From positions 36,128 through 100,127 of the forward strand of contig JAFDWQ010000003.1 in assembly GCA_018268395.1 (NCBI GenBank): DNA of 64,000 bases. The letters are read 5' to 3'. The notes beneath the pieces are model-generated. The model was given only the letters and a program-made list of their open reading frames with translations. It made no database searches and was not told the origin of the DNA. A program made the translations under genes and the position numbers. Of the stretch, positions 1 through 64,000 are shown one piece after another; position 1 is the stretch's first letter; each line of letters begins with the position of its first letter. This DNA comes from Armatimonadota bacterium (GTDB lineage: Bacteria > Armatimonadota > Fimbriimonadia > Fimbriimonadales > Fimbriimonadaceae).

Positions 1-90
1 GAGTCGAGGGACCTCCCTTCCGACCACCAACGCCCCACTCCCGATACCACGTCGTCCCGAGCGGAGCCGAGGGACCTCCCTCCCGACCAC
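1..90 (-). repeat. Dispersed repeat, reverse orientation (one copy plus a partial copy)
   Basis: Positions 52-84 are the reverse complement of the core GGTCCCTCGGCTCCGCTCGG that recurs at 4532-4564, 4773-4805, 5209-5241 and 7074-7106. Positions 1-22 hold a second, truncated copy with a GAGTCGAGGGACCTCCC variant. The orientation is opposite to the copies downstream of the restriction-modification island, so the island is bracketed by inverted copies. No gene lies here. Confidence 0.8.
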
Positions 91-329
91 CGGTCAGGAA
101 CGGCGCTGCGCCAAGAGCCCCGAAAAACCTCGCAACCCTCTCGAACCGGTTGAACCTGAAACCCTCAAGAAGGCGCAAAACCTCACAACGGCCTTCAGCT
201 TTCGACCCGGAGTGCCGAAACCGGGAAGCGACATTCCGCACACCGGCCAGGGACGCTTTCTCGGTGCCACTGGGCGTGCGTCGGGCGGCATGAGCGCGAA
301 GCCGATTACCCGCATTATCGATTATTTGC
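91..329. other. Intergenic stretch, nothing recognised
   Basis: Between the repeat at the window edge and the hairpin at 330 I see no ORF with convincing composition, no RNA gene and no recognisable regulatory site. The last 30 bases become AT-rich, which fits a gene boundary. Confidence 0.5.
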
Positions 330-352
330 AAAAAGGTGTCCTTCACCCTTTT
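330..352. terminator. Hairpin, probable intrinsic terminator
   Basis: AAAAAGGTG (330-338) pairs with CACCCTTTT (344-352) with one mismatch around a TCCTT loop. The A-tract on one side and T-tract on the other make it usable in both directions. It lies just upstream of the first gene of the island. Confidence 0.5.
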
Positions 353-372
353 ATCCTAACAGTCGCCCCGGC

Positions 373-378
373 TAGACT
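373..378 (+). promoter_or_regulatory. -10 element TAGACT, leaderless type
   Basis: TAGACT ends 6 nt before the GTG at 385, the same spacing seen at eleven other starts in this window. No Shine-Dalgarno sequence lies in between. It supports GTG 385 as the true start. Confidence 0.6.
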
Positions 379-384
379 TGGCTT

Positions 385-711
385 GTGGCGGCAAAGGGCA
401 CAAAGACGGTCGAATCGGCCCGCCGCGTCTACGCGCACTTGCGCAACAAGTTTCCCTGGCAGGTCGAGGACTCCTTGACCTATGGCGAGCTCGCGCAGGA
501 GGTCGGCGGCATCGCTCGCGGGATGGGCGCGCCGCTCGCCGTCATCCAGGAGGAGTGCCGGCGAAAGGGCTGGCCGACGTTCACCGTGTTCGTCGTCCGC
601 AAGTCGGACGGTCTGCCCGGTGGAGGGTGCTCGGCATCGACGCCCGAGTCCTTCCGCGCGACTCTGGCCGACGTCCGACGGCGGGAATGGCCGAAGGAAG
701 CCTGGTGGTGA
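385..711 (+). CDS. Small protein of restriction-associated TYGELA/VVRKSDGLPG type
   Basis: 108 residues starting at GTG. The core reads LTYGELAQEVG (about residues 30-40), then GAPLAVIQEECRRKGWP, then FVVRKSDGLPGGG. From memory this TYGELA...PLxxIQ...VVxKxxGLPGxG pattern occurs in small or N-terminal modules near restriction and phage genes, and it looks like the winged-helix part of alkyltransferase-like proteins. No Cys-containing PCHRV motif is present, so alkyltransferase activity is not claimed. It lies upstream of a DNA methyltransferase and a candidate endonuclease, which suggests a DNA-binding or accessory role. The start is supported by a -10 exactly 6 nt upstream. The family assignment is recollection; the gene itself is likely real. 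Confidence 0.65.
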   Translation: MAAKGTKTVESARRVYAHLRNKFPWQVEDSLTYGELAQEVGGIARGMGAPLAVIQEECRRKGWPTFTVFVVRKSDGLPGGGCSASTPESFRATLADVRRREWPKEAWW

Positions 712-841
712 CCGTATCCTTGCGGACAATGGATGGGTTTCGGCGAGACTTGTCGAATGGTCGGCCACGCTCGATCTGGGCTGGGCACCCACGAAGGCAT
801 TGACCCGCGGAACCCAAGGCCTCACTAGCGAAAAGCCGACC

Positions 842-1117
842 ATGATGGTGATTCCTGATTCATACTGCAAGAAGCAGCCGTCCGGGGCCGAGATCAACCA
901 GGTGGCGAATCTGAACAAGGGCGCCGCGATCAACATGGAAGATGTCGATCACCTGCTTCGGCTCGACAAGAACATGACCCGTCCGCTTGCGCTTAGCGCG
1001 GCCTTCAACAACCCGGAGTACGCAAAGGTGCTGAAGCAGGCGAACACCGTGCCATTCGGTCGACAAATACAACGCCTGGAATTCGTCTTTCGGGAAAGCC
1101 AACCATGCAGACCATAA
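842..1117 (+). CDS. Doubtful small ORF before the methyltransferase
   Basis: 91 codons from ATG 842, overlapping the methyltransferase start by 13 nt. The predicted protein (MMVIPDSYCKKQ..., ending RESQPCRP) has mixed, non-repetitive composition unlike the frame-shadow ORFs of this GC-rich genome, and the stretch has the lower GC of the island. I recognise no family and see no clear ribosome binding site. It could be a small regulator of the restriction-modification genes, a decayed gene or chance. Confidence 0.3.
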   Translation: MMVIPDSYCKKQPSGAEINQVANLNKGAAINMEDVDHLLRLDKNMTRPLALSAAFNNPEYAKVLKQANTVPFGRQIQRLEFVFRESQPCRP

Positions 1118-2433
1118 GAGACCTGGATCGCCCCCAGTGGCACATTAGCAGTCCGCTTCACAACAAACTCGCGGAAGAGGATCGTCCCGTGCATGCTTGG
1201 TATCGATTTGTTCTGAGTTTCCCACCCCATCTAGTTCGCCAATACCTGACGACTTTCAGAGTCACGCCAGGCGATGTAGTCCTCGACCCCTTCTGTGGGA
1301 CTGGAACAACAATCGTGGAATGCAAAAAGCAGGGAATCAGCGCAATTGGATTTGAGGCCAATCCGATGGCCGCGCTCGCAAGCCGAGTTAAAACAAACTG
1401 GACACTGTGGGGGCCCGAGCTGGAGCGCGTAGCGGAATGGGCGGCTGGAAAAGCCCGTGAAGAAATCGAAGCTACAATGTCAAGGATTTGTGGGCTAGAT
1501 TTCTCCAGTGTCCGTGAGCAGTTAGACATCTATGGCATGATTAGTCTCGACGAGCCAGCGCAGAGGCTCCTGCTGGCCGATTCGATCAGCCCCAAGCCAC
1601 TATACCGGGCCCTAATACTGCATCGCTGGATCGGTAGGGCGGCGTCCGAGTTTGTTGAAGCACTTCAATTGGCACTCGCATGGACCCTTGTTGTGCATTC
1701 TGGCAACATTCGGTTTGGCCCAGAAGTGGGCATCACCAAGCCAAAGGACGATAGCGACGTTGCAACCCTCTGGCTTGAGCAATGCAGGCGAATGGCAACA
1801 GACCTAGCGTTGTTCTCGGATCGACAGCACATTCCCACGCAGCTGATCCAAGCAGATTCCCGCGACGTGTCGCAACTGGAGGATAAGTCGATCTCTGCCG
1901 TCTTCACGTCCCCGCCCTATCCAAACGAGAAGGACTACACACGAACTACGCGTCTCGAGTCAGTGATTCTTGGACTGATCAAGAGCAAGGCCGATCTTCG
2001 AGCTCTGAAGGAAGGCTTGCTCCGATCCAACACGCGGAATGTTTACGTGGCGGATAAGGACGACACGTTCGTGGCTGATGTGCCCGAAATCCAGCGAATC
2101 GCGCGAGAGATAGAGGCGAGGAGGCTTGAGATGGGTAAGGATTCAGGGTTCGAACGCCTGTACCACCGGGTCACGAAACTCTACTTTGGAGGAATGGCCC
2201 GGCATCTGCAGAGTTTGCAGCCGAAGCTGAAGCCTGGCGCGATGCTCGGATATGTCGTAGGTGATCAAGCCTCCTATCTGCAAATCCAAATCAAGACCGG
2301 GCAACTCCTTGCGGAGATCGCCGAGCGCCAGGGCTACGAAGTCGTCTCCATTGATTTGTTCCGAACACGGATGGCGACGGCTACGAAGCAGCAACTCCGC
2401 GAAGAAGTCGTGGTTCTAAGGTGGTCGGGCTAG
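1105..2433 (+). CDS. Site-specific DNA methyltransferase (N4-C or N6-A type)
   Basis: 442 residues. Motif I for S-adenosylmethionine binding is DPFCGTGTT (residues 61-69), followed by a motif II-like acidic turn in GFEANP. The catalytic motif IV TSPPYPNEKDY lies at about residue 268, so roughly 200 residues including the likely target-recognition part separate the two. TSPPY is typical of amino-methyltransferases acting on cytosine N4 or adenine N6. The stop TAG shares its last G with a GTG start of the next gene (TAGTG), so the two are translationally coupled. GC is lower than in neighbouring regions (57% and 48% in two 60-base lines I counted), which suggests transfer. Together with the next gene it most likely forms a type II-like restriction-modification pair. 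Confidence 0.85.
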   Translation: MQTIRDLDRPQWHISSPLHNKLAEEDRPVHAWYRFVLSFPPHLVRQYLTTFRVTPGDVVLDPFCGTGTTIVECKKQGISAIGFEANPMAALASRVKTNWTLWGPELERVAEWAAGKAREEIEATMSRICGLDFSSVREQLDIYGMISLDEPAQRLLLADSISPKPLYRALILHRWIGRAASEFVEALQLALAWTLVVHSGNIRFGPEVGITKPKDDSDVATLWLEQCRRMATDLALFSDRQHIPTQLIQADSRDVSQLEDKSISAVFTSPPYPNEKDYTRTTRLESVILGLIKSKADLRALKEGLLRSNTRNVYVADKDDTFVADVPEIQRIAREIEARRLEMGKDSGFERLYHRVTKLYFGGMARHLQSLQPKLKPGAMLGYVVGDQASYLQIQIKTGQLLAEIAERQGYEVVSIDLFRTRMATATKQQLREEVVVLRWSG

Positions 2434-3212
2434 TGGCGAGCGCATACGACAGAGTCATTGAGATTGCCTTTCTTGAGAAGCACGCAACGGGCAAAACGGA
2501 AGTGATCATAAACAGGTCGCGGCTAGACCAGATCGCCAAGGAGCTTGGTCTGTCTATCCTGAACCTGGGCGATGTAATCTACCAGAAGCGTTACCGGGCT
2601 GCCCTCCCAAGAGCAATCTCTGAACTCGCGCCGCCCGGCTACGAATGGGTGATCCAGGGAGCCGGCGATGCGATCTATCGCTTTATCCTGAAGAAGGGTG
2701 GTCAAATATTGCCTTCCGCGAATCGCTCGGTAATCAAGGTTCCCGATGCAACGCCCTCGATCATCGCCAAATACGCACTCAACGACGAACAGGCGCTACT
2801 TGCGAAGCTCCGTTACAATCGACTCATTGATCTATTCCTCCGATTGACCTGCTACTCCCTTCAGAATCACTTGCGCACGAAGGTTAAAGGGGTCGGGCAA
2901 ATCGAAGTGGACGAACTGTACTTGGGCATTGACCGCGCCGGGGTTCATCATGTGGCTCCAGTACAGGCCAAGGGCAAGACCGACAAGCTGAGCACGGTTC
3001 AGATTTGGCAAGACATCTGCTTCTGCCGTGAAAGGTTCCCGCTTCTTCTGTGTCGACCTGTAGGAGCTATGTTCCTTCCCAAAGAAGTGATCGCCGTGTT
3101 CGAGTTTGTCGAGGAAGACGACGAAATCAGGGTCGTCGAAGAAAAGCACTATCAGCTCGTTCCCGCAGATCTGATCAGTCCCGACGAGCTTGCGGCTTAC
3201 CGTGCCGATTAG
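2433..3212 (+). CDS. Putative restriction endonuclease with PD-(D/E)XK-like motif
   Basis: 259 residues from GTG 2433, which overlaps the methyltransferase stop; a GTG at 2421 would add four residues. The C-terminal half carries GQIEVDELYLG (about 155-165), a short hydrophobic turn, then PVQAKGKTDKL (about 176-186). Acidic residues followed 15-20 residues later by Q-A-K resemble the PD-(D/E)XK nuclease core, with Gln in the (D/E) position as in some restriction enzymes. It is followed by VQIWQDICFCRERFP and a conserved-looking CRPVGAMFL. The N-terminal half (about 1-110) may recognise DNA. Coupling to a methyltransferase supports a restriction role. The catalytic call rests on motif reading only. 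Confidence 0.6.
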   Translation: MASAYDRVIEIAFLEKHATGKTEVIINRSRLDQIAKELGLSILNLGDVIYQKRYRAALPRAISELAPPGYEWVIQGAGDAIYRFILKKGGQILPSANRSVIKVPDATPSIIAKYALNDEQALLAKLRYNRLIDLFLRLTCYSLQNHLRTKVKGVGQIEVDELYLGIDRAGVHHVAPVQAKGKTDKLSTVQIWQDICFCRERFPLLLCRPVGAMFLPKEVIAVFEFVEEDDEIRVVEEKHYQLVPADLISPDELAAYRAD

Positions 3213-3670
3213 CTCTAGGGGGCGCGGCTGTGGCGGCAAGCTGAACATCCGCCCCGCCTACTAGCGCGAGTTCACCACCAAGGAGAAGCGGCGCTACAAG
3301 GTCATCCACACCGTGGGCAAAAGACCCCCGCTCAACGGGATGTACTGGGCGGTGGCGGGACGATTCGCCAGAGCGGACGTGACCGATCGGGGCGGCTGGG
3401 ATCCGGGACCCTTCAACGTCCCGCGTCGTGGCGACCACTGGAGCCGCTCGGCGGGGGCCTCGCGCTCCGGAAAAGGGGCCCTTTCGAAGGTCCAGGAGAG
3501 CCTGCCGCGACCAAAATACGAAATTAATGTCGCCTTTGCCCTAAGGAACCGGGCCGGACCTGTCAACCATCCCTACTAACCGAGCCGCGAGGCGGAGGAG
3601 CGAAACGATGCCGGGTCCACCGATCCCTAGTCCTTCTGTTCGTTTCGTCCGGGCGAGGAGGAAGAACACA
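3213..3670. other. Intergenic, possible gene remnant
   Basis: No intact gene. The plus-strand frame through 3260-3360 reads like a protein fragment (REFTTKEKRRYKVIHTV...) but is interrupted by TAG at 3262-3264 and lacks a start, so it may be debris at the island boundary. GC returns to the genomic level here. The last 20 bases hold a strong ribosome binding site (GAGGAGGAAG) for the gene at 3671. Confidence 0.4.
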
Positions 3671-4324
3671 ATGGCAGACTACATCCCCAACCCAGACGGC
3701 TCTTTTGAAGGATGGTTCAACGGCTTCAAGGTCAATTTTGCCAGTCTGGCCGTCAGCCTCGGTTTCAACCCGGCCGACATTTCTACGATGAACGGCGCCT
3801 ACACCAACTGGAACACCGCCTACACCGCCAACATCGCGGCCCAGAACGCGGCCAAGGGTGCGGCCCAGACCAAAGCGAACCAGCGCAAGACGGCCGAGGC
3901 CGTGATCCGCGGCTACGTGACCCGCATCCAGGCCAACCCCGCCTGCACCGACACGATGCGCGCCCAGCTCGGCATCACGATCCGCGACACCCACCGCAGC
4001 CCCGCCCCCGTCCCGACGGACAGCCCGCTGCTCGAGCTCGACTGGAGCAAGCGCGGCCAGGTCACTCTTCATATCGGCAACAACCCCGGGAACGAGAGCC
4101 TGAACAAGTTCCCCTACCCGGCCAAGACGGTGCTGATCCAGTTCCGGCACGCCAACGCGACCGAGTGGCAGTTCCTCGCGGTCGCTTCGACCTCGCCGTT
4201 CGTCCACATCGTCGGCAACTCCAACGCGGAGACGCTGGAATACCGGACGGCCTACATGAACTCTAAGGGCCAGCAAGGCCCGTGGTCGGAGGTCGATTCG
4301 GCCTACGTCGGCGCGGCGGCCTAG
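3671..4324 (+). CDS. Conserved protein of unknown function (MADYIP family)
   Basis: 217 residues. ATG 3671 is preceded by GGAGGAAG at good spacing; an upstream ATG at 3608 is less likely. The N-terminal third (MADYIPNPDGSFEGW) leads into an alanine-rich helical segment (about 40-100, NTAYTANIAAQNAAKG), and the C-terminal third looks like a fibronectin-type sandwich ending in YRTAYMNSKGQQGPWSEV. I recall the same layout in proteins widespread in unrelated bacteria, always uncharacterised. There is no signal peptide or catalytic motif. It stands alone, with a strong terminator right after it. The function is unknown. Confidence 0.85.
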   Translation: MADYIPNPDGSFEGWFNGFKVNFASLAVSLGFNPADISTMNGAYTNWNTAYTANIAAQNAAKGAAQTKANQRKTAEAVIRGYVTRIQANPACTDTMRAQLGITIRDTHRSPAPVPTDSPLLELDWSKRGQVTLHIGNNPGNESLNKFPYPAKTVLIQFRHANATEWQFLAVASTSPFVHIVGNSNAETLEYRTAYMNSKGQQGPWSEVDSAYVGAAA

Positions 4325-4349
4325 CTGCTCCTTCTCTTCGTTCCTACCG

Positions 4350-4391
4350 CCCCCCTTCGCCTGCACCGGCGGCGGGGGGTGTTGTGTTTTT
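4350..4391 (+). terminator. Intrinsic terminator of the MADYIP gene
   Basis: CCCCCC (4350-4355) pairs with GGGGGG (4374-4379), and CGCC (4358-4361) with GGCG (4368-4371), forming a tight hairpin followed by TGTTGTGTTTTT. It sits 26 nt after the stop codon. Confidence 0.75.
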
Positions 4392-4425
4392 GGGGGCGTT
4401 CGGGTTGGTTCGGGTATGCATGAGG

Positions 4426-5332
4426 TCCTCCCCTGATCGCGGATGCCTTGTGCCGCCATCGGGGGAGGTGCCCGCAGGGCGGAGGGGGTTTGGATGGTTC
4501 GGATTGGTTCGGTGGTTCGGGAGGTTCGGAAGGGGAGGTCCCTCGGCTCCGCTCGGGATGACGAAGAACTGGTGGTTCGGCGTGCACGAGGCATCCGCTT
4601 GCCACCTCCCCCGCTGTCCCGCACGGACCATCGGGAAAGCAGGGGAGGATCTGGAGCGGGACGACTCTTGGCAGTTCCTCCCCTGATTGCGGACGGCTCG
4701 TGCCGCCATCGGGGGAGGTGTCTGTAGGGCGGAGGGGGTTCGGATTGGTTCGGTGGTTCGGGAGGTTCGGAAGGGGAGGTCCCTCGGCTCCGCTCGGGAT
4801 GACGACCATTGGGGGTTCGGCATGCGCGAGACATCCGTTTGCCACCTCCCCCGCTGTCCCGCACGGACATCGGGAAAGCAGGGGAGGACCTGGACCGAGG
4901 CGACTCTTGGCAGGTCCTCCCCTGATCGCGGATGGCTTGTGCCGCCATCGGGGGAGGTGCCCGTAGGGCGGAGGGGGTTCCCCCTGAGACGCCTCCCCCT
5001 CCGTCAAGCGGCACGATCCCTCCGCTTGCCACCTCCCCCGCTGTCCCGCACGAAGCATCGGGAAAGCAGGGGAGGACCTGGAGCGGGACGACTCTTGGCA
5101 GTTCCTCCCCTGATTGCGGACGGCTCGTGCCGCCATCGGGGGAGGTGCCTGTAGGGCGGAGGGGGTTTGGATGGTTCGGATTGGTTCGGTGGTTCGGGAG
5201 GTTCGGAAGGGGAGGTCCCTCGGCTCCGCTCGGGATGACGATCACTGGTGGTTCGGCGTGCACGAGGCATCCGCTTGCCACCTCCCCCGCGGTCCCGCAC
5301 GAAGCATCGGGAAATCAGGGGAGGACCTGGGA
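4426..5332. repeat. Tandem array of composite hairpin repeats, about four units
   Basis: Units start with TCCTCCCCTG at 4426, 4676, 4915 and 5103 (periods of 250, 239 and 188 nt). Each unit has three modules: A, a 42-nt imperfect palindrome bounded by CCTCCCC and GGGGAGG; B, a GGTTCGG-rich stretch ending in the dispersed core GGTCCCTCGGCTCCGCTCGG; and C, a second CCTCCCC...GGGGAGG hairpin resembling A in reverse orientation. The third unit lacks B and has a short unique insert at about 4981-5020. The array runs right up to the stop codon of the next minus-strand gene. Long ORFs in both strands here are produced by the repeat and are not genes. The layout resembles REP/BIME arrays. Confidence 0.9.
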
Positions 5333-6904
5333 TCAGTGTCTCGCGGGCCAAGCGTCCGAATCCGGGCGACCGTAGTACTCCGGATGTTGGAGTTTCCCTC
5401 GCTCCGAAGCCGGTTTGACGCGCACGTCGGTCGGTCGGTTGTAGCGGATCCTCGCGTCGTCGCGGTCGGCGGTCACTTGCCACGACACCTTGACGAACGG
5501 CTTGCTCGTCCTCAGTTGGAACCTGTTGTCCGCCACTTCTTTGGTGACCTTGGCCAGGACGAAGTCCGCACTGTCGTCAAGGACCGTGAGCTGGTACTTG
5601 CAGTTCGTGTTGATGGCCGTGAAGTAGTCGGGCAGCGACACCCAGGCGAAGCCTTGGGCGTCGGTCGTGACGTTGCCGTTGTAGAAGTTCTGCGGGAAGG
5701 GCGACTCGCTCGCAAAATGGATCAGGTACTTGTTCTCGGGGTCGAACGGGTGATCGATCCGGAACGATTTGACCCCTGTCGCGGCAAAATCTCCGGCTGC
5801 GTACACGGCATATCCTTGGGTGCCGGTGTTGACCAGTCCGAAGACTCCGAACGGCGTAGCTCCTGGATCGAGAGACGAGCCCTGGCCGAAGACGCCGGTC
5901 CCGGTATTTGACGCTGAGGTGAAATGGCCGCCATAGGTTCCGCCGCTTGTGGCGGAAGCGCGACCCTGGACGGCTCGGATCCCGTTGCCTGCGGTGTTAC
6001 CGGTCGCCGTGAACGAGCCGCCGAAAGAAAAGCCCTCGCCGCGGACACCTGCAGGGCCGAACTTGGTACTGACCCCTTCGATGGCATGGCCGTTTCCGTT
6101 GTTCGTCACAAAGACCGTGCTTTCGCTGTTGTTCGCGTTCGTCGTCTGGAAATAACCGGCCCTTCCCGATCCTGAGTTGATCCCCTGAAAGACGTTTCCT
6201 GTCCCGTTCGAGTCGCCTTGGACGGCCTCGCCCGCGCTCGTCGCGTCCGTGATCGTGAAGACGGCGAGATCGCCGGTGCCGTTGTGGGTGAGGGCCAGAC
6301 CGGTGCTTGTGCCGGAGAGCGAATTCGACTCTGGCATCGTCAGCCCGTCCGGCTGCCAGGTTCCGACACCGAACGAGTTCGTTTTGAGGACATATCCGGA
6401 GGTGCTTCCGCCGACGAGCTGAAACGCATCGGTGACGAACCCGCCGGTAAAGATTTTCTGGCCCGTAAACTGCTGGCTTCCAGCCAGAAGCGCGACGTTC
6501 GACGAGAGCCTGGCGTCGTTGAGAGTTCCGGCCGAGACGTTCGATGCGTTCAGGCTCGTGAGTCCGTTGCCGTTCCCGTTGAAGACGTTGCCCGCGGCCT
6601 GGAAAGCGTTCGAGTTCGTCCAGGTGTTGACCGAGCTCAACCTACCGAAAGCGGAGGCGCCTAATCCGCTCAGAAGGGCCGCATTGACGTTGGTCAGTCC
6701 CGCCCCGCCTCCGACGTGTTGACCTGCGATGGCCGTGCCCGTGATGTTGGAATGCCCGGCTTGAGGAGTTCCGGGGGTCGTCGTTTGAATCCTGACGAAA
6801 GCCGGCAGGGCTCCTATGACTTGGGTCTGCGCTTGGCGGGCGGTGATAACGAGCAGTGCAAGGGCGGAGAGAGACGCCGCTCCGAGGCCGATGGTCTTGT
6901 TCAT
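5333..6904 (-). CDS. Secreted repeat-rich surface protein with conserved C-terminal domain
   Basis: 523 residues. ATG 6904 is preceded by AGAGGA, and the protein opens with a signal peptide (MNKTIGLGAASLSALALLV, cleavage near TARQAQT). The middle is rich in Gly, Asn, Ser and Thr with repeated short strands (GLTNVNAALLSGLG, NGNGLTSLNASNV, GYFQTTNANN), as in beta-helical or tail-spike-like surface proteins. The C-terminal 120 residues form a separate conserved-looking domain (KSFRIDHPFDPENKYLIHF ... TVSWEV-like ... RYNRPTDVR) that I recall at the end of many such secreted proteins. It is probably exported to the cell surface. Its stop codon directly abuts the hairpin repeat array, which may serve as its terminator. 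Confidence 0.8.
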   Translation of the reverse strand: MNKTIGLGAASLSALALLVITARQAQTQVIGALPAFVRIQTTTPGTPQAGHSNITGTAIAGQHVGGGAGLTNVNAALLSGLGASAFGRLSSVNTWTNSNAFQAAGNVFNGNGNGLTSLNASNVSAGTLNDARLSSNVALLAGSQQFTGQKIFTGGFVTDAFQLVGGSTSGYVLKTNSFGVGTWQPDGLTMPESNSLSGTSTGLALTHNGTGDLAVFTITDATSAGEAVQGDSNGTGNVFQGINSGSGRAGYFQTTNANNSESTVFVTNNGNGHAIEGVSTKFGPAGVRGEGFSFGGSFTATGNTAGNGIRAVQGRASATSGGTYGGHFTSASNTGTGVFGQGSSLDPGATPFGVFGLVNTGTQGYAVYAAGDFAATGVKSFRIDHPFDPENKYLIHFASESPFPQNFYNGNVTTDAQGFAWVSLPDYFTAINTNCKYQLTVLDDSADFVLAKVTKEVADNRFQLRTSKPFVKVSWQVTADRDDARIRYNRPTDVRVKPASERGKLQHPEYYGRPDSDAWPARH

Positions 6905-7310
6905 GTGAAAGTCCTCTGTCTCGAAAAATGGAAATCTGGAAGACACAGAGTCTATCTCACGTCAGAGTGCCTGGCGAGTTGAAGCGAAAAACCTGGTATC
7001 GGGGGCAAGGGTCACTCCATGTAGGCGAGGCGAGGGGGACATCCGTCGTTAAGGGCTCGGAAGTGCTCCGGACGGGGAGGTCCCTCGGCTTCGCTCGGGA
7101 TGACGATCATTGAAAGGTTCGGAAGTTCGGTTGGTTCGGGGGTTCGGAGGCTCGGAGTTTCACGGTTCGGGGCCGTAAGGAAACCCTAAGCGCCGTGGTG
7201 TCCCAGGCGTAGGAAAGCCGTCAAAGACCGCCTGTCCACCCCGCAAAAGGGGCTAGGACCCCGCCGATTCGGTCTCCTGAGAGGCGTCGGCTTGAGGCAC
7301 AGGAGAACGT
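6905..7310. other. Intergenic region between divergent genes
   Basis: It contains one copy of the dispersed repeat core (7074-7106), a following GGTTCGG-rich tail, and a short CCCC-GCAAAA-GGGG hairpin at about 7239-7252. The last bases before 7311 provide the ribosome binding site ACAGGAGAAC. I see no ORF or recognised riboswitch. Confidence 0.6.
7074..7106 (+). repeat. Dispersed repeat core, single copy
   Basis: It matches the B-module core of the array with one substitution (CGGCTTCGCTCGGG instead of CGGCTCCGCTCGGG). It continues into GGTTCGG-type sequence as in the array. Confidence 0.8.
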
Positions 7311-8432
7311 ATGAAACCACTTCGAACAGTCTTAGCAGGGGCGGCGCTGGCCACGATGGCCGTGCAGGCCGTCGCCCAACCGATCACCGTCTACGTCGAC
7401 GACCAGCCCGTGTGGTTCGCCGATGCGAGCCCGACAAAGGTCAACGACCGCGTGATGGTGCCGTTGCGCGGTGTCTTCGAAAAGCTGGGCGCCGACGTCC
7501 GGTGGAACAACGACGACCTTTCGGTCTACGCCTCCAAGGGGCAGAAGACCGTCTGGCTCCGGATCGGCGACCATCAGGCCAAGGTCGACGGCGCGACCGT
7601 CATGCTCGACCAACCCGCGATGCTCCGAGGCGGCAGCACGCTCGTGCCGATCCGGTTCATCAGTGAGGCGCTCGGGGCCGACGTGAAATGGAACGACTCG
7701 CTCCAGGCCGTCTACGTGACGTCGGCGGGCGGTTCCGGAGTGGGCGCCTCCGACGACGGGCGATGGCGCAACGACAACGACCGTAACCGGAACAACGACG
7801 ACGACAGGTGGCGGAACAACAACGACCGCGACCGCGACCGCGACAGGAACCGGGGAGGCCAGAACCCATGGCGCCAGGTCACGTTCGACGCGAACTCCGT
7901 CATTCCGGTCACGTTGGACGAGCCCCTGAACTCTCGGACAGCCCGAAAAGGCGACACGTTCATGGCGACCGTGGACACGACGGGTAACGCCGATTACAAC
8001 GGCCTTCCCCGCGGTACGAAAGTCATCGGACACGTCACGCAGGTCCGTGCGATGAACGACAAGAAGCCGGGCGTGCTTGCGCTCGAATACGACCAGATCG
8101 TCGCTCCGAACGGCGACAAGTTCCCGATCGACGGCTCCTTGATCTCGCTTGAAGACAAGAACGTCGAGCACAAGAACGGACGGATCATCGCGAAGGACCG
8201 CGCGGCTTCGAACACGCAACAGAGCGTGATCGTCGGCGCCGGCGCGGGCGCGGTGTTCGCCCTTCTCACCAAGGGCAACTTGTTGACGGACACGTTGATC
8301 GGCGGCGCCTTGGGTTACGTCTACGACCTGATCCAAAAGGGCGACCGTCGCGCGGCTGACGTCGACTTGAAGGCGGGAACGCAGCTCGGTTTGAAGGTCG
8401 ACCGGGACTTCGTCGCGCGGATCGGCACCTAA
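7311..8432 (+). CDS. Secreted protein with copper amine oxidase-type stalk domain
   Basis: 373 residues with a signal peptide (MKPLRTVLAGAALATMAVQAVAQ). Residues about 24-145 form two repeats of the Cu_amine_oxidN1 stalk type: VNDRVMVPLRGVFEKLGADV and LVPIRFISEALGADVKW are its hallmark. A charged Asn/Arg/Asp-rich linker (about 150-185) leads to a C-terminal domain (VIPVTLDEPLNSRTARKGD, then RGTKVIGHV) resembling the outer-membrane-associated part of TrbI/VirB10-like proteins, with a glycine-rich hydrophobic stretch (VIVGAGAGAVFALLTKGN). No enzymatic motif is seen. It probably acts in the periplasm or cell envelope. AGGAG lies at proper spacing before the ATG. Confidence 0.8.
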   Translation: MKPLRTVLAGAALATMAVQAVAQPITVYVDDQPVWFADASPTKVNDRVMVPLRGVFEKLGADVRWNNDDLSVYASKGQKTVWLRIGDHQAKVDGATVMLDQPAMLRGGSTLVPIRFISEALGADVKWNDSLQAVYVTSAGGSGVGASDDGRWRNDNDRNRNNDDDRWRNNNDRDRDRDRNRGGQNPWRQVTFDANSVIPVTLDEPLNSRTARKGDTFMATVDTTGNADYNGLPRGTKVIGHVTQVRAMNDKKPGVLALEYDQIVAPNGDKFPIDGSLISLEDKNVEHKNGRIIAKDRAASNTQQSVIVGAGAGAVFALLTKGNLLTDTLIGGALGYVYDLIQKGDRRAADVDLKAGTQLGLKVDRDFVARIGT

Positions 8433-8458
8433 GAGACTTCCTGCCTCGGCCCGGCGGT

Positions 8459-8495
8459 GCGCCTGCCCTTTAGCGGCGGGCGCCCGCTTTCTTTC
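8459..8495 (+). terminator. Intrinsic terminator between convergent genes
   Basis: GCGCCTGCC (8459-8467) pairs with GGCGGGCGC (8475-8483), nine pairs including one G-T, around a 7-nt loop. It is followed by CCGCTTTCTTTC. Confidence 0.55.
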
Positions 8496-8501
8496 GTTCC
8501 G

Positions 8502-8939
8502 CTACTTGCCTTTGGCCGTGGCCAGCGCGCCTGCGAGGCCGATGGGGTCGTAACCGATGACTTCGGCGACCGTGCGTCCGTCCGGGTCCAGGATCTTGAT
8601 ATGGGGGATCGGGCCGATCTTGTGGGCCGCTGCGGCGGCTTGGTCCTTGTCGACGTCGAGGTCGACGAGGATCATGTCTGCGGTCGATTTCTTGAACTCG
8701 GGGCCTGGAAAGACTTTCTCTTTATACTCTTGGCACGGTCCGCACCAGGTCGCGTTGAAGTCGACGAGGACGTTCTTGCGTTCCTTCTTGGCTTGTGCAA
8801 GGGCGGCCCCGAGGTCGGTCGTCCAACCGGGCGGCGTGCCATGGGAACGGAAAGGCTGCCCTCCGAGAAGGATGGCGGCGCCGACGAAAGCCCAAATGGC
8901 GAAGAAGGGCGGGGTCCGTTTGGCTCCGGGCGGCTTCAT
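8502..8939 (-). CDS. Membrane-anchored thioredoxin-fold protein
   Basis: 145 residues. An N-terminal hydrophobic anchor or signal (FFAIWAFVGAAILLGG) is followed by a thioredoxin domain with the active site NATWCGPCQEY (about residues 63-73), the strand MILVDLDVDKD, and the cis-Pro in GPIPHIKILDPDG. The fold and the intact CGPC suggest a periplasmic thiol-disulfide reductase or DsbD C-domain-like protein. Its partner is not apparent nearby. The genes downstream on the same strand are separated by 63 nt or more, so it may be monocistronic. Confidence 0.85.
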   Translation of the reverse strand: MKPPGAKRTPPFFAIWAFVGAAILLGGQPFRSHGTPPGWTTDLGAALAQAKKERKNVLVDFNATWCGPCQEYKEKVFPGPEFKKSTADMILVDLDVDKDQAAAAAHKIGPIPHIKILDPDGRTVAEVIGYDPIGLAGALATAKGK

Positions 8940-9002
8940 GTCCGTCAGGGTTCTCTACGGTCGTATTCGTCGCGAACGCGACGGGAAGGGGCGAAAGTCC
9001 GT

Positions 9003-9653
9003 TCAGCCGGCGTGCTTCGACGGTCCGACGTCGAGCGTGAAGAACTCAAGGACGTCGTCGAGCCGGTCGGATTCGCGCTCGCAGTCGCTTTGGGCGCGCT
9101 CCTTCTTCGCCTGGGCGTCCGCGATCGAGGCCCTTTTGGCTTCGATCTGCTTTTGAAGGTCCTCGATCTGGAGTTCGGCGAGGGCGGTGTACTTGTCGGC
9201 CTGTTGGCCGTAGCTTTCGGCGAACGAAGCGAGGGCGGCGAGCTTGCGCGAGGCGTCGGCGACGACGGACTCTGCCGAGGCGCCGGTGGCCTTCGACATG
9301 GCGTCCAACGTGACCTTCATCGCGGCGCGGCGGCTCGCGACGGGGAGATCGGCCGGGAACGACGAGATGATCTCGATCGCTTGCTCGGCCGTCATCGGGG
9401 CCTCGGGAAGGTTCGCGAGACGGTAGACCGCGGCCGTGTTAAGCGACGCGTCGGGGTTTAAGAGCGGTTGGGAGGGCGTGACGGGCTCCTCCGGCACCTT
9501 GATCTCATCGAGGTTCGGGCCGGGCGTGTCCTTGACGAGTTGCTCGACGGTCTTCGACGGTGCGGCAGGCGCGGCCGGTGCCGAGCCTTCGGCCGGGGCG
9601 TCGAACTCGACGAACAGGCCTCGAGCCTTGATCAGCGTCTCTTTGATGCCCAT
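9003..9653 (-). CDS. Hypothetical coiled-coil protein
   Basis: 216 residues, no recognised family. An Ala/Pro-rich N-terminal segment (about 18-55) precedes a helical part; residues about 155-205 (LQIEDLQKQIEAKRASIADA and following) look like a coiled coil. It starts 2 nt after the stop of the upstream membrane protein, so the two are almost certainly one operon and may act together. No signal peptide or catalytic motif is visible. Confidence 0.7.
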   Translation of the reverse strand: MGIKETLIKARGLFVEFDAPAEGSAPAAPAAPSKTVEQLVKDTPGPNLDEIKVPEEPVTPSQPLLNPDASLNTAAVYRLANLPEAPMTAEQAIEIISSFPADLPVASRRAAMKVTLDAMSKATGASAESVVADASRKLAALASFAESYGQQADKYTALAELQIEDLQKQIEAKRASIADAQAKKERAQSDCERESDRLDDVLEFFTLDVGPSKHAG

Positions 9654-9655
9654 CT

Positions 9656-10594
9656 TCAGGGGTTTCCGGGCACATTATAGAGCGGTCCGGCCCCGTCTTC
9701 GACCTGCGTCGTGTCGAACGGCGCGACGTCCTGTAGCGCCTCCGTCAGCGAGTCGGTCTGCAGGACGACGTCGTCGATGTCGGCGAGCATCTGTTCGGGC
9801 GAGCGGGCCCGGATTTCGTCGTTGATCAGCCCGAAGGTGTCCTCCATCAGGTCGAGTTGGTGTTGAAGGTTGCTGAGCGCTTCTCCGATCTTCTGGACGT
9901 ATTCTTGCCGGCGCATCAGGATCTCGACCCGCTTGTCGAGAAGGGCCTGGTTGTGGAGGTTTTCGACCGTGGCCCGGCTCTTGTTCATCTCGTCGATCTC
10001 GCTCTGGTAGGCGCCGCGCACTTTATCGACCGTCTCGCGGATCCATTCGTCGTCGTAGGAGGCCCTGGGGACTTTCCCCTGTTTCTTCTTGACCGGGCGC
10101 CCTTGATCGTCGAAGACGGCGGGCGGCGGGCCGGGCGTGACGGGCGTGACGCCTCCCAGGACGCCGAGGAGGTATTGGTGGAACTGCACCTGCTTGCTCG
10201 CGAACAGCAAGAACTTCTCGAGCAGGTAATCGAGTTTGCGCAAGACCGCCCGGTAGACCTTCTGGCCTTGATAGGTCGGGGAGACGAGTTGCGTCCTCAG
10301 GTTCTCCAGCCGGGTGAAGCGCGACTGCACCTCTTGGGAGAGCGTGCCCCAGACCTGTTTCTTCAGGCGTTGCCGGCGCTCTTCGACTTCTTTGTCGTAA
10401 ATGGCTTCGAGCCGCTCGCCGTACCACTTCGAGTCGGGGACGAACAGCAAGTACACGGCTTCGGCGACGGCCCCGAACAGGAGCGGGATCGGGTTCAGCG
10501 TGGCCAAGGAGAGAGCGAACAGCCCGGCCACTCCAAAGAGGTTCATGGGTTCTTTCGCGGCCGTTTTGAGATTGCTCTCTTTCCGAAGAGACAT
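9656..10594 (-). CDS. Hypothetical membrane-associated protein
   Basis: 312 residues. A hydrophobic hairpin near the N-terminus (about 18-52, LFGVAGLFALSLATLNPIP and LLFGAVAEAVYLLF) is followed by a long charged helical domain (EERRQRLKKQVWG ... RATVENLHNQALLDKRVEI). This is topologically like the protein at 62986-63819, which also has a membrane hairpin and a cytoplasmic helical bundle, but I see no clear sequence identity. The family is unknown. It is first in a two-gene operon with the coiled-coil gene at 9003. Confidence 0.7.
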   Translation of the reverse strand: MSLRKESNLKTAAKEPMNLFGVAGLFALSLATLNPIPLLFGAVAEAVYLLFVPDSKWYGERLEAIYDKEVEERRQRLKKQVWGTLSQEVQSRFTRLENLRTQLVSPTYQGQKVYRAVLRKLDYLLEKFLLFASKQVQFHQYLLGVLGGVTPVTPGPPPAVFDDQGRPVKKKQGKVPRASYDDEWIRETVDKVRGAYQSEIDEMNKSRATVENLHNQALLDKRVEILMRRQEYVQKIGEALSNLQHQLDLMEDTFGLINDEIRARSPEQMLADIDDVVLQTDSLTEALQDVAPFDTTQVEDGAGPLYNVPGNP

Positions 10595-10643
10595 GCGCTG
10601 ATGCAGGAATCTACCCAGTCGGGCGGCGGCCCGACCGACCGGG

Positions 10644-13600
10644 TCAGTTCCTTGTGATCGTCTCGTCCAGGTTCAGCAAGGTGTTGGCGACCATCGTCCA
10701 CGCAGCGTCATCGGGCGTTTTGGCGAGCTTGGCCGCCGCTTCCGGATCCTTGTCGTACCGGTCTTTGAGGCGCGCATAAAGCTTCAGAAGCCGTGCCGAC
10801 TCTTCTTCCGTGGGTATTCGGGCCGTACACGTCCGGAACATGGCGGACACGCGGGCCTTGGCTTGGACGCCCCCGGTGCGGCGGGCGAGGCCGCGTGCGG
10901 CGTCCATCGAGACCTGGTCGTTCAAGAGCCCGAGGGCCTGGAGCGGCGTGTTGGTCGTCAGTCTGCGGACGGTGCAGGCTTCGCGGCTGGTCGCGTCGAA
11001 CGACATGAAGGCGGGGTAGGTCGAGGATCGCTTCCAGAACGTGTAGAGGCCTCGTCGGTACTGGTCGCCGCGGGTGCTGGTCGCCCATTGTTCGCCGTTA
11101 TAGGGCGTGTCCCAGACGCCGTCCGGCTGGGTCGGAAAGACGCTCGGGCCGCCGACTTTGGAGCTCAAGAGTCCGCCGATCGTAAGGGCGTTGTCGCGGA
11201 TCATCTCGGCCTCCATGCGGTACCGCGCGCCACGGGCCAGCAAGACGTTCTTGGGGTCTCGGGCCAAGAGGTCCGGAGTGGCGGCGGAGGACTGTCGGTA
11301 GGTCGCCGACATCACGATCCGTTTCATCGTGGCCTTGACGTCCCAGCCTTCCTCCATGAACGTCACGGCGAGCCAGTCGAGCAGCTCCGGATGGCTCGGA
11401 CGGGCACCCTGGGTCCCGAAGTCCTCGCTCGTCTCCACGAGGCCCCTGCCGAAGACGAGTTCCCAGAGACGGTTGACTTCGACGCGCGCTGACAGCGGGT
11501 TTTCCCTGCTGACGAGCCACTTGGCGACCGTCAGTCGGTTGACAGGTGCGGCCTTCGGCATCGGCGGCAAGGACGCGGGCGTGGCGGCCGTGACCGGGTC
11601 GCCTTTGCTCAGATATTCGCCCCGGAGATGGAGGTTGCCGACGAGCGGCGTGGCCGTCGGCCGTTCACGGACGACCATCGCCTTGGGGATCGATGCTTCG
11701 AGCTTGGCGAGGGCCTGAGCCGTTTGCGACCGCTTTTGCGCCAGCGCTTGCGTCTGAGGCGTCACGGACTGGAAGAACGCGAACAGCGCGTCGTCCTCGG
11801 ACTTGGAGCGGGCCGGTTTGGCCAGGGCCTCTTGCAGGTTCATGGGGACGACGTACGGCGCCGGCGACGTTGTCGTCGTCAGTCGGAGCCTGCCGATCAG
11901 GTGCTGGGGCCACTCCTTCGAACCGAACGACAGCGAGACTTTGTACCGTCCCGGTCGGATCGGGGACTTGAGGACGAACGCGATCTCGGAAGGTTTGCCG
12001 ATCGCGCCGTACACGGCCCAGCTCCCGGCCGGAACAGCCTCCGCGATCCGCGAGGGGTCGTAGCCTCCTTGGGTGTAGGAAGCGAGGACTTGGGACACCG
12101 GAACAGGGGACGTGTCCGCCGCGACTACGGCGTTCGTGAGGATGAAATTTCCGCTGACGGAGCGTCCTGGCCCGTTCATCGTCAGTCTAGAGTCGGGCAA
12201 GGCTTCGAGGCGAAGCGCCGTCACCGGCGTGCCTGTCGTAAAGGTCAATTCGTAAGTGTCGTTCGCCGGAGGCGGTCCCGTGAAGAGGAACGATCCGTCT
12301 TCGAGTTTCTCCGGAACTTCACCCGACACTGTGCTGACGGTCACGTCGGAGGGCGCCGTCCAGACCTTGTTCCGCTCTGAGCCTGTCAACCACGCCTGGA
12401 ACGCCGGCGCGGACGCGGTCTTGGCAGCAGCCAGGTCCTTGTCAGCATCTGCGAGGTCCTTCTTCAGCTTGTCGCGTTCGACGGTCTGGTCTTGCGACGG
12501 GACTTCGATGTTCGGCTCGTACCACTTCTCTTGCCCGACGTTCGCGTCTCCGGCCTTCTCATAGTCGGTGTTCCCGAACACCGTGACCATGGCGTAGAAG
12601 TCCTTTTGGCTGAAGGGGTCGTACTTATGGTCGTGGCACCTCGCACAAGCGAGAGTCGAACCGAGCCAGACGGTCGAGACCGTGCTGACGCGGTCCATGA
12701 CGACGTAGAACTGCGCCTCACCGGGGTCGACCCCGCCTTCACGGTTGAACATGCTGTTCCGGTGGAATCCCGTCGCGATCTTCTGGTCGATGGTCGCCGA
12801 GGGCAACATGTCGCCGGCGATCTGCTCGATCGAGAAGCGGTCGTAGGGCATGTTCCGGTTGAAAGCGTCGATGACCCAGTCGCGGTACGTCCATGCGACA
12901 CGGTTGGCGTCGGCTTCGTAGCCGTCCGAATCGGCGTACCGCGAGAGGTCCAGCCACGGCCGAGCCATGCGTTCCCCATAGTGCTCGCTCGCCAGAAGTT
13001 TGTCGACGAGTCGCTCGTACGCGTCCGGACGTCGGTCGGCTTCGAATGCTGCGACCGCTTCCGGACTTGGCGGAAGTCCGGTCAGGTCGAGGAACAACCT
13101 CCTCGCCAACGCTGCCTTGGTGGCTTCAGGTGACGGCTTCAGCCCTTCCTTTTCAAGCCGGGCGAGTATGAACCGGTCGAGCGGGCCGCGTGGCCACTTC
13201 GCGTCCTTGACCTTCGGCAGCGCCGGAAGTTTCGGGGCCACGTACGCCCAATGGGCGCGCTTCTCTCCGGAAGCGGCCGCCCCCTGGGCGATCCAGTCGC
13301 GGACGGCCTTGATCTTCGCGGCGCTGAGCGGGGCAAACCCCATCGGCATCTGGGGTCCCGCCGCGGTACCGACGATCCGCTTGGTCAGAAGGCTCTCGTC
13401 CGGCTTTCCGGCGACGACGGCTTGGCCCGACGCGCCGCCCTTTATGACGCTTTCGTAGCGGGTGAGGTCCAGTCCGGCTGCTGCTTCGGCGCCCGTGTGG
13501 CACGAGAAACAGTGGGCCTTGAAGACAGGGAGCACGTCGTCTTCGAAGGTCGCTTTCTTTGAAGCTGCGGACGGTGTCCGGGCGCCGGCCAATCCGACCG

Positions 13601-13658
13601 CCAGGACGGATACGGACAGGGCCGTGAGGACCACGCTCTGCACGCGAACGGGCTTCAT
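10644..13658 (-). CDS. PSCyt1/PSCyt2/PSD1 (DUF1549/DUF1553) cytochrome-type protein
   Basis: 1004 residues with a signal peptide (residues 1-26). A c-type haem site CFSCH is at 50-54 in the PSCyt1 domain. PSCyt2/DUF1549 covers about 150-370 (WPRGPLDRFILARLEKEGL, ARPWLDLSRYADSDGYE, CARCHDHKYDPF, a second possible haem site CARCH). A beta-sandwich insert occupies about 450-620, and PSD1/DUF1553 the last 330 residues (NPLSARVEVNRLWELVFGRG, THPEL-like SHPELLDWLA, ATYRQSS). Such proteins are abundant in planctomycetes and relatives and are thought to act in the periplasm on polysaccharides or electron transfer; the function is unproven. The usual DUF1501 partner gene is not next to it. AGGGGC precedes the ATG. 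Confidence 0.92.
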   Translation of the reverse strand: MKPVRVQSVVLTALSVSVLAVGLAGARTPSAASKKATFEDDVLPVFKAHCFSCHTGAEAAAGLDLTRYESVIKGGASGQAVVAGKPDESLLTKRIVGTAAGPQMPMGFAPLSAAKIKAVRDWIAQGAAASGEKRAHWAYVAPKLPALPKVKDAKWPRGPLDRFILARLEKEGLKPSPEATKAALARRLFLDLTGLPPSPEAVAAFEADRRPDAYERLVDKLLASEHYGERMARPWLDLSRYADSDGYEADANRVAWTYRDWVIDAFNRNMPYDRFSIEQIAGDMLPSATIDQKIATGFHRNSMFNREGGVDPGEAQFYVVMDRVSTVSTVWLGSTLACARCHDHKYDPFSQKDFYAMVTVFGNTDYEKAGDANVGQEKWYEPNIEVPSQDQTVERDKLKKDLADADKDLAAAKTASAPAFQAWLTGSERNKVWTAPSDVTVSTVSGEVPEKLEDGSFLFTGPPPANDTYELTFTTGTPVTALRLEALPDSRLTMNGPGRSVSGNFILTNAVVAADTSPVPVSQVLASYTQGGYDPSRIAEAVPAGSWAVYGAIGKPSEIAFVLKSPIRPGRYKVSLSFGSKEWPQHLIGRLRLTTTTSPAPYVVPMNLQEALAKPARSKSEDDALFAFFQSVTPQTQALAQKRSQTAQALAKLEASIPKAMVVRERPTATPLVGNLHLRGEYLSKGDPVTAATPASLPPMPKAAPVNRLTVAKWLVSRENPLSARVEVNRLWELVFGRGLVETSEDFGTQGARPSHPELLDWLAVTFMEEGWDVKATMKRIVMSATYRQSSAATPDLLARDPKNVLLARGARYRMEAEMIRDNALTIGGLLSSKVGGPSVFPTQPDGVWDTPYNGEQWATSTRGDQYRRGLYTFWKRSSTYPAFMSFDATSREACTVRRLTTNTPLQALGLLNDQVSMDAARGLARRTGGVQAKARVSAMFRTCTARIPTEEESARLLKLYARLKDRYDKDPEAAAKLAKTPDDAAWTMVANTLLNLDETITRN

Positions 13659-13672
13659 GTCTGCCCCTGAGT

Positions 13673-15007
13673 TTAGCCGACGAGAGGCGCGGACGGAACC
13701 TGGGCCGTCCGAAGTGACGACACCGGCGACGAGGCGGCCGTCAGTTCGCCGAAGACGGTCCCGGCGACCTCCTCCTCGAGCCTGACGTAGCTCGACGTCC
13801 CTGCGGCCGAGGCCGGAGCGTTGACCTTGACCGAAATCCAGTTGTCGGTGACGGCGTCGTAAAGCCCGTCGCGCCCTGGCCGGTTTTCGACGACGGCCCT
13901 CAACGTGCGTCCCAAGAACCTGCGCGAGTGTTCGCGACCCGTCCGCTCCCCGATCTCGGCGAGTGTTTTGGCCCGTTCCTGCTTGTCCTCGGGGGCCACG
14001 GGGTCGCCCCAGGCATCGGCCGGCGTTCCTGGCCGCGGGCTGAACCGGAAGACATGGGCTTTGAGAAAGCGCGACCGTTCCAGTACGTCGACGCTCGAAG
14101 CGAACCGCTCCGGGGTCTCCGTCGGGAAGCCCACCATGACGTCGGTGGTCACGGAAACGTCCGGCACGCGCCGATAGAGGTTTTCGACGAGGGTCAGGAA
14201 CGTCGTCCGGTCGTACCTGCGGTTCATGTCCTTCAGGACGACGTCGTCGCCGCTTTGTAAGGGGACGTGGAAATGGGGCGCGACGAGACCGTCGGTGGCG
14301 AGTCCAATGATCCGGTCGGTGACCTGATGGACTTCGATGCTACTGATCCGAAGTCGGTCGAGTCCAGAGCGGAGGGCGAGCATTTCGACAAGCTCCTCGA
14401 AACCGGGGCCCCCGCTTCCGGACTCCGGACCGTAAGCACCGATCAGGACGCCCGTGAGGACCGCTTCCTGATACCCTTGGGCGGCCAAGTTCCGGGCCTC
14501 GTCCAAGACGTCGGTCCACGGCCGGCTCTTCATCCCGGGCCGGGTGAACGGGATCGAGCAATAGCTGCAGAGCACGTCGCAGCCGTCCTGGACCTTGAGC
14601 GTCGCCCGTGAGCGGGACCGGGGCCGCTCCCGCGCTGCAACCTGACCCGAGGGACGGATCTCTGGAAAAGCCGAAAGGAACGCGGCGAGGGTCTCCGCTT
14701 TGTCCGGGTTCGGAACCGTCAGGTCGGCGCCGTCCATACCCTGACCTGTCGTGTTCAACGCCATTTGCGCGGCACACCCGGTGACCACGACCTTCGCGTC
14801 CGGGTTCGAGCGGCGGGCTCTGCGCACCGCATAACGGCTCTTAGACTCGGCCTGCCCCGTGACGCTACAGGTGTTCAGGACGTAGACGTCGGCGACGGCG
14901 TCGAACGGAACGACGTCGAAACCCGCCTCCGCGAACGACTCGAGGATCTTCTGGGTCTCGTATTGGTTGACTTTGCATCCGAGCGTCGTGAAGGCGGCCC
15001 TGGGCAC
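13673..15007 (-). CDS. mtaB: tRNA t6A37 methylthiotransferase MtaB
   Basis: 444 residues from GTG 15007. The UPF0004 domain has its three cysteines in LGCKVNQYE, NTCSVT and TGCAAQ. The radical-SAM CxxxCxxC is in GCDVLCSYCSIPFTRPG, and PLQSGDD and TDVMVGFPTE follow; the C-terminal part is a TRAM-like domain. The enzyme adds the 2-methylthio group to N6-threonylcarbamoyladenosine 37 in tRNAs decoding ANN codons. The frame stays open upstream to 15070, but a TACAAT -10 sits 6 nt before GTG 15007, and that start gives the normal family N-terminus. Transcribed divergently from the LPS operon. Confidence 0.92.
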   Translation of the reverse strand: MPRAAFTTLGCKVNQYETQKILESFAEAGFDVVPFDAVADVYVLNTCSVTGQAESKSRYAVRRARRSNPDAKVVVTGCAAQMALNTTGQGMDGADLTVPNPDKAETLAAFLSAFPEIRPSGQVAARERPRSRSRATLKVQDGCDVLCSYCSIPFTRPGMKSRPWTDVLDEARNLAAQGYQEAVLTGVLIGAYGPESGSGGPGFEELVEMLALRSGLDRLRISSIEVHQVTDRIIGLATDGLVAPHFHVPLQSGDDVVLKDMNRRYDRTTFLTLVENLYRRVPDVSVTTDVMVGFPTETPERFASSVDVLERSRFLKAHVFRFSPRPGTPADAWGDPVAPEDKQERAKTLAEIGERTGREHSRRFLGRTLRAVVENRPGRDGLYDAVTDNWISVKVNAPASAAGTSSYVRLEEEVAGTVFGELTAASSPVSSLRTAQVPSAPLVG

Positions 15008-15013
15008 CGGACG

Positions 15014-15019
15014 ATTGTA
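15014..15019 (-). promoter_or_regulatory. -10 element TACAAT of mtaB, leaderless type
   Basis: TACAAT read on the minus strand ends 6 nt before GTG 15007. No Shine-Dalgarno sequence lies between. This is the clearest leaderless configuration in the window. Confidence 0.65.
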
Positions 15020-15120
15020 CGTGACGGAACACCGGGCCAGGTTCCGTGGCGGGCCCCCAAGGACTGTCACAATGTGACCGTTTGAGCACCCGGTTCGAGT
15101 CGGTCTGGCAGGAAAAGGGG

Positions 15121-16056
15121 ATGGAGGCGTGGCTTCTTTCCCCTCTGGCCGTCCTTTACGCGGTCGGTTGGACGGCTTACCGGTCGGTCTACGACTTGGG
15201 GCTGAAACACCCGTTCGAGCCTCAGATCCCGGTCGTCACTGTAGGGAACGTCATCTCGGGAGGAGCCGGAAAGACGCCGTTGACGCTCACCGTCGAAAGG
15301 ATCCTGCGCGAGGCCGGACGGAGGGTCGTCGTCTCCGTCAGCGGCTACGGCTCCCCGAGGGCCGAATCGGCGACAGCCGCTCCTCCAGGAGAGCTGGACG
15401 CGGCCGAGTGGGGCGACGAGGCCGCCATGGTCCGGGCCATACGGCCGGAGGCGGACCTGATCGTCGGTCGCGACCGCGTCGAAGCCGCCAAGATCGCCGA
15501 GCGAGGAGGGCCCGACCGGATCCTGCTCATGGACGACGGCTTCCAGCACCTGCGACTCCGCCAGCGCACGACACTGGTCGTCGACCCCCGTCCGCAGAAC
15601 GACTTTTGCCTCCCTGCGGGCCCCTATCGCGAACCGCGCGGTTCTGGGCTCGGACGTGCCACGATCGTCCTTCCGAACGAGCGGTTCCAGCTCTACCGCT
15701 CACCGACGTCGATGGACCTCGTCAACGGGGACGCCGCCGACCTCAAATCCGTCAAAGTCGGCGTCTTGTGCGCGCTCGCACGTCCTTACCGGTTCTCGTC
15801 CTCGCTCGAATCCGAGGGGTACGAGATCGCCGAGGCCCGGTTTCTGCCAGACCATGACCGCTTGAGACAGCCCGATCTGCTCAAACCGTTCGATCCGGGC
15901 CGGCCCCTGATCGTGACGGCCAAGGACTGGGTCAAACTGCGGTCTCGCGACGACTTGGGGACGCGCACGGTCTACGCGGCCGGGTATGAGATTTTCGTGC
16001 GTCCTGAAGAGTCGTTCCGTGACTGGCTCCTGGAGAGGATCGATGGCGGCGCTTAA
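15121..16056 (+). CDS. lpxK: Tetraacyldisaccharide 4'-kinase
   Basis: 311 residues from ATG 15121, preceded by AGGAAAAGGGG. A short hydrophobic N-terminus (WLLSPLAVLYAVGW) is followed by VVTVGNVISGGAGKTPLT, the P-loop region of LpxK, and later DRILLMDDGFQHLRL and VVDPRPQNDFCLPAGPYREP, all family hallmarks. It phosphorylates the 4' position of the lipid A precursor at the inner membrane. First gene of an overlapping LPS operon: the next start lies 14 nt inside its end. Its presence shows that the organism makes lipid A. Confidence 0.93.
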   Translation: MEAWLLSPLAVLYAVGWTAYRSVYDLGLKHPFEPQIPVVTVGNVISGGAGKTPLTLTVERILREAGRRVVVSVSGYGSPRAESATAAPPGELDAAEWGDEAAMVRAIRPEADLIVGRDRVEAAKIAERGGPDRILLMDDGFQHLRLRQRTTLVVDPRPQNDFCLPAGPYREPRGSGLGRATIVLPNERFQLYRSPTSMDLVNGDAADLKSVKVGVLCALARPYRFSSSLESEGYEIAEARFLPDHDRLRQPDLLKPFDPGRPLIVTAKDWVKLRSRDDLGTRTVYAAGYEIFVRPEESFRDWLLERIDGGA

Positions 16057-16939
16057 GAAGCGGCTCCTCGATTCGGTGGGCGGTGCGGCCCTCGTCCGGC
16101 TTCAAACGTCGCTCGCCCGAAAGTCGCCGACGAAGATCGAATCGATCGGCATCCGGTTCGGAAGGCTGTTCTGGAGGTTCGGTAAACGCCGTCGCAGGAC
16201 GGCCCTGTCGAACCTGAGACTAGCGTTTCCGCAATGGACGGACGACCGTATCGAGACGACCGCGAGGGCCGTCTTCGAACACTTCGGACTGACCGCGCTC
16301 GACTTCCTTGCCGGCCGGACGCGGAAACTGGCGGACCTCGAGGCCTCGATGGAGATCGTCGGACGGGAACGACTCGACGCCGCCATCGCGCAACGAAAGG
16401 GCACCTTGCTCGTCACCGGGCACTTCGGCAACTGGGAGCGGGCCGCGGCGTGGCTTTCGTACAGCGGCTACCCTCTGAACGTCATCATCCGCGACGCCAA
16501 CCAGCAAGGTGTGAACCAAGTGGTGAATTCCCTTCGTACGATGGCGGGCACCAAAGTGATCCCGCGCGGCAATGCGGTCAGGCCGATGCTGGAGTGCCTC
16601 AAAGCCAACGAAATCCTCGGCATTCTTGCCGATCAGAACGCCGAGGACGCTTTTCTGCCCTTCTTCGGACGGCCGGCGGGGACGAACCTAGGGATCGGCG
16701 TCGTCCAAGGGCGCACGCAGTCGGTCGTGCAGACGTTTACCTGCGTCCGGACGGGGCCGAACCGTTATCGGTTGGAGTTCGGGGACTGGCTGGAACCGGA
16801 GCCGGGGTTCGAGGTCAAAGGCGAAGGGCTGCTGCGGGCCTACAACGCGTGGCTAGAAGGGGAGATCCGGAAGGTTCCGGAGCAGTGGCTGTGGTTCCAC
16901 GACCGGTGGAGGGGGGCGCGTGAGGCCGGACTGCTATGA
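16043..16939 (+). CDS. Lipid A biosynthesis acyltransferase (LpxL/HtrB family)
   Basis: 298 residues. The catalytic HX4E-type motif is HFGNWE (about 134-139). GILADQNAED and a C-terminal PEQWLWFHDRW complete the family pattern. It transfers a secondary acyl chain onto lipid A at the cytoplasmic face of the inner membrane. The N-terminal membrane helix is less hydrophobic than in E. coli LpxL. The start ATG lies within the last codons of lpxK and its end overlaps the next ATG by 4 nt, so translation is coupled. Which acyl position it serves cannot be told. Confidence 0.9.
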   Translation: MAALKKRLLDSVGGAALVRLQTSLARKSPTKIESIGIRFGRLFWRFGKRRRRTALSNLRLAFPQWTDDRIETTARAVFEHFGLTALDFLAGRTRKLADLEASMEIVGRERLDAAIAQRKGTLLVTGHFGNWERAAAWLSYSGYPLNVIIRDANQQGVNQVVNSLRTMAGTKVIPRGNAVRPMLECLKANEILGILADQNAEDAFLPFFGRPAGTNLGIGVVQGRTQSVVQTFTCVRTGPNRYRLEFGDWLEPEPGFEVKGEGLLRAYNAWLEGEIRKVPEQWLWFHDRWRGAREAGLL

Positions 16940-17871
16940 AGGTCTTGATCGTCCGGTTCGCGGCCATCGGCGATTGCGTCATGACGACGTGGCCCGTCAC
17001 GGCCCTTCGTGAGCACTTGCCGGAAGCCCATATCGTCTGGGCCGTGCAAGACCGCTGTGCGCCGGTCGTCGATACAGACCGGTTGGTATCGTCCCTCCAC
17101 GTGGTGCCGAGGGACGCTTGGAAGCGGAGACGGTGGAGTCCGGCCGTGTGGAGGGAGCAAGTCCTTTCTTATACGGCCCTCAGGCGGTCGGGGATCGATG
17201 TCGGATTCGACTTTCAAGGTCACTCGAAGACCGCACTCATGCTAAGGCTTTCCGGGGCCAAGGAGCGGTTCGCATCCCGGGCCACGGACGCACTCGCGGC
17301 CCGGTTGAACCCGCCGGTCCCGTGCGAAGGCGAGCACGAGGTCGAGAGGGGCCTGTCGCTCGTGCGCCACCGATTCGCCGTCATGGCACCGTTGCGGACC
17401 GTCATGCCAGAAGTCGCGACGTTGCTGAAGCGCGGTTACGTCAGCCTTCAGACCGGGACAGGCGAGCCGGACAAGTCCTATCCAGCGGAAAAGTGGCGCG
17501 ACGTGGCCCACCGTTTGGTCAGTGCAGGACTGAGGGTCGTCACGACGGGCTCAGGATCCGACCCAAGGCTCGACGTCACCGGCGTCGAAGAGACGGTCGG
17601 GACGCTCGGCCTGCGCGAGACCCTGGCAGTCGTGGCCGGGTCTGACGTCCATCTCGCGGGCGATACCGGGACCGGCCATGCCGCAGCAGCCTATGGCGTA
17701 CCTGTCGTCAGCCTCTTCGGCCGGACGGATCCGGCCAGGTTCCGACCATGGACGCCGAAGGGCGACGTGCTCCGGCCGTCCCGGTCCGTGACCGATATCG
17801 CCCCGGACGACGTCGTCGAAGCTTGTCTCAGACTCCGCAAGGAAGGCGGTGCCGTTGCGCGTCCTTGTTAG
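16936..17871 (+). CDS. Glycosyltransferase family 9 heptosyltransferase (first copy)
   Basis: 311 residues starting with MKVLIVRFAAIGDCVMTTW, the N-terminal signature of ADP-heptose:LPS heptosyltransferases. FDFQGHSKTALM is the acceptor-side motif and VHLAGDTGTGHAAAA the C-terminal donor-binding motif. It is probably WaaC- or WaaF-like, adding heptose to the inner core. ATGA overlap with the acyltransferase. It differs from the next GT9 gene, so the two probably add successive heptoses. Confidence 0.9.
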   Translation: MKVLIVRFAAIGDCVMTTWPVTALREHLPEAHIVWAVQDRCAPVVDTDRLVSSLHVVPRDAWKRRRWSPAVWREQVLSYTALRRSGIDVGFDFQGHSKTALMLRLSGAKERFASRATDALAARLNPPVPCEGEHEVERGLSLVRHRFAVMAPLRTVMPEVATLLKRGYVSLQTGTGEPDKSYPAEKWRDVAHRLVSAGLRVVTTGSGSDPRLDVTGVEETVGTLGLRETLAVVAGSDVHLAGDTGTGHAAAAYGVPVVSLFGRTDPARFRPWTPKGDVLRPSRSVTDIAPDDVVEACLRLRKEGGAVARPC

Positions 17872-18766
17872 CCGATTGTCCGCGATGGGAGACGTGGTGT
17901 GCTCGTTGCCCGTGGCGTCGGCCGTACGCGCGGCGATCCCGGACGCCGAGGTCGTCTGGATCGTCGACAAGCGGTTCAAAGGCATCGTCGAGTGCTGTAC
18001 GGCGGTGTCGTCCGTCGTTGAACGTCCCAGCGATCCCAGGGCCGTCCGGAACATGGGGAGGTTCGACGTCGCCTTCGACCTGCAAGGGCTCCTGAAATCG
18101 GCCCTTCTGACCGGATTGGCCGATGCCTCTCGAAAGCTCGGCTATCACTGGCAGAGGGAAGGCGCGCAACTGTTCTCAAGCGCCGTCCTCCCCGATCCCT
18201 CGTCCCACCATGTGGTCGATCAGTACGTCGACGTGGCGCGCGCTGCGGGATTCGATGCCGACCGAGCGGTGTTCTCGCTGGAGCCGAAAGAGGAAGACGT
18301 CACGACCGTCAAAGGTCGATTGGAGGAGCGGGGGATGGACGGACGGGCATTCGTCCTGGTCAACGCCGGAGCGGCTTGGGCGACCAAAAGGTGGGATCCC
18401 GAAAAATTCGCGGCCCTGTCCGACGGACTCGCTTCGACAGGCGTGGCCGTCGTCTTCTGTGGGGCGAAGGCGGACGCCTCCACCGTCGCCGAAGTCAGGC
18501 GGTTCGGGGCGGCCGGCTCGTTGGACATGACCGGCGCGACCAACGTCCGTGAACTGGTCGCACTGGTCTCCCTCGCGGCCGTCCACGTCGGCGGGGACAC
18601 GGGTACGACCCACATCGCTGCTGCTTTGGGACGCCCGGCCGTCGGACTGTATACTCTGACCCGTCCCGAGCGCTCTTGTCCATATGGTCAGATCGACGGG
18701 TGCTACGGCCCGGACGCGACCGTCAAGCAAGTCCTCGCAGCCGTGACGTCCAGGTTGACGACATGA
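17849..18766 (+). CDS. Glycosyltransferase family 9 heptosyltransferase (second copy)
   Basis: 305 residues from GTG 17849, overlapping the previous gene by 23 nt. It opens LRVLVSRLSAMGDVVCSLP, has FDLQGLLKSALL, then LVNAGAAWATKRWDPEKF and a donor site VHVGGDTGTTHIAAALG. It follows the same fold as its neighbour with divergent sequence, an ancient duplication. Likely the second inner-core heptosyltransferase (WaaF/WaaQ-like). The exact acceptor is not deducible. Confidence 0.9.
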   Translation: MPLRVLVSRLSAMGDVVCSLPVASAVRAAIPDAEVVWIVDKRFKGIVECCTAVSSVVERPSDPRAVRNMGRFDVAFDLQGLLKSALLTGLADASRKLGYHWQREGAQLFSSAVLPDPSSHHVVDQYVDVARAAGFDADRAVFSLEPKEEDVTTVKGRLEERGMDGRAFVLVNAGAAWATKRWDPEKFAALSDGLASTGVAVVFCGAKADASTVAEVRRFGAAGSLDMTGATNVRELVALVSLAAVHVGGDTGTTHIAAALGRPAVGLYTLTRPERSCPYGQIDGCYGPDATVKQVLAAVTSRLTT

Positions 18767-19233
18767 ACACCGTCCTTCCCGAGTCCCTTCGCGCCGCCAG
18801 GCAAGGCAAAACGCTCGTCTTTACGAACGGGGTGTTCGACGTCCTGCACGCAGGGCACGTCGACTATCTCGAGAAGGCTCGGGCGCTCGGCGACTTGCTC
18901 GTCGTGGGGCTGAACACGGACGCCAGTGTCCGACGGCTCGGTAAGGGGCCAGGACGACCCGTCAACCCGTTGGAGGACCGGGCCCGGGTCGTGGGCGCCT
19001 TAAGATGCGTGGACGCGGTGCTGAGCTTCGACGAAGACGATCCTTGTGCCTTGATCGAGAAGCTTCGGCCGGACGTTCATGTCAAAGGAGGCGATTATCG
19101 GCCCGAAGACATGCCCGAGACGGCCGTTGTCGAAGGATACGGCGGACGTGTGGTGATCCTCGACCTCTTGCCAGGACGGTCGACGACCGCCCTGCTCACG
19201 AAGCTTTCGGACTCCCGCCGGTCTGAGGACTGA
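18763..19233 (+). CDS. hldE: D-glycero-beta-D-manno-heptose 1-phosphate adenylyltransferase
   Basis: 156 residues, corresponding to only the C-terminal domain of bifunctional HldE (RfaE domain II). The nucleotidyltransferase motifs are VFTNGVFDVLHAGHVDYL (HxGH) and HVKGGDY, with GRSTTALL near the end. It makes ADP-heptose for the two heptosyltransferases immediately upstream, which explains the operon. The ATG overlaps the preceding stop (ATGA). The HldE kinase domain is not in this window and must be encoded elsewhere. Its 3' end overlaps the convergent gene at 19196 by 38 nt. Confidence 0.9.
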   Translation: MNTVLPESLRAARQGKTLVFTNGVFDVLHAGHVDYLEKARALGDLLVVGLNTDASVRRLGKGPGRPVNPLEDRARVVGALRCVDAVLSFDEDDPCALIEKLRPDVHVKGGDYRPEDMPETAVVEGYGGRVVILDLLPGRSTTALLTKLSDSRRSED

Positions 19234-20740
19234 AGGCCGGGGACGAGAACAATCCGCCTTTCCCCAAGACTGTGGCTTGCTTGGCTTGAAAGTCGACAAG
19301 GTTCAAGGTCCGTTCTGTCGGTGAGACCTGGTCGGTAAAGGCGATGTAGCGTCCGTCCGGGCTCCATGCCAGATCTTCGACGTGACCTTCAGCGACCATT
19401 TGCGGACCTTCAAACGGCGTGCCTGCTTTGAGAGGCACCACCATGACGCCCTGGCCCTGGATCCCCCGCTCGCCGCTCGTGTCGCCGATGACGAACGCGA
19501 CGACCGAACCGTCTGGTGAAAGCCGCGGCGATCCGATCGTCATCGATCCCTTCTTACTGGTGATGAGCGGCTTGTCCGGTTTGCCCAGGAAGAACTTGGG
19601 GCCTTGCGTCTGGCAGATGAGAACAGGCTGGCTGCCGTTCGCCGGAACCAGCATGAGCCCGCTGTCATAGGGAGGTACGGCCCGTCCGTCCTTGAGATAT
19701 TCCTCTGGGACGTTTTCAGGATCGACGAACTGGAAGTGGCGGATCGCGATCAGGGCGTCCCCGGCCGCGTCGGTGTCGAACTCGATGCGCCGCGCCGCGA
19801 CGAACGGGAGCGGGCGCCCCTTATTGATCTCTTGGGTCAGCGGGTTCTGGACGAAAACGTCGTCGCCTTCACGGTCCATGACCGTGTAGACCGAAAGCCG
19901 ACCTGGGCCCCATCGCGCTGTCTTGAACCCCTTTCCGATCTTGTCGTACACGGCGTCGAGTTGGCCCGTGCTACCGCCCCCTTCGTCCGACTCGACAGCG
20001 GTCTTGCCCTTCGGTACAGGGAGCAGTTGCTCCGTCGCCCCTGTCTTCTGGTCGTACTTGAAGACGAAGCCGCCCGACGTGAACAGCCCGGAGTCCGCTT
20101 GTTTGGGATCGTCGGTGAGGCCGAACCAAAGATTCGACTTGGCACGTTTCAAGTTGGAGCGGGCCGCGACCTTCCCGCGGACCGGATCCCAACGATAGAT
20201 GTTGAAGTTGCCGTCCCGGTTGCTCGTGAACAGGAGACGTGAGCCGTCAGGCCTCCAGGCCGGATCCCGGTCGGACGTCCCGCCCACATAACCTGGGACG
20301 TCGGTCTTCGTCCCGTCGAACTTAAAGACCACCAGTTTCGTGTTCTGCCCTACCGTCTCAAGCGCAGCGATCATTCCTGCGGTGTCGCTCGCATCTTTGC
20401 CATCGACGTCGACCGTGCTCTGCTGGAAGAACAGGAAAAGGGCGAAGATCGAGACTGCGCCGAGAGCTCCGACCAGGAAGCGCAATGTCTTCTTCCGGGT
20501 CGCCCCTTTCTCGTCAGGGGTTTCCGGCAACGCGGAAGCGATGGTCGGTGCGACGCTCTTGGCCTCTTCGAGACAGACGGCGAACGCTTGCTCCAAGCGC
20601 TCCTTCTTGGCCGGATATCCGGGATCGCTCTGACCCTTGTCTTCCAGCTCGAACAGAAGGCCCCGGTAGGCCCGGCGCACCGTGCGTTCGTCCGATCCGG
20701 GTGCGACGCCGAGCGTCTCGAAGGCGGTCTGCTTCTCCAT
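19196..20740 (-). CDS. Membrane protein: J-like domain, one TM helix, PD40/TolB-like propeller
   Basis: 514 residues from ATG 20740; a TTG at 20764 is an alternative. Residues 1-65 (AFETLGVAPGSDERTVRRAYRGL) read like a DnaJ-type helix pair, but the HPD tripeptide that stimulates Hsp70 is absent. A TM helix follows at about 90-110 (FLVGALGAVSIFALFLFFQQ). The rest is a beta-propeller with PD40 repeats: DPAWRPDGSRLLFTSNRDG, SPRLSPDGSVVAFV, LAWSPDGRYIAFT. So the J-like part should be cytoplasmic and the propeller periplasmic. It starts 8 nt after the fmt stop and is the last gene of the prmC-def-fmt operon. The function is unknown. Confidence 0.8.
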   Translation of the reverse strand: MEKQTAFETLGVAPGSDERTVRRAYRGLLFELEDKGQSDPGYPAKKERLEQAFAVCLEEAKSVAPTIASALPETPDEKGATRKKTLRFLVGALGAVSIFALFLFFQQSTVDVDGKDASDTAGMIAALETVGQNTKLVVFKFDGTKTDVPGYVGGTSDRDPAWRPDGSRLLFTSNRDGNFNIYRWDPVRGKVAARSNLKRAKSNLWFGLTDDPKQADSGLFTSGGFVFKYDQKTGATEQLLPVPKGKTAVESDEGGGSTGQLDAVYDKIGKGFKTARWGPGRLSVYTVMDREGDDVFVQNPLTQEINKGRPLPFVAARRIEFDTDAAGDALIAIRHFQFVDPENVPEEYLKDGRAVPPYDSGLMLVPANGSQPVLICQTQGPKFFLGKPDKPLITSKKGSMTIGSPRLSPDGSVVAFVIGDTSGERGIQGQGVMVVPLKAGTPFEGPQMVAEGHVEDLAWSPDGRYIAFTDQVSPTERTLNLVDFQAKQATVLGKGGLFSSPAFSPQTGGSPKAS

Positions 20741-20748
20741 GGTTTTCT

Positions 20749-21666
20749 TTATGGCCTCAAACAACTTCCGGTCACAAGCCGTGCCCCGTTCGCGAACTCT
20801 GCGCCTGAAACCCGCTTCTTCCCTTGCGGCTGGACTTCCAAGAGCTCGAGAGAGCCCCCTTGGAACCCGACCGACAAGCTACCCCGTTCCACCGTCGCGA
20901 GGCCTGGGCCAGGATTCAAGTTCGGCCGCAACCGCGCTTGAGATATCCGAAGGTGTCCGGATCCAAGGATCAAAAAGGCACCGGGGAACGGAGTAAAGGC
21001 CCTGTACCGGGAGTGTTCATGGCGGACGTCGCCTTCGAAACGCAGTTCGGCTTCCTCCTTGGTCACCTTGGGCGCATACGTGGCCCTCGTGTCGTCCTGC
21101 GGCGTCCGGGGATAGTCCCCTGAAACGATGCGGGGCATCCATGTTGCGGCCATCCGCCCGGCCAAGCCGGCGAGCACCTCGAAAAGATGACCAGCGGTGT
21201 CTTCAGGCCCGATCGGTACGGTTTCGACCGCGATCGTGTCGCCCGTGTCCATTCCCACGTCCATTTGCATCAAAGTCACGCCCGTCTCCGTCCGACCGTC
21301 CAAGATGCACCGCTGGATCGGGGCCGCCCCACGGTATTCGGGTAACACCGAACCGTGGAGGTTGACGGCGCCGTGCTTTGCCGCCTCGAGCAGCGCCCTT
21401 GGGAGGATCTGACCGTACGCCGCCACGAGCAGCGCGTCTGCGTCAAGAGCCGCGATCCGTTCGACGAACTCCGGCGCCCGGCACTTTAGCGGTGTTTCGA
21501 CCGGTAGCCCAAGCTCAAGTGCGGCCCTCTTGACCGGTGAAGGCTTGAGCCCGAGGCCCCTTCCGCTCGGACGGTCGGGCTGAGAGACGACGAGCACGAC
21601 CGACCCCGCGACGGCGCGCAGGGCAGGCACGGCGAAGTCTGCCGTGCCGAACGCGACGAGCCTCAC
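20749..21666 (-). CDS. fmt: Methionyl-tRNA formyltransferase
   Basis: 305 residues from GTG 21666, whose last bases overlap the def stop (GTGA). The formyl-transfer domain has FGTADFAVPAL, the catalytic NLHGSVLPEYRGAAPIQ (usual form HxSLLPxxRGAAPI) and TGVTLMQMDVGMDTGD. The C-terminal OB-like domain binds tRNA. It formylates initiator Met-tRNA, and the neighbouring deformylase removes the formyl group from nascent proteins. The start is decided by the overlap; the upstream in-frame extension would lie inside def. Confidence 0.94.
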   Translation of the reverse strand: MRLVAFGTADFAVPALRAVAGSVVLVVSQPDRPSGRGLGLKPSPVKRAALELGLPVETPLKCRAPEFVERIAALDADALLVAAYGQILPRALLEAAKHGAVNLHGSVLPEYRGAAPIQRCILDGRTETGVTLMQMDVGMDTGDTIAVETVPIGPEDTAGHLFEVLAGLAGRMAATWMPRIVSGDYPRTPQDDTRATYAPKVTKEEAELRFEGDVRHEHSRYRAFTPFPGAFLILGSGHLRISQARLRPNLNPGPGLATVERGSLSVGFQGGSLELLEVQPQGKKRVSGAEFANGARLVTGSCLRP

Positions 21667-22196
21667 TCCACCCTCTCGTCGTCCGCGTACGGGTGCATCC
21701 AATGAAGGGTCGTGGGGTCGACCTTGTCGATGAAGAGCACGCCGTCCAAGTGGTCGATTTCGTGCTGGACGATCCGCGCCGCCATGCCTTCCATTTCATA
21801 CGTGGACTCGCGTCCCTTCCGGTCGAGGGCTTGGACGGTCACGCGTTCGGCCCGCACGACGTCACCGTAGAGTCCGGGGATGCTGAGACAGCCTTCTTCT
21901 CCGACGACCTCGCCCTCCCGCTCCAGGATGACCGGGTTGACGAGCGCCATCGGCCGGCCTCGAGGGGCGATGACCACGATGCGCTCGAGGATGCCGATCT
22001 GAGGCGCGGCGAGCCCGACCCCGTGGGCCTCCCGCATGATGCGCAGCATGTTGTCGATCAACTGCACGTGGCGCTTCGACAGCTTGTCGATGGTCTTGGC
22101 CGTCTGGCGCAACACATCGGCCGGGATTTTGATCACCGGGTGGTCCTCGTCGTGCACGAAGAGGTACTGGAACTCGTCTGGGACGACGATCTGCAT
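21663..22196 (-). CDS. def: Peptide deformylase
   Basis: 177 residues. All three metal-site motifs are present: GVGLAAPQIG, EEGCLS (Cys ligand) and QHEIDHLDG (two His ligands and catalytic Glu). It is a cytoplasmic metalloenzyme removing N-formyl groups from nascent chains. It lies in the order prmC-def-fmt, with a 4-nt overlap to fmt and a 43-nt gap after prmC. The N-terminus has about 20 extra residues before the usual KIPADVLR-like start of the family. Confidence 0.94.
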   Translation of the reverse strand: MQIVVPDEFQYLFVHDEDHPVIKIPADVLRQTAKTIDKLSKRHVQLIDNMLRIMREAHGVGLAAPQIGILERIVVIAPRGRPMALVNPVILEREGEVVGEEGCLSIPGLYGDVVRAERVTVQALDRKGRESTYEMEGMAARIVQHEIDHLDGVLFIDKVDPTTLHWMHPYADDERVE

Positions 22197-22239
22197 GTTC
22201 TGCCGAAAATTATGGCGGCTCGGCCGAAGGCGGCGATGG

Positions 22240-23058
22240 TCAGACCGGTTCGGAAGGCAAGAACGTCGCCGCCCGCGGCATTCCGCCCAGATCGTTCCGG
22301 ACTTCGCCGGTCCTCCATCCTTCGCTTTCGAACACGTCGGTCACGGAGGCGGACATGCCGTCTCCGAGCTCGACGATCAGACGTCCCCATGGCATCAATC
22401 GGCCCTTGGCTTCACGCGCGAGGCGACGATAGACGTCGAGGCCGTCCGGACCGGCAAAAAGGGCTCGCTCAGGTTCATGGACGCCGACTTCTGGCGGGAG
22501 GACGGCGTTCTCGGCGATGTACGGCGGGTTCGAGACGATCAGCCCGAAAACGACGCCTTCGAAGGCTTCGAACAGGTCCGACCGGGTGACATGGACGGTC
22601 GCCCCGAGCCGTTCTGCGTTCTTCCGGGCGAGCCGGACCGCGACGGGATCGATGTCGCAGGCCGCAACCATCCAATTCGGCCGTTCAAGCTTAATCGAGA
22701 CGGCCAAGCAGCCGGTACCTGTGCCGACGTCGAGCACCTTGCCGCCCAGACCGTCGAGCGCCGCGTCGACGAGGGTCTCCGTCTCTTGCCGCGGGACTAA
22801 GACCCCCGGTTCGACCAGGAACGGCCGGCCATAAAACTCGCGCCGACCAAGGATCAACGCGAGAGGCTCGCGCCGGAGCCGTCTGTCGAGAAGTTCCGAC
22901 GCTTCGTCAGGGACTTCGGCTTCAGGATGGGCGAGCATCCAGCTCCGCTCTTGCCCGCACGCACGGGCCGCAAGGAGCTGGGCGTCGAGGCGCGGTTCAA
23001 GGACTCCAGCCGCCCTTAGGCGGTCCGTCGCGACTGCGATCCAAGTGTCCGCCCTCAC
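22240..23058 (-). CDS. prmC: Release factor glutamine N5-methyltransferase
   Basis: 272 residues from GTG 23058. The N-terminal helical domain includes RREPLALILGRREFYGRPF, the S-adenosylmethionine loop is VLDVGTGTGCLAVSI, and the catalytic NPPY motif is SNPPYIAENAVLPPEV. It methylates the GGQ glutamine of release factors RF1 and RF2. CACAAT ends 6 nt upstream of the GTG, so the message is probably leaderless. First gene of the prmC-def-fmt operon; all its members concern translation initiation and termination except the last. Confidence 0.92.
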   Translation of the reverse strand: MRADTWIAVATDRLRAAGVLEPRLDAQLLAARACGQERSWMLAHPEAEVPDEASELLDRRLRREPLALILGRREFYGRPFLVEPGVLVPRQETETLVDAALDGLGGKVLDVGTGTGCLAVSIKLERPNWMVAACDIDPVAVRLARKNAERLGATVHVTRSDLFEAFEGVVFGLIVSNPPYIAENAVLPPEVGVHEPERALFAGPDGLDVYRRLAREAKGRLMPWGRLIVELGDGMSASVTDVFESEGWRTGEVRNDLGGMPRAATFLPSEPV

Positions 23059-23064
23059 ACGGGG

Positions 23065-23070
23065 ATTGTG
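23065..23070 (-). promoter_or_regulatory. -10 element CACAAT of prmC, leaderless type
   Basis: CACAAT on the minus strand is followed by 6 nt and then GTG 23058. No ribosome binding site intervenes. Confidence 0.5.
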
Positions 23071-23085
23071 CCACGGCCGCCGGGT

Positions 23086-24111
23086 TCACCGTGAAGGCCC
23101 GACGGCCAGCGCCGGTCTGCAGTACGGGTTGACGGCCATCCTCAAGTTGCCTTTGAACGTTCCGAAAGCGTAGCGGTCGGACGAACCCGGCACGCACGCG
23201 AGCGAGAACACGTGGTCGAATCCGCTTGTCTCGTTCGAGTCGTACAGCTTAATCCGACGGGCCGTGTTCACGTCCCAGACCTCGATCTCCCGGTCGCCGC
23301 CCAGCCCGGCAAACAGCATCGTCCGACCGTCCTGAGCCGTGTCGGCCGCATAGCACTGGCTGATCTGGCTCGCTTTGTAGACCGTTTGCCCGGTGGTGCG
23401 GTCGATCCAGGGCATGACGGAAAACGCGATCGCGACGACGGTGCGCGATCCGCGTCCGAAGGCGAGGCAAGGGAAGCACGAATGCATGTCGGTGACGGTG
23501 GTGCGCTGGACCTCTAGGGTCTGGACGTCGTGCTCACGGACGTCGCCGGAAAAGTCGAGGCTGACGAAAGCGGTCCCGTCCGGCGAGGTCTTGAGGTCCA
23601 TGACGGGCCACGTCGTGAGGAACTTCGAAGTCAGGACCGTCCAATCGTCCGTCTTCCATGACCGCAACCACCCGTCCCGGGTCGAGCAGGCCAAGACCGA
23701 ACCGTCCTTCGACCATGCGACGGCCTGAACGTCTGCAAGAAGGGCAGGCAAGACGGCGACTTGAGACAGGGTCGTCGAGTCGAAGACGCGCACGGTATGG
23801 TCGTTCTGATCGAGGCCCTCATGGACGAAGCTGCACGTGGCGAGGAACCGCCCGTCCGGCGAATAACGCACCCCTCCGACCGCTTGCGGAAAGTCGGTCT
23901 TGCCCCTCACGAAGGCACCGTCGGAAGCTCTCCAAAGCTTTAAGGACTTGTCTTCTCCGACGGTGGCGAGCGTCCGGCCGTCCGGTGAAAAGTCCATTCC
24001 CTGGATCCGGCCGGAGTGGGCGCCCGACACGCTCCAGGCCAGCGGAGGCAACCCCTGTGCGATGGAGGCTGCGGCCATAGCCGCGGCGAGGATCGTCGAC
24101 AAACTTCTCAT
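23086..24111 (-). CDS. Secreted WD40-repeat protein
   Basis: 341 residues with a signal peptide (MRSLSTILAAAMAAASIAQG). About six WD40-type repeats follow: GMDFSPDGRTLATVGEDKSLKLW, cut here to its core FSPDGRTLATVG, then VRYSPDGRFLAT, VAWSKDGSVLACS and IEVWDVNTARRIKLYD. No enzymatic domain is attached. It is probably a periplasmic or surface propeller mediating binding. ATG 24111 is preferred over TTG 24117. No operon partner is evident; prmC begins 28 nt downstream but has its own promoter. Confidence 0.85.
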   Translation of the reverse strand: MRSLSTILAAAMAAASIAQGLPPLAWSVSGAHSGRIQGMDFSPDGRTLATVGEDKSLKLWRASDGAFVRGKTDFPQAVGGVRYSPDGRFLATCSFVHEGLDQNDHTVRVFDSTTLSQVAVLPALLADVQAVAWSKDGSVLACSTRDGWLRSWKTDDWTVLTSKFLTTWPVMDLKTSPDGTAFVSLDFSGDVREHDVQTLEVQRTTVTDMHSCFPCLAFGRGSRTVVAIAFSVMPWIDRTTGQTVYKASQISQCYAADTAQDGRTMLFAGLGGDREIEVWDVNTARRIKLYDSNETSGFDHVFSLACVPGSSDRYAFGTFKGNLRMAVNPYCRPALAVGPSR

Positions 24112-24216
24112 GGACAAGTCCGAAACGGGCCGAGGGTCGGCCTTGGTTCCCGTTGCTGCCGTCTCTCTCTCATTGGGCTACAACGGACCCGAGCCAGGAG
24201 GCTTCGTCGCTGCCGG

Positions 24217-25482
24217 TCAGTCGACGGCGTACTGGGCCAGCTTTTTCCGGTATTCCGGCACCACGTCAGCCTCAATGAGCACGCCCCCCTCCTGGAACTC
24301 CTCGCTGATCAGTCGGCCGGTCTTCCGGCAGGACTCGACGAGGCTCGACTTGTCGTAGGGTACGAGGGCCTTGACGCGCGTCCAGCGATCGGCGAGTCGC
24401 TTGCGGACATGTTCGACCAGTTCCTGGATTCCTGTTCCTTTGAGGGCTGAGACGGCGACAGAATCAGGCCACTGTGCGACGAGCGCCCGAGCCAAAGCGG
24501 GGTCTTCCATAGCGTCGATCTTGTTGAAGACCGTCACCATCGGGACACCGTCGGCGCCGATGTCCTCCAAGGTCTCCAGGACGGCGTCGCGTTGAGCCTC
24601 CCACTCGTCATGGCTGACGTCGACGATATGGAGCAACAGGTCGGCGTGGCTGACCTCTTCGAGCGTGGCGCGGAACGCGGCGACGAGAGTGGTCGGCAGG
24701 TTGCGGATGAACCCGACCGTGTCGGTCAGGAAGAACGATGTCCCGTCGGACGCGTCGACGCGCCGGGTGGTGGGATCGAGCGTGGCGAAGGGCATCGCGT
24801 CGGCGAGCAGGTCGGTCCCGCACAGCCGGTTCATGAGAGTGCTCTTCCCTGCGCTGGTGTAGCCGACCAGCGAAACGGTCGGAACGGGGTGGGTCGAGCG
24901 GGACTTGCGCTGGAGCGCACGGTGACGCCGGACGTCGTCGATCTCCTCTTTCAGCTTCGCGATCCGGGTGTTGATCATCCGGCGGTCGCTTTCGAGCTGG
25001 GTTTCGCCCGGGCCCCGCATGCCGATGCCGCCTCGTTGACGCTCGAACTTCGTGTAGACGCTCATCAGGCGGGGGAGCCTGTACGAGAGTTGTGCGAGTT
25101 CGACCTGGAGCTGGCCCTCCCGGGTGCGCGCCCTTCGGGCAAAGATGTCAAGGATCAGCGTCGGCCGGTCGATGACGCGCTTTCCGGTCTTCTCTTCCAG
25201 GTTCCGGATCTGGATACCGGACAGTTCCGTGTCGACGACGATGGTGTCCGAGCCCGTCTCGACCGCGGCCGCTTCGACTTCTCCGACCTTGCCCGAGCCG
25301 ATGTACGTGCCTTTGAACGGGCGGTCCAGACGCTGTCGGATCTCGCCAGCGACCTCGGCCCCGGCCGCCTCGGTGAGCCCACGCAGTTCGCCTTCGACCA
25401 GGTCGTCCTCGGAATCGTCAGGATTGACGTAGACGAGGAACAGCTTTTCGGTGGGTTCTTGTGTCTCGTGCGGCCGGGGCAT
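24217..25482 (-). CDS. hflX: Ribosome-associated GTPase HflX
   Basis: 421 residues. The N-terminal HflX domain contains YIGSGKVGEVEA and DRPTLILDIFARRA; the family linker is GGIGMRGPGETQLESDRR. The G domain has G1 SLVGYTSAGKSTL, G3 LTDTVGFI and G4 VFNKIDAM. It splits stalled or hibernating ribosomes in the cytoplasm using GTP. The start has a good GGAGG ribosome binding site. Length is typical. Confidence 0.94.
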   Translation of the reverse strand: MPRPHETQEPTEKLFLVYVNPDDSEDDLVEGELRGLTEAAGAEVAGEIRQRLDRPFKGTYIGSGKVGEVEAAAVETGSDTIVVDTELSGIQIRNLEEKTGKRVIDRPTLILDIFARRARTREGQLQVELAQLSYRLPRLMSVYTKFERQRGGIGMRGPGETQLESDRRMINTRIAKLKEEIDDVRRHRALQRKSRSTHPVPTVSLVGYTSAGKSTLMNRLCGTDLLADAMPFATLDPTTRRVDASDGTSFFLTDTVGFIRNLPTTLVAAFRATLEEVSHADLLLHIVDVSHDEWEAQRDAVLETLEDIGADGVPMVTVFNKIDAMEDPALARALVAQWPDSVAVSALKGTGIQELVEHVRKRLADRWTRVKALVPYDKSSLVESCRKTGRLISEEFQEGGVLIEADVVPEYRKKLAQYAVD

Positions 25483-25494
25483 GGACCTCCAGGT

Positions 25495-26046
25495 CTAGAA
25501 GCGGGCGAGGCCCCACTTCAACGAGAGGCTCAGGCCGCTGAAGCCGAGACCTTCGTAGTCGGGGAACAAGTCGTATCGGACGCTGACGTTGAGCCTCTCA
25601 CCCACGTTGACGCCGAGTTCCGCGTTGCCGTTGAAGCCGATGCGTTTTCCGGACACGCGGTTGTTGACCGCCTTGTTGACCGCATAGTCGATGTACGAAA
25701 GGCCGCCACGGACTGCGAGGTAGGGGCGCATCTGCTGGCCCGGCTTAGCGAAGGGGACCGTGTAGCCCATCGTGCCCGCGATCATGAAGACCTTGCTGCC
25801 GCTGCGCTCTTTGCTGAAGGCGTTCCAGTCGAATCCAAGGTTCTGCTTCGAGTACGGATCGATGCGCACGCGGCTGACGCCGAAGCTGATCCAAGCGTCG
25901 CCCAGGGCGTCCCGAAGGGTGTTGTCGCTCGGATAGAACACGCCGATCGAAGGGCCAAGGAAGGGATCGGCCTGAGCGTCGGCCATCATGGGCGCTCCTG
26001 CCGCGAGGAGGACGGCGAGGGTCGAGAGGTATCGTCCGTGACGCAT
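25495..26046 (-). CDS. Outer-membrane beta-barrel-like protein
   Basis: 183 residues with a signal peptide (MRHGRYLSTLAVLLAAGAPMMADAQ). The mature part has alternating hydrophobic strands (FLGPSIGVFYPSD, AWISFGVSRVRID, YLAVRGGLSYIDYA, NGNAELGVNVGERLNVSVRYD) and ends in LSLSLKWGLARF, with the aromatic C-terminal residue typical of Bam-assembled barrels. It is predicted to be a small outer-membrane barrel of unknown role. A TACTAT -10 ends 7 nt upstream of the ATG. Confidence 0.8.
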   Translation of the reverse strand: MRHGRYLSTLAVLLAAGAPMMADAQADPFLGPSIGVFYPSDNTLRDALGDAWISFGVSRVRIDPYSKQNLGFDWNAFSKERSGSKVFMIAGTMGYTVPFAKPGQQMRPYLAVRGGLSYIDYAVNKAVNNRVSGKRIGFNGNAELGVNVGERLNVSVRYDLFPDYEGLGFSGLSLSLKWGLARF

Positions 26047-26053
26047 AGGCGCG

Positions 26054-26059
26054 ATAGTA
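26054..26059 (-). promoter_or_regulatory. -10 element TACTAT, leaderless type
   Basis: TACTAT on the minus strand followed by 7 nt and ATG 26046. No Shine-Dalgarno sequence is present. Confidence 0.55.
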
Positions 26060-26070
26060 CCCGCGCCCCG

Positions 26071-27174
26071 TCAGCCCTTCGAACCCGAAAGGTCGCGGTA
26101 GTACTCCAAGTACGCGTCGGCCATCACCTTCGGATCGAAGCGCTTGACGTTCCTCTCTCCGCGCTCGACTAGGCCCGGAAGGTTGTCCATGTGGGCCAGG
26201 ATCTCCCCAGCGGCGAGGTCGGGCAAAGTCGGGTCGAAATAGATGACGGATTGGGCGCCGACTTCCGTCATCGGGGCCCGGTTCGAGGCGAACACCGGGC
26301 ACCCGCAACACTGAGCCTCGATGATCGGCAGCCCGAAGCCTTCCGCCAACGACGGGAAGATCAGCGCGGTCGCGAGGGAATAGAAGGCTTCGACTTCCTT
26401 GTCCCCGATGTTCGGCGCCCAATCGACCCAAGCCCCGATCCCCAGACTTTCCTCGAGACGGGCCAACGCCTCCTCGCGGTCGCCGCCCGCCATCACGAGC
26501 CGCTGCGGCATGTCGGGCGATAAGCGTCGCATGGCCGCGTAGATCTTCAGCGCGCCGGGCCGGTTCTTGTACGCCTTGTTGCCCCCGATGTGGAAGAAAA
26601 ACGGGGCTCCGGTCAACTTGAACTTTCGGAGCGTCTCTCGCGCATGGTCGGAAGTCACGCGGTGATACGGCTTGTACGTGCTGTTCCGGATCAGTCTGAC
26701 GATTCCGGGATAAGCGTGAAGGTGCCGGTCGACGCCCCGGAGCGTCGTCTCGGAGACGCAGGCAAGCGCGGTCGCTTGGCGTACCCCGTTCAGGATCATC
26801 TGCTGGTAGCGCTTGCCGGAGGCCCGGACTTCCCAACCCGGAAACTCGCCCATGGCGGCTTCTAAGGCGAGAAAATCGTGGACGGTCACGAGCGTCGGCG
26901 CGGCCGTGACGTGGGGCGCGTTCATGCCCATGCCGGACTCGCAAAAGTGGACCACGTCAGCGTGCTTCGATTCCCGCTTCAGCACCCGTGGGAAGAGGAC
27001 GTACTTCTCGAAATAGCGGAACCACTTCGACTTCTGTCCCTGAGGGTTCTCGGGCCCAGGTCGGACGATTTTGAACTCGCAACGACCCTCGAGTTCGCGT
27101 GCCAACGCGCGCTCGAACCCCATGATCGAGAAGAGGATGTCCTCCTTATGGCCCCCGACGAACAGCACCCGCAT
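26071..27174 (-). CDS. Glycosyltransferase family 4
   Basis: 367 residues of GT-B fold. The N-terminal MRVLFVGGHKEDIL begins the acceptor domain. The donor domain carries FFFHIGGNKAYKNRPGAL and the nucleotide-sugar site FPSLAEGFGLPIIEAQCCG with the EX7E pattern. It is likely involved in surface polysaccharide or glycan synthesis on the cytoplasmic side. It stands alone between an outer-membrane protein and dnaA, so no pathway can be assigned. Confidence 0.88.
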   Translation of the reverse strand: MRVLFVGGHKEDILFSIMGFERALARELEGRCEFKIVRPGPENPQGQKSKWFRYFEKYVLFPRVLKRESKHADVVHFCESGMGMNAPHVTAAPTLVTVHDFLALEAAMGEFPGWEVRASGKRYQQMILNGVRQATALACVSETTLRGVDRHLHAYPGIVRLIRNSTYKPYHRVTSDHARETLRKFKLTGAPFFFHIGGNKAYKNRPGALKIYAAMRRLSPDMPQRLVMAGGDREEALARLEESLGIGAWVDWAPNIGDKEVEAFYSLATALIFPSLAEGFGLPIIEAQCCGCPVFASNRAPMTEVGAQSVIYFDPTLPDLAAGEILAHMDNLPGLVERGERNVKRFDPKVMADAYLEYYRDLSGSKG

Positions 27175-27194
27175 GCTTAGTCCCTGAAACGCAG

Positions 27195-27222
27195 ACGAAA
27201 AGAACCCGCACCCAGCCGGTGC
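27195..27222 (-). terminator. Probable terminator downstream of dnaA
   Basis: GCACC (27208-27212) and GGTGC (27218-27222) form a 5-bp stem. Read on the minus strand it is followed by GGGTTCTTTTCG. The stem is short, so confidence is moderate. Confidence 0.4.
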
Positions 27223-27256
27223 AAGAGCCGAACCGTTGGAATCTTACCTGCGAAAC

Positions 27257-28633
27257 CTAAACTTCAGGGTAGAGGTCGCGCATCAGGAGGCGGACGGAGG
27301 CGTTGAGCTCTTTGTCCCTGTTCATGAGGTCGCGGATCTTCCGGTAACCGTGCATCATGGAGGTGTGGTCGCGGTTGCCGAAGAGGGCGCCGATGTGCTT
27401 CCACGAGTCGCCTGTGATCTCTCGGGCGATGAAGACGGCGACGTGACGGGCGTGGGCGACCGGCGCTTTACGGGATACGCCTTTGATCTCGTCCACTTTG
27501 ATCTGATAGTGCCTCGAGACCGAGTCGAGGATCTGTTCGAAACTGGGTTTGGCCGTGCCGACCGTCTGGTAGTACCGCTCGACGATGCTTTGTGCCAGGC
27601 CGAGACTGATCTCTTCCGAACTGAGGCTCGCTTCGGCCGCGACCTTGGTCAAGGCGCCTTCAAGGATACGGACGTTGCTCGGTATGGCTTCGGCCATGTA
27701 CATCGCCACGTCGTGCGAGATTTCGAAGCCTTCTTGCTGAGCTTTGGCGAGAAGGATCGCGCAGCGGGTTTCGGTGTCCGGCATGAGGACGTCGGCGACG
27801 AGACCGCTTTCGAACCGCGACCGCAGCCGTTCGTCCATCAAGAGCAAGTCGCGCGGCGGCCTGTCCGAACACAGCACGATCTGCTTGCCGAGCGCATAGA
27901 GATAGTTGAACGTGTGGAAGAGCTCTTCCTGCGTCCGTTCCTTGCCTGCAATGAACTGGACGTCGTCAAGGAGCCAAACCTGGACGTTGCGCTGCGACTT
28001 GCGGAACTGGTCGATCCGGTTGTTCTGGAGCGCCTGGACGAACTCTTCGGCGAACTGCTGCGCCGTGACGTACATGACCACGCAACGGTTGTCCCGGCGG
28101 TGGATCTCATAAGCGATCGACCGCATCAGATGCGTCTTTCCGAGTCCGCTCGACCCGTAAATGAAAAGCGGGTTGTACTTGACTCCGGGTTGTGCGGCGA
28201 CGGCCTTTGCTCCGGCGTAGGCAAGCCGGTTGCTCTGGCCGACGACGAAGTTCTCGAAGCGGTACCTCCCGTCGGGAAGGAAGTCGGAAACCGTGGGTTC
28301 GAAACTGAGGGCGTGACGGGCCGGATCAGAAGCGGGGTCGCTCCGTTCGCGCGGCTGGACCCGGAGCTCGAGGCGGACGGGCGAACCGACCGCGTCGGAC
28401 AGAGCCGTCTGGACCGGCTCGCTGTACTTCTCGCGGACCCACTCCTGGACGAACTGTCCCGGAGCGTCGAAGACGGCCGTCCCGTTGTCGAGGCCGACAG
28501 GCGTCAACGGCCTGAGGAACTTCTTGATGGCGGTATCGGGAAGGACGCCTGCGAGCGATCTCAAAGCCGCCTCCCAGGCCGTCTTTAGCATCACTTGCTG
28601 CTCGTTGTCCTCAATCGTGTATTGGTCCGCCAT
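27257..28633 (-). CDS. dnaA: Chromosomal replication initiator DnaA
   Basis: 458 residues from ATG 28633. Domain I spans about 10-85; a short linker leads to AAA+ domain III with Walker A YGSSGLGKTHLMRS, Walker B WLLDDVQFIAG and sensor region LRSRFESGLVADV. Domain IV ends with the DnaA-box-binding signature GNRDHTSMMHG. It initiates replication and regulates transcription. dnaN does not follow it, unlike in many genomes. A perfect DnaA box overlaps its putative -10 (28673-28682), pointing to autoregulation. Confidence 0.96.
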   Translation of the reverse strand: MADQYTIEDNEQQVMLKTAWEAALRSLAGVLPDTAIKKFLRPLTPVGLDNGTAVFDAPGQFVQEWVREKYSEPVQTALSDAVGSPVRLELRVQPRERSDPASDPARHALSFEPTVSDFLPDGRYRFENFVVGQSNRLAYAGAKAVAAQPGVKYNPLFIYGSSGLGKTHLMRSIAYEIHRRDNRCVVMYVTAQQFAEEFVQALQNNRIDQFRKSQRNVQVWLLDDVQFIAGKERTQEELFHTFNYLYALGKQIVLCSDRPPRDLLLMDERLRSRFESGLVADVLMPDTETRCAILLAKAQQEGFEISHDVAMYMAEAIPSNVRILEGALTKVAAEASLSSEEISLGLAQSIVERYYQTVGTAKPSFEQILDSVSRHYQIKVDEIKGVSRKAPVAHARHVAVFIAREITGDSWKHIGALFGNRDHTSMMHGYRKIRDLMNRDKELNASVRLLMRDLYPEV

Positions 28634-28672
28634 GGCCGCAAGTGCCGGCCGTGTGGCCGGTCGGGGAAGGGC

Positions 28673-28682
28673 ATTATACACA
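28673..28682 (-). promoter_or_regulatory. dnaA -10 (TATAAT) overlapped by a DnaA box
   Basis: On the minus strand TATAAT occupies 28678-28673, about 39 nt before the dnaA ATG. On the plus strand 28674-28682 is TTATACACA, a perfect match to TTATNCACA. The two overlap by five bases, so DnaA binding should block the polymerase. I see no convincing -35. Confidence 0.6.
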
Positions 28683-28804
28683 CGGAGCCGGTCGAATTCC
28701 CGGTGCGCGGGCAGGCCCCTTCGACATTATTTTCCCACGGGTTCTCAACGGGCCTTCCCGCGCTCTGTCCGGGACCGGAGCCCGACTTTCGGCCAGACTG
28801 GACC

Positions 28805-29440
28805 ATGTCCGAAAGGGTGCTCGCCGTCCTCGGCGGATCGGATTCCAGCGACACGCAGATCGAGGCCTGGGCGAAGAGCGCGGACGTCGTTTACGCGGCC
28901 GACCAAGCGGCGAACCGCCTCGTCCGGCTCGGCGTCCGGCCGATCGTCGTCGGAGACCTCGATTCGTTCGACAGGGCCTTGTCCGGCGGCGTCGCGCGCG
29001 TCCATGAAGATCCGGATCCGGACCGCACGGACGCTGACAAAGTGTTCGACCTCCTCCACGCCGAGGGCCGCCGATCGGCCACCGTGGCCGGGCTCGAAGG
29101 AGACCTCTTAGACCATGTCTTGGCAAGCCTGTCCACGCTGGCACGAAGCCCCCTCGACCTTCGCGTGGTCTTCCGGAGCGGGATCGGCCACATCGTCCGG
29201 GCGGGCGTTCCGGCGACCGAGCCCGCCGCCGCCGGACGGCGCGTCTCTTTGATCCCGTTGACCTCGTGCCGGGGCGTCCATTTGACCGGAACGAAGTGGG
29301 ACGTGACCGATCGGGACATGGCTCCGGCGGGCTTTCTGAGCGTCTCGAACGAGGGCGCGGGACCGGTTTCGGCCCGGTTGGAGAGCGGTACCGCTTTGCT
29401 GTTCGTCGGTCGCGAGCCCGACTCGCCGCCCGAATGGTGA
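28805..29440 (+). CDS. Thiamine pyrophosphokinase
   Basis: 211 residues. Family motifs are PIVVGDLDSFD (metal and ATP site), DADKVFDLLHAEG and the GLEGDLLDHVLASL loop. The C-terminal beta-sandwich with SLIPLTSCRGVHLTGTKWDV binds thiamine. It converts thiamine plus ATP to thiamine diphosphate. It is divergent from dnaA, with 171 nt between them. No TPP riboswitch is visible upstream. Confidence 0.88.
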   Translation: MSERVLAVLGGSDSSDTQIEAWAKSADVVYAADQAANRLVRLGVRPIVVGDLDSFDRALSGGVARVHEDPDPDRTDADKVFDLLHAEGRRSATVAGLEGDLLDHVLASLSTLARSPLDLRVVFRSGIGHIVRAGVPATEPAAAGRRVSLIPLTSCRGVHLTGTKWDVTDRDMAPAGFLSVSNEGAGPVSARLESGTALLFVGREPDSPPEW

Positions 29441-29445
29441 ACCTT

Positions 29446-29473
29446 TTGAGCCCTGCAAGCCGACCATTATAGT
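29446..29473 (+). promoter_or_regulatory. Sigma70-type promoter of the FHA gene
   Basis: TTGAGC (29446-29451), 16-nt spacer, TATAGT (29468-29473). It lies just after the preceding stop codon and leaves a leader of about 26 nt before ATG 29507. Confidence 0.6.
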
Positions 29474-29506
29474 GAGACGGGGGCGTCGTCGCCCCTGTAA
29501 ACGACC

Positions 29507-29953
29507 ATGGACCTTTCGCAGCACGAAACGGCGCCCGAAACGGCGACCGCCGAAGAAGCCGCCGTCGACCAGACCGTCGCCGCCGTCGAGCCCCAAGACG
29601 AGAGCGGGTCGGATCCGGAACCGGGGACGATCGAAGCTTCGCTCGTTCTGAAACGCGCCGGCCAGGAGACCGACGAGGTGTTCCCGTTCCAGGCTCCGGC
29701 CGTGATCGGTCGCTTCGACGCCAGTGTCGGGCCGGTGGACATCGACCTGGGCGACCTTCCAGAGGGCAGTTATGTCAGCCGTAAGCACGCCAAGATCACC
29801 TGCGACGACGGCGTCTACCGAATCATCGACCTTGGCTCCTCCAACGGGACTTACGTTCTGAGGGACGACTTCGAAAAAGTTACGGAATCGGAGATCTTCG
29901 ACGGGACCGAGATCGCTTTGGGCAACGCAAGGTTCGTGGTCCGGCTAAAATAG
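29507..29953 (+). CDS. FHA-domain protein
   Basis: 148 residues. An acidic, probably disordered N-terminus (about 1-45, rich in Glu, Ala and Thr) precedes a forkhead-associated domain with the phosphothreonine-binding motifs VIGRFDASVG, YVSRKHAKI and DLGSSNGTYV. It likely binds a phosphorylated partner in the cytoplasm. The Thr residues in the N-terminal tail could be targets of a Ser/Thr kinase, but none is encoded nearby. Confidence 0.88.
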   Translation: MDLSQHETAPETATAEEAAVDQTVAAVEPQDESGSDPEPGTIEASLVLKRAGQETDEVFPFQAPAVIGRFDASVGPVDIDLGDLPEGSYVSRKHAKITCDDGVYRIIDLGSSNGTYVLRDDFEKVTESEIFDGTEIALGNARFVVRLK

Positions 29954-30046
29954 GTGTCGAGCCCTAAAAAGGTTCGGAGGTCCTGAGTCGTCGGCATCGG
30001 CAGCCGTGCCGCTCCGTCAGATGTACTAGGCCCGCCAACCGACCAC

Positions 30047-30931
30047 ATGCCATTCCGCTTGCGACCTAAGTCCGCGTTCCGGTTTCTCTTCGACTTCGTC
30101 TCACAAGGTGCTTGCTTCCTAGACGGTCAAGGGACGATCGTCACGGCCAACCCGTTGTTGTGCCGATGGCTCGAGTTGCCAGACCCCGAAGGCACGGCCA
30201 TGACCGATTGGATCGAAAAACCCTCGGTCTGGTGTCCGCCGGGAGAGTTCGAGGCAGAACTCAAGTCGTCCTCAGGCATTGTCCGTCACGTGACCGTACG
30301 GACCGAGAAGATCTTCGACGAGCAAGGGGACTTTGCCGGTTACGGATGCCTCTTTTCAGACCAGTCCATGGTCAAAGCCCTTGAAGGACGCCTCGTGGCC
30401 GAGTTACAGCGGATGGCCAAGCTCGCTGGCGAAGACCCGCTGACGGGAGTCGCGAACCGTAGGGCGTTCGACGAGACCCTGGCCCATCTGACCCAGGCCG
30501 ACGAACGGAAGTTCGGCGTGGTGCTGGCCGACCTCGACGACTTCAAGCAGGTCAACGACTCCTTCGGGCACACGGTCGGCGACCAGGTCCTCGTCGAGTT
30601 CGCAAAGAGGCTCCAGCACCTGGTCCGGGAGGGCGACCTCGTCGCACGGATCGGCGGCGACGAATTCGCCGTCCTGATGCCGAACGTCACCATCGTCGGT
30701 CTCACTGAAGCCGCGAACCGATTGCGCGAATCGCTGTGCGCCGAAATGGACGTGCGGGGACGCAAAATGACCGTGTTCGCTTCGATCGGCTACGCCCATA
30801 GCGGTCCCGACCCCAAGACCGTCGTCCAACGGGCCGACCATTGGATGTACACGCACAAGAACGTGCGGGACGCGGCCGGGATTTCGGGGATGGCCGGGCA
30901 GGACGACGACGTCAACCGTCGCGTCGTCTAG
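30047..30931 (+). CDS. Diguanylate cyclase with PAS-like sensor domain
   Basis: 294 residues. A PAS-like domain (about 10-120, GACFLDGQGTIVTANPLLC) is joined to a GGDEF domain starting at DPLTGVANRRAFDE. The active site GGDEF is at 203-207 and the inhibitory I-site RxxD (REGD) lies exactly 5 residues upstream, so an active, product-inhibited c-di-GMP synthase is expected. There is no TM segment, so it is cytoplasmic. Its end overlaps the convergent yraN by 20 nt. Confidence 0.92.
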   Translation: MPFRLRPKSAFRFLFDFVSQGACFLDGQGTIVTANPLLCRWLELPDPEGTAMTDWIEKPSVWCPPGEFEAELKSSSGIVRHVTVRTEKIFDEQGDFAGYGCLFSDQSMVKALEGRLVAELQRMAKLAGEDPLTGVANRRAFDETLAHLTQADERKFGVVLADLDDFKQVNDSFGHTVGDQVLVEFAKRLQHLVREGDLVARIGGDEFAVLMPNVTIVGLTEAANRLRESLCAEMDVRGRKMTVFASIGYAHSGPDPKTVVQRADHWMYTHKNVRDAAGISGMAGQDDDVNRRVV

Positions 30932-31268
30932 GAGCTCCGAACGCCCCGACATGGTGACGGATGCCTTCGGGCGTGACCGCGACGATGTCGAATCGGGTCG
31001 GAGCCGCATGGGTCCCGGTCTTGGTCAGGTACGCGTCCACCGCGTCGGACAGCCGGCTGGCTTTCGTATGGCCGACGGCTGCTTCCGGTGCGCCCCTGGC
31101 GCGGAACTTGACTTCGACGAAGACGAGCGTGTCGCCGTCCATGGCGACGATGTCGATCTCACCGCCGGCAGCCTTGAAGCGGCGGGTCACTAAGGTGTAA
31201 CCTAATCCAAGAAGGTACTCGGCCGCACGGTCTTCGTGCCGGTTGCCTTCAGCCCGTCGGTTGGCCAC
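30912..31268 (-). CDS. yraN: YraN family (UPF0102) nuclease-fold protein
   Basis: 118 residues from GTG 31268. Family motifs are NRHEDRAAEYLLGLGYTLV and the PD-(D/E)XK-like GGEIDIVAMDGD...VFVEVKFR. The fold is that of Holliday-junction-type nucleases, but the biochemical role is unsettled. GATACT ends 6 nt upstream of the GTG, which decides this start over a longer frame reaching 31493. Confidence 0.88.
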   Translation of the reverse strand: MANRRAEGNRHEDRAAEYLLGLGYTLVTRRFKAAGGEIDIVAMDGDTLVFVEVKFRARGAPEAAVGHTKASRLSDAVDAYLTKTGTHAAPTRFDIVAVTPEGIRHHVGAFGAPRRRDG

Positions 31269-31274
31269 GGGGCC

Positions 31275-31280
31275 AGTATC
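31275..31280 (-). promoter_or_regulatory. -10-like GATACT of yraN, leaderless type
   Basis: GATACT on the minus strand (one mismatch to TATACT) followed by 6 nt and GTG 31268. Confidence 0.4.
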
Positions 31281-31388
31281 CCTGACCCGCAGGATCGTAC
31301 GGGAAGGCCCACGACGGTCATCGGATCGACGCGGCACGCTCGGTACCATTCCCGCCTGGCCGCTCATTCCTCCCTTACCGCGCCGGCC

Positions 31389-32687
31389 TTGGGCGACGTC
31401 GTCCGGAGCTACGTGCCGCTCGCCGTGTCGTGGATCATGATGGCGGCCGAGGCACCGGTCTGCACAGGCACGGTGAACTCGTTGCCCGACCACCGTGTCC
31501 AGCTCGCCGCGCTACAGGTCGTGTTCGCGATGGCCTTGTTCATCGAAAGCCCGGTCATCGACCTTTTGGCGACGTCGACGACACTGGCCGGGTCGCGTTC
31601 CGACTATCAGGCGATCCGAAAGTTCACGGGCTGGCTGATGGCCTGGACGTTCGTGTTCCACTTCGTCTTGTCCGCGACGCCCGTGTTCACGTTCGTGTTC
31701 GAGACGGTCTTGCGGCAGACGACAGAGGTGGCGGAGGCGGCGCGCATCCCGATGCTGATCCTTCTTCCTTGGAGTCCGGCGATCGGTTGGCGTCGGCACG
31801 TCCAAGGACTGTTGATCCGCAACGGGACGACCCGGCCGATCGGCTTCGGCACGTTGGTCCGCATCTCGACGATCACCCTGGTCTCGGTCGTCGGGTTCGC
31901 CTCGAAGGGATTGAAAGGCGCCGAAGTGGCCGCCGTCGCGCTCAGTTGTTCGGTCGTGGCCGAAGCCGTCTATATTCATTTCGCGGGCCGGCGGGCGTTG
32001 GCGACCGTGCTCTGGCGCGAATCCGGGGGCGGGCCGCTCGATGCGAAGGCCCTGCTCCGGTTCCACCTTCCGTTGTCGCTGTCGACGATGGCGATGCTGA
32101 CGACGCTTCCGATGGTCAGTTGGGCTCTGAACAAGTCGCCGGAAGGCATCCTTGCCATGAATTCGTGGCAAGTCGCATTGGGCTTGGCGTTCTTGTTCCG
32201 GACGATGACGTTCGCCCTTCCTGAGATCGTGATCTCGAATTGGCACGAGGGTTCGGGCGCAAAGCTCTTGTCACGGTTTTGCCTCGGCATCGGTGCGGGA
32301 CTGTCCGCTTTGATGCTCCTCATGTCCGCGACCGGGCTCGACCGATCGTTTTTCAGTGCCGTGATCCGGGCCGACGCCGACGTGGCTTCAGGCGCCCACC
32401 AGGCGTTCTTGTGGTCGTCGGCGTTGCCTCTGCTCTCGGCGGCGACAAGCTACACGAAGGGTGTCCTCACGGCGGAGAAGGTCACCGTCACCCGCGCCGC
32501 AGCGACGGTCGCGTCCGTCGGTGTCTTGATCTCGGTGCTCCAATACGGCGTGACGGCCCGGTGGCCGGGGGTCGTCACGGCGTCGGCGGCAGTGACCGCG
32601 TCGCAGGCGGCCGAGTTCGCCGTCCTGGCCGGATTCATGGCCCTCAGGGCGCGAAAGCCGACGGCCATCGGTGGAGCACGACGCTAG
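31389..32687 (+). CDS. MATE/ANK-like polytopic membrane transporter
   Basis: About 432 residues if TTG 31389 is the start. The open frame reaches back to GTG 31236, but that would overlap divergent yraN. A CTG at 31356 lies 6 nt after TACCAT and is another possibility. About a dozen hydrophobic helices are seen, the first being YVPLAVSWIMMAAEAP. An early segment VIDLLATSTTLAGSRSDY resembles progressive-ankylosis/MATE-like flippases. The substrate is unknown. No biosynthetic cluster is adjacent. Confidence 0.75.
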   Translation: MGDVVRSYVPLAVSWIMMAAEAPVCTGTVNSLPDHRVQLAALQVVFAMALFIESPVIDLLATSTTLAGSRSDYQAIRKFTGWLMAWTFVFHFVLSATPVFTFVFETVLRQTTEVAEAARIPMLILLPWSPAIGWRRHVQGLLIRNGTTRPIGFGTLVRISTITLVSVVGFASKGLKGAEVAAVALSCSVVAEAVYIHFAGRRALATVLWRESGGGPLDAKALLRFHLPLSLSTMAMLTTLPMVSWALNKSPEGILAMNSWQVALGLAFLFRTMTFALPEIVISNWHEGSGAKLLSRFCLGIGAGLSALMLLMSATGLDRSFFSAVIRADADVASGAHQAFLWSSALPLLSAATSYTKGVLTAEKVTVTRAAATVASVGVLISVLQYGVTARWPGVVTASAAVTASQAAEFAVLAGFMALRARKPTAIGGARR

Positions 32688-32777
32688 GTTCCTCCAGGCC
32701 GCGCTTCAAAAAAGTCGAGAAAAATGCAACCTTCGAGGCTGTTCATGGATTACCATGTTCACTCAGAGGTCTAGCCT

Positions 32778-33584
32778 ATGGCCCGACATTCCCTTATCCG
32801 TGCATTCACCCTCATCGAGCTGCTGGTCGTCATCGCGATCATCGCGATCTTGGCCGCCATCCTCTTCCCGGTCTTCGCCCAGGCCAAAGACGCCGCAAAG
32901 CAGACCCAGTGCCTCATGCAGATGAGGCAGATCGGCTACGCCCACATCATGTACAAGGGCGACCACGACGATTGCTGGGCTCCTGCGATCAACTTCAGCG
33001 GAGGACAGCCTGGCTATCCGCCGACCATGATCTGGATCGGTTACGACACGCGGAACACCGGTATGTTCCAGAACTTCTACGGAAGGATGGACATGCCCGC
33101 GACGCGCCCCTCGGCGCCTGCGATGTTGGACCCTTACATCAAGAACGACGACATCCGGAAGTGCCCGAAGACGCCGAACAACTACCAGATGGTCATCGCC
33201 TACAGCTGGTTCAATAAGCAGTACTACTCGGCCTACTACAGCCGTAACCCGAAGGCGCAAGGCAATGAATGGGGCCCCGGTGCCAAGGATTGCGAGTTCA
33301 AGCTGGGGACGTTCGAGTGTAAAGGGGCGAACGACTCTGAGATGGAAGACCCTGCGGGCACGATCGTCGCATGGGAACACGGGGCCCGGGTCCCGATGTG
33401 CAACTTCCTGCAGACCGACGACTGGTTCGACTCTCCCCCGAACAATCCGGCCTTGAAGGACCACTTCCAATGGCTGCACCATGACGGCGCCGTGATCATT
33501 TGGGGCGACGGACGGGCCAAGCGCATCGTCTACTCAGCCCTCAAACGGCCCTACTTCTCTGTCCGAAAAGACATCTATCAGTGA
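32778..33584 (+). CDS. Pseudopilin-like protein, tandem copy 1
   Basis: 268 residues. A type IV prepilin leader (MARHSLIRA) is cleaved before [15 protein letters not shown], with Ala instead of Gly at -1 and Glu at position 5 of the mature protein. The C-terminal domain has paired cysteines ([16 protein letters not shown]) and ends [17 protein letters not shown] ... [12 protein letters not shown]. It is exported and assembled, or held in the inner membrane, by a type II/IV pilus-like system not in this window. It is the first of three adjacent paralogues. AGAGG precedes the ATG. Confidence 0.9.
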
Positions 33585-33601
33585 GCCCCCGGCGACCTGA
33601 C

Positions 33602-33645
33602 GCGGCCCTGGTGCCCCTGGCGCCAGGGCCGCCGTCGTCGTTTTT
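33602..33645 (+). terminator. Strong intrinsic terminator after pseudopilin 1
   Basis: GCGGCCCTGG (33602-33611) pairs perfectly with CCAGGGCCGC (33623-33632), followed by CGTCGTCGTTTTT. This separates copies 1 and 2 transcriptionally. Confidence 0.75.
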
Positions 33646-33709
33646 GCTGCGGACCGGGATTTCCGGGCCCCCGATGCAATAGGATGTACGGGGACGAAAA
33701 GGAACTGAC

Positions 33710-34516
33710 ATGCGGCGTGCGTTCACTCTGATCGAGCTTCTGGTCGTCATCGCGATCATCGCGATCTTGGCCGCCATCCTCTTCCCCGTCTTCGTCCAAG
33801 CCAAGGAATCGGCGAAACAGACCCAGTGCATGATGCAGATGAAGCAGACCGGACTGGGGCTCATCATGTACGCGGGAGACCATGACGACACGTGGTGCCC
33901 GATGGCCAACGCGACGACGGTCGCACCTGGACGGCCGCAGCAACCTTGGATCGGATATGACACGAGGAACGCCGGCCTCATCGGCGGGTTCTACGGGGAC
34001 ATGACCTTACCGGCGCGGAACGCGCCCGTCGAAGGCAAGATCGACCCGTACCTGAAGAACAACAGCGTCAAGCGGTGTCCGAAAACGCCCGACGGATGGC
34101 AGCTCGCCGTCGCCTACAACCTGTGGCCGCGATGCAAGGTCCCATACCAGTGTGCGTATTCGAACTATTGGACCAGCAATCCCAAGGCCGAGTTCAACGA
34201 GTACGGGCCGGGCGCCGTCGATTACGAATCGCCCCGCGGATTCGTCGAGACCCGCGGAGTCAACGATTCCGAGATCCAAGAAAGCGCGAACACGATCGCG
34301 CTATGGGAGCACGGTGCTTGGGTCCCGGGGTGCAACTTCCTCTTCGGGCCGAACTGGTACGACAGCCCTCCCGACTCCGAGAACTTTTTGAACCATTTCC
34401 ACTTCCTCCACAGGCAGGGGGCGGTGACGGTCTGGTGCGACGGGCACGTCAAGCGTATGTCCTATGGACAGTTGCGCCGTCCCATGTTTTCGGTCCGGAA
34501 GGACATTTATCAGTAG
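33710..34516 (+). CDS. Pseudopilin-like protein, tandem copy 2
   Basis: 268 residues. MRRA precedes [15 protein letters not shown]; again Ala is at -1. The C-terminal domain aligns by eye with copy 1 along its whole length ([54 protein letters not shown]). AAAAGGAA provides a ribosome binding site, and it has its own upstream region after the terminator of copy 1. It is probably a surface or secretion-related minor pilin-like protein. Confidence 0.9.
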
Positions 34517-34544
34517 CGCACCCGGGATTCGGCCCTGGACGGCC

Positions 34545-34550
34545 TACAAT
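34545..34550 (+). promoter_or_regulatory. -10 element TACAAT of pseudopilin 3, leaderless type
   Basis: TACAAT ends 6 nt before ATG 34557 with no Shine-Dalgarno sequence between. Copy 3 therefore has its own promoter although only 40 nt separate it from copy 2. Confidence 0.6.
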
Positions 34551-34556
34551 GCTGGG

Positions 34557-35345
34557 ATGAGGCGCGGACGCGGCTTTACGCTGATCGAGCTTTTGGTCGT
34601 GATCGCGATCATCGCGGTCCTTACAGCGGTCCTGTTCCCGGTCTTCGTCCAGGCCAAGGAATCCGCCAAGCAGACCCAGTGCATCCTGCAGATGCGGCAG
34701 ATCGGCCTTGGTCTGGCCCTTTACCGGGACGCGAACGACGACGTTTGGCCCGCCACCGCGAACATGACACAGGCGCCCGGCTATCCGCCGCAAATGATGT
34801 GGATGGGCTACGACACGCGAAACGCCGGGTTGAACAGCGGGTTCTACGGCCGGATGGACCAGCCCGCCAAGTATCCGGCCGCACCCGGCATGATCGACCC
34901 CTACCTGAAAAACGAGGCGATCAAACGGTGCCCGAACACGCCGACGGGCTACCAGATGGTGATCGCCTACTCCTGGTTCAATCAGATGGAGATGCTGTCG
35001 CCGTACTACCAGACCAACCCTAAGGCGAAGGGGAACGAGTACGGCCCTGGTGGAAAGAACTGCAATTCCGTGCCCTACATGCATTGCGAAGGGGTCGGCG
35101 ACTCTGAGGTCGAAGAACCGACCGCGACCCTCGTCGCCTGGGAACACGGTGCGTTCGTACCCGCCTGTAACTTCCTCCAGCGGCCCGGCTGGTTCGACGT
35201 CCCGCCGTGGACGACCAAGCGCCACTTCGAATGGCTGCACCACGAGGGCGGCGTCACGCTCTGGGCCGACAGCCGCGCAAAGAGGATCGTCTACGGCGCC
35301 TTGAGGCGGCCCTATTTCTCGGTCCGGAAGGACATCTATCGTTAG
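34557..35345 (+). CDS. Pseudopilin-like protein, tandem copy 3
   Basis: 262 residues. MRRGRG precedes [15 protein letters not shown], here with the canonical Gly at -1. The C-terminal domain parallels copies 1 and 2 ([72 protein letters not shown]). Copies 1 and 3 are closer to each other than either is to copy 2. It is the end of the three-gene family cluster. Confidence 0.9.
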
Positions 35346-35365
35346 ACCCGGCAATTCTGCCGAAA

Positions 35366-36709
35366 ATGGAAACTGGCTTGACGTCGTTACGCCTCTTACT
35401 CGCCTTGACCTGCCTGCCCGATACCCATCCGGCCGGGCGGCTCGAGGTGTACGTCGACCGGATGCCCTCTCCCGAAGAGGTCGCCCAGAACGACACCGGC
35501 GCCCGGTTCGAACCGCCTTGGGGTTGTTACCTGGGGGCGTACATCGACTTGGACCGGAGCCTTCCAAGGACCGAGCGGGACGAAGTCGGCCGGGTCCACA
35601 GGTTCCCTGAGGACTTCGAGGCCCTGGCGGGCAAGCGTCATGCCAGCTACTTTTTCTATATGGGGTACGGAGTGCCCCTCGCCAAAGCTTGGGTGGCCGA
35701 GCGCGGCGCAGAAGGGCGGATCGTCCACATCGCGCTCGAACCGAACAACGGGCTCGCATACGTCAAAAGCGACGACTATCTCCGAGAACTGGCCGACGAC
35801 CTCAGGTCGACCGGAGCCAAGGTCTTCCTCCGCTTTGGGAGCGAGATGAACGGGACGTGGACGCCTTACAGCGAGGATCCGGACCTCTACAAGGAGAAGT
35901 TCCGGCTCGTCGCGGAGACGATGCACGACCGGGCGCCGAACGTCGCGATGGTGTGGGCTCCGTACTGTAGCCCCGTGACCAACATTCCAAGCTTCTATCC
36001 CGGTGACGACGTCGTCGATTGGGTCGGCGTCAACATGTACAACGTCACCTACTTCAACCAGGATCCATCGACCCCCGGGTGGCAGGTCCACCCTTGCGAC
36101 ATGCTCGACCCGGTGTACCGTATGTATTCGGACCGGAAACCGATCATGATCGGCGAATACGGCGCGACGCACTACTCCGCCCTGGAGGACGAGAAGAAGA
36201 CCGAATATGCCGTGCGGTGCATCAAGTCGCTGTACCTCGCTTTACCAAGGAAGTATCCGAGGGTCAAGGCGATCAACTACTTCAACGGCAACAACCTCGA
36301 CCTGAGCCACGCGAAGAACAACAACTACGCCGTCACACAAGATCCGGACGTCCTTGCGACCTATCGGGCCGTCGTCAAACAACCCTATTTCCTGGGGCAC
36401 TCGGACGCTCCGGACGAAGAGCCCGCCCGCCCGCCGGTGACGCCGATGCCTGTCCGCGACGGAGAACCCCTCATGGGCCGTGTCCGGCTGTCCGCTTGGG
36501 CCAAAGTGAACGACGAAAAGCCGTCGGCCCGCTTCTTGGTCAACGGCAAACCCTTGACAGGCGGGGGTGCCGACGGTCATTGGCAACGGGTGTTGGACAC
36601 TTCGGCCTTTCCCAAAGGTCCGGCCGTCCTGACGGTCGAAGCCTATGGGGGCGGGCGAATGGTCTCGCGGAAGTCCGTGCGCGTGGTGTTCGGAAGCGTC
36701 GCTCGGTAA
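35366..36709 (+). CDS. Secreted GH26-like glycoside hydrolase (beta-mannanase type)
   Basis: 447 residues from ATG 35366. The N-terminus is weakly signal-like (LRLLLALTCLPDTHPAG). The catalytic domain has FLRFGSEMNGTWTPY, where E of SEMNG fits the GH26 acid/base Glu, and PIMIGEYGATHYSA, where the E fits the nucleophile. MVWAPY and WVGVNMYNVTYFN support the TIM barrel. The last 90 residues form a beta-sandwich, perhaps carbohydrate-binding. It probably hydrolyses extracellular mannan-like or other beta-glycans. The gap to pseudopilin 3 is 20 nt, so co-transcription is possible. Confidence 0.82.
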   Translation: METGLTSLRLLLALTCLPDTHPAGRLEVYVDRMPSPEEVAQNDTGARFEPPWGCYLGAYIDLDRSLPRTERDEVGRVHRFPEDFEALAGKRHASYFFYMGYGVPLAKAWVAERGAEGRIVHIALEPNNGLAYVKSDDYLRELADDLRSTGAKVFLRFGSEMNGTWTPYSEDPDLYKEKFRLVAETMHDRAPNVAMVWAPYCSPVTNIPSFYPGDDVVDWVGVNMYNVTYFNQDPSTPGWQVHPCDMLDPVYRMYSDRKPIMIGEYGATHYSALEDEKKTEYAVRCIKSLYLALPRKYPRVKAINYFNGNNLDLSHAKNNNYAVTQDPDVLATYRAVVKQPYFLGHSDAPDEEPARPPVTPMPVRDGEPLMGRVRLSAWAKVNDEKPSARFLVNGKPLTGGGADGHWQRVLDTSAFPKGPAVLTVEAYGGGRMVSRKSVRVVFGSVAR

Positions 36710-36760
36710 GTCGACCCGTCGGCCGGACTCCCGACCCTGGCCGTGCCACAATCCTTGTCC

Positions 36761-38269
36761 ATGAGCAAGGATCTCGGGATCACTCCCCGGGCGGAGAACT
36801 ACGCGGATTGGTACAACGACCTGGTCAAGCGGGCCGACCTGGCGGAGAACTCCGTCGTGCGCGGCTGCATGGTCATCAAACCGCACGGTTATGCCATCTG
36901 GGAACTCATGCGGGACGCCTTGGACGGCATGTTCAAAGCGACGGGCCACGTCAACGCGTGCTTCCCGCTCCTGATCCCGAAGTCGTTTTTCGAGAAAGAG
37001 GCCGAGCACGTCGAGGGATTCGCTAAAGAGTGCGCCATCGTCACTCACACGCGGTTGACCGGCAACCCGGACGGCAAGGGGCTCGTTCCCGATCCCGCTG
37101 CCGAGCTCGAAGAACCTTATGTGATCCGGCCGACAAGCGAGACCATCATCTGGTACTCCTATAAGAACTGGATCCAGTCCTGGCGGGACTTGCCCATCCT
37201 CATCAACCAGTGGGCGAACGTCATGCGTTGGGAGCTGCGCCCCCGACTGTTCCTTCGGACGTCCGAGTTCTTCTGGCAAGAGGGCCACACGGCACACGCC
37301 ACCTACGACGAGGCGGAGGAAGAGTCGCTCAAAATCCTTGACGTCTATCGGCGGATGGCCGAAGAGTGGATGTGCGTCCCGGTCGTGCCCGGTCTCAAGA
37401 GCGACGGCGAGAAGTTCGCGGGCGCCGATCACACCTACACGATCGAGGCGATGACCCAAGACCTGCGAGCGATCCAAGCTGGGACGTCGCACCATCTGGG
37501 ACAGAACTTCGGCAAGGCCTTCGACGTAAAGTACCAAAGCAAAGAGGGCCGGGAGGAGTACGTCTGGGGAACGTCGTGGGGCGTATCGACGCGTCTGATC
37601 GGTACGATGCTGATGGCCCATAGCGACGACCGGGGGCTCGTTTGCCCGCCCCGCTTGGCCCCTGTCCAGGTCGTGATCGTCCCGATCGGAAAGGCAGACG
37701 ACCGTGACCGGGTCTATGAGGCCTGCGACCGGCTCGCGGGCGAGCTGAGGTCTTCGACGTGGCACGGGTCCGCTCTTCGTGTCACCGTGGACAAAACCGA
37801 TAAGTCACCGGGCTTCAAGTTCAATGAATGGGAGCTCAAGGGGGCGTGCGTCCGGATCGAACTCGGGCCGCGCGACCTGGACGCGGGCGTCTGCGTGGTC
37901 GCCTCCCGTCTCGATGGCGAAAAGTCGACGATGGGACTCTCGGAAGCGACGAGCGCAGTGGCGTCGATCTTGGACTCGCTCCAAACCGGACTGTTCGAAC
38001 GCGCCAAAGCCTTGCGTGAGGCGAACACGAAGCGCGTCGACACGTGGGAGGCCTTCAAATCCTCCTTCGACGGCGAAGGTGGCGGAGGCTTCGTCCTCGC
38101 CCATTGGGACGGCACGAGGGAAACGGAACAGCGGATCAACGACGAGACGAAGGCCACGATCCGGTGCATTCCGATGTCGCCGCTCGATCCGGCCGACGGC
38201 GAACCCGGTGTTTGCGTCCTGACGGGCCGCCCGAGCCAACGTCGCGTCGTCTGGGCGAAAGCTTACTGA
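36761..38269 (+). CDS. proS: Prolyl-tRNA synthetase, archaeal/eukaryote-like short type
   Basis: 502 residues from ATG 36761. The class II core shows [50 protein letters not shown] (motif 2 region) and the anticodon domain VVIVPIGK. The large editing insertion of classical bacterial ProS is absent, and the C-terminus has the extension of the archaeal/eukaryotic type. It charges tRNA-Pro in the cytoplasm. CACAAT lies 8 nt upstream of the ATG, possibly a short-leader promoter. Confidence 0.93.
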
Positions 38270-38277
38270 CCCTGGGC

Positions 38278-39519
38278 CTACTTTCGGAGGAAGACGTAAA
38301 CGAACCCGTGGTAGTCCACGGGAGGCTGGTACTTCTGGTCGTTGCCGAAGACTTCGATGAGGGCGTTGTTGGTCGGTTCGAACTGCGGGTCTTCGGACAG
38401 GATCGCTGCCGACCTTTCTGCGAGTTGCGACTCCTGGTCTGCGGTCAAGGTCTGGCCCTCTCGAAGTCCGAGGTCTTTCAGCGCCCGTGACTTGGCCTTT
38501 GACTGCAGCCCGTCAAGGATCTTCGAGAGCCGGGCGATTTCGGCCGTGAACTTCTGATGCTCGGCCGCTTCGGCCTCAGTCAACTTCGGGGGAGTGCCCC
38601 TCAGCATCGTAAAGTCGCCGACGACGAGGTCGGACTTCCCGTCGCCGTTCCAGTCTCCGACGAACGGTTTAGGCCTCATGGAAGGTCGTTTGCCTGCCGT
38701 CGCATCGAAGATGTCGAGCCGCTTTTGATCGTCTTCGACGCCTGGGGGAACGATGGGAGGCACGATAGCCCGGCCTTTTTCGAACGTCGGGACCGTGCCT
38801 TTGACGCCCTTATAGAACGTGACCGAACCGTCTTCCGAACCCAGAAGGAGGTCCGCGGTCTTATCCCCGTCCCAGTCCGCGACGGCAGGGCCTCCGTCCG
38901 GTGCCACGATTTCGCTGCCTGCCGCCGTCAGTTTGACGGGGGTCCCCAAGGCGAGCGCTCCCTTGTTCGGCGCGTAGTAGACGGCCCCCCCGAGCGAACC
39001 GAGAAAGAGGTCGGGACGCTTGTCCGAGTTCCAATCGAAGAGGGACACGGCGATCGCGCTGTCCGGGGCCAGCGGCTTTCCGTCCGGGCCAGACATCGTG
39101 ACGCCGAGGTCGAACGTTCCGTCGTTCCGGCCGCGGAAAACCGTGACAGGCCCGTCATAACCTCCGGACACCACGTCCGGCCGACCGTCTTGATCCAGGT
39201 CCGCGAACTGCGGGCCGAATCCGATGCATCACCCATAGGAGACAGCACCGGTCGTGCCGCCTGCTTGGAACCACTGCGGCTTTCCGAACACGGGGGCGGC
39301 CGCCGTCCCGGTGTTCCGGTAGACCTTGAGCTTGCCGCCTTCGAACTGGCCCACGAGGAGGTCCGGCTTCCCGTCGCGGTCAAGATCGGCCAAGCACGGT
39401 GCGGCGTGCCCGTGTTCGGTATCGATCGGAGTCCCGTCGGCCAGGACCCTGACCGGATCCGCGAGTCCGAACGACCGCCAGGGCGGCTCCGACAACGCCG
39501 CGGCCAGGAGCCAGATCAT
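38278..39519 (-). CDS. FG-GAP/VCBS propeller protein with in-frame UGA: candidate selenoprotein
   Basis: 413 codons if the UGA at 39231-39229 (codon 97) is read through. Codons 1-96 start with a short hydrophobic segment (MIWLLAAAL) and contain PCLADLDRDGKPDLLVGQFEGG. After the UGA the same frame continues without a break as CIGFGPQFADLDQDGRPDVVSGG, cut here to its core FADLDQDGRPDVV, through further FG-GAP repeats (VSLFDWNSDKRPDLFLG, AVADWDGDKTADLLLG, FVGDWNGDGKSDLVVG) to the end. No start codon with a plausible context exists after the UGA. A 7-bp hairpin with loop AGUUC begins 13 nt after the UGA and its loop starts 19 nt after it, matching bacterial SECIS rules. It is secreted or periplasmic. 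The alternatives are a pseudogene or a TGG-to-TGA sequencing error. Confidence 0.7.
39198..39231 (-). promoter_or_regulatory. UGA codon plus SECIS-like hairpin
   Basis: UGA occupies 39231-39229. GGCCCGC (39216-39210) pairs with GCGGACC (39204-39198) with one C-A mismatch. The loop is AGUUC (39209-39205) with G as its second base, 19 nt after the UGA. The published bacterial SECIS model asks for a loop 16-37 nt downstream with a G in its first two positions. Confidence 0.5.
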
Positions 39520-39525
39520 TCTTCC

Positions 39526-39531
39526 ATTGTA
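39526..39531 (-). promoter_or_regulatory. -10 element TACAAT of the FG-GAP gene, leaderless type
   Basis: TACAAT on the minus strand, 6 nt, then ATG 39519. A consensus-quality promoter at the first ORF argues that the gene is expressed rather than decayed. Confidence 0.6.
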
Positions 39532-39537
39532 GTCGAA

Positions 39538-39558
39538 GTGGATAAGTCGGTGGATAAG
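39538..39558. repeat. Two direct GTGGATAAG repeats, DnaA-box-like
   Basis: GTGGATAAG occurs at 39538-39546 and 39550-39558, spaced 12 bp start to start. Each is one base away from TGTGGATAA, the complement of the DnaA box TTATCCACA. They lie just upstream of the FG-GAP -10 and could be operator sites. Confidence 0.5.
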
Positions 39559-39584
39559 CGGTGCAGAGAAGCCGATGAAACCGC

Positions 39585-39613
39585 TTGCGCCCCGCCCGAA
39601 TACGGTGTACAGT
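39585..39613 (+). promoter_or_regulatory. Promoter TTGCGC-17-TACAGT
   Basis: TTGCGC (39585-39590) and TACAGT (39608-39613) are separated by 17 nt. It faces the region 39614-40053, which has no convincing ORF but ends in an intrinsic terminator. Confidence 0.5.
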
Positions 39614-40053
39614 TCTCATGTCGGAAGAAGAAAGGCCGACAAGCCGATCCAGAGAGAGAAATCCGCTCAGACCGGTGGCCGCTCAGAAGACCGACACCGT
39701 GAAGCGGGAACGCCCGTCCGGCACGCATCAAGGATCCTGCGGGATCCGTGGGCCGAACAGCGGGCAGCGATCGCGACACGACGCTGGACGGAGGTTCGGC
39801 CGGTCGCCATAAGGCTTGCTAAGACTGGTCGAATCGGGCAGCGGGTTCAAGCCGACCCGATGGTCCTCGTCCGGCGGACGACGCCGAAGCCTTCGGGCGA
39901 AAGCGTTCGGGCACCGCCCTCGGCACCGCTTCGGCGGTTCGCCGGCTCAGGGTTCGGGACGCCCGGCGTGCGGTGGCGCCCTTCGGGGACGTGCCGCTAC
40001 GCAGATTGCGGCCGGGATCTGCACTTGTGCAGGTTCCGGCCCATTCCGTTTTT
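39614..40053 (+). ncRNA. Candidate structured RNA of about 430 nt, family unknown
   Basis: It is bounded by a promoter and an intrinsic terminator. Hairpins readable by eye: GTCGG/CCGAC (39620-39640), GGATCC-TGCG-GGATCC (39732-39747), TCGTCC-GGC-GGACGA (39867-39881), CCGAA-GCC-TTCGG (39884-39896), ACCGC-UUCG-GCGGT (39925-39938) and CCC-UUCG-GGG (39979-39988). C(UUCG)G loops are typical of stable structured RNAs in GC-rich bacteria. I looked for the RNase P signature GAGGAAAGUCC/ACAGAA, the tmRNA ends and tag, and the SRP apical loop and found none. The only short ORF, 64 codons from ATG 39618, is Arg/Ser-rich and unrecognised. It may be a new RNA class or a diverged known one. Confidence 0.45.
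40010..40053 (+). terminator. Intrinsic terminator
   Basis: GGCCGG (40010-40015) pairs with CCGGCC (40036-40041), and CTGCAC (40019-40024) with GTGCAG (40027-40032). The three bases between can also pair as G-U, A-U and U-G. It is followed by CATTCCGTTTTT. A protein gene starts only 55 nt later, so this terminates something upstream. Confidence 0.7.
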
Positions 40054-40107
40054 GAGGCGGCAGACCCGGCCCGGACGGGAAGCGTCCGCACGGGTAGATT
40101 GCCAGAC

Positions 40108-40452
40108 GTGCTGTGGGCGCAAGCCGGTCTCAGTTTCTTGGTCTGGTGCTTGTTCGGGGTCTGGGCTGCGAAGCGCGTGCTGGCCTCCGCCAGAACGCCT
40201 CATCCGGCCCTCGGCGTCCTCGCCTTGATCGGCGGAGCGTTGCTTCTGGTCTCTGGACTCGTCGGGATCGCGGCCGGCCGTGGGCTCGTCGACGGAGTCC
40301 TTGCGCCGTGGGCATGGGCCGCGGTCACGGTCTTGGGCGCCCTGTTCGTGTACGTCCAAGCTTGGGGCGCGCTCGCCGTCGCATCCCGTGCGTTCCGTCG
40401 GGAAACGGGAGTGGCCACCGAGCCGTCTGTGGCTAAGAAGGATCCTTCATGA
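40108..40452 (+). CDS. Small integral membrane protein
   Basis: 114 residues from GTG 40108 (TTG 40099 is possible). Three hydrophobic helices: LSFLVWCLFGVWAAKRVL, LGVLALIGGALLLVSGLVG and WAWAAVTVLGALFVYVQAW, then a short charged tail (RRETGVATEPSVAKKDPS). I recognise no family. The stop overlaps the next ATG (ATGA), so it leads an operon with the secreted protein and the thioredoxin-like lipoprotein that follow. Confidence 0.6.
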   Translation: MLWAQAGLSFLVWCLFGVWAAKRVLASARTPHPALGVLALIGGALLLVSGLVGIAAGRGLVDGVLAPWAWAAVTVLGALFVYVQAWGALAVASRAFRRETGVATEPSVAKKDPS

Positions 40453-41027
40453 GACGTCTGTTCGTACCGTTGCTTTTCGCCGTCTGTCTCGTCAGTCCGG
40501 CCTTACCGTCCGGCCCGCCGGAGCAGGACGTCGCTTCGCGCATCCTCGTCAAGCTACGCCAACTCGACCTGCTGAACCAGATCCTTCCCGTCCTCTTGAC
40601 CAAAGAGCAACTCGGCAAGCTGCTCCCCGTGATCGAGAAGGCCCGCGAAGCGTCCAAAGCGACCGAACGAATCGAACTCGACGAGTTGAAGAAACTCGAA
40701 CCGAAGGTCGACAGCGACCTGAAAGACGCCAAGGAAAAGGGCCTCGTGACGGCGAAAGAGAAGACGACCGAGTACCTGCGAGTCTTGGCCGCCTTGCGCA
40801 AAGTGAGGGAGATCATGGTCAACGAGCAATTGGAGACGGTCCTTAAAGCCGTCGAAGAGACCCTCGACGAAGGTCAGATCAAAGCCGCCACCAACTCGAT
40901 CCAAAACGCCGGTGACAAAGAGAGCAAAGTGACCGACCGGGACAAACTCCGTCGCTGGGTGGGTGCCGTCCTCCTCGACCCGCTGGCCTACGACCTTCTG
41001 CTGGAACTGAAGAAGAAAGGCGGCTGA
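40449..41027 (+). CDS. Secreted helical hypothetical protein
   Basis: 192 residues with a signal peptide (MRRLFVPLLFAVCLVSPALPSG). The mature protein is rich in Lys, Glu and Leu and looks all-helical (VIEKAREASKATERIELDEL, EYLRVLAALRKVREIMVNEQ). I recognise no family. It is translationally coupled to the membrane protein upstream, and a lipoprotein gene starts 18 nt downstream, so it is one envelope-related operon. Confidence 0.75.
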   Translation: MRRLFVPLLFAVCLVSPALPSGPPEQDVASRILVKLRQLDLLNQILPVLLTKEQLGKLLPVIEKAREASKATERIELDELKKLEPKVDSDLKDAKEKGLVTAKEKTTEYLRVLAALRKVREIMVNEQLETVLKAVEETLDEGQIKAATNSIQNAGDKESKVTDRDKLRRWVGAVLLDPLAYDLLLELKKKGG

Positions 41028-41045
41028 TCGGCCAGAATCCAGACT

Positions 41046-41687
41046 ATGAAGTCCTGGCTTCCGGCGTTGCTCCTCTCCGTCGCACTGGCGGGGTGCAACG
41101 GCCCTACCGATCAGCCCACCGTCAAGGTCGACGGGTCCGGGTCGGGCAAGCAGGCGTCTCAAGGGCCGGTCGGCGACGGCTCTGACCAGACGCCCGCACC
41201 GGACGGCTCGACCGACCGGAAGGCGACAGGCGACGGAAAGACGCCGTCGACATCGTCAAACCCGCCACAGGACAAGGAACCGACGACTCCGGCCCCGTCG
41301 CAGGGCCAGGGCCCGACGCCGGCCCAACTCGAAAAGTCCTCCTTGGTCTCTTGGTCGAAGACCGTCGCCGAAGCGACGGCCGAAGCTCGAAAGGACGGCG
41401 GTTACGTGCTCCTTGTCTTCGAAGCCCCCTGGCATACGGGCTCGAAAATCATGAAGAAAGAGGTCTTTTCGGATGCCGAAACGGCCAAGTTGCTGCAAGG
41501 TGCCCACCCGGTCTCCCTGGACGTCGACGATCCGGCCACCAAGGAGCTGCAAAAGGAACACCTCGTAACGGCGATTCCGGTCATGTTCTTCGTAAAACCG
41601 GGTCAAAAGCCGTTCGGAATGATCGACGGCTATTACGATCTGACCCTGTTCAAGAAGCAACTTCGTAAGGTCCTCAAGGACAAGTAA
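41046..41687 (+). CDS. Lipoprotein with thioredoxin fold lacking the CXXC
   Basis: 213 residues. The lipobox is LAGC (Cys16). A long Pro/Gly/Ser/Asp-rich linker (about 17-98) leads to a thioredoxin_7-like domain: LVFEAPWHTGSKIMKKEVF, DVDDPATKELQKEHLVTAIPVMFFVKPG. The position of the WCxxCK active site reads WHTGSK, so both redox cysteines are replaced (His and Ser) while Trp, Lys and the cis-Pro (AIPVMF) are kept. It is probably a non-catalytic binding or chaperone-like lipoprotein in the periplasm. Confidence 0.8.
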   Translation: MKSWLPALLLSVALAGCNGPTDQPTVKVDGSGSGKQASQGPVGDGSDQTPAPDGSTDRKATGDGKTPSTSSNPPQDKEPTTPAPSQGQGPTPAQLEKSSLVSWSKTVAEATAEARKDGGYVLLVFEAPWHTGSKIMKKEVFSDAETAKLLQGAHPVSLDVDDPATKELQKEHLVTAIPVMFFVKPGQKPFGMIDGYYDLTLFKKQLRKVLKDK

Positions 41688-41691
41688 AGGC

Positions 41692-42492
41692 GTGGACGAG
41701 ACCAAGGGCGAAGCGTGGTCAGCACGATACGGTCAGCAAGGGCCCGAAGCCGACGGGGTACCGGACGCGTTCTTCCGGCACCGGAGCGTCCGTCGGTATT
41801 CGGACCGTGCCGTTCCCGAATCGGTCGTCGTTTCCTTGATCGGCGCGGCCCAAAGCGCGTCCACGAGCAGTAACCTCCAGCTCTGGTCTGTCGTGTCCGT
41901 CCAAGAACCTGACCGTCGCGAAGCCGTCGCCCGTCTGTGCGACGACCAAGAACACGTCCGTCGTGCACCCTGGTTTTTCGCTTTCTTTGCCGACCACCAC
42001 CGTCTACGGTCTGCCGCCGTCCGGGTCGGCGAGAGATGTTCGGCCCTGGACACGACCGAATTCCTCACGATGGCCGTCATCGATGCCGCTCTCGCGGCCG
42101 AGCGGATGGCCTGTGCGGCAGAGTCGATGGGCCTTGGTCTGTGCTACATCGGCGCCCTGCGGAACGACGCGGCTGCGGTCAAGGACTTGTTCGGACTTCC
42201 CGAAGGCGTCTTCGGCGTCTTCGGCATGACTTTAGGGTGGCCCGTCGAGGGGCTGCAGGCCAAAGTCAAGCCCCGATTGGCTCAGTCGGCGGTCTGGTTC
42301 CGGGAGACGTATTCCGCAGACATCGATGTCAGCGAATACGACGAACGGATGCGCGCGTTCTACGTCCTGGAAGGGATGAAAGGCGAGGTCACATGGTCGA
42401 TGCGGTCGGGTCGGCGGGCCGATGACAGCAAACTGACGGGTCGGGACCGGCTCAAGGCCTTCCTGGACGGGCAAGGCATGGACCGCCGCTGA
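41692..42492 (+). CDS. Nitroreductase-family NADPH-dependent oxidoreductase
   Basis: 266 residues from GTG 41692. FFRHRSVRRYSDRAVPESV is the FMN-binding N-terminal signature; QSASTSSNLQLWSVV and the CAAESMGLGLCYIGALRND helix follow, with FGVFGMTLGWP after them, as in NfsA/FRP-type enzymes. It likely reduces flavin, nitro or quinone substrates in the cytoplasm. It begins 4 nt after the preceding lipoprotein gene, so it is co-transcribed with envelope genes of unknown function. Confidence 0.88.
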   Translation: MDETKGEAWSARYGQQGPEADGVPDAFFRHRSVRRYSDRAVPESVVVSLIGAAQSASTSSNLQLWSVVSVQEPDRREAVARLCDDQEHVRRAPWFFAFFADHHRLRSAAVRVGERCSALDTTEFLTMAVIDAALAAERMACAAESMGLGLCYIGALRNDAAAVKDLFGLPEGVFGVFGMTLGWPVEGLQAKVKPRLAQSAVWFRETYSADIDVSEYDERMRAFYVLEGMKGEVTWSMRSGRRADDSKLTGRDRLKAFLDGQGMDRR

Positions 42493-42542
42493 ACGTCCAA
42501 GGGCGACCGGCTCTGACCGTACACGGGCAGAGCCCGAAGAAG

Positions 42543-42755
42543 CTACTTGTCGTCTTCGCCTTTCCGCGCCCTCTCGTGAGCGGACTGAAAGGCGCTCTTT
42601 TGTTCCTCGGTCCAACCCGCAGCTTCGGCCTGCGCCGACTCTTTCGAAGCCTGAGGCTCCGGGGCGTCGGCGGGCTCATTGGCGCACCCTGACATCGCGA
42701 GCGGAACGGTCAAGAGGGCCGTCAGGGAGATCGTCCGGATCAGTCTTGCCACCAC
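42543..42755 (-). CDS. Small lipoprotein
   Basis: 70 residues from GTG 42755. The signal and lipobox are [11 protein letters not shown] (Cys at 24), followed by an Ala/Glu/Pro-rich charged tail ([19 protein letters not shown]). I recognise no domain. It overlaps the end of the upstream pseudopilin gene by 16 nt, which suggests coupling to it. Confidence 0.6.
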
Positions 42756-43603
42756 GTGACCCCGATCGCCTCAGGATAAGCGAGGAACGTACTGCACTTC
42801 CAGTTCTTGCCTAGAGGAAAGCCGTCGCGCGGGAACGGGTTGACCGTTCCGTTCGGATCCGAACAGTATCCGTCGACGCGCTTTTGGAAGCTCTTCGGAG
42901 ACCCGATCATGGACCCGCCCGCGTCTCCTCCGTGCCAGGCCACGACTCCGGCGTGACCGTCTGCGTACACCATCGTGACCTTGCCCGTAAAGTAAATGCT
43001 GTTGTTCCGTTTTGCGCCGGGAAAGTTATCGAAGTACCAGTCGATACCGCCGATCGTCTGTCTCGGCGTGTCATACGTGTTGCCGAACGCGAAGAGGTTG
43101 GCCGGGTCCGCCATCTGAGTGTTCGACTTGCCCGAGTTGTAACGGCGGCCGCCCCGGCCGCCGCAACCTTGGACGGCTCCGCCGTCCGTGCACTGCTCCT
43201 CGCTGACCATTCCCTCGGCGCACCGGATCTCCCAGCCCCAGTTGTAGCCGATGTCGTTCTTGTCGTAGTCGAGGTGGCCGTTGGCGTCGAGCTTGACGTC
43301 GTCCTTGTTCTGGCGGTACTGGGACCACATCTGCGTGTTCTTCGTGTACGGGTACAGCGAGCAAATGGGGTCGCCGCCACAGTTCGTCGCATCGCCGCCG
43401 TCGAAAACGGACGGGAAGCGGTCTTCGTTGTCCGAAATGTAGATCATGGAAGCCGTGCCGATCTGCTTCATGTTGCTGAGGGCGGAGGTCTTCTTTGCGG
43501 CCTCCTTGGCCTGGGCGAAGACCGGGAACAGGATCGCGGCAAGGATCGCTATGATGGCGATCACGACGAGAAGTTCGATGAGTGTGAATGCTTTACGGAA
43601 CAT
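42740..43603 (-). CDS. Pseudopilin-like protein (DUF1559-type)
   Basis: 287 residues from ATG 43603, preceded by GGAGCG. MFRKA precedes [15 protein letters not shown] and then [20 protein letters not shown]. The C-terminal domain has [21 protein letters not shown] (DG box near the end) and several cysteines. It belongs to the same broad family as 32778-35345 but is closer to the common form whose helix continues [20 protein letters not shown]. It is exported and processed by a prepilin peptidase. Confidence 0.9.
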
Positions 43604-43753
43604 GATTGCGCTCCGTCGGTCATGATCCGACGACGGTCTTAAGGTTCCGTTGTCGAGCTGTTGTCCCTGTGTCAAACCTCGTTAACGTTGCGTCCCGACC
43701 GTTCGGTCCGGCCCTGAACCGGGATCAGCCCGTCCCAGGCCGAGCGGCGTCGG

Positions 43754-44845
43754 TCAGGGTTTCTCACACGGACGGACGAAGAGCGCACCGTCCACGAGGT
43801 AGGCCACGGCGTTGTTCCAAGGCGAGACCCAGACCCGGTCGACGTCCGCCCCGACGAGCGTCCCGGCCTTCTCAGGATCGCTCTTCAAGACGAGCCAGAC
43901 ACTGTTCGCCGACTCGGTCTTAGGGTCGAACCTCAAGGGCATCGGTCGGTTCACGTCGGTCAACAGGGGCCACTCGGACACCGCGTCCTCCCATGGTCCT
44001 CGGAACCTCACAGGCCGGAGGACTCCGTTCGAAGGAACGACTTCGGCGACGTCAGACCCTGTCGGGGGCGGCGAAGGCTTGGCGAGCCACCGGGCCGTTT
44101 CCAAGGTCAGGTTCAACTTAACGGCTTGATACTTGGCGACCTGTTCGGCCTCTGCTTCTTGCTGGACGGCCGCGGCTGCCTTGTCCCTCGCCTTGGCTCG
44201 CTCATAGGACCGATCGAGCTTCGACTGGGACCGGGGTTCGAACTGAGAGTAAACGGCGGTGCCATAGATCGACCAGCTCGGCCCATGAAATCCGTTGGTG
44301 ACCGCGGCGTCGATATCCGGCGCAGGCGTCAGGACGCTCGCCCCCGGACTGAGCACGAAGTGCCTGACCGGGCCTTGGGATCGAAGGCGAAAGATCGCGT
44401 GGAACAGCGAAGGCGAAGGATCGACGTTCATGTCGAGTCTCTCGTCGGGTTTGAAGACGCGCTTGAAGACCACACGGTCGGTCAAAGTCCTTGCGTCCAA
44501 CAAATGCACGCTCAGTTCGCGGGGATCGACGTCTTCCTTCGGGCCGAGGGACTTGGAGACGATGAGGACGCAAGTCCGCTGGTTCTCGAACCACTGTCCC
44601 ATCCATCGTGTCCCCGCCGGTAAGCGAAGGACCACGCGCCCTTCTTCGCCACCGACTTCGTAGACACCGATGGCCAGACCCTCCTTCTCCTTCCTCGAGT
44701 ACAGAAGTGCAAGGCCGTGGGGGTGCCATAAGACGTTGTCGACTCGGACGTCGACCGGTGTCGGAGTCCCGAGCTGAGGGAGTTGGGCATGGGCGGCACC
44801 AACGGTCGCCGCGACGAAGAGGACTCCCCAAGACCGTGCGGACAT
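43754..44845 (-). CDS. Secreted hypothetical protein, possible propeller
   Basis: 363 residues with a signal peptide (MSARSWGVLFVAATVGAAHAQ). Segments such as NVLWHPHGLALLYSRKEK, IGVYEVGGEEGRVVLRL and DVDRVWVSPWNNAVAYLVDG resemble degenerate WD40/TolB blades. A helical Lys/Ala/Glu-rich insert lies at about 215-250. I recognise no family. TACACT ends 6 nt before the ATG and it is divergent from the zinc-ribbon gene. Confidence 0.75.
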   Translation of the reverse strand: MSARSWGVLFVAATVGAAHAQLPQLGTPTPVDVRVDNVLWHPHGLALLYSRKEKEGLAIGVYEVGGEEGRVVLRLPAGTRWMGQWFENQRTCVLIVSKSLGPKEDVDPRELSVHLLDARTLTDRVVFKRVFKPDERLDMNVDPSPSLFHAIFRLRSQGPVRHFVLSPGASVLTPAPDIDAAVTNGFHGPSWSIYGTAVYSQFEPRSQSKLDRSYERAKARDKAAAAVQQEAEAEQVAKYQAVKLNLTLETARWLAKPSPPPTGSDVAEVVPSNGVLRPVRFRGPWEDAVSEWPLLTDVNRPMPLRFDPKTESANSVWLVLKSDPEKAGTLVGADVDRVWVSPWNNAVAYLVDGALFVRPCEKP

Positions 44846-44851
44846 GATCGT

Positions 44852-44857
44852 AGTGTA
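44852..44857 (-). promoter_or_regulatory. -10 element TACACT, leaderless type
   Basis: TACACT on the minus strand, 6 nt, then ATG 44845. On the other strand TATGAT (44902-44907) serves the divergent gene at 44917. Confidence 0.55.
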
Positions 44858-44916
44858 ACCGGAGATTCTTCGAAAGGTTCCTGTGATCCGCACCTATACA
44901 CTATGATGGAGCTTGT

Positions 44917-46035
44917 ATGAGCTTTCTGAAGAAGCTGTTCGGCGGCGGTGACAAGGGGGATCAAGGCGGCATTGGCGACCTCATCAAACAGGCCAAAGAC
45001 CTGCAGCAGCAGTTCTCGGGCCAGGTCCAGCAAGGGTCGCAGACCACCGACGTCAACCAGCTCATGGCGCAGGCCACGGCCAACATGGAGGCCCTGACCG
45101 GGCAGAAGGCCGAGCCCCGAGCTCAGTTCGTGAAGAAGACGACCTGCCACAACTGCGGCGGGGCCAAGACGCTTGCCCCGAAGACCGCGTACGTCTACTG
45201 CGACTTCTGCGGAAGTCTCACCGACTACGACTTCCAGAAAGCTTGCGAGAACCCGCAGTCGGCGATGCCGGGGCCTGCCTACGAAGCCCTCATCCATGAG
45301 ACCAACGCCGACGCCCAACTCGCACGCCAGACGAAGGACAGGGACGCCTATCTGGCGATCCAAAAGAGGCTCTTCGACCGCTGGGTCGAGCTTTGTCCGA
45401 ACGCGGTGTCCCCTCGTGCCAAACGCGACCAGGACTACCGGTCGCAACTCGTCGAATATATGGCCCAGACCGCGACCGTCAACGAGTTCGATGAGACCTA
45501 TCAGGGCTTTGCCGCCAAGGTCGCCGAGCAGGTCCGTGGCATCAAGTGGGCGGGGACGTTCCCCAAGGTGACGGCCGAGAGCGCCACCTTCTGGCCCCTC
45601 TACCAGACCGTCAAAGACCAGCTCGAGCACAGCTACACCGTCCTCAAGAAGGAGGGCATCCTCGACCTCCACCCGGACCAGGCACCGGAAAGCCTCCAGC
45701 GCCGCATGACGTGGTCGATGTTCTGCCAAGGGTGGCTTCCGACGCTGTCACCGGAGGACTCGGAACGAATGATCGCCGACGCCGGGCTCAAAGGCGAGTA
45801 TTCACGCCTCGAACCTGTCGAGACCGCTGTCCGGCACTGCGGCGGCTGCGGAGGCGAACTGCAGACGGTGTCCGGCGCCAAAGTGATGGTCTGCGAAGAC
45901 TGCGGCACGAAGGTCGATGTCGGAAACCCCGAAGTCAACTGCAAGAACTGCGCAGGCCCGATCAGCTTCCCGGTGGGGCAGAACCGGCTCCAGTGCCCCT
46001 ACTGCCGAGCCGAAGCCCAACGGATGAGCTGGTGA
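44917..46035 (+). CDS. Zinc-ribbon protein of unknown function
   Basis: 372 residues. Three CxxC pairs forming zinc ribbons: TTCHNCGG with YCDFCGS (about 77-101), HCGGCGG with VCEDCGT (about 308-333) and NCKNCAG with QCPYCRA (about 343-367). A helical domain lies between the first and the last two. The N-terminus MSFLKKLFGGGDKGDQGG is Gly-rich. No signal peptide, so cytoplasmic. The ribbons may bind nucleic acid or protein. I recognise no family. Confidence 0.78.
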   Translation: MSFLKKLFGGGDKGDQGGIGDLIKQAKDLQQQFSGQVQQGSQTTDVNQLMAQATANMEALTGQKAEPRAQFVKKTTCHNCGGAKTLAPKTAYVYCDFCGSLTDYDFQKACENPQSAMPGPAYEALIHETNADAQLARQTKDRDAYLAIQKRLFDRWVELCPNAVSPRAKRDQDYRSQLVEYMAQTATVNEFDETYQGFAAKVAEQVRGIKWAGTFPKVTAESATFWPLYQTVKDQLEHSYTVLKKEGILDLHPDQAPESLQRRMTWSMFCQGWLPTLSPEDSERMIADAGLKGEYSRLEPVETAVRHCGGCGGELQTVSGAKVMVCEDCGTKVDVGNPEVNCKNCAGPISFPVGQNRLQCPYCRAEAQRMSW

Positions 46036-46145
46036 CGGGCGCCACATTCCTCATTCGGCGACGGAGCACCACCTTTGGCACCTCGGTGCACGCCCGGAGC
46101 TTGTCCAGATGGGAAAGGCCCGACAGCCGCGCGATGACCGAGAGT

Positions 46146-46200
46146 GATCGGTCGTTGATCGGTCGTTGATCGGTCTTTGACCGGACTTTGATCGGTCTTG
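46146..46200. repeat. Five tandem 11-bp repeats, consensus GATCGGTCTTT
   Basis: Units at 46146, 46157, 46168, 46179 and 46190 are GATCGGTCGTT, GATCGGTCGTT, GATCGGTCTTT, GACCGGACTTT and GATCGGTCTTG. The 11-bp phase is about one helical turn, so a protein could bind all units on one face. It lies in the intergenic region between convergent genes. Confidence 0.85.
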
Positions 46201-46255
46201 CGACCATGTGCCAAAGACGGTGGACAGGGGTGCCCTTCCACCGTCACACGGCCTC

Positions 46256-47470
46256 TCAGAGCTTACCGACGGCCCACATGTTCCGGAACCGGATCTTGTG
46301 GCCATGGTCTTGGAGCCGGATCGGACGCAGCCCAGGGCCTTCGGGGTGGCCCGCCGTCGTCTCGCGAGGCAGTGCGACGTCGCGGTGGACGAGGGTGCCG
46401 TTATGGACGACCGTCATGCGGCCCTCGGAGACCTTCTTGTCTCCTTCCCACCGAGGCGCTTTGAACCAGACGTCATAGGTCTGCCATTCGCCTGCCTTGA
46501 AGGCCATCGCGGTGTCCGGCGCCTTGATCGAGTAGATCGCGCCGCATTCGTCGATCAGGGGGCCGCGGGGGGCCGAGTTCAGGATCTGGACTTCGTAGCT
46601 TTGCATCATGTAGACCCCCGAGTTGCCGTTCGCCTGGCCGGCTTGGCCGTTCTCGTCGGTCATGAACTCCATGTGCAACCGTAGGTCGCCATATGCCTTC
46701 TTGGTGACGACGTCGCCTGATCCAGGTACGCCCTGCATCGCACCGTCCACCCACTGCCACGGATTGGCCTGGCCCAGGTTCCGCTCGGACTGCCAGTTCG
46801 CAAGGTCCTTGGAACCGCCGATCAGGATGTCCGCGCCCTTGGGAGGGTTCGAGCTTGGGATCCCCTTGTCTTTGATCCGCAGGTTCTTCCAACGCACTTC
46901 CAGTCCAGCCTTTTCGTGGTTATGGACCTGGAGCCCGATGAACCCCCAGCGGGTGAGGTCGTCCCGGTGGTCGACGGTGCTGACGCCGTTGACCCAGATC
47001 CTGAACCTGTCCCCCTCGGCCACGACGCGATAGTGGTTCCATTGCCCGTTCTTGAAGGCTTTGCGGCCCCGCTCGTTCTTCGAGAGGTCTTGGAGCCAGC
47101 CGCGCCGTCCCTCGTCGTAGAGACCGCCCGACCACGCACGGTCACTAGGATCCACCTCGACCTGGTAACCGTGGACCTGCCCCTTGTTGTAGCCCGGGAC
47201 GCTCATGGAACGGATCTGCACGCCGGAGTTGAGGGTCGCGACGGTCTTGACGTCGAATTCGAGCTCGAAGTCGCCGTAGAACTTGTCCGTGCAAAGAAAG
47301 CTGTTGGGTTCGCCGACCACCGTCCGTCCGACGATTTCGCCTTTGTCCACACTGTAAGCGGCCTTCCCGCCGCGCCGCGTCCATCCCGTGAGCGACTTTC
47401 CGTCGAAGAGAGGCTTCCAGTCAGCGGCAGAAGGGACGAGGAGAAGGGCGGCGGTCAAAGCTGCGGTCAT
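46256..47470 (-). CDS. Two-domain DUF1080 (3-keto-disaccharide hydrolase-type) secreted protein
   Basis: 404 residues from ATG 47470 with a signal peptide (MTAALTAALLLVPSAAD). Two concanavalin-like DUF1080 domains: first WKPLFDGKSLTGWTRRGGKA ... FELEFDVKT ... NSGVQIRS; second PWQWVDGAMQGVPGSGDVV ... NSGVYMMQSYEVQILNS ... WQTYDVWFKAPRW. This family is abundant in planctomycetes and relatives and includes 3-keto-glycoside hydrolases. It probably acts on glycans in the periplasm. Confidence 0.9.
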   Translation of the reverse strand: MTAALTAALLLVPSAADWKPLFDGKSLTGWTRRGGKAAYSVDKGEIVGRTVVGEPNSFLCTDKFYGDFELEFDVKTVATLNSGVQIRSMSVPGYNKGQVHGYQVEVDPSDRAWSGGLYDEGRRGWLQDLSKNERGRKAFKNGQWNHYRVVAEGDRFRIWVNGVSTVDHRDDLTRWGFIGLQVHNHEKAGLEVRWKNLRIKDKGIPSSNPPKGADILIGGSKDLANWQSERNLGQANPWQWVDGAMQGVPGSGDVVTKKAYGDLRLHMEFMTDENGQAGQANGNSGVYMMQSYEVQILNSAPRGPLIDECGAIYSIKAPDTAMAFKAGEWQTYDVWFKAPRWEGDKKVSEGRMTVVHNGTLVHRDVALPRETTAGHPEGPGLRPIRLQDHGHKIRFRNMWAVGKL

Positions 47471-47619
47471 CGGTTCACCACGGTCGAGCGGTGCTAGGTG
47501 TACCACGATTCCAAGGGCTTGTCGCCACCGACGAGATTTTCGTGCCCCTGTCGTGACGACCCTGAGCTTGAAGCGGGACCGGACTGGGGTAAAAGGTGCC
47601 GTTTGAGAGGACTGAGGAC

Positions 47620-48126
47620 ATGAAGCGGATTCTCACACTTGTGCTGACGATGGCCCTTGTCGCGACGGCGGCCTATTGCGACGATAAAGAACAGGCCAAA
47701 GCCGCCTTCGAGATGTTCAAGAAGCTTGAAGGGACTTGGAAGGGCAAAGGCAAGGTCGGCGATATGGAGATGGACTCGACCGTGACCTACAAGACGACCG
47801 GAGCTGGAAGCGTGGTCATGGAGACCATGGAACCGGGCCAGCCGCACGAAATGGTGACGATGTACCACCTGAACAACGAGAGTTTCGAACTCGTGCACTA
47901 TTGCGCCGGCCACAACCAGCCCCGTATGCGGATGAAGCCGGGCAAGGATCCCAAAGTGGTGTCCTTCGAGTTCGTCAGCGGGACGAACATGAAGCCGTCG
48001 GACATGCACATGCACACGGCGACCTATCGGTTTATCGACGACGACCACATCACGGGCGAATGGACGTCCTATCAGGACGGAAAGCCCGGCGCATCGATCA
48101 CGTTCGACATGCACCGGGCCAAGTAA
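47620..48126 (+). CDS. Secreted DUF1579-like protein
   Basis: 168 residues from ATG 47620 with GAGGACTGAGG just upstream. Signal peptide MKRILTLVLTMALVATAAYC. The mature part reads FKKLEGTWKGKGKVGDMEMD, MVTMYHLNNESFELVHYC and ITGEWTSYQDGKPGASITF, a lipocalin-like pattern as in DUF1579. It might bind a small hydrophobic ligand. It stands alone. Confidence 0.78.
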   Translation: MKRILTLVLTMALVATAAYCDDKEQAKAAFEMFKKLEGTWKGKGKVGDMEMDSTVTYKTTGAGSVVMETMEPGQPHEMVTMYHLNNESFELVHYCAGHNQPRMRMKPGKDPKVVSFEFVSGTNMKPSDMHMHTATYRFIDDDHITGEWTSYQDGKPGASITFDMHRAK

Positions 48127-48132
48127 GCCGCT

Positions 48133-48969
48133 CTAGCGCTTCCGGCGTTTCAACAGTCCAAGGAGCGGGATCCCGAGCCCCAGCAGCAGCGACGGCTCGG
48201 GAACCACTTCCCAGTGGTATTTGACGCTGCCCACGAAGGCGACGCTGAGGTTCGAGACCGAAGCGTTCCATTGGAAGGCGCCCGTGTAGTCTCCTGGCCC
48301 GAACGGCGAGCCCGTGTCGGACAGCGAATCGAGCGCCGAATCCGTGAGCCGAGGCAAGATCGAGCCGCCAGGGCCGATCTCGTATCCCTCGAGGCGGCGC
48401 GTCGAAGCCGTCGTGGTCAGTGTCGTGCCTGTAACGGCGTCGAAGACGGACTGGGTCTCGTTAAAGTCACCGCCGATGACCGCTGAATCGTCTCCGGCCG
48501 TGCCGTTGAGGTCGGGGTCGGCGAACGAGAAGAGGCTGAAGCTCACGGCTTGTCCGAGAAGGTTGAAGACGCCGAAATTGACGGTCGCTTCTGCGGAGCC
48601 TCCACCGAGATCGGCCACCGTGTACTCGGTGACGACAAGGAGGGCGTCGTCGAACCCGCCCGCATCTTCGGTGTAGTGTAAGGCGGCGTGGTCGGTACCG
48701 ACGTCGCTGAACGTCTGGTTGGACAGCCCGAACTCACGCGTGTCGAACTCGGTCCGGTACCACATCCATTGACTGAACGGGGAGACCGTGCCTCCGACGG
48801 AAAAGCTTCCTTGGCCTCCCGAACCGGTCAGTCGTTGGCCCTGAAGACCGCTCATCGACCAACGGACGTCTCCGCTGGTCAAGGTCATCGCGTCGACGGC
48901 GAGAACGGCCGGCGACAAGGCTACGGACAGTGCGACGGCGATGGCGCGGATGCGGTGTGAAAGTGTCAT
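48133..48969 (-). CDS. PEP-CTERM sorting-domain protein
   Basis: 278 residues. Signal peptide MTLSHRIRAIAVALSVALSPAVLA. The C-terminus is VPEPSLLLGLGIPLLGLLKRRKR in outline: the VPEP motif, a TM helix and a basic tail, recognised by exosortase for cell-surface attachment. The body is Gly/Ser/Thr/Asp-rich beta structure of unknown function. GGAGAGG precedes the ATG and TAAAAT (49003-49008, minus strand) is a candidate -10 inside the upstream gene's end. It implies that an exosortase is encoded elsewhere. Confidence 0.9.
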   Translation of the reverse strand: MTLSHRIRAIAVALSVALSPAVLAVDAMTLTSGDVRWSMSGLQGQRLTGSGGQGSFSVGGTVSPFSQWMWYRTEFDTREFGLSNQTFSDVGTDHAALHYTEDAGGFDDALLVVTEYTVADLGGGSAEATVNFGVFNLLGQAVSFSLFSFADPDLNGTAGDDSAVIGGDFNETQSVFDAVTGTTLTTTASTRRLEGYEIGPGGSILPRLTDSALDSLSDTGSPFGPGDYTGAFQWNASVSNLSVAFVGSVKYHWEVVPEPSLLLGLGIPLLGLLKRRKR

Positions 48970-49000
48970 ATGTGCCTCTCCAAACGCGAATGCAACCCGT

Positions 49001-49486
49001 TTATTTTACAGGTGTTTTTTGTCGCTCTGTACGGGCCTTCCCTTGTTTCGTCCGACCTTCGTCTAAGATTCTAGCCATCAGTTTGATCTGCCCGATGTGA
49101 TACGCGTCGTGTACGGCCAACGACACGAGCATATGAAGGGCCTTGTCGTCGCTTTCCAAGTCGTGGCCCAGCGGCCAGTCCGCCACCATTTGGCGGGCAC
49201 GCTTCAAGTTCGTCAAGAACGAAGACCGGACAGGTTCGAACTCTTCCGGTTCAGGGACGCGCCAGTCGTCTCGGAACTTAGGCCTCGGTTTGCCTTCGAG
49301 CCGTGCCAACCAGATTTGTTGCCAAAAGTCGGCATGGGCGAGGTTGGTCAAAACCGAGTAGGGCCAGCCAGGGACCGTTCGCGAAGCAGTCTCCGGGCTC
49401 ATCCGCTGAAGCAAGTAGCCGATTTTTGGGATGTCTTCCCCTCCGATGATCTGGTCGAAGAGGTCTGCGACGGTCGCCGCGTCCAT
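49001..49486 (-). CDS. DinB-family four-helix protein
   Basis: 161 residues. The putative metal-binding His residues are in LTNLAHADFWQ and VHDAYHIGQIKLM, the usual DinB/YfiT arrangement of three histidines. Such proteins are often thiol transferases or stress proteins; the substrate is unknown. TAGAAT ends 5 nt before the ATG, so the transcript is probably leaderless. Confidence 0.85.
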   Translation of the reverse strand: MDAATVADLFDQIIGGEDIPKIGYLLQRMSPETASRTVPGWPYSVLTNLAHADFWQQIWLARLEGKPRPKFRDDWRVPEPEEFEPVRSSFLTNLKRARQMVADWPLGHDLESDDKALHMLVSLAVHDAYHIGQIKLMARILDEGRTKQGKARTERQKTPVK

Positions 49487-49491
49487 GTCCC

Positions 49492-49497
49492 ATTCTA
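49492..49497 (-). promoter_or_regulatory. -10 element TAGAAT of the DinB gene, leaderless type
   Basis: TAGAAT on the minus strand, 5 nt, then ATG 49486. It lies in the tail end of the preceding DUF2071 gene region. Confidence 0.5.
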
Positions 49498-49498
49498 G

Positions 49499-50233
49499 TC
49501 AACACGGACGGAGCGGGAAGACTTCGACGCTGACTCCGGGAGAAAACTGAGCGGCCACGTTCGGCGGCCCGAGTCCCGGAAAGCCGGCCGCTGCCGTGAG
49601 CGTTTCGTTCCTAACGGTCGCTTCGGCGGTGCAGAACGGATACGGCGCATGATGGACGCGCCCGGTCCAAAAACGTCCGCGCACCATCGAATAGAGCAAG
49701 TAGCGCTCCAACAACCAGAATTCCAAGGTGTCCGGTTCCGCGGTCCGGAACACTTCGACGAACGACGCTTCGACCTCGGTAAGCCCGGAGGGCGGGCCGG
49801 GCCAGACTCGGACTGTCCGGTAGAGGCGGTACCCACCGCTCCGGTGGAGTTCCATCCGGGCGAAGTGGTACGGGAGCCTGTACCGGTTTCGGGCCACGAC
49901 CACGGGCAATCGCTTTGAAGCTTCCAGGCTGAAGAACCAGACACCTGGTTCTCGGCCCTCCCGGCGCACGTACGTCCGAAGGTTGGTCTCGTGGAAATCG
50001 GCGAACACGGACCGGGGACGGAGCCAAAGGGGCGTCACTCCGGTCATGGTGAACGGCACCAGGCTGACGTACGCGCGGCCGTCGAAGAGGTCGGCCTCCA
50101 GGCCCTGGGGAAGCAGCCTTTGGACGACGTCCGGATCGACCGACCAATGGAGGAACGTCAGGTCGTGCCAGTTCTGCCGCATGACAGGCTGCAGGTCGGG
50201 CCTTTCGCGGAGCCGGAGCAGGTCTGCGGTCAC
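49499..50233 (-). CDS. DUF2071 (YqjF-like) protein
   Basis: 244 residues from GTG 50233. Family pattern: MRQNWHDLTFLHWSVDPDVV, LLPQGLEADLFDGRAYVSLV and FHETNLRTYVRREGREPGVWF, then SLEASKRLPVVVARN. It resembles the acetoacetate decarboxylase-like fold, with no known activity in this family. GTGA overlap with the MFS transporter upstream shows translational coupling, so the pair may handle one small molecule. Confidence 0.87.
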   Translation of the reverse strand: MTADLLRLRERPDLQPVMRQNWHDLTFLHWSVDPDVVQRLLPQGLEADLFDGRAYVSLVPFTMTGVTPLWLRPRSVFADFHETNLRTYVRREGREPGVWFFSLEASKRLPVVVARNRYRLPYHFARMELHRSGGYRLYRTVRVWPGPPSGLTEVEASFVEVFRTAEPDTLEFWLLERYLLYSMVRGRFWTGRVHHAPYPFCTAEATVRNETLTAAAGFPGLGPPNVAAQFSPGVSVEVFPLRPC

Positions 50234-51459
50234 GTCGCCGCCTCGGGCTGGGGAATCCGAGGGACGGCAAGGGCCGCACACACGCAGACCGCCATAGCGA
50301 GCAGGTAGGGCCCGGCGTGCCACGCGTCGAAGATCGCACCGCCGAGCAACGGGCCGACCATGAAACCGAACGAACGTGCGCTCTGCAGAAGCCCGAACAT
50401 CTCTCCTTGGCGCTCTTCCGGAGTCAATTGACTGCAGAGCGCGTTCGCCGTGGGATTGGCGATGCTCGTTCCGATGCCGTAGACGGTCGAGGCTGCGAAA
50501 ATCGCGGGCAACGACGGCGCGTAGGGGAACAGTGCGAGGCCGAGACCCATCAGGACATAGCAGACGCGAAGCACCGCCGTGGACGAAAACTTTTTGGCGA
50601 CGATCCCGACGAGCAAGCCCTGGACGACGAGACCAAGGAGAGACTCGTAGCTGAACACGTCCCCGAACTCCTTTGTGCCGAGCCCGAGGGTCGCATGGAT
50701 CAACCGACCGAACGTCCCTTCGAGGGTCGCAAGCGCGAACCAACCAATGACGATGACGACGAAGACCCGCGTCAAGCCAGGGACCGTCCGAAGGATGTCA
50801 AGGTTTCCTTTGGGCTTGCTTTCGCGGGGCGTGACAGGTAACGACGGCAAGACGATCAACGCCAAAAGCGCACCGGCGGCCGATGCTCCGCAAGCGACGG
50901 CTCCCAGGAGGGCGTTCCCGCCCGCATCGCTCAAACGTCCTCCAATCGCGGGCCCGGCGACCAGACCCGCCGAGATCGCCGCTCCGATGCGCCCCATCGC
51001 TGCCACCTTGGAGCCCGTCGCGGCCAGGTCGGCGATGTAGGCTTGGGCTACGGCGATGTTGGCCGCCCCTAGGCCCGCCAGGATCCGGCTCAAGAGGATG
51101 TGGGCCGGATTCGTGGCCAAGGCGTACACGCCCATCGACGCCGCAGAAACGGCCGTGCAGATCACGACCACGGGTTTGCGGCCGATCCGGTCGCTCAACC
51201 GCCCCCAACCCGACGAGACCAGGATCTGGACGATGAACATGCTGCTCAGGACGAGGCCGATGACGGCACCTTTCCAGTCCCATCCAGTCGCGGGGTCCCT
51301 CAGGGGCGGCAGGAGAGCGTCCAGACGCAGTTGCACGTCCGGGATCAACATACTGAAACCCAGCATGTCCAGAAAGGCGAGGACGAAGAGCGTCGCTTCG
51401 ATCCTGACCCGATGCAGGTTCGAGGTGCTCAGGCTCCTCCTCCGTTGACCACGCCCCAT
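50230..51459 (-). CDS. Major facilitator superfamily transporter
   Basis: 409 residues with about 12 TM helices. The MFS loop 2-3 motif is GRLSDRIGRKPVVV; helix 4 ILLSRILAGLGAANIAVAQAY and the helix 5 motif GLVAGPAIGGRLSD are typical of drug or metabolite efflux proteins of the TetA/Bcr type. A short cytoplasmic N-terminus (about 20 residues) precedes helix 1. It is the first of two coupled genes with the DUF2071 protein. Substrate unknown. Confidence 0.88.
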   Translation of the reverse strand: MGRGQRRRSLSTSNLHRVRIEATLFVLAFLDMLGFSMLIPDVQLRLDALLPPLRDPATGWDWKGAVIGLVLSSMFIVQILVSSGWGRLSDRIGRKPVVVICTAVSAASMGVYALATNPAHILLSRILAGLGAANIAVAQAYIADLAATGSKVAAMGRIGAAISAGLVAGPAIGGRLSDAGGNALLGAVACGASAAGALLALIVLPSLPVTPRESKPKGNLDILRTVPGLTRVFVVIVIGWFALATLEGTFGRLIHATLGLGTKEFGDVFSYESLLGLVVQGLLVGIVAKKFSSTAVLRVCYVLMGLGLALFPYAPSLPAIFAASTVYGIGTSIANPTANALCSQLTPEERQGEMFGLLQSARSFGFMVGPLLGGAIFDAWHAGPYLLAMAVCVCAALAVPRIPQPEAAT

Positions 51460-51500
51460 TCTGATACGTGGCCTCGACCGGAAAGGGCCGAACGAGGGCG

Positions 51501-52544
51501 TTAAGGTCGGACGCCGTCGGGATCGAGCGGAATGCCGGCGATCTCGACCTCTTCCCGGACGTAAGCGTCGACCCTGATCTCGGCGATCCGGACCGGATCG
51601 ACGGAGCAGAGGACGCGGATCTTGCCGTCTTGAGCGACGCTCCCTCCTGGAAGAGGCATCCGGAAGCGGTTTCCGAGCGGCCGCCGCGGGTCAAGTCGCC
51701 CTCCGCTCGCCTCGGCGGCTCTCGACGCGGCGAGGACTTTCGAGGACACGGGCGTACCGTCCTGGTCCGTGCAGACGATCGCTTTGCCATCGGATCCCAA
51801 GGCCGTGAGATAGTATTCCGCAGGATCGTCTTTCGGTTGGACACAGTCGAACTCTAGCGACCACCAAGAGCCCTCCTTAGCCGTTATGTCCGGGATTTCG
51901 TGAGGCGCGCCCTTGTCAGCTCGAGCAAAGACCACGCTCCGGTCTTGAAGCGAGGCGCCTTCGCCAGGGAACAATCGGAACGGCTTCGTTTCGGGAAGCT
52001 TCAAAGTCCGGAGCAGGAAGAACGAGGCTGACGACCGGTCCGCCGCGGCGGAAAACGGCATCGCCGTAACGGTCGTACGGGGGCTCGTCAGAGAATCGCC
52101 GTCGCGGAACGACGAGAGCTGGATACAGTTGGCATAGGCGGTGTCGTCTTCGATCCGGTCCGCGACGACCGGATCGGCACGTGGGCTGAAGTGCACCGTC
52201 AAGGAGACGATGAGATACCTGTTCTTCCTGCCAGGGACAGTCTTGGCCGTCGGAGCGCCATCCCTTTGAAGGGCTTCCGCGACGAGCCGCGTCAGGTAGG
52301 CGTCTCGGTGCCCCGAGATGTCCCAGGCCGTCGGAGCCTTGCCGGTCAAGTCCGCGACGCCAAGGACGGTGTACTTGTAACCGACGTTCTCTTTGGGATA
52401 ACGAAAACCCTCGGCACGAACCTTCCGCGCCCGGTCCGGCGATGCGCCCGTCGCTCGGGAGTCTGCAGGCGTCCCACCGCTGACGAGCGCCGCCAAACCC
52501 GCAAATCCGACGAGCCTGACCGTCTGTGACATCCGCAGCCCCAT
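51501..52544 (-). CDS. Secreted hypothetical protein
   Basis: 347 residues from ATG 52544; ATG 52532 (MSQTVRLVGFAGLAALVSGG) is an equally good start with a better signal peptide. The body has mixed alpha/beta character with FRYPKENVGYKYTVLGVADL, NRYLIVSLTVHFSP and SWWSLEFDCVQPKDDP. No catalytic motif or family is recognised. It ends 42 nt before the MFS gene start, which may be a separate unit. Confidence 0.7.
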   Translation of the reverse strand: MGLRMSQTVRLVGFAGLAALVSGGTPADSRATGASPDRARKVRAEGFRYPKENVGYKYTVLGVADLTGKAPTAWDISGHRDAYLTRLVAEALQRDGAPTAKTVPGRKNRYLIVSLTVHFSPRADPVVADRIEDDTAYANCIQLSSFRDGDSLTSPRTTVTAMPFSAAADRSSASFFLLRTLKLPETKPFRLFPGEGASLQDRSVVFARADKGAPHEIPDITAKEGSWWSLEFDCVQPKDDPAEYYLTALGSDGKAIVCTDQDGTPVSSKVLAASRAAEASGGRLDPRRPLGNRFRMPLPGGSVAQDGKIRVLCSVDPVRIAEIRVDAYVREEVEIAGIPLDPDGVRP

Positions 52545-52609
52545 AGTGACTTTGTGTCACGAAACCGCCGATCGTTTCACCTTTTCGCGCGATTCTCGCT
52601 GTTTTTCGT

Positions 52610-53272
52610 CTATCGTGCCGCCCAGAGCAGGCCCCGGCGGCAGATTTCCCGCGGCACTTCGGCTTCCAGAACGTCCCGCTTGTGCCCTAACGCCGTATAG
52701 AACACCTTTCCACGACCGTAGGAACGCGTCCAGACGGTCGGCATCCGACAAGGTCCGACCAATCCGTTCCGGGCCTCCCCGATGGAGGGGTTAGGGAATG
52801 CGCAGGTCGCGAGCACGTTGTTCGCAGGATCGGTGTGGAGATAGTACTGCTCGCTCACGACCTCGAAGTCGGGGAGCCCGTCTGTGACCGGATGAGGGTT
52901 GTCCCGGTCGATCTCGACCGTGTACCGGACGCCGTCGTCACCCGGATGCGCCACCCACTGTCCGCCGGTCATGAACTGCCATTCGGTGCTTTCGCGGAAC
53001 GCGTCGCACATGCCTCCGTGGCAGCCTGCCAATCCCGTTCCTTGCTCGGACACCGCTTTACAGACGGACTGGCACTGTTCCCAGGAAATCTGCCCCATGG
53101 TCCAGACGGGGACGATGAGGTCGTATCCGCCCAACGGCTCCAGAAAGGCGTCAAGCGTGTCCCGGACCGTCACGTCGAAGCCCTCGGCTTTCAGAAGTCC
53201 TTCGAAAAACCCGGCGACCTTGTCCGGTTCATGACCGTCCCAGCCGCCCCACACGATAAGAGCAGATTTCAC
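52610..53272 (-). CDS. ThuA-like glutamine amidotransferase-fold protein
   Basis: 220 residues from GTG 53272. ALIVWGGWDGHEPDKVAGFF, YDLIVPVWTMGQIS and GTGLAGCHGGMCDAF match the ThuA/trehalose-utilisation family (GATase1-like fold), which acts in sugar metabolism and often sits near DUF1080 proteins. VWTRSYGRGKVFYTALGHKRD is the conserved C-terminal part. TATGCT ends 6 nt before the GTG. Confidence 0.88.
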   Translation of the reverse strand: MKSALIVWGGWDGHEPDKVAGFFEGLLKAEGFDVTVRDTLDAFLEPLGGYDLIVPVWTMGQISWEQCQSVCKAVSEQGTGLAGCHGGMCDAFRESTEWQFMTGGQWVAHPGDDGVRYTVEIDRDNPHPVTDGLPDFEVVSEQYYLHTDPANNVLATCAFPNPSIGEARNGLVGPCRMPTVWTRSYGRGKVFYTALGHKRDVLEAEVPREICRRGLLWAAR

Positions 53273-53278
53273 GTTTCC

Positions 53279-53284
53279 AGCATA
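53279..53284 (-). promoter_or_regulatory. -10 element TATGCT of the ThuA gene, leaderless type
   Basis: TATGCT on the minus strand, 6 nt, then GTG 53272. Confidence 0.5.
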
Positions 53285-53367
53285 GAGGGAGGCAAGGCAA
53301 GGGCTTTGGGAAGGCTAGGACACCCGCGTCGGCTTGCAAGGGGGCCCTGTGTCAAACTCGCGGGCAC

Positions 53368-54846
53368 ATGGAGGCGGGGGTCAAGACGCGGTTACCCGGT
53401 TGGGCGCTCGTCGCCGCCTGCATCCTTCCGTTTCTCGGTTTTTGGACGTACGGCCTGTTCGACCTGGACGAGGGCTATTACGGCGCGGTCGTCGTCGATA
53501 TGATCCGGCGCGGGGACTGGATCACACCCACCCTCAACGGTGTGCCCTGGTTCGAAAAGCCGATCCTGGCCTATTGGCTCTCGATTCCCGCCCTAAAACT
53601 CTTCGGAGAGGACGTCGGGCCTCGGCTACCGAGCGTCCTCTGCACGTTGGCGACGGCCGTCGTGCTCGCCCGGTTCACACGCCGCTGGGTCGGCTCTAGC
53701 GAATCTAAAACAGCGACGCTTGTCTACTGTACTAACCTTTTGGTTGTCGCGATCGGCCGGATGATGATGACGGACGCACCGCTCGTCCTTTTCCTGACCG
53801 TGGCCATGACGTGCTTCTTTGAAGCCGCCTACCCTGGAGACGGCGGTCGGCCGAAGTTCGGTGCGGAAGTCAGCGCCTTTGCCCTCGGAGCCGCCGTCCT
53901 TGCGAAGGGGCCCGTCGCCGCCGTCCTGTTCGTCGGAACCGTCGTCACATATGGCCTTTGGACCCGGAGCTGGCCGCGCCTAGGTTGGAGGTGGGCGACA
54001 GGGACGTTGGTGTTCCTGGCCGTCATTGCGAGTTGGTACGTCCCGTGCTACCTGCAGAACGGCCAGTCCTTCGTGGACGAGTTCCTGATCAAGCAGAACG
54101 TCGGACGGTTTGCGGGTGGGGACAAGGCGCACGCCGTCCCCGCTTGGTCGCACCCGGTCTACTACCCTGTCATCCTGGCGGCCTCGTTCTTGCCTTTCCT
54201 GATCGGGCGGCTCCTGAAGCGGACGTCTCCAGAACCGGGACATAAGGCACTGGCGTCCTTGCGATCGGATCCTGCCCTTGCGTTTTTGGCTTGCTGGGCC
54301 GCCGTTCCCTTGCTGTTCTTTACCGTCAGCGGCACGAAGCTGCCCCATTACATCCTTCCCGCCGTCGTCCCTTTGTCCGCTTTGCTCGCGACCGCTCTGG
54401 TCCGAAGGCGTCCTCGGACGGACTGGACTTTGGTGGGCGCGTCCTGGAGCGTCGTGGTCTTTATCCTCGCCCAATGGGCCTTCACGCTCGACTGGACGAA
54501 CAGGATGAAGGGGGTCCAAGAGGCAGCGAAGTTCGTCCGCAAAACGGACCGGCCCGTCTACGTCTATAAGATCGGCGGATCAGGAGACACGTCCATCTCG
54601 CTGACTCTCCGCGAAACGAGCCATCCGTCGATCCTCTTCTATCTGAAGCGTCCGGCCGTGACGACCGACGACCCCTCTGCCTGGAAGAACGAGACAAGGC
54701 CCTTCTTCATCCTGGCGCCGGAGAGCGTCGCCAAGACCGATGGCGCACTGCGGCCCGGGCAAGTCGTCGGTCCCTCGACCCTACGGCGGATCGATGTACC
54801 GTCGGCCAAGGGGTACGCCGTGATCGAAGCGGTACCGATCCGGTAG
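53368..54846 (+). CDS. Glycosyltransferase family 39 (ArnT/PMT-like), membrane
   Basis: 492 residues. The first periplasmic loop has FDLDEGYYGAVVVDMIRRGD, with the acidic pair of ArnT-like enzymes, and GVPWFEKPILAYWLSIPALK follows. About ten TM helices are seen and the C-terminal 100 residues are soluble and periplasmic. It uses a lipid-linked sugar to glycosylate lipid A or another lipid or protein at the periplasmic face. LPS genes elsewhere in the window fit such a role, but the acceptor is not defined. Confidence 0.88.
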   Translation: MEAGVKTRLPGWALVAACILPFLGFWTYGLFDLDEGYYGAVVVDMIRRGDWITPTLNGVPWFEKPILAYWLSIPALKLFGEDVGPRLPSVLCTLATAVVLARFTRRWVGSSESKTATLVYCTNLLVVAIGRMMMTDAPLVLFLTVAMTCFFEAAYPGDGGRPKFGAEVSAFALGAAVLAKGPVAAVLFVGTVVTYGLWTRSWPRLGWRWATGTLVFLAVIASWYVPCYLQNGQSFVDEFLIKQNVGRFAGGDKAHAVPAWSHPVYYPVILAASFLPFLIGRLLKRTSPEPGHKALASLRSDPALAFLACWAAVPLLFFTVSGTKLPHYILPAVVPLSALLATALVRRRPRTDWTLVGASWSVVVFILAQWAFTLDWTNRMKGVQEAAKFVRKTDRPVYVYKIGGSGDTSISLTLRETSHPSILFYLKRPAVTTDDPSAWKNETRPFFILAPESVAKTDGALRPGQVVGPSTLRRIDVPSAKGYAVIEAVPIR

Positions 54847-54882
54847 GGACGTGGTCAAGTCCAGGTGGTAACGTCGTCCGAT

Positions 54883-57800
54883 ATGGGTCGACGCTTCGCC
54901 TTGGTCGCTCTCACGCTGTTCGTCCCTACCGCCTTCGCCCAGACGAAGCCCGACGAGATCGTCGACGGACTGAAGTGGCGTTCGATCGGTCCCTACCGTG
55001 GGGGACGCTCCGTCGCCTGCAGCGGGGTCGTCGGGCGACCGACCGAGTTCTACATGGGGGCGTGTGGCGGAGGACTTTGGAAGACCGGCGACGCCGGTCA
55101 GACATGGAAATGCGTCAGCGACGGGTTCTTCGCGACATCGTCGGTCGGCGCCGTGACCGTCAGCCCCTCGTCCCCCGACGTCGTCTACGCCGGGACCGGA
55201 GAGAGGGACATTCGAGGAAACATCAGCGAGGGGGACGGGGTCTACAAGTCGACGGACGGGGGCAAAGCGTGGAGGAACGTCGGCCTTAAGGACACCCAGA
55301 CCGTGGCCCGGATCGTCGTGCACCCGTCGGATCCGAACATCGTCTGGGTCGCAGCCCTCGGCCACATCTATGGCCCCAACAAGGAACGCGGAGTCTTCAA
55401 GTCTACGGACGGCGGAGCGACCTGGAGAAAAGTCCTCTACGTGTCGGACAAAGCGGGAGGGTGCGACCTGTGCATCGACCCGAAGAGTCCCGATACGTTG
55501 TACGCGTCCACATGGGAGGCCTGGCGGACCCCGTTCACGCTCAATTCGGGAGGCCCGGGCAGCAGGCTTTGGAAGAGCACGGACGGCGGCGAGACCTGGA
55601 GCGACCTGTCCCGCAACCCGGGACTGCCTGCAGGCGTCCTCGGCAAGATCGGGGTTTCGGTCTCGCCGGTCGATTCCACGCGGGTGTACGCCCTCGTCGA
55701 GGCTCAAGACGGCGGCTTGTTCCGTTCCGACGACAGCGGCGCGACTTGGAAGCTCACGTCCGACGACCGAGAGTACCGACAACGGGCGTGGTACTACACC
55801 CGGGTCGTGGCCGACCCGCTCGAGAAGGACACGGTTTACGTCCTCAACGTCGGCATGTACCGTTCAAAGGACGGCGGCTTCAAGTTCACGGGAGTGAACG
55901 CGAGGCACGGAGATACCCACGACCTGTGGATCGACCCGCAGGACAACAAGCGGATGGTCCAAAGCAACGACGGTGGCGCTACGGTCACGGTCGACGGGCG
56001 GTCCTGGTCGGAACAAGACATCCCGACCGCCCAGTTCTATCACGTGGCGACGGACAACGCCTTCCCTTACAGGATCTACGGCGCCCAACAGGACAACAGC
56101 ACGGTACGGATCGCCTCGCGCACGGGAGGAAGAGGTATCGGGCCCTCTGACTGGACGTCCACGGCAGGTGGCGAGAGCGGCTATGTCACGCCGAAACCCG
56201 ACGAGCCCGACGTCGTGTTCGGAGGTTCGTACGGAGGCGAACTCGGCATGCTCGACCACCGTACAGGCATCTACCGCGATGTGAGCCCATGGCCCGACAA
56301 CCCGATGGGGCACGCGGCGGTCGATCTGAAGTACCGTTTCCAGTGGACGTTCCCGATCGTGTTCTCGCCGCACGACCCCGACACGCTCTACACGTGCTCA
56401 CAGGTCGTCCACCGTACGCGCAACGGCGGGGCGTCATGGGACGAGATCAGTCCGGACTTGACCCGTAACGATCCCAAGACCCTGCAATCGAGCGGCGGCC
56501 CGATCACTCAAGACAATACGAGCGTCGAGTACTACGGGACCGTGTTCACGGTCGCGGAGTCACCGAAACAAAAGGGTCTGATTTGGGCCGGTTCTGACGA
56601 CGGCCTCGTCCACGTCACACGGAACGCGGGCGGATCGTGGACAGCGGTCACGCCGAAAGACATGCCGCACTGGGGGCTTTGCAGCATGGTCGACCCTTCG
56701 CCCCATGCAGCGGGGCGGGCCTACCTTGCCGTCGACAACCATGAGAACGATGACAAGCGGCCCTATGTCTTCGTGACCGAAGACTTCGGCAAGACATGGA
56801 AGAACAAAGTCACGGGACTGCCCCAAGACAGTTTCGTCCGGGTGGTCCGCGAAGACCCTGAGATGGCCGGCCTCCTCTATTGCGGGACTGAGACCGGAGT
56901 CTGGGTCAGTTTCGATAACGGGGGTGCCTGGCGTCCGCTACAAAGCAACCTGCCCGTCTGTCCGGTCCACGACCTGACCGTCAAGGACGACGACATCGTC
57001 GTCGCGACCCATGGTCGGAGCTTCTGGGTTCTGGACAACATCGAATCTCTGAGGCAGGCGGCCGTTGCCGTCCGAGAAGGGGCCAAGCCTGTGACGCGCC
57101 CTTGGCTCTTTCGGCCGAAGGACGCTTACCGCCAGCGTTTCTCCATGGGCGGCGGCGGACGCACGGATCCCACCGCCGAAGTCGGTGCGAACCCGATGAG
57201 CGGCATCGTCGTCGACTACTTCTTGCCTGAGGAGGCGAAGAAGGTCGGACTGAAGGTGCTCGACGAAAGCGGCACACAGGTCGGAAGCCTCGCCTCGGCC
57301 GAAGCATCGAAGGGATTCCATCGGGTCTCCGTTCGGAGCCTCTCCTATCCCGGCCCGAGAAGCGCCCCTTCGATGGTTCTCTGGACCGGCGGCGGGGGTT
57401 CGATCGCCGCTCCCTCCGGCCTGTACCGGGTCGTCCTCGACGTCGATGGTTCCGTGACAGAGCAACCGCTACGGATGGTCCCTAACCCGGCCGGTCAGAC
57501 GACGGAGGCCGATACGGTCGAGCAGTTCAAGCTGGCCAAGAAGATCGCTGGCCGTATCACAGAAGCCAACGATCTTGTCATGAAGGTCCGCTCCGTCCGG
57601 AAGGCCGTCCAAGAGGCCGTCCAGGCCAAGCCCGAACTCGGCAGCTTGGGAACGGCGTTAGACCGCAAGATGACTCCGATCGAAGAGGCCGTCTATCAGA
57701 CGAAGAGCCAGTCCGGTCAAGACCCCCTGAACTATCCGATCCGCCTGAACGACAAGCTCTCGGGCGTGTTCGGGACGGTCAACGGCGGAGAATTCCGTCC

Positions 57801-58053
57801 GACCCGGCAGGCGGTCCAGGTGTTCGAAGCGCTGTCGGCACAACTTCAGGTCCAACTGGACGCCCTCGCCAAGGTCTTCGCGACCGATCTGGCCGCGTTC
57901 AACGAAAAAGCCAAGAAACTTGGCCTGAAGGAGGTCGTTCCGACCGGGCTGCCTCCGCGGACGACGACCGACGGACGGACCGAGAACGACGCGGCCGAGT
58001 CCTCGCCCAAGGGCCGAGGCGGCGACCGGGACGGAGAAGACGGCGGTCAGTAA
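54883..58053 (+). CDS. Large secreted BNR/sortilin-like beta-propeller protein
   Basis: 1056 residues from ATG 54883 with a signal peptide (MGRRFALVALTLFVPTAFAQ). Residues about 25-700 hold many Asp-box repeats: GDAGQTWKCVSD, STDGGKAWRNVG, STDGGATWRKVL, STDGGETWSDLS, SDDSGATWKLTS, VTEDFGKTWKNKV, forming two propellers of the VPS10/sialidase-like type. The last 300 residues are helical with a Thr/Asp-rich tail. No sialidase catalytic Arg/Tyr set is obvious, so it may bind rather than cleave. The creatininase-family gene starts 3 nt after its stop. Confidence 0.9.
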   Translation: MGRRFALVALTLFVPTAFAQTKPDEIVDGLKWRSIGPYRGGRSVACSGVVGRPTEFYMGACGGGLWKTGDAGQTWKCVSDGFFATSSVGAVTVSPSSPDVVYAGTGERDIRGNISEGDGVYKSTDGGKAWRNVGLKDTQTVARIVVHPSDPNIVWVAALGHIYGPNKERGVFKSTDGGATWRKVLYVSDKAGGCDLCIDPKSPDTLYASTWEAWRTPFTLNSGGPGSRLWKSTDGGETWSDLSRNPGLPAGVLGKIGVSVSPVDSTRVYALVEAQDGGLFRSDDSGATWKLTSDDREYRQRAWYYTRVVADPLEKDTVYVLNVGMYRSKDGGFKFTGVNARHGDTHDLWIDPQDNKRMVQSNDGGATVTVDGRSWSEQDIPTAQFYHVATDNAFPYRIYGAQQDNSTVRIASRTGGRGIGPSDWTSTAGGESGYVTPKPDEPDVVFGGSYGGELGMLDHRTGIYRDVSPWPDNPMGHAAVDLKYRFQWTFPIVFSPHDPDTLYTCSQVVHRTRNGGASWDEISPDLTRNDPKTLQSSGGPITQDNTSVEYYGTVFTVAESPKQKGLIWAGSDDGLVHVTRNAGGSWTAVTPKDMPHWGLCSMVDPSPHAAGRAYLAVDNHENDDKRPYVFVTEDFGKTWKNKVTGLPQDSFVRVVREDPEMAGLLYCGTETGVWVSFDNGGAWRPLQSNLPVCPVHDLTVKDDDIVVATHGRSFWVLDNIESLRQAAVAVREGAKPVTRPWLFRPKDAYRQRFSMGGGGRTDPTAEVGANPMSGIVVDYFLPEEAKKVGLKVLDESGTQVGSLASAEASKGFHRVSVRSLSYPGPRSAPSMVLWTGGGGSIAAPSGLYRVVLDVDGSVTEQPLRMVPNPAGQTTEADTVEQFKLAKKIAGRITEANDLVMKVRSVRKAVQEAVQAKPELGSLGTALDRKMTPIEEAVYQTKSQSGQDPLNYPIRLNDKLSGVFGTVNGGEFRPTRQAVQVFEALSAQLQVQLDALAKVFATDLAAFNEKAKKLGLKEVVPTGLPPRTTTDGRTENDAAESSPKGRGGDRDGEDGGQ

Positions 58054-58056
58054 GGC

Positions 58057-58749
58057 TTGAGGATCGCGGAATCGAACTGGATGCAGATCGAGGCCCGGCT
58101 CGCGGTCGACGACCGTTGCGTCCTACCCTTGGGATGCACCGAACAGCACGCGTATCTGAGCCTGGCCACGGACAGCATCCTCGCGGAACGAATGGCGATC
58201 GAGGCGGCCGCTCCGATGGGGGTGCCCGTCTTTCCGGTCCTGGCATACGGCGTCACTCCGGCGTTCTTGGCCTATCCCGGAACGGTGTCGTTGCGACTGG
58301 AGACCTACGGAAGAATCCTCGAAGACGTCTTGACGTCGCTCGGTTCGACCGGGTTCAAGAGGATCTTGATCGTCAATGGCCATGGGGGCAATGTCCCGGC
58401 GAGGACGGTCGTCGCCGAGTGGGTGGCCCGTTCGGGCGTCCACGTCGTCTGGCACGACTGGTGGAACGCGCCAAAGACGTGGGCGAAGGTGATGGCGACC
58501 GATCCTGAGGCGTCTCACGCTTCCTGGATGGAGAACTTTCCCTGGACTCGGCTCGAAGGCGTCACCGTCCCGTCGGACGCTAAAGCCCCCGTCGATTACG
58601 GTGCGGTCGTCACGACGGCACCGGACAAGGCCCGAGAGGCTTTAGGTGACGGTAGTTTTGGCGGGAAGTACGTCCGGAGCGACGACGACATGTCGGCCCT
58701 GTGGCAGGTCGCCGTCGAGGAGACCCGGGCGTTGATCGAGCGGCTTTGA
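58057..58749 (+). CDS. Creatininase-family amidohydrolase
   Basis: 230 residues from TTG 58057. Family metal-ligand motifs: LPLGCTEQHAYLSLATDS, ILIVNGHGGNVPA and SHASWMENFPWTR. Members hydrolyse cyclic amides such as creatinine or act in F420 or mycofactocin synthesis; here the substrate is unknown. It is coupled to the large propeller gene with a 3-nt gap, an unusual pairing of a cytoplasmic enzyme and a secreted protein. Confidence 0.88.
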   Translation: MRIAESNWMQIEARLAVDDRCVLPLGCTEQHAYLSLATDSILAERMAIEAAAPMGVPVFPVLAYGVTPAFLAYPGTVSLRLETYGRILEDVLTSLGSTGFKRILIVNGHGGNVPARTVVAEWVARSGVHVVWHDWWNAPKTWAKVMATDPEASHASWMENFPWTRLEGVTVPSDAKAPVDYGAVVTTAPDKAREALGDGSFGGKYVRSDDDMSALWQVAVEETRALIERL

Positions 58750-58762
58750 AAGATCCGGAAGC

Positions 58763-59137
58763 CTAAGGTTGGACCGACCGGACCACGGTCAGTCGGCGGC
58801 CTTTGTCTGAGAAACGTGTCTGAACGGTCTCGCCTTCGCCTAAAGGTCCGAAGAAGTCCGGCGTGTTCCGTTCGAGCCGGTCATAGTCGGCTTGGTCTTC
58901 GACTTGAAGGACGACGGTGTGCCGACCCAGAGCTGGGTCATGGGAGTACGCGACGACCTTGCACCCCGGTGGAATGCGGAAGCCGTCGGCGACGGCCATT
59001 TCGGTCGGCATCCGGACGTACCGGAAGGCCATTCCTGCGATACCGCCTCCGAACACGATCATGCAGGCGAAGACGAGCCATGGAGTGAGGGACCACGCCT
59101 TTCGGGGGCGTTCTCCGGACCATTCGTCTCTCGGCAC
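58763..59137 (-). CDS. Single-pass membrane protein, hypothetical
   Basis: 124 residues from GTG 59137 with GAGGAAAG upstream. One TM helix (WLVFACMIVFGGGIAGMAF, about 20-38) and a periplasmic C-terminal domain (PPGCKVVAYSHDPALGRHTV ... RLTVVRSVQP). I recognise no family. It lies 35 nt downstream of rmuC on the same strand and is probably co-transcribed with it. Confidence 0.68.
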   Translation of the reverse strand: MPRDEWSGERPRKAWSLTPWLVFACMIVFGGGIAGMAFRYVRMPTEMAVADGFRIPPGCKVVAYSHDPALGRHTVVLQVEDQADYDRLERNTPDFFGPLGEGETVQTRFSDKGRRLTVVRSVQP

Positions 59138-59172
59138 GTGCTTTCCTCAGACGTTGTCGGTCTCTCAGGCGT

Positions 59173-60558
59173 TCATTCCGTTCCTGGAAGGACCGGCCTC
59201 TCGTCCGTCACGAAATCGGGACTCGTGAGCTGCCGGGGAACGAACTCGACCTGGTCGATGACGGCCATGTCCGTGTGGGACTGTACGCCGTGGTCCTTGA
59301 ACTTTCGGGCTGCAGGGAGAACGCGGGACTCTAAGGAGCCTGCCAGTTCGTTGTAGACCCGACCGGCCGCGCCGATCGCCTTTCCGAGCTTCGCATAGTC
59401 GCCCGCGATCTTGCAGACCCGGTCGTACAACGTGGCCGCGTCGGCTTGGAGTTGTCGGGCAGAATCGGCGAGCTTTTCTTGTCGCCAACCGTAAGCGACG
59501 GCCTTGAGAAGGGCCAAGAGGGTCGTCGGAGTCGCCATTACGACGTTGTTCTCGTGGGCTTCTTCGAAGAGGGCCGGCCGTTTCTCGACCGCGACCCGGT
59601 AAGCAGACTCGCTGGGGACGAACAGGACGACGAAGTCGGGTGCCGAAGCGATGGTCTTCGAATAGTCGCGACGTTTCAGCTCTCTGGCGTGGCCCAACAG
59701 TTTGGCCGCGTGGTCCACGATGAGGGCCTCTTTGGCCGGGCCGTCCTCGGTCTCGAGCGCCGTCACGTACGACCGCATCGGAGCTTTAGAGTCGATCACG
59801 ATCGACCGTCCGCCTGGGAGCTGGATCAGCATGTCCGGCCGCTGACGTCCGTCCTCGGTCGTGACCGACTCCTGGGTCAGGTAGCTCCAATATCCTTCCA
59901 GACCGGCCATTTCGACGACCCTCTCGAGCACCATCTCGCCCCAGGAACCCGCACTGCCCGGGTCTTGAAGTGCGCGGACAAGCCTGCTCGTTTCGGTCTT
60001 AAGCGTGGCCTGCTGCTCGTTGAGGGCTCGGACCTGCTCCGTGAGCTCCTTATACGCGCCCGCCCGGTGCCGCTCCATCTGCTGGTTCTGTTCGTCGAGC
60101 GATTTCAGACGGTCCTTCATCGGAGCCAGCATCGCGTCGATCTCCTTCCTCCGCGCGTCGTCGTCCCCGTCGGCAGCTTCTTTGTAGCGCTTGAGGACCT
60201 CCTCGGCCTGGACGACGAGTTGCTCCGTGGACTGCTTCAGGGCGTCGCCGCTCAAAGCCTTAAACGTGTCCTTCAGCTGTTCTTCGGCCCTCTGGTACGT
60301 CTCGAGCCGCTCGGCGTGGGAGCGCTCCCGTTCGTCGATCGTCGTCCTGAGGGCGCGGCACTCGGCTTGGCTCTCCGCTAGGCCGGCTTGGGCCTGTTCG
60401 AGTCTTTCGGCCGTCGATTTCGCTTCGGATTCGACGGTCTTGAGCCTGTCGGCGGTGTCGTCGGCCCGGGCTTCGACCGACTTTTGAGCCTGTCGCATCA
60501 CCCACCACACGACCGCGGCCCCTAAGACCAATCCCCCGAGCGCCCACGCCGCGTCCAT
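59173..60558 (-). CDS. rmuC: DNA recombination protein RmuC
   Basis: 461 residues. An N-terminal TM anchor (WALGGLVLGAAVVWWVM) is followed by a long coiled coil (about 25-190) and the RmuC domain with LQDPGSAGSWGEMVLERVVE, PDMLIQLPGGRSIVIDSKAP and NVVMATPTTLLALLKAVAYG. It is thought to limit DNA inversions and has a restriction-nuclease-like core. TATACT ends 7 nt before the ATG. Confidence 0.93.
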   Translation of the reverse strand: MDAAWALGGLVLGAAVVWWVMRQAQKSVEARADDTADRLKTVESEAKSTAERLEQAQAGLAESQAECRALRTTIDERERSHAERLETYQRAEEQLKDTFKALSGDALKQSTEQLVVQAEEVLKRYKEAADGDDDARRKEIDAMLAPMKDRLKSLDEQNQQMERHRAGAYKELTEQVRALNEQQATLKTETSRLVRALQDPGSAGSWGEMVLERVVEMAGLEGYWSYLTQESVTTEDGRQRPDMLIQLPGGRSIVIDSKAPMRSYVTALETEDGPAKEALIVDHAAKLLGHARELKRRDYSKTIASAPDFVVLFVPSESAYRVAVEKRPALFEEAHENNVVMATPTTLLALLKAVAYGWRQEKLADSARQLQADAATLYDRVCKIAGDYAKLGKAIGAAGRVYNELAGSLESRVLPAARKFKDHGVQSHTDMAVIDQVEFVPRQLTSPDFVTDERPVLPGTE

Positions 60559-60565
60559 GCAGACT

Positions 60566-60571
60566 AGTATA
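60566..60571 (-). promoter_or_regulatory. -10 element TATACT of rmuC, leaderless type
   Basis: TATACT on the minus strand, 7 nt, then ATG 60558. No ribosome binding site is present. Confidence 0.55.
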
Positions 60572-60650
60572 GCCTTGTCGAGGTATCGGGAAGACCGGCG
60601 ACGTCGTTCAGAGCTCTGGACGAGACGGGGGCCGACCGCGCGGGCTATGG

Positions 60651-60656
60651 CACAAT
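60651..60656 (+). promoter_or_regulatory. -10 element CACAAT, leaderless type
   Basis: CACAAT ends 6 nt before ATG 60663. It is divergent from the rmuC promoter in the same 104-nt intergenic region. Confidence 0.5.
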
Positions 60657-60662
60657 CGCGGA

Positions 60663-61175
60663 ATGTCGAACGGTCGGAAAGTCGCGATCGGAGTGGGGGC
60701 GCTGATCGTCGTCCTCGTCGGAACGTGGCTCTTCCAGGTCGCCCAGGCGGCGATGGACGCCAAGAAGGCCGGCCTGCTCGACGACGTCGCGACTGAAAAG
60801 TACCAGGTCGGTCGGGAGAACAACCTGAAGGCCATTCAGGCGTCGTTGCTCCTCTCGGCGGAGAGTGAAGGAAAGTTGCCAGACGCCGGTCAATGGATGG
60901 ACCAAGCCCTGATCCGGCTGAAGACGAGCGACCTGACAGAAGCGGAGGCCAAGGACAAGCTCAGAGTTCCGGGGCGCGGCGGTTTGGACTACGGCTATGC
61001 CGTCAACGACAAGCTTGCGGGCAAGCCGTTGGACGTCAAAGCCGAAGCCGAAACCGTGCTCGTTTTCGAGTCGAGGGACGCGTCGTGGAACGCCCACGGT
61101 GATCCGGATAAGGACGCGGCGACCGGAGGAAAGGGTGTCACGGTTTCCGGAAAGGTCGTTCCCGTCGGACGCTAA
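60663..61175 (+). CDS. Membrane-anchored hypothetical protein with pilin-like C-terminus
   Basis: 170 residues. An N-terminal TM segment (VAIGVGALIVVLVGTWLFQV) is followed by a helical stalk and a domain with LPDAGQWMDQALIR, GLDYGYAVNDKLAGKPLD, ETVLVFESRDASWNAHGDPD and VSGKVVPVGR. The YGYAVND ... VFES ... NAHGDP pattern resembles the C-terminal domain of some pseudopilins, but the FTLIE leader is missing. It is probably periplasmic, anchored in the inner membrane. Confidence 0.7.
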   Translation: MSNGRKVAIGVGALIVVLVGTWLFQVAQAAMDAKKAGLLDDVATEKYQVGRENNLKAIQASLLLSAESEGKLPDAGQWMDQALIRLKTSDLTEAEAKDKLRVPGRGGLDYGYAVNDKLAGKPLDVKAEAETVLVFESRDASWNAHGDPDKDAATGGKGVTVSGKVVPVGR

Positions 61176-61184
61176 GAAGCCGTA

Positions 61185-61433
61185 TCAGGCGGCGGCTGCA
61201 GGACGGAACGCCCGCTGCAGCATGAAGAGGTGGGGGGCACGGCCGAGGCCGGCCTGGCACGCCGAATGAAGTTCGTCCGCGCCATAAGTCGCGTCGTTCG
61301 AGAGGGTCACGGAAGCCACGATCCGTCCGTCGCGGGACCAGACAGAAGCATCCAGCACGCCGCACAGGCGCATCAGGAAGTTCTCGGTCGCTTGGACGTC
61401 GTCGGTCCCACCGTCAACGAGATAGAGCTTCAC
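61185..61433 (-). CDS. Small hypothetical protein
   Basis: 82 residues from GTG 61433. It reads MKLYLVDGGTDDVQATENFL, then VASVTLSNDATYGADELHSA. No family or motif is recognised. It begins 3 nt after the nucleotidyltransferase stop and is the last gene of the amidase-ispE operon, which supports it being real. Confidence 0.6.
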   Translation of the reverse strand: MKLYLVDGGTDDVQATENFLMRLCGVLDASVWSRDGRIVASVTLSNDATYGADELHSACQAGLGRAPHLFMLQRAFRPAAAA

Positions 61434-61436
61434 ATT

Positions 61437-62183
61437 CTAGTTAACGGCAACCGACTCCCCTTTCTTTAGAGCGATCAGGGAGTTGTACTGGGACAAATTG
61501 TCAACGTCGGCGCCGATCTCTGCGAACGGCGTCTCGATCGCCCGTACGGGGACTCCGAGGAACCGTCCGATGATCCGCTCCAAAGCAGCGAGGCTCAGTG
61601 ATTTCGGAAAGACCTTAGCGAGCAAGACGCGGGCCAAAGTGCCGAATCCGACGATCGCCGCAAGACGGCCCGGGCTCTTACGGGCCGCGTACGCCCGTTG
61701 CAAGACGGGAAGCGCCCGCTGCATCAAGTCGGTGCTCATCAACGCGATGTTGCCTCCCGTGAACTCGCCGTCCTTCAATCTGAGCGTGGTGCGCTTCATT
61801 CCAGGAAAGGCCTCGTCGCACAAACGGACAGGAATGACGGGGTAGTTCAGCGCCGCCTGGACGTCGGCCCGTCGGACGAAGTCCTCGAGCGCGGCCGTCG
61901 TCAGGCACGGAAGGTCGGCGGTGACGAGCAAGAAACTTCCGGTCGAGACCGCGTCCAGTCCGTTCTGAAGGCTTTCGATGAACGACGCACCGGGAGCGAC
62001 CTGTCGGTAAGGGCCTTCCGGGGCTTCACCGACCACGATCGCGCCTCCCAGGGGCGAAACGGCAGAGATGACGGTCTCGAGCATCGTCCGACCGTTGTAG
62101 GGCAGTTCTGCACGGAACCGGCACCCGGTCGCTTCCGCCGTTTCCGGGTCGCACAGACCTCCCGCCAAGATCACGATGTCCAT
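61437..62183 (-). CDS. MobA-like nucleotidyltransferase family protein
   Basis: 248 residues from ATG 62183, overlapping ispE by 13 nt. MDIVILAGGLCDPETAEATG is the nucleotide-binding signature, GRTMLETVISAVSPLG follows, and LLVTADLPCLTTAALEDFV holds the metal-binding Asp region; VDNLSQYNSL near the end is typical of IspD/MobA-like enzymes. The substrate is unknown. Coupling to ispE suggests a sugar- or polyol-phosphate cytidylyl- or guanylyltransferase, but it is shorter and more divergent than IspD. Confidence 0.8.
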   Translation of the reverse strand: MDIVILAGGLCDPETAEATGCRFRAELPYNGRTMLETVISAVSPLGGAIVVGEAPEGPYRQVAPGASFIESLQNGLDAVSTGSFLLVTADLPCLTTAALEDFVRRADVQAALNYPVIPVRLCDEAFPGMKRTTLRLKDGEFTGGNIALMSTDLMQRALPVLQRAYAARKSPGRLAAIVGFGTLARVLLAKVFPKSLSLAALERIIGRFLGVPVRAIETPFAEIGADVDNLSQYNSLIALKKGESVAVN

Positions 62184-62989
62184 AAGCTCTCCTCTCGCGT
62201 CAACGTACGGCACGTCCAGGCTGACAGCCCGTCCCGTTCCAGGCCCTTTTCCGCCTCGTCCGCCGCTTCGGCCGACGGGAACAGGCCGAAGACCGCCGAG
62301 CCGGATCCGCAAAGCAGTGTCCCGGTCGCGCCGAGCGCCCTCAACGCGCAGGCCGAATCCCGACACGCCACCGGGGCGACGGATTCGAAGTCGTTGTACA
62401 AGGCGTCCGGCGACGCGTCGAAGTCCCGCCAGGGGCGAGGCTTTTCGTCGAGGGCGCGGTAGGCCGCGGGAGTCGAGACGCCTTGCTCGGGCCTGGTCAC
62501 GACCATGTGCTTGGGAGCGACGTCCGGCAGCGGCGTCAAGTCTGCGCCATAGCCACGCCCCTGAGCCCTTCCCCCGACGAGGAAAAAGGGAACGTCCGAT
62601 CCGACGGCGGCTGCGACTTCCGCGGCGTTTTCCAAGGTGAACCGGCCCTTGGTCAAGCGGACGAACCCGCGGAGAAGCCCGGCCGCGTCCGAACTTCCCC
62701 CACCAAGCCCGCTTTCTGCCGGGATCCTCTTGGTGAGGCTCACCATGACGTTCGGGAGGCTGACGTACTCTTTGGCCAGGCGCCAGGCCCTTGTCACGGT
62801 GTTCTCCAAAGGCATTCCCGGCCAGTCGCACTGGAAGCCGTCCGTTTCAGAAGCTTCCATCAGAAGATCGTCGCAGAGGCTGATCGCCTGGAACACGGTC
62901 CGCAGGGGGTGGTAACCGGTGACGTCGGGAGGACCGACGCTGAGGAACGTGTTGACCTTAGCCGGACACGTCACGAGCAAGGCGTTCAA
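62171..62989 (-). CDS. ispE: 4-diphosphocytidyl-2-C-methyl-D-erythritol kinase
   Basis: 272 residues from TTG 62989. GHMP kinase motifs: PAKVNTFLSVGPPDVTGYH and KRIPAESGLGGGSSDAAGLL (ATP loop), then LLCGSGSAVFGLF. It phosphorylates CDP-ME in the MEP isoprenoid pathway. The TTG overlaps the upstream stop (TTGA), so translation is coupled to the membrane protein gene. The start is fixed by that overlap and by the family N-terminus. Confidence 0.93.
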   Translation of the reverse strand: MNALLVTCPAKVNTFLSVGPPDVTGYHPLRTVFQAISLCDDLLMEASETDGFQCDWPGMPLENTVTRAWRLAKEYVSLPNVMVSLTKRIPAESGLGGGSSDAAGLLRGFVRLTKGRFTLENAAEVAAAVGSDVPFFLVGGRAQGRGYGADLTPLPDVAPKHMVVTRPEQGVSTPAAYRALDEKPRPWRDFDASPDALYNDFESVAPVACRDSACALRALGATGTLLCGSGSAVFGLFPSAEAADEAEKGLERDGLSAWTCRTLTREESLWTS

Positions 62990-63819
62990 AAGCGTTCCTC
63001 CAACCGGTCCTCGGCAGGATCGGCGATGCTCTTAAGATGGGAGGGAACGGGAGGCGGGCCGTCAGGAACAAGGGTGACCGTCGTCGGGAAAGGCGTCAGT
63101 TCCAGTTCGTCCAGAGCCTTATCGATCGAGTCGAGCTGCATCCTTGCCTCGGTCAAAGCGGCCAAGAACTCGTGGGTCGGAGCCTCCAGGTCTCGTCCGA
63201 CCAGCCGGTAACCCAGCATCTTCATGCGAAGAGTGTCGAGGGTGGTCGTGAAGACTGCGGCTTGGGCTTCCGTCCGTTCCACCCCGCCCATGACGTTCAA
63301 ATAGTGCTGACGGTATTCGGCGATGTTCTTGTCGGCGATCCGATAGAGCTCCTGTGCCTGGCGGTCCGGCGACATCGGCTGGCCGATCCGCGGGTTGGCC
63401 ACGAGCCATCCCTCGCTGTTCGCGACCTCGTGCGCGACGATGTCGGCCCTACGCAGGGCGACGTACAGCTCTTGTGACACGCCTTCGATCGTCCGTGGGA
63501 GCTCTTGAAGGTCGGCGATCCCGCGCTTGCTAAGTTGTCCTAGCGCATGGTGGAACCGCCGTTGCCGTTCTTGGCACGCCGTCCAAATGAGCTGGAACTT
63601 GGAGTTGACGAACCGCTTCGTCTTGCTGGCGTCCCACGCCGACCAGACGAGCGCCGACGTCATGCCGAGCGCCACAAGGGTCAACCACGTTCCGCCAAGG
63701 TGGAACAGGGAGACGAGGCCCGCAGAAACCAGGAGTCCGACCAGGATCTGGACGAGCTTCCCGAAAGAGAACAGCTCCTTCAAGAACACGGCCCTGTCGC
63801 GTCGGCGGATCTCTTCCAT
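62986..63819 (-). CDS. Hypothetical membrane protein
   Basis: 277 residues from ATG 63819. Two hydrophobic helices near the N-terminus (LVQILVGLLVSAGLVSLFHLGG and LVALGMTSALVWSAW region, about 20-62) are followed by a long helical cytoplasmic domain (ACQERQRRFHHALGQLSKRG, TIEGVSQELYVALRRADIV). I recognise no family. Its layout resembles that of the protein at 9656. It lies between an amidase and ispE in one operon (gap of 5 nt upstream, 4-nt overlap downstream). Confidence 0.72.
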   Translation of the reverse strand: MEEIRRRDRAVFLKELFSFGKLVQILVGLLVSAGLVSLFHLGGTWLTLVALGMTSALVWSAWDASKTKRFVNSKFQLIWTACQERQRRFHHALGQLSKRGIADLQELPRTIEGVSQELYVALRRADIVAHEVANSEGWLVANPRIGQPMSPDRQAQELYRIADKNIAEYRQHYLNVMGGVERTEAQAAVFTTTLDTLRMKMLGYRLVGRDLEAPTHEFLAALTEARMQLDSIDKALDELELTPFPTTVTLVPDGPPPVPSHLKSIADPAEDRLEERF

Positions 63820-63824
63820 GGTCT

Positions 63825-64000
63825 TCAGGGCATCGGAGGACGGCGGTAGCCCCAAGGAAGGGCCCGTTCGACGGCGTGGGCCGTTCTCAAGAGGTCTTCG
63901 TCCCGGTTGACGGGGCCTGTCAGGCAGAGCCCCACGGGGAGGTTCCTGGCGAAGCCGCACGGGAGCGACAGCGACGGGTAGCCGCCCAGATTGGCGGGGA
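63825..64000 (-). CDS. C-terminus of an amidase, GatA-like (partial, runs off the window)
   Basis: The last 58 codons read on the minus strand as NLGGYPSLSLPCGFARNLPVG, cut here to NLGGYPSLSLPCG, then LCLTGPVNRDEDLLRTAHAV and a stop at 63825-63827. The NLGGYPSLSLPCGF ... LPVGLCL pattern with the LLRTAHAVE helix is the C-terminal end of amidase-signature enzymes, closest to the GatA subunit of the Asp-tRNA/Glu-tRNA amidotransferase. The catalytic Ser-Ser-Lys lies outside the window, so GatA versus another amidase cannot be decided. Confidence 0.8.
   Translation of the reverse strand, partial: PANLGGYPSLSLPCGFARNLPVGLCLTGPVNRDEDLLRTAHAVERALPWGYRRPPMP

Follow-up and report, generated by a model that had tools for sequence, protein, structure and literature searches.

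The window, by which we mean the whole 64,000-nucleotide stretch of DNA analysed, carries on its minus strand a gene for an FG-GAP repeat protein whose reading frame contains a single internal UGA. The gene occupies positions 38278..39519, running from an ATG at 39519-39517 to a TAG at 38280-38278. An initial annotation of the sequence had described two minus-strand ORFs in one frame split by one UGA, and this description held: the two halves share a frame, and reading through the TGA at 39231-39229 yields a protein of 413 residues in which the UGA is codon 97 (39229..39231) and the adjoining codon 98 (39226..39228) specifies Cys. The joined protein matches FG-GAP_3 (PF13517; E 9.9e-27, 93.8 bits versus a Pfam gathering score of 26.9) and PF01839 (34.3 bits versus a gathering score of 22.1). 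The further statement that the sequence beyond the UGA has no usable start was too strong. A GTG-initiated ORF of 298 aa (39174-38278) is present downstream, and its start would fall inside blade 2 of the predicted propeller.

Six bases 5′ of the ATG lies the -10-like box TACAAT (39526..39531, minus strand), placed correctly by the initial annotation at 39531-39526 relative to the ATG at 39519. TANNAT occurs at exactly this distance from the start in 6 of 19 homologues from the window's phylum, namely the window gene and loci L018, L019, L022, L023 and L027. A rough scan of the window's 51 long ORFs picked up a similar box, at 4-9 bases, in just 1, and a strict promoter scan requiring a -35 box found no promoter for the FG-GAP gene. 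The fixed distance in six homologues suggests that these genes may be transcribed as leaderless mRNAs.

A lone in-frame stop in one gene could also arise from a sense codon misread in sequencing or from a nonsense mutation of recent origin. In 107 homologous genes from two phyla, the codon at this site is TGA in 98 and TGC or TGT in 9; nothing else occurs, including TAA and TAG, and the frames are intact on both sides of the TGA. Because TGA appears independently in about 100 genes, sequencing error is untenable, and we assign a negligible probability to an error or a pseudogene. Cys or UGA had been expected at codon 97 of aligned homologues, and those two are all that was seen, with Trp in none of the 107. 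An expected Sec-Cys pair was likewise confirmed, as 97 of the 98 TGA genes have Cys right after the UGA and 1 has Arg. The exception, a UGA-CGC (Sec-Arg) homologue at L156:574-618 (+), is the sole departure from a vicinal Sec-Cys pair. All 107 proteins have Sec or Cys in this column; Cys98 and Pro103 are each conserved at 99%, and the calcium-type Asp and Gly positions follow close behind.

Nearly all orthologues in 60 related genomes have exactly one TGA, in the same column and within the motif G*C[IV]. Of 291 genomes from the window's phylum that were searched with a profile, 18 contain the family, and it occurs in 74 of 392 genomes sampled from the phylum of a Planctomycetaceae record (G293), with the Sec form in 67 (about 17%). 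These genome samples are draws, so the prevalence figures are rough, and the names Planctomycetota and Verrucomicrobia are those of the central loci around which the samples were drawn. Two further TGA genes with a hairpin came from a third phylum, in the sample around the Verrucomicrobia record. A single-query scan of genome contigs returned only distant FG-GAP proteins, which led into the Planctomycetota and Verrucomicrobia samples; the matches listed from a plasmid collection included distant FG-GAP/VCBS proteins at 26-28% identity. Three genomes (G001, G034 and G155) each carry two divergent Sec paralogues, one of those in G155 without the helical insert described below.

The hairpin downstream of the UGA

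Bacterial SECIS elements lie immediately 3′ of the UGA, and their small apical loop contains a conserved G (PMC1088965). The SECIS-like hairpin of the window gene, GGCCCGC-AGUUC-GCGGACC (39198..39216, minus strand), follows the UGA after a 12-nt spacer and consists of two 7-nt arms (39216-39210 and 39204-39198) enclosing a 5-nt loop (39209-39205). Checked by hand against the bacterial SECIS rules, its position is as initially annotated: the loop AGUUC starts 19 nt after the UGA and its second base is G. The seven-pair stem that had been proposed stood only in part. Its third pair is C-A in the window gene (U-A in most homologues), and the conserved core comprises just the inner 4-5 pairs.

The folding energy of the hairpin is unremarkable (z -1.1), and an Rfam scan of the window gave zero matches; what establishes the structure is covariation. 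Pair 21-29 takes four forms across 90 distinct Sec sequences (A-U in 54, G-C in 28, G-U in 4 and C-G in 1) and is unpaired in 3, while two other stem pairs each show one compensatory change. The covariation score was reached by 0 of 500 shuffles, and slid controls scored lower. All four inner pairs are intact in 87 of the 90 Sec sequences versus 0 of 9 Cys sequences, and 89 of the 90 have G as the second base of the loop. In three related Sec genes (L177, L178 and L179), the covarying position of the stem carries a mismatched C-U (CCCC/GUGG).

When the residues encoded by the hairpin are masked, the resulting tree implies no fewer than 19 changes in the state of pair 21-29 and no fewer than 4 between Sec and Cys; an earlier tree of 21 genes had given 5 and 2, respectively. 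Several lineages have switched between Sec and Cys, and the hairpin is missing from the Cys forms. From the scattered occurrence of the Cys forms and their missing hairpin we infer, on a tree that is unrooted, that the direction was from Sec to Cys. These changes amount to a natural experiment on why Sec is required.

Selenocysteine machinery and decoding of the UGA

The source genome (3.72 Mb, 99.8% complete) encodes a tRNA-Sec with anticodon UCA, together with SelB (342.6 bits), SelA (428.8 bits) and SelD (345.9 bits), so that all four of the genes whose presence the initial annotation had proposed to check (selA, selB, selC and selD) were found. The SelD gene (L074, G000:C1:391620-392528) likewise contains an in-frame TGA, within CAGUASKLG, and a hairpin follows this UGA. 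From its sequence, SelD is likely a selenoprotein in its own right, and at least one other gene of the genome therefore also appears to use UGA for Sec.

Over the two phyla, SelB was detected in 76 of 83 genomes with the Sec form versus 2 of 9 with the Cys form only. In the window's phylum it accompanies the Sec form in 16 of 16 genomes, versus 139 of 291 genomes overall (p 4.5e-6); of the two Cys-only genomes there, one has SelB and the other, 68% complete, does not. In the Planctomycetota sample, SelB accompanies the Sec form in 60 of 67 genomes; it is also present in 1 of the 7 genomes with the Cys form only and in 174 of the 318 remaining genomes. The seven Sec-form genomes of this sample in which SelB was not detected are perhaps incomplete assemblies. 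SelB is present in 139 of 291 and 235 of 392 genomes of the two sets, many of them without the FG-GAP family; because SelB is common where the family is often absent, other selenoproteins must occur in these genomes.

Could UGA be read here outside the Sec system, through reassignment to tryptophan, a Cys-inserting suppressor or simple readthrough? Since the site holds Cys wherever it lacks UGA, a suppressor tRNA that inserts Cys would also yield a normal protein. TGA, however, also serves as an ordinary stop: it is the commonest terminator of the window's long ORFs (23 of 51), and several of the homologues themselves end at TGA. In addition, only the UGA forms retain the hairpin and its covariation, the UGA form goes with SelB, tRNA-Sec(UCA) is present, and no homologue has Trp. 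UGA-to-Trp reassignment and general suppression were ruled out on the strength of the homologues, the pairing with Cys and the use of TGA as a normal stop, and we regard decoding outside the Sec system as highly improbable.

Taken together, the sequence comparisons indicate that the window gene almost certainly encodes a selenoprotein. At UGA codon 97, SelB would deliver tRNA-Sec(UCA) and selenocysteine would be inserted; we propose that SelB binds the hairpin starting 12 nt past the UGA. This step is suggested by conservation, covariation and the gene set.

The propeller scaffold and its possible chemistry

An AlphaFold2 model of the protein, with Cys substituted for Sec, has a mean pLDDT of 90. 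Its best structural alignments are with the five-bladed propellers of GH43 and GH62 (Z ~19), which we take as likeness of fold only; the product is predicted to be a five-bladed FG-GAP beta-propeller of the calcium type. In the secondary structure of the model, Sec97 and Cys98 lie in a loop that precedes the inner strand (residues 104-106) of blade 2. A helical insert within blade 5 (residues 315-397; 38329..38577, minus strand), delineated from the model and the alignment, is missing in short subfamilies. Inspected by eye, many N-termini of the family are hydrophobic and signal-peptide-like, and a few are lipoprotein-like. Sequence and model together make a selenoprotein family built on a propeller scaffold very probable, and export of that scaffold probable. 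His38, Asp208, Arg282 and Lys284 were considered as a fixed active site and rejected, being held in 17 close relatives and not across the 107 proteins; since candidate partner residues vary across the wider family, no catalytic network is established.

The best functional lead comes from fusions, which are few. A C-terminal DsbD_N domain is present in five homologues, recognized in four by Pfam (PF11412) and in the fifth by similarity. In one of these five, a single ORF with two in-frame TGAs (L184:1181-3367 (-), G490:C7), the Sec-containing propeller is followed by DsbD_N and a PrxQ-type peroxiredoxin. The second TGA stands at the peroxidatic position of the PrxQ-type part (FYPKASTPG*T) and is followed by the hairpin GGGGUUC-CGUGAUC-GAACCCC; the UGA in the propeller part has a hairpin after it as well. 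These domain combinations suggest thiol or peroxide redox work outside the cytoplasm. Gene neighbourhoods, compared by similarity, revealed no conserved operon among 18; a 500-residue gene, likely proS, is convergent in the window and in a few close relatives. Elsewhere in the window, a lipoprotein-like ORF (41046-41687, plus strand) has a thioredoxin-like stretch that reads APWHTGSK at the expected CxxC place.

On this basis we propose that Sec97-Cys98, in the loop leading into the inner strand of blade 2, is a reactive pair, and that its vicinal selenenylsulfide would perform redox chemistry outside the cytoplasm, most likely peroxide reduction or exchange with thiol/disulfide partners. Our confidence that the protein is a thiol or peroxide redox enzyme is evenly balanced, and two other roles for the pair have to be weighed.

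Vicinal thiols or selenols act as ligands for soft metals, and the Sec-Cys pair might accordingly bind a metal, a metalloid or a selenium species with no redox turnover. Several inventoried selenoproteins with adjacent C and U have been linked to mercury or metals (PMC13188914), which lends this reading some weight. Against it, the DsbD_N and PrxQ fusions favour redox partners, and no metal-resistance genes were seen among the neighbours, which were compared only by similarity. We consider metal or selenium binding possible and rather unlikely.

Alternatively, the pair could be a non-catalytic bridge, structural or redox-sensing, in an adhesin or a sugar-binding propeller. The solved sequence relatives of the protein include lectins and integrins, its fold matches five-bladed glycosidases, and the propeller of methanol dehydrogenase provides a precedent in that it contains a vicinal disulfide. 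The cost of Sec would nevertheless be odd for a purely structural bond, and the Sec state is found in more than 90% of the genes. A bridge of this kind seems to us unlikely, somewhat more so than metal binding.

Relation to known selenoproteins and propellers

A 2026 inventory lists 119 prokaryotic selenoprotein families and subfamilies, none of them based on FG-GAP or VCBS repeats or on a propeller; according to the same review, the majority of characterised selenoproteins are thioredoxin-like in fold (PMC13188914). When the window protein and seven homologues were searched against NCBIfam release 20, no selenoprotein model matched, apart from generic models for PrxQ that hit the fused domain in the L184 protein. 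In full-text searches of a literature set with few subscription papers and no database annotation, no title or abstract described an FG-GAP, VCBS or Planctomycetes selenoprotein of this kind. Candidate selenoproteins of the Porphyra planctomycetes are tabulated elsewhere (PMC4807772). As far as tested, the protein class is new among selenoproteins and the decoding mechanism is ordinary. With middling confidence we go further and propose that this is the first known family with selenocysteine in a beta-propeller and a new class of extracytoplasmic selenoenzyme with a vicinal Sec-Cys pair, its Sec form present in about 17% of the Planctomycetota sample, patchy in at least two other phyla, and coupled in some lineages to DsbD-type and peroxiredoxin modules.

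FG-GAP propellers are usually regarded as scaffolds for adhesion or sugar binding. About 100 Sec genes were recovered from a limited sample, and the family is missing from the 2026 inventory; a pipeline that treats UGA as a stop will annotate each gene of this kind as a pair of truncated FG-GAP proteins. An FG-GAP selenoprotein also helps explain why SelB is so frequent in the Planctomycetota sample and in the window's phylum.

In its decoding, the window family resembles other bacterial selenoproteins, with which it shares an in-frame UGA, a downstream hairpin with a loop G, the SelA/SelB/SelD/tRNA-Sec set and homologues with Cys in the same column; it differs in being an FG-GAP propeller, which no inventoried family is (PMC13188914). 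With FG-GAP/VCBS repeat proteins (PF13517, PF01839) it has in common the DxDxDG repeat signature, the propeller fold and probable export, whereas the internal UGA, the invariant Sec/Cys-Cys pair and the helical insert in the last blade set it apart. Toward the DsbD N-terminal domain and PrxQ/Bcp peroxiredoxins, which are fused to homologues in five genes and one gene, respectively, the relation is one of partners and not of membership, as the window protein has neither domain. Thioredoxin reductase ends in a Gly-Cys-Sec-Gly motif whose adjacent Sec and Cys can form a selenenylsulfide. The window protein likewise has adjacent Sec and Cys capable of such a bond, but the two proteins are unrelated, and in the window protein the pair is reversed (Sec-Cys), internal and carried on a propeller.
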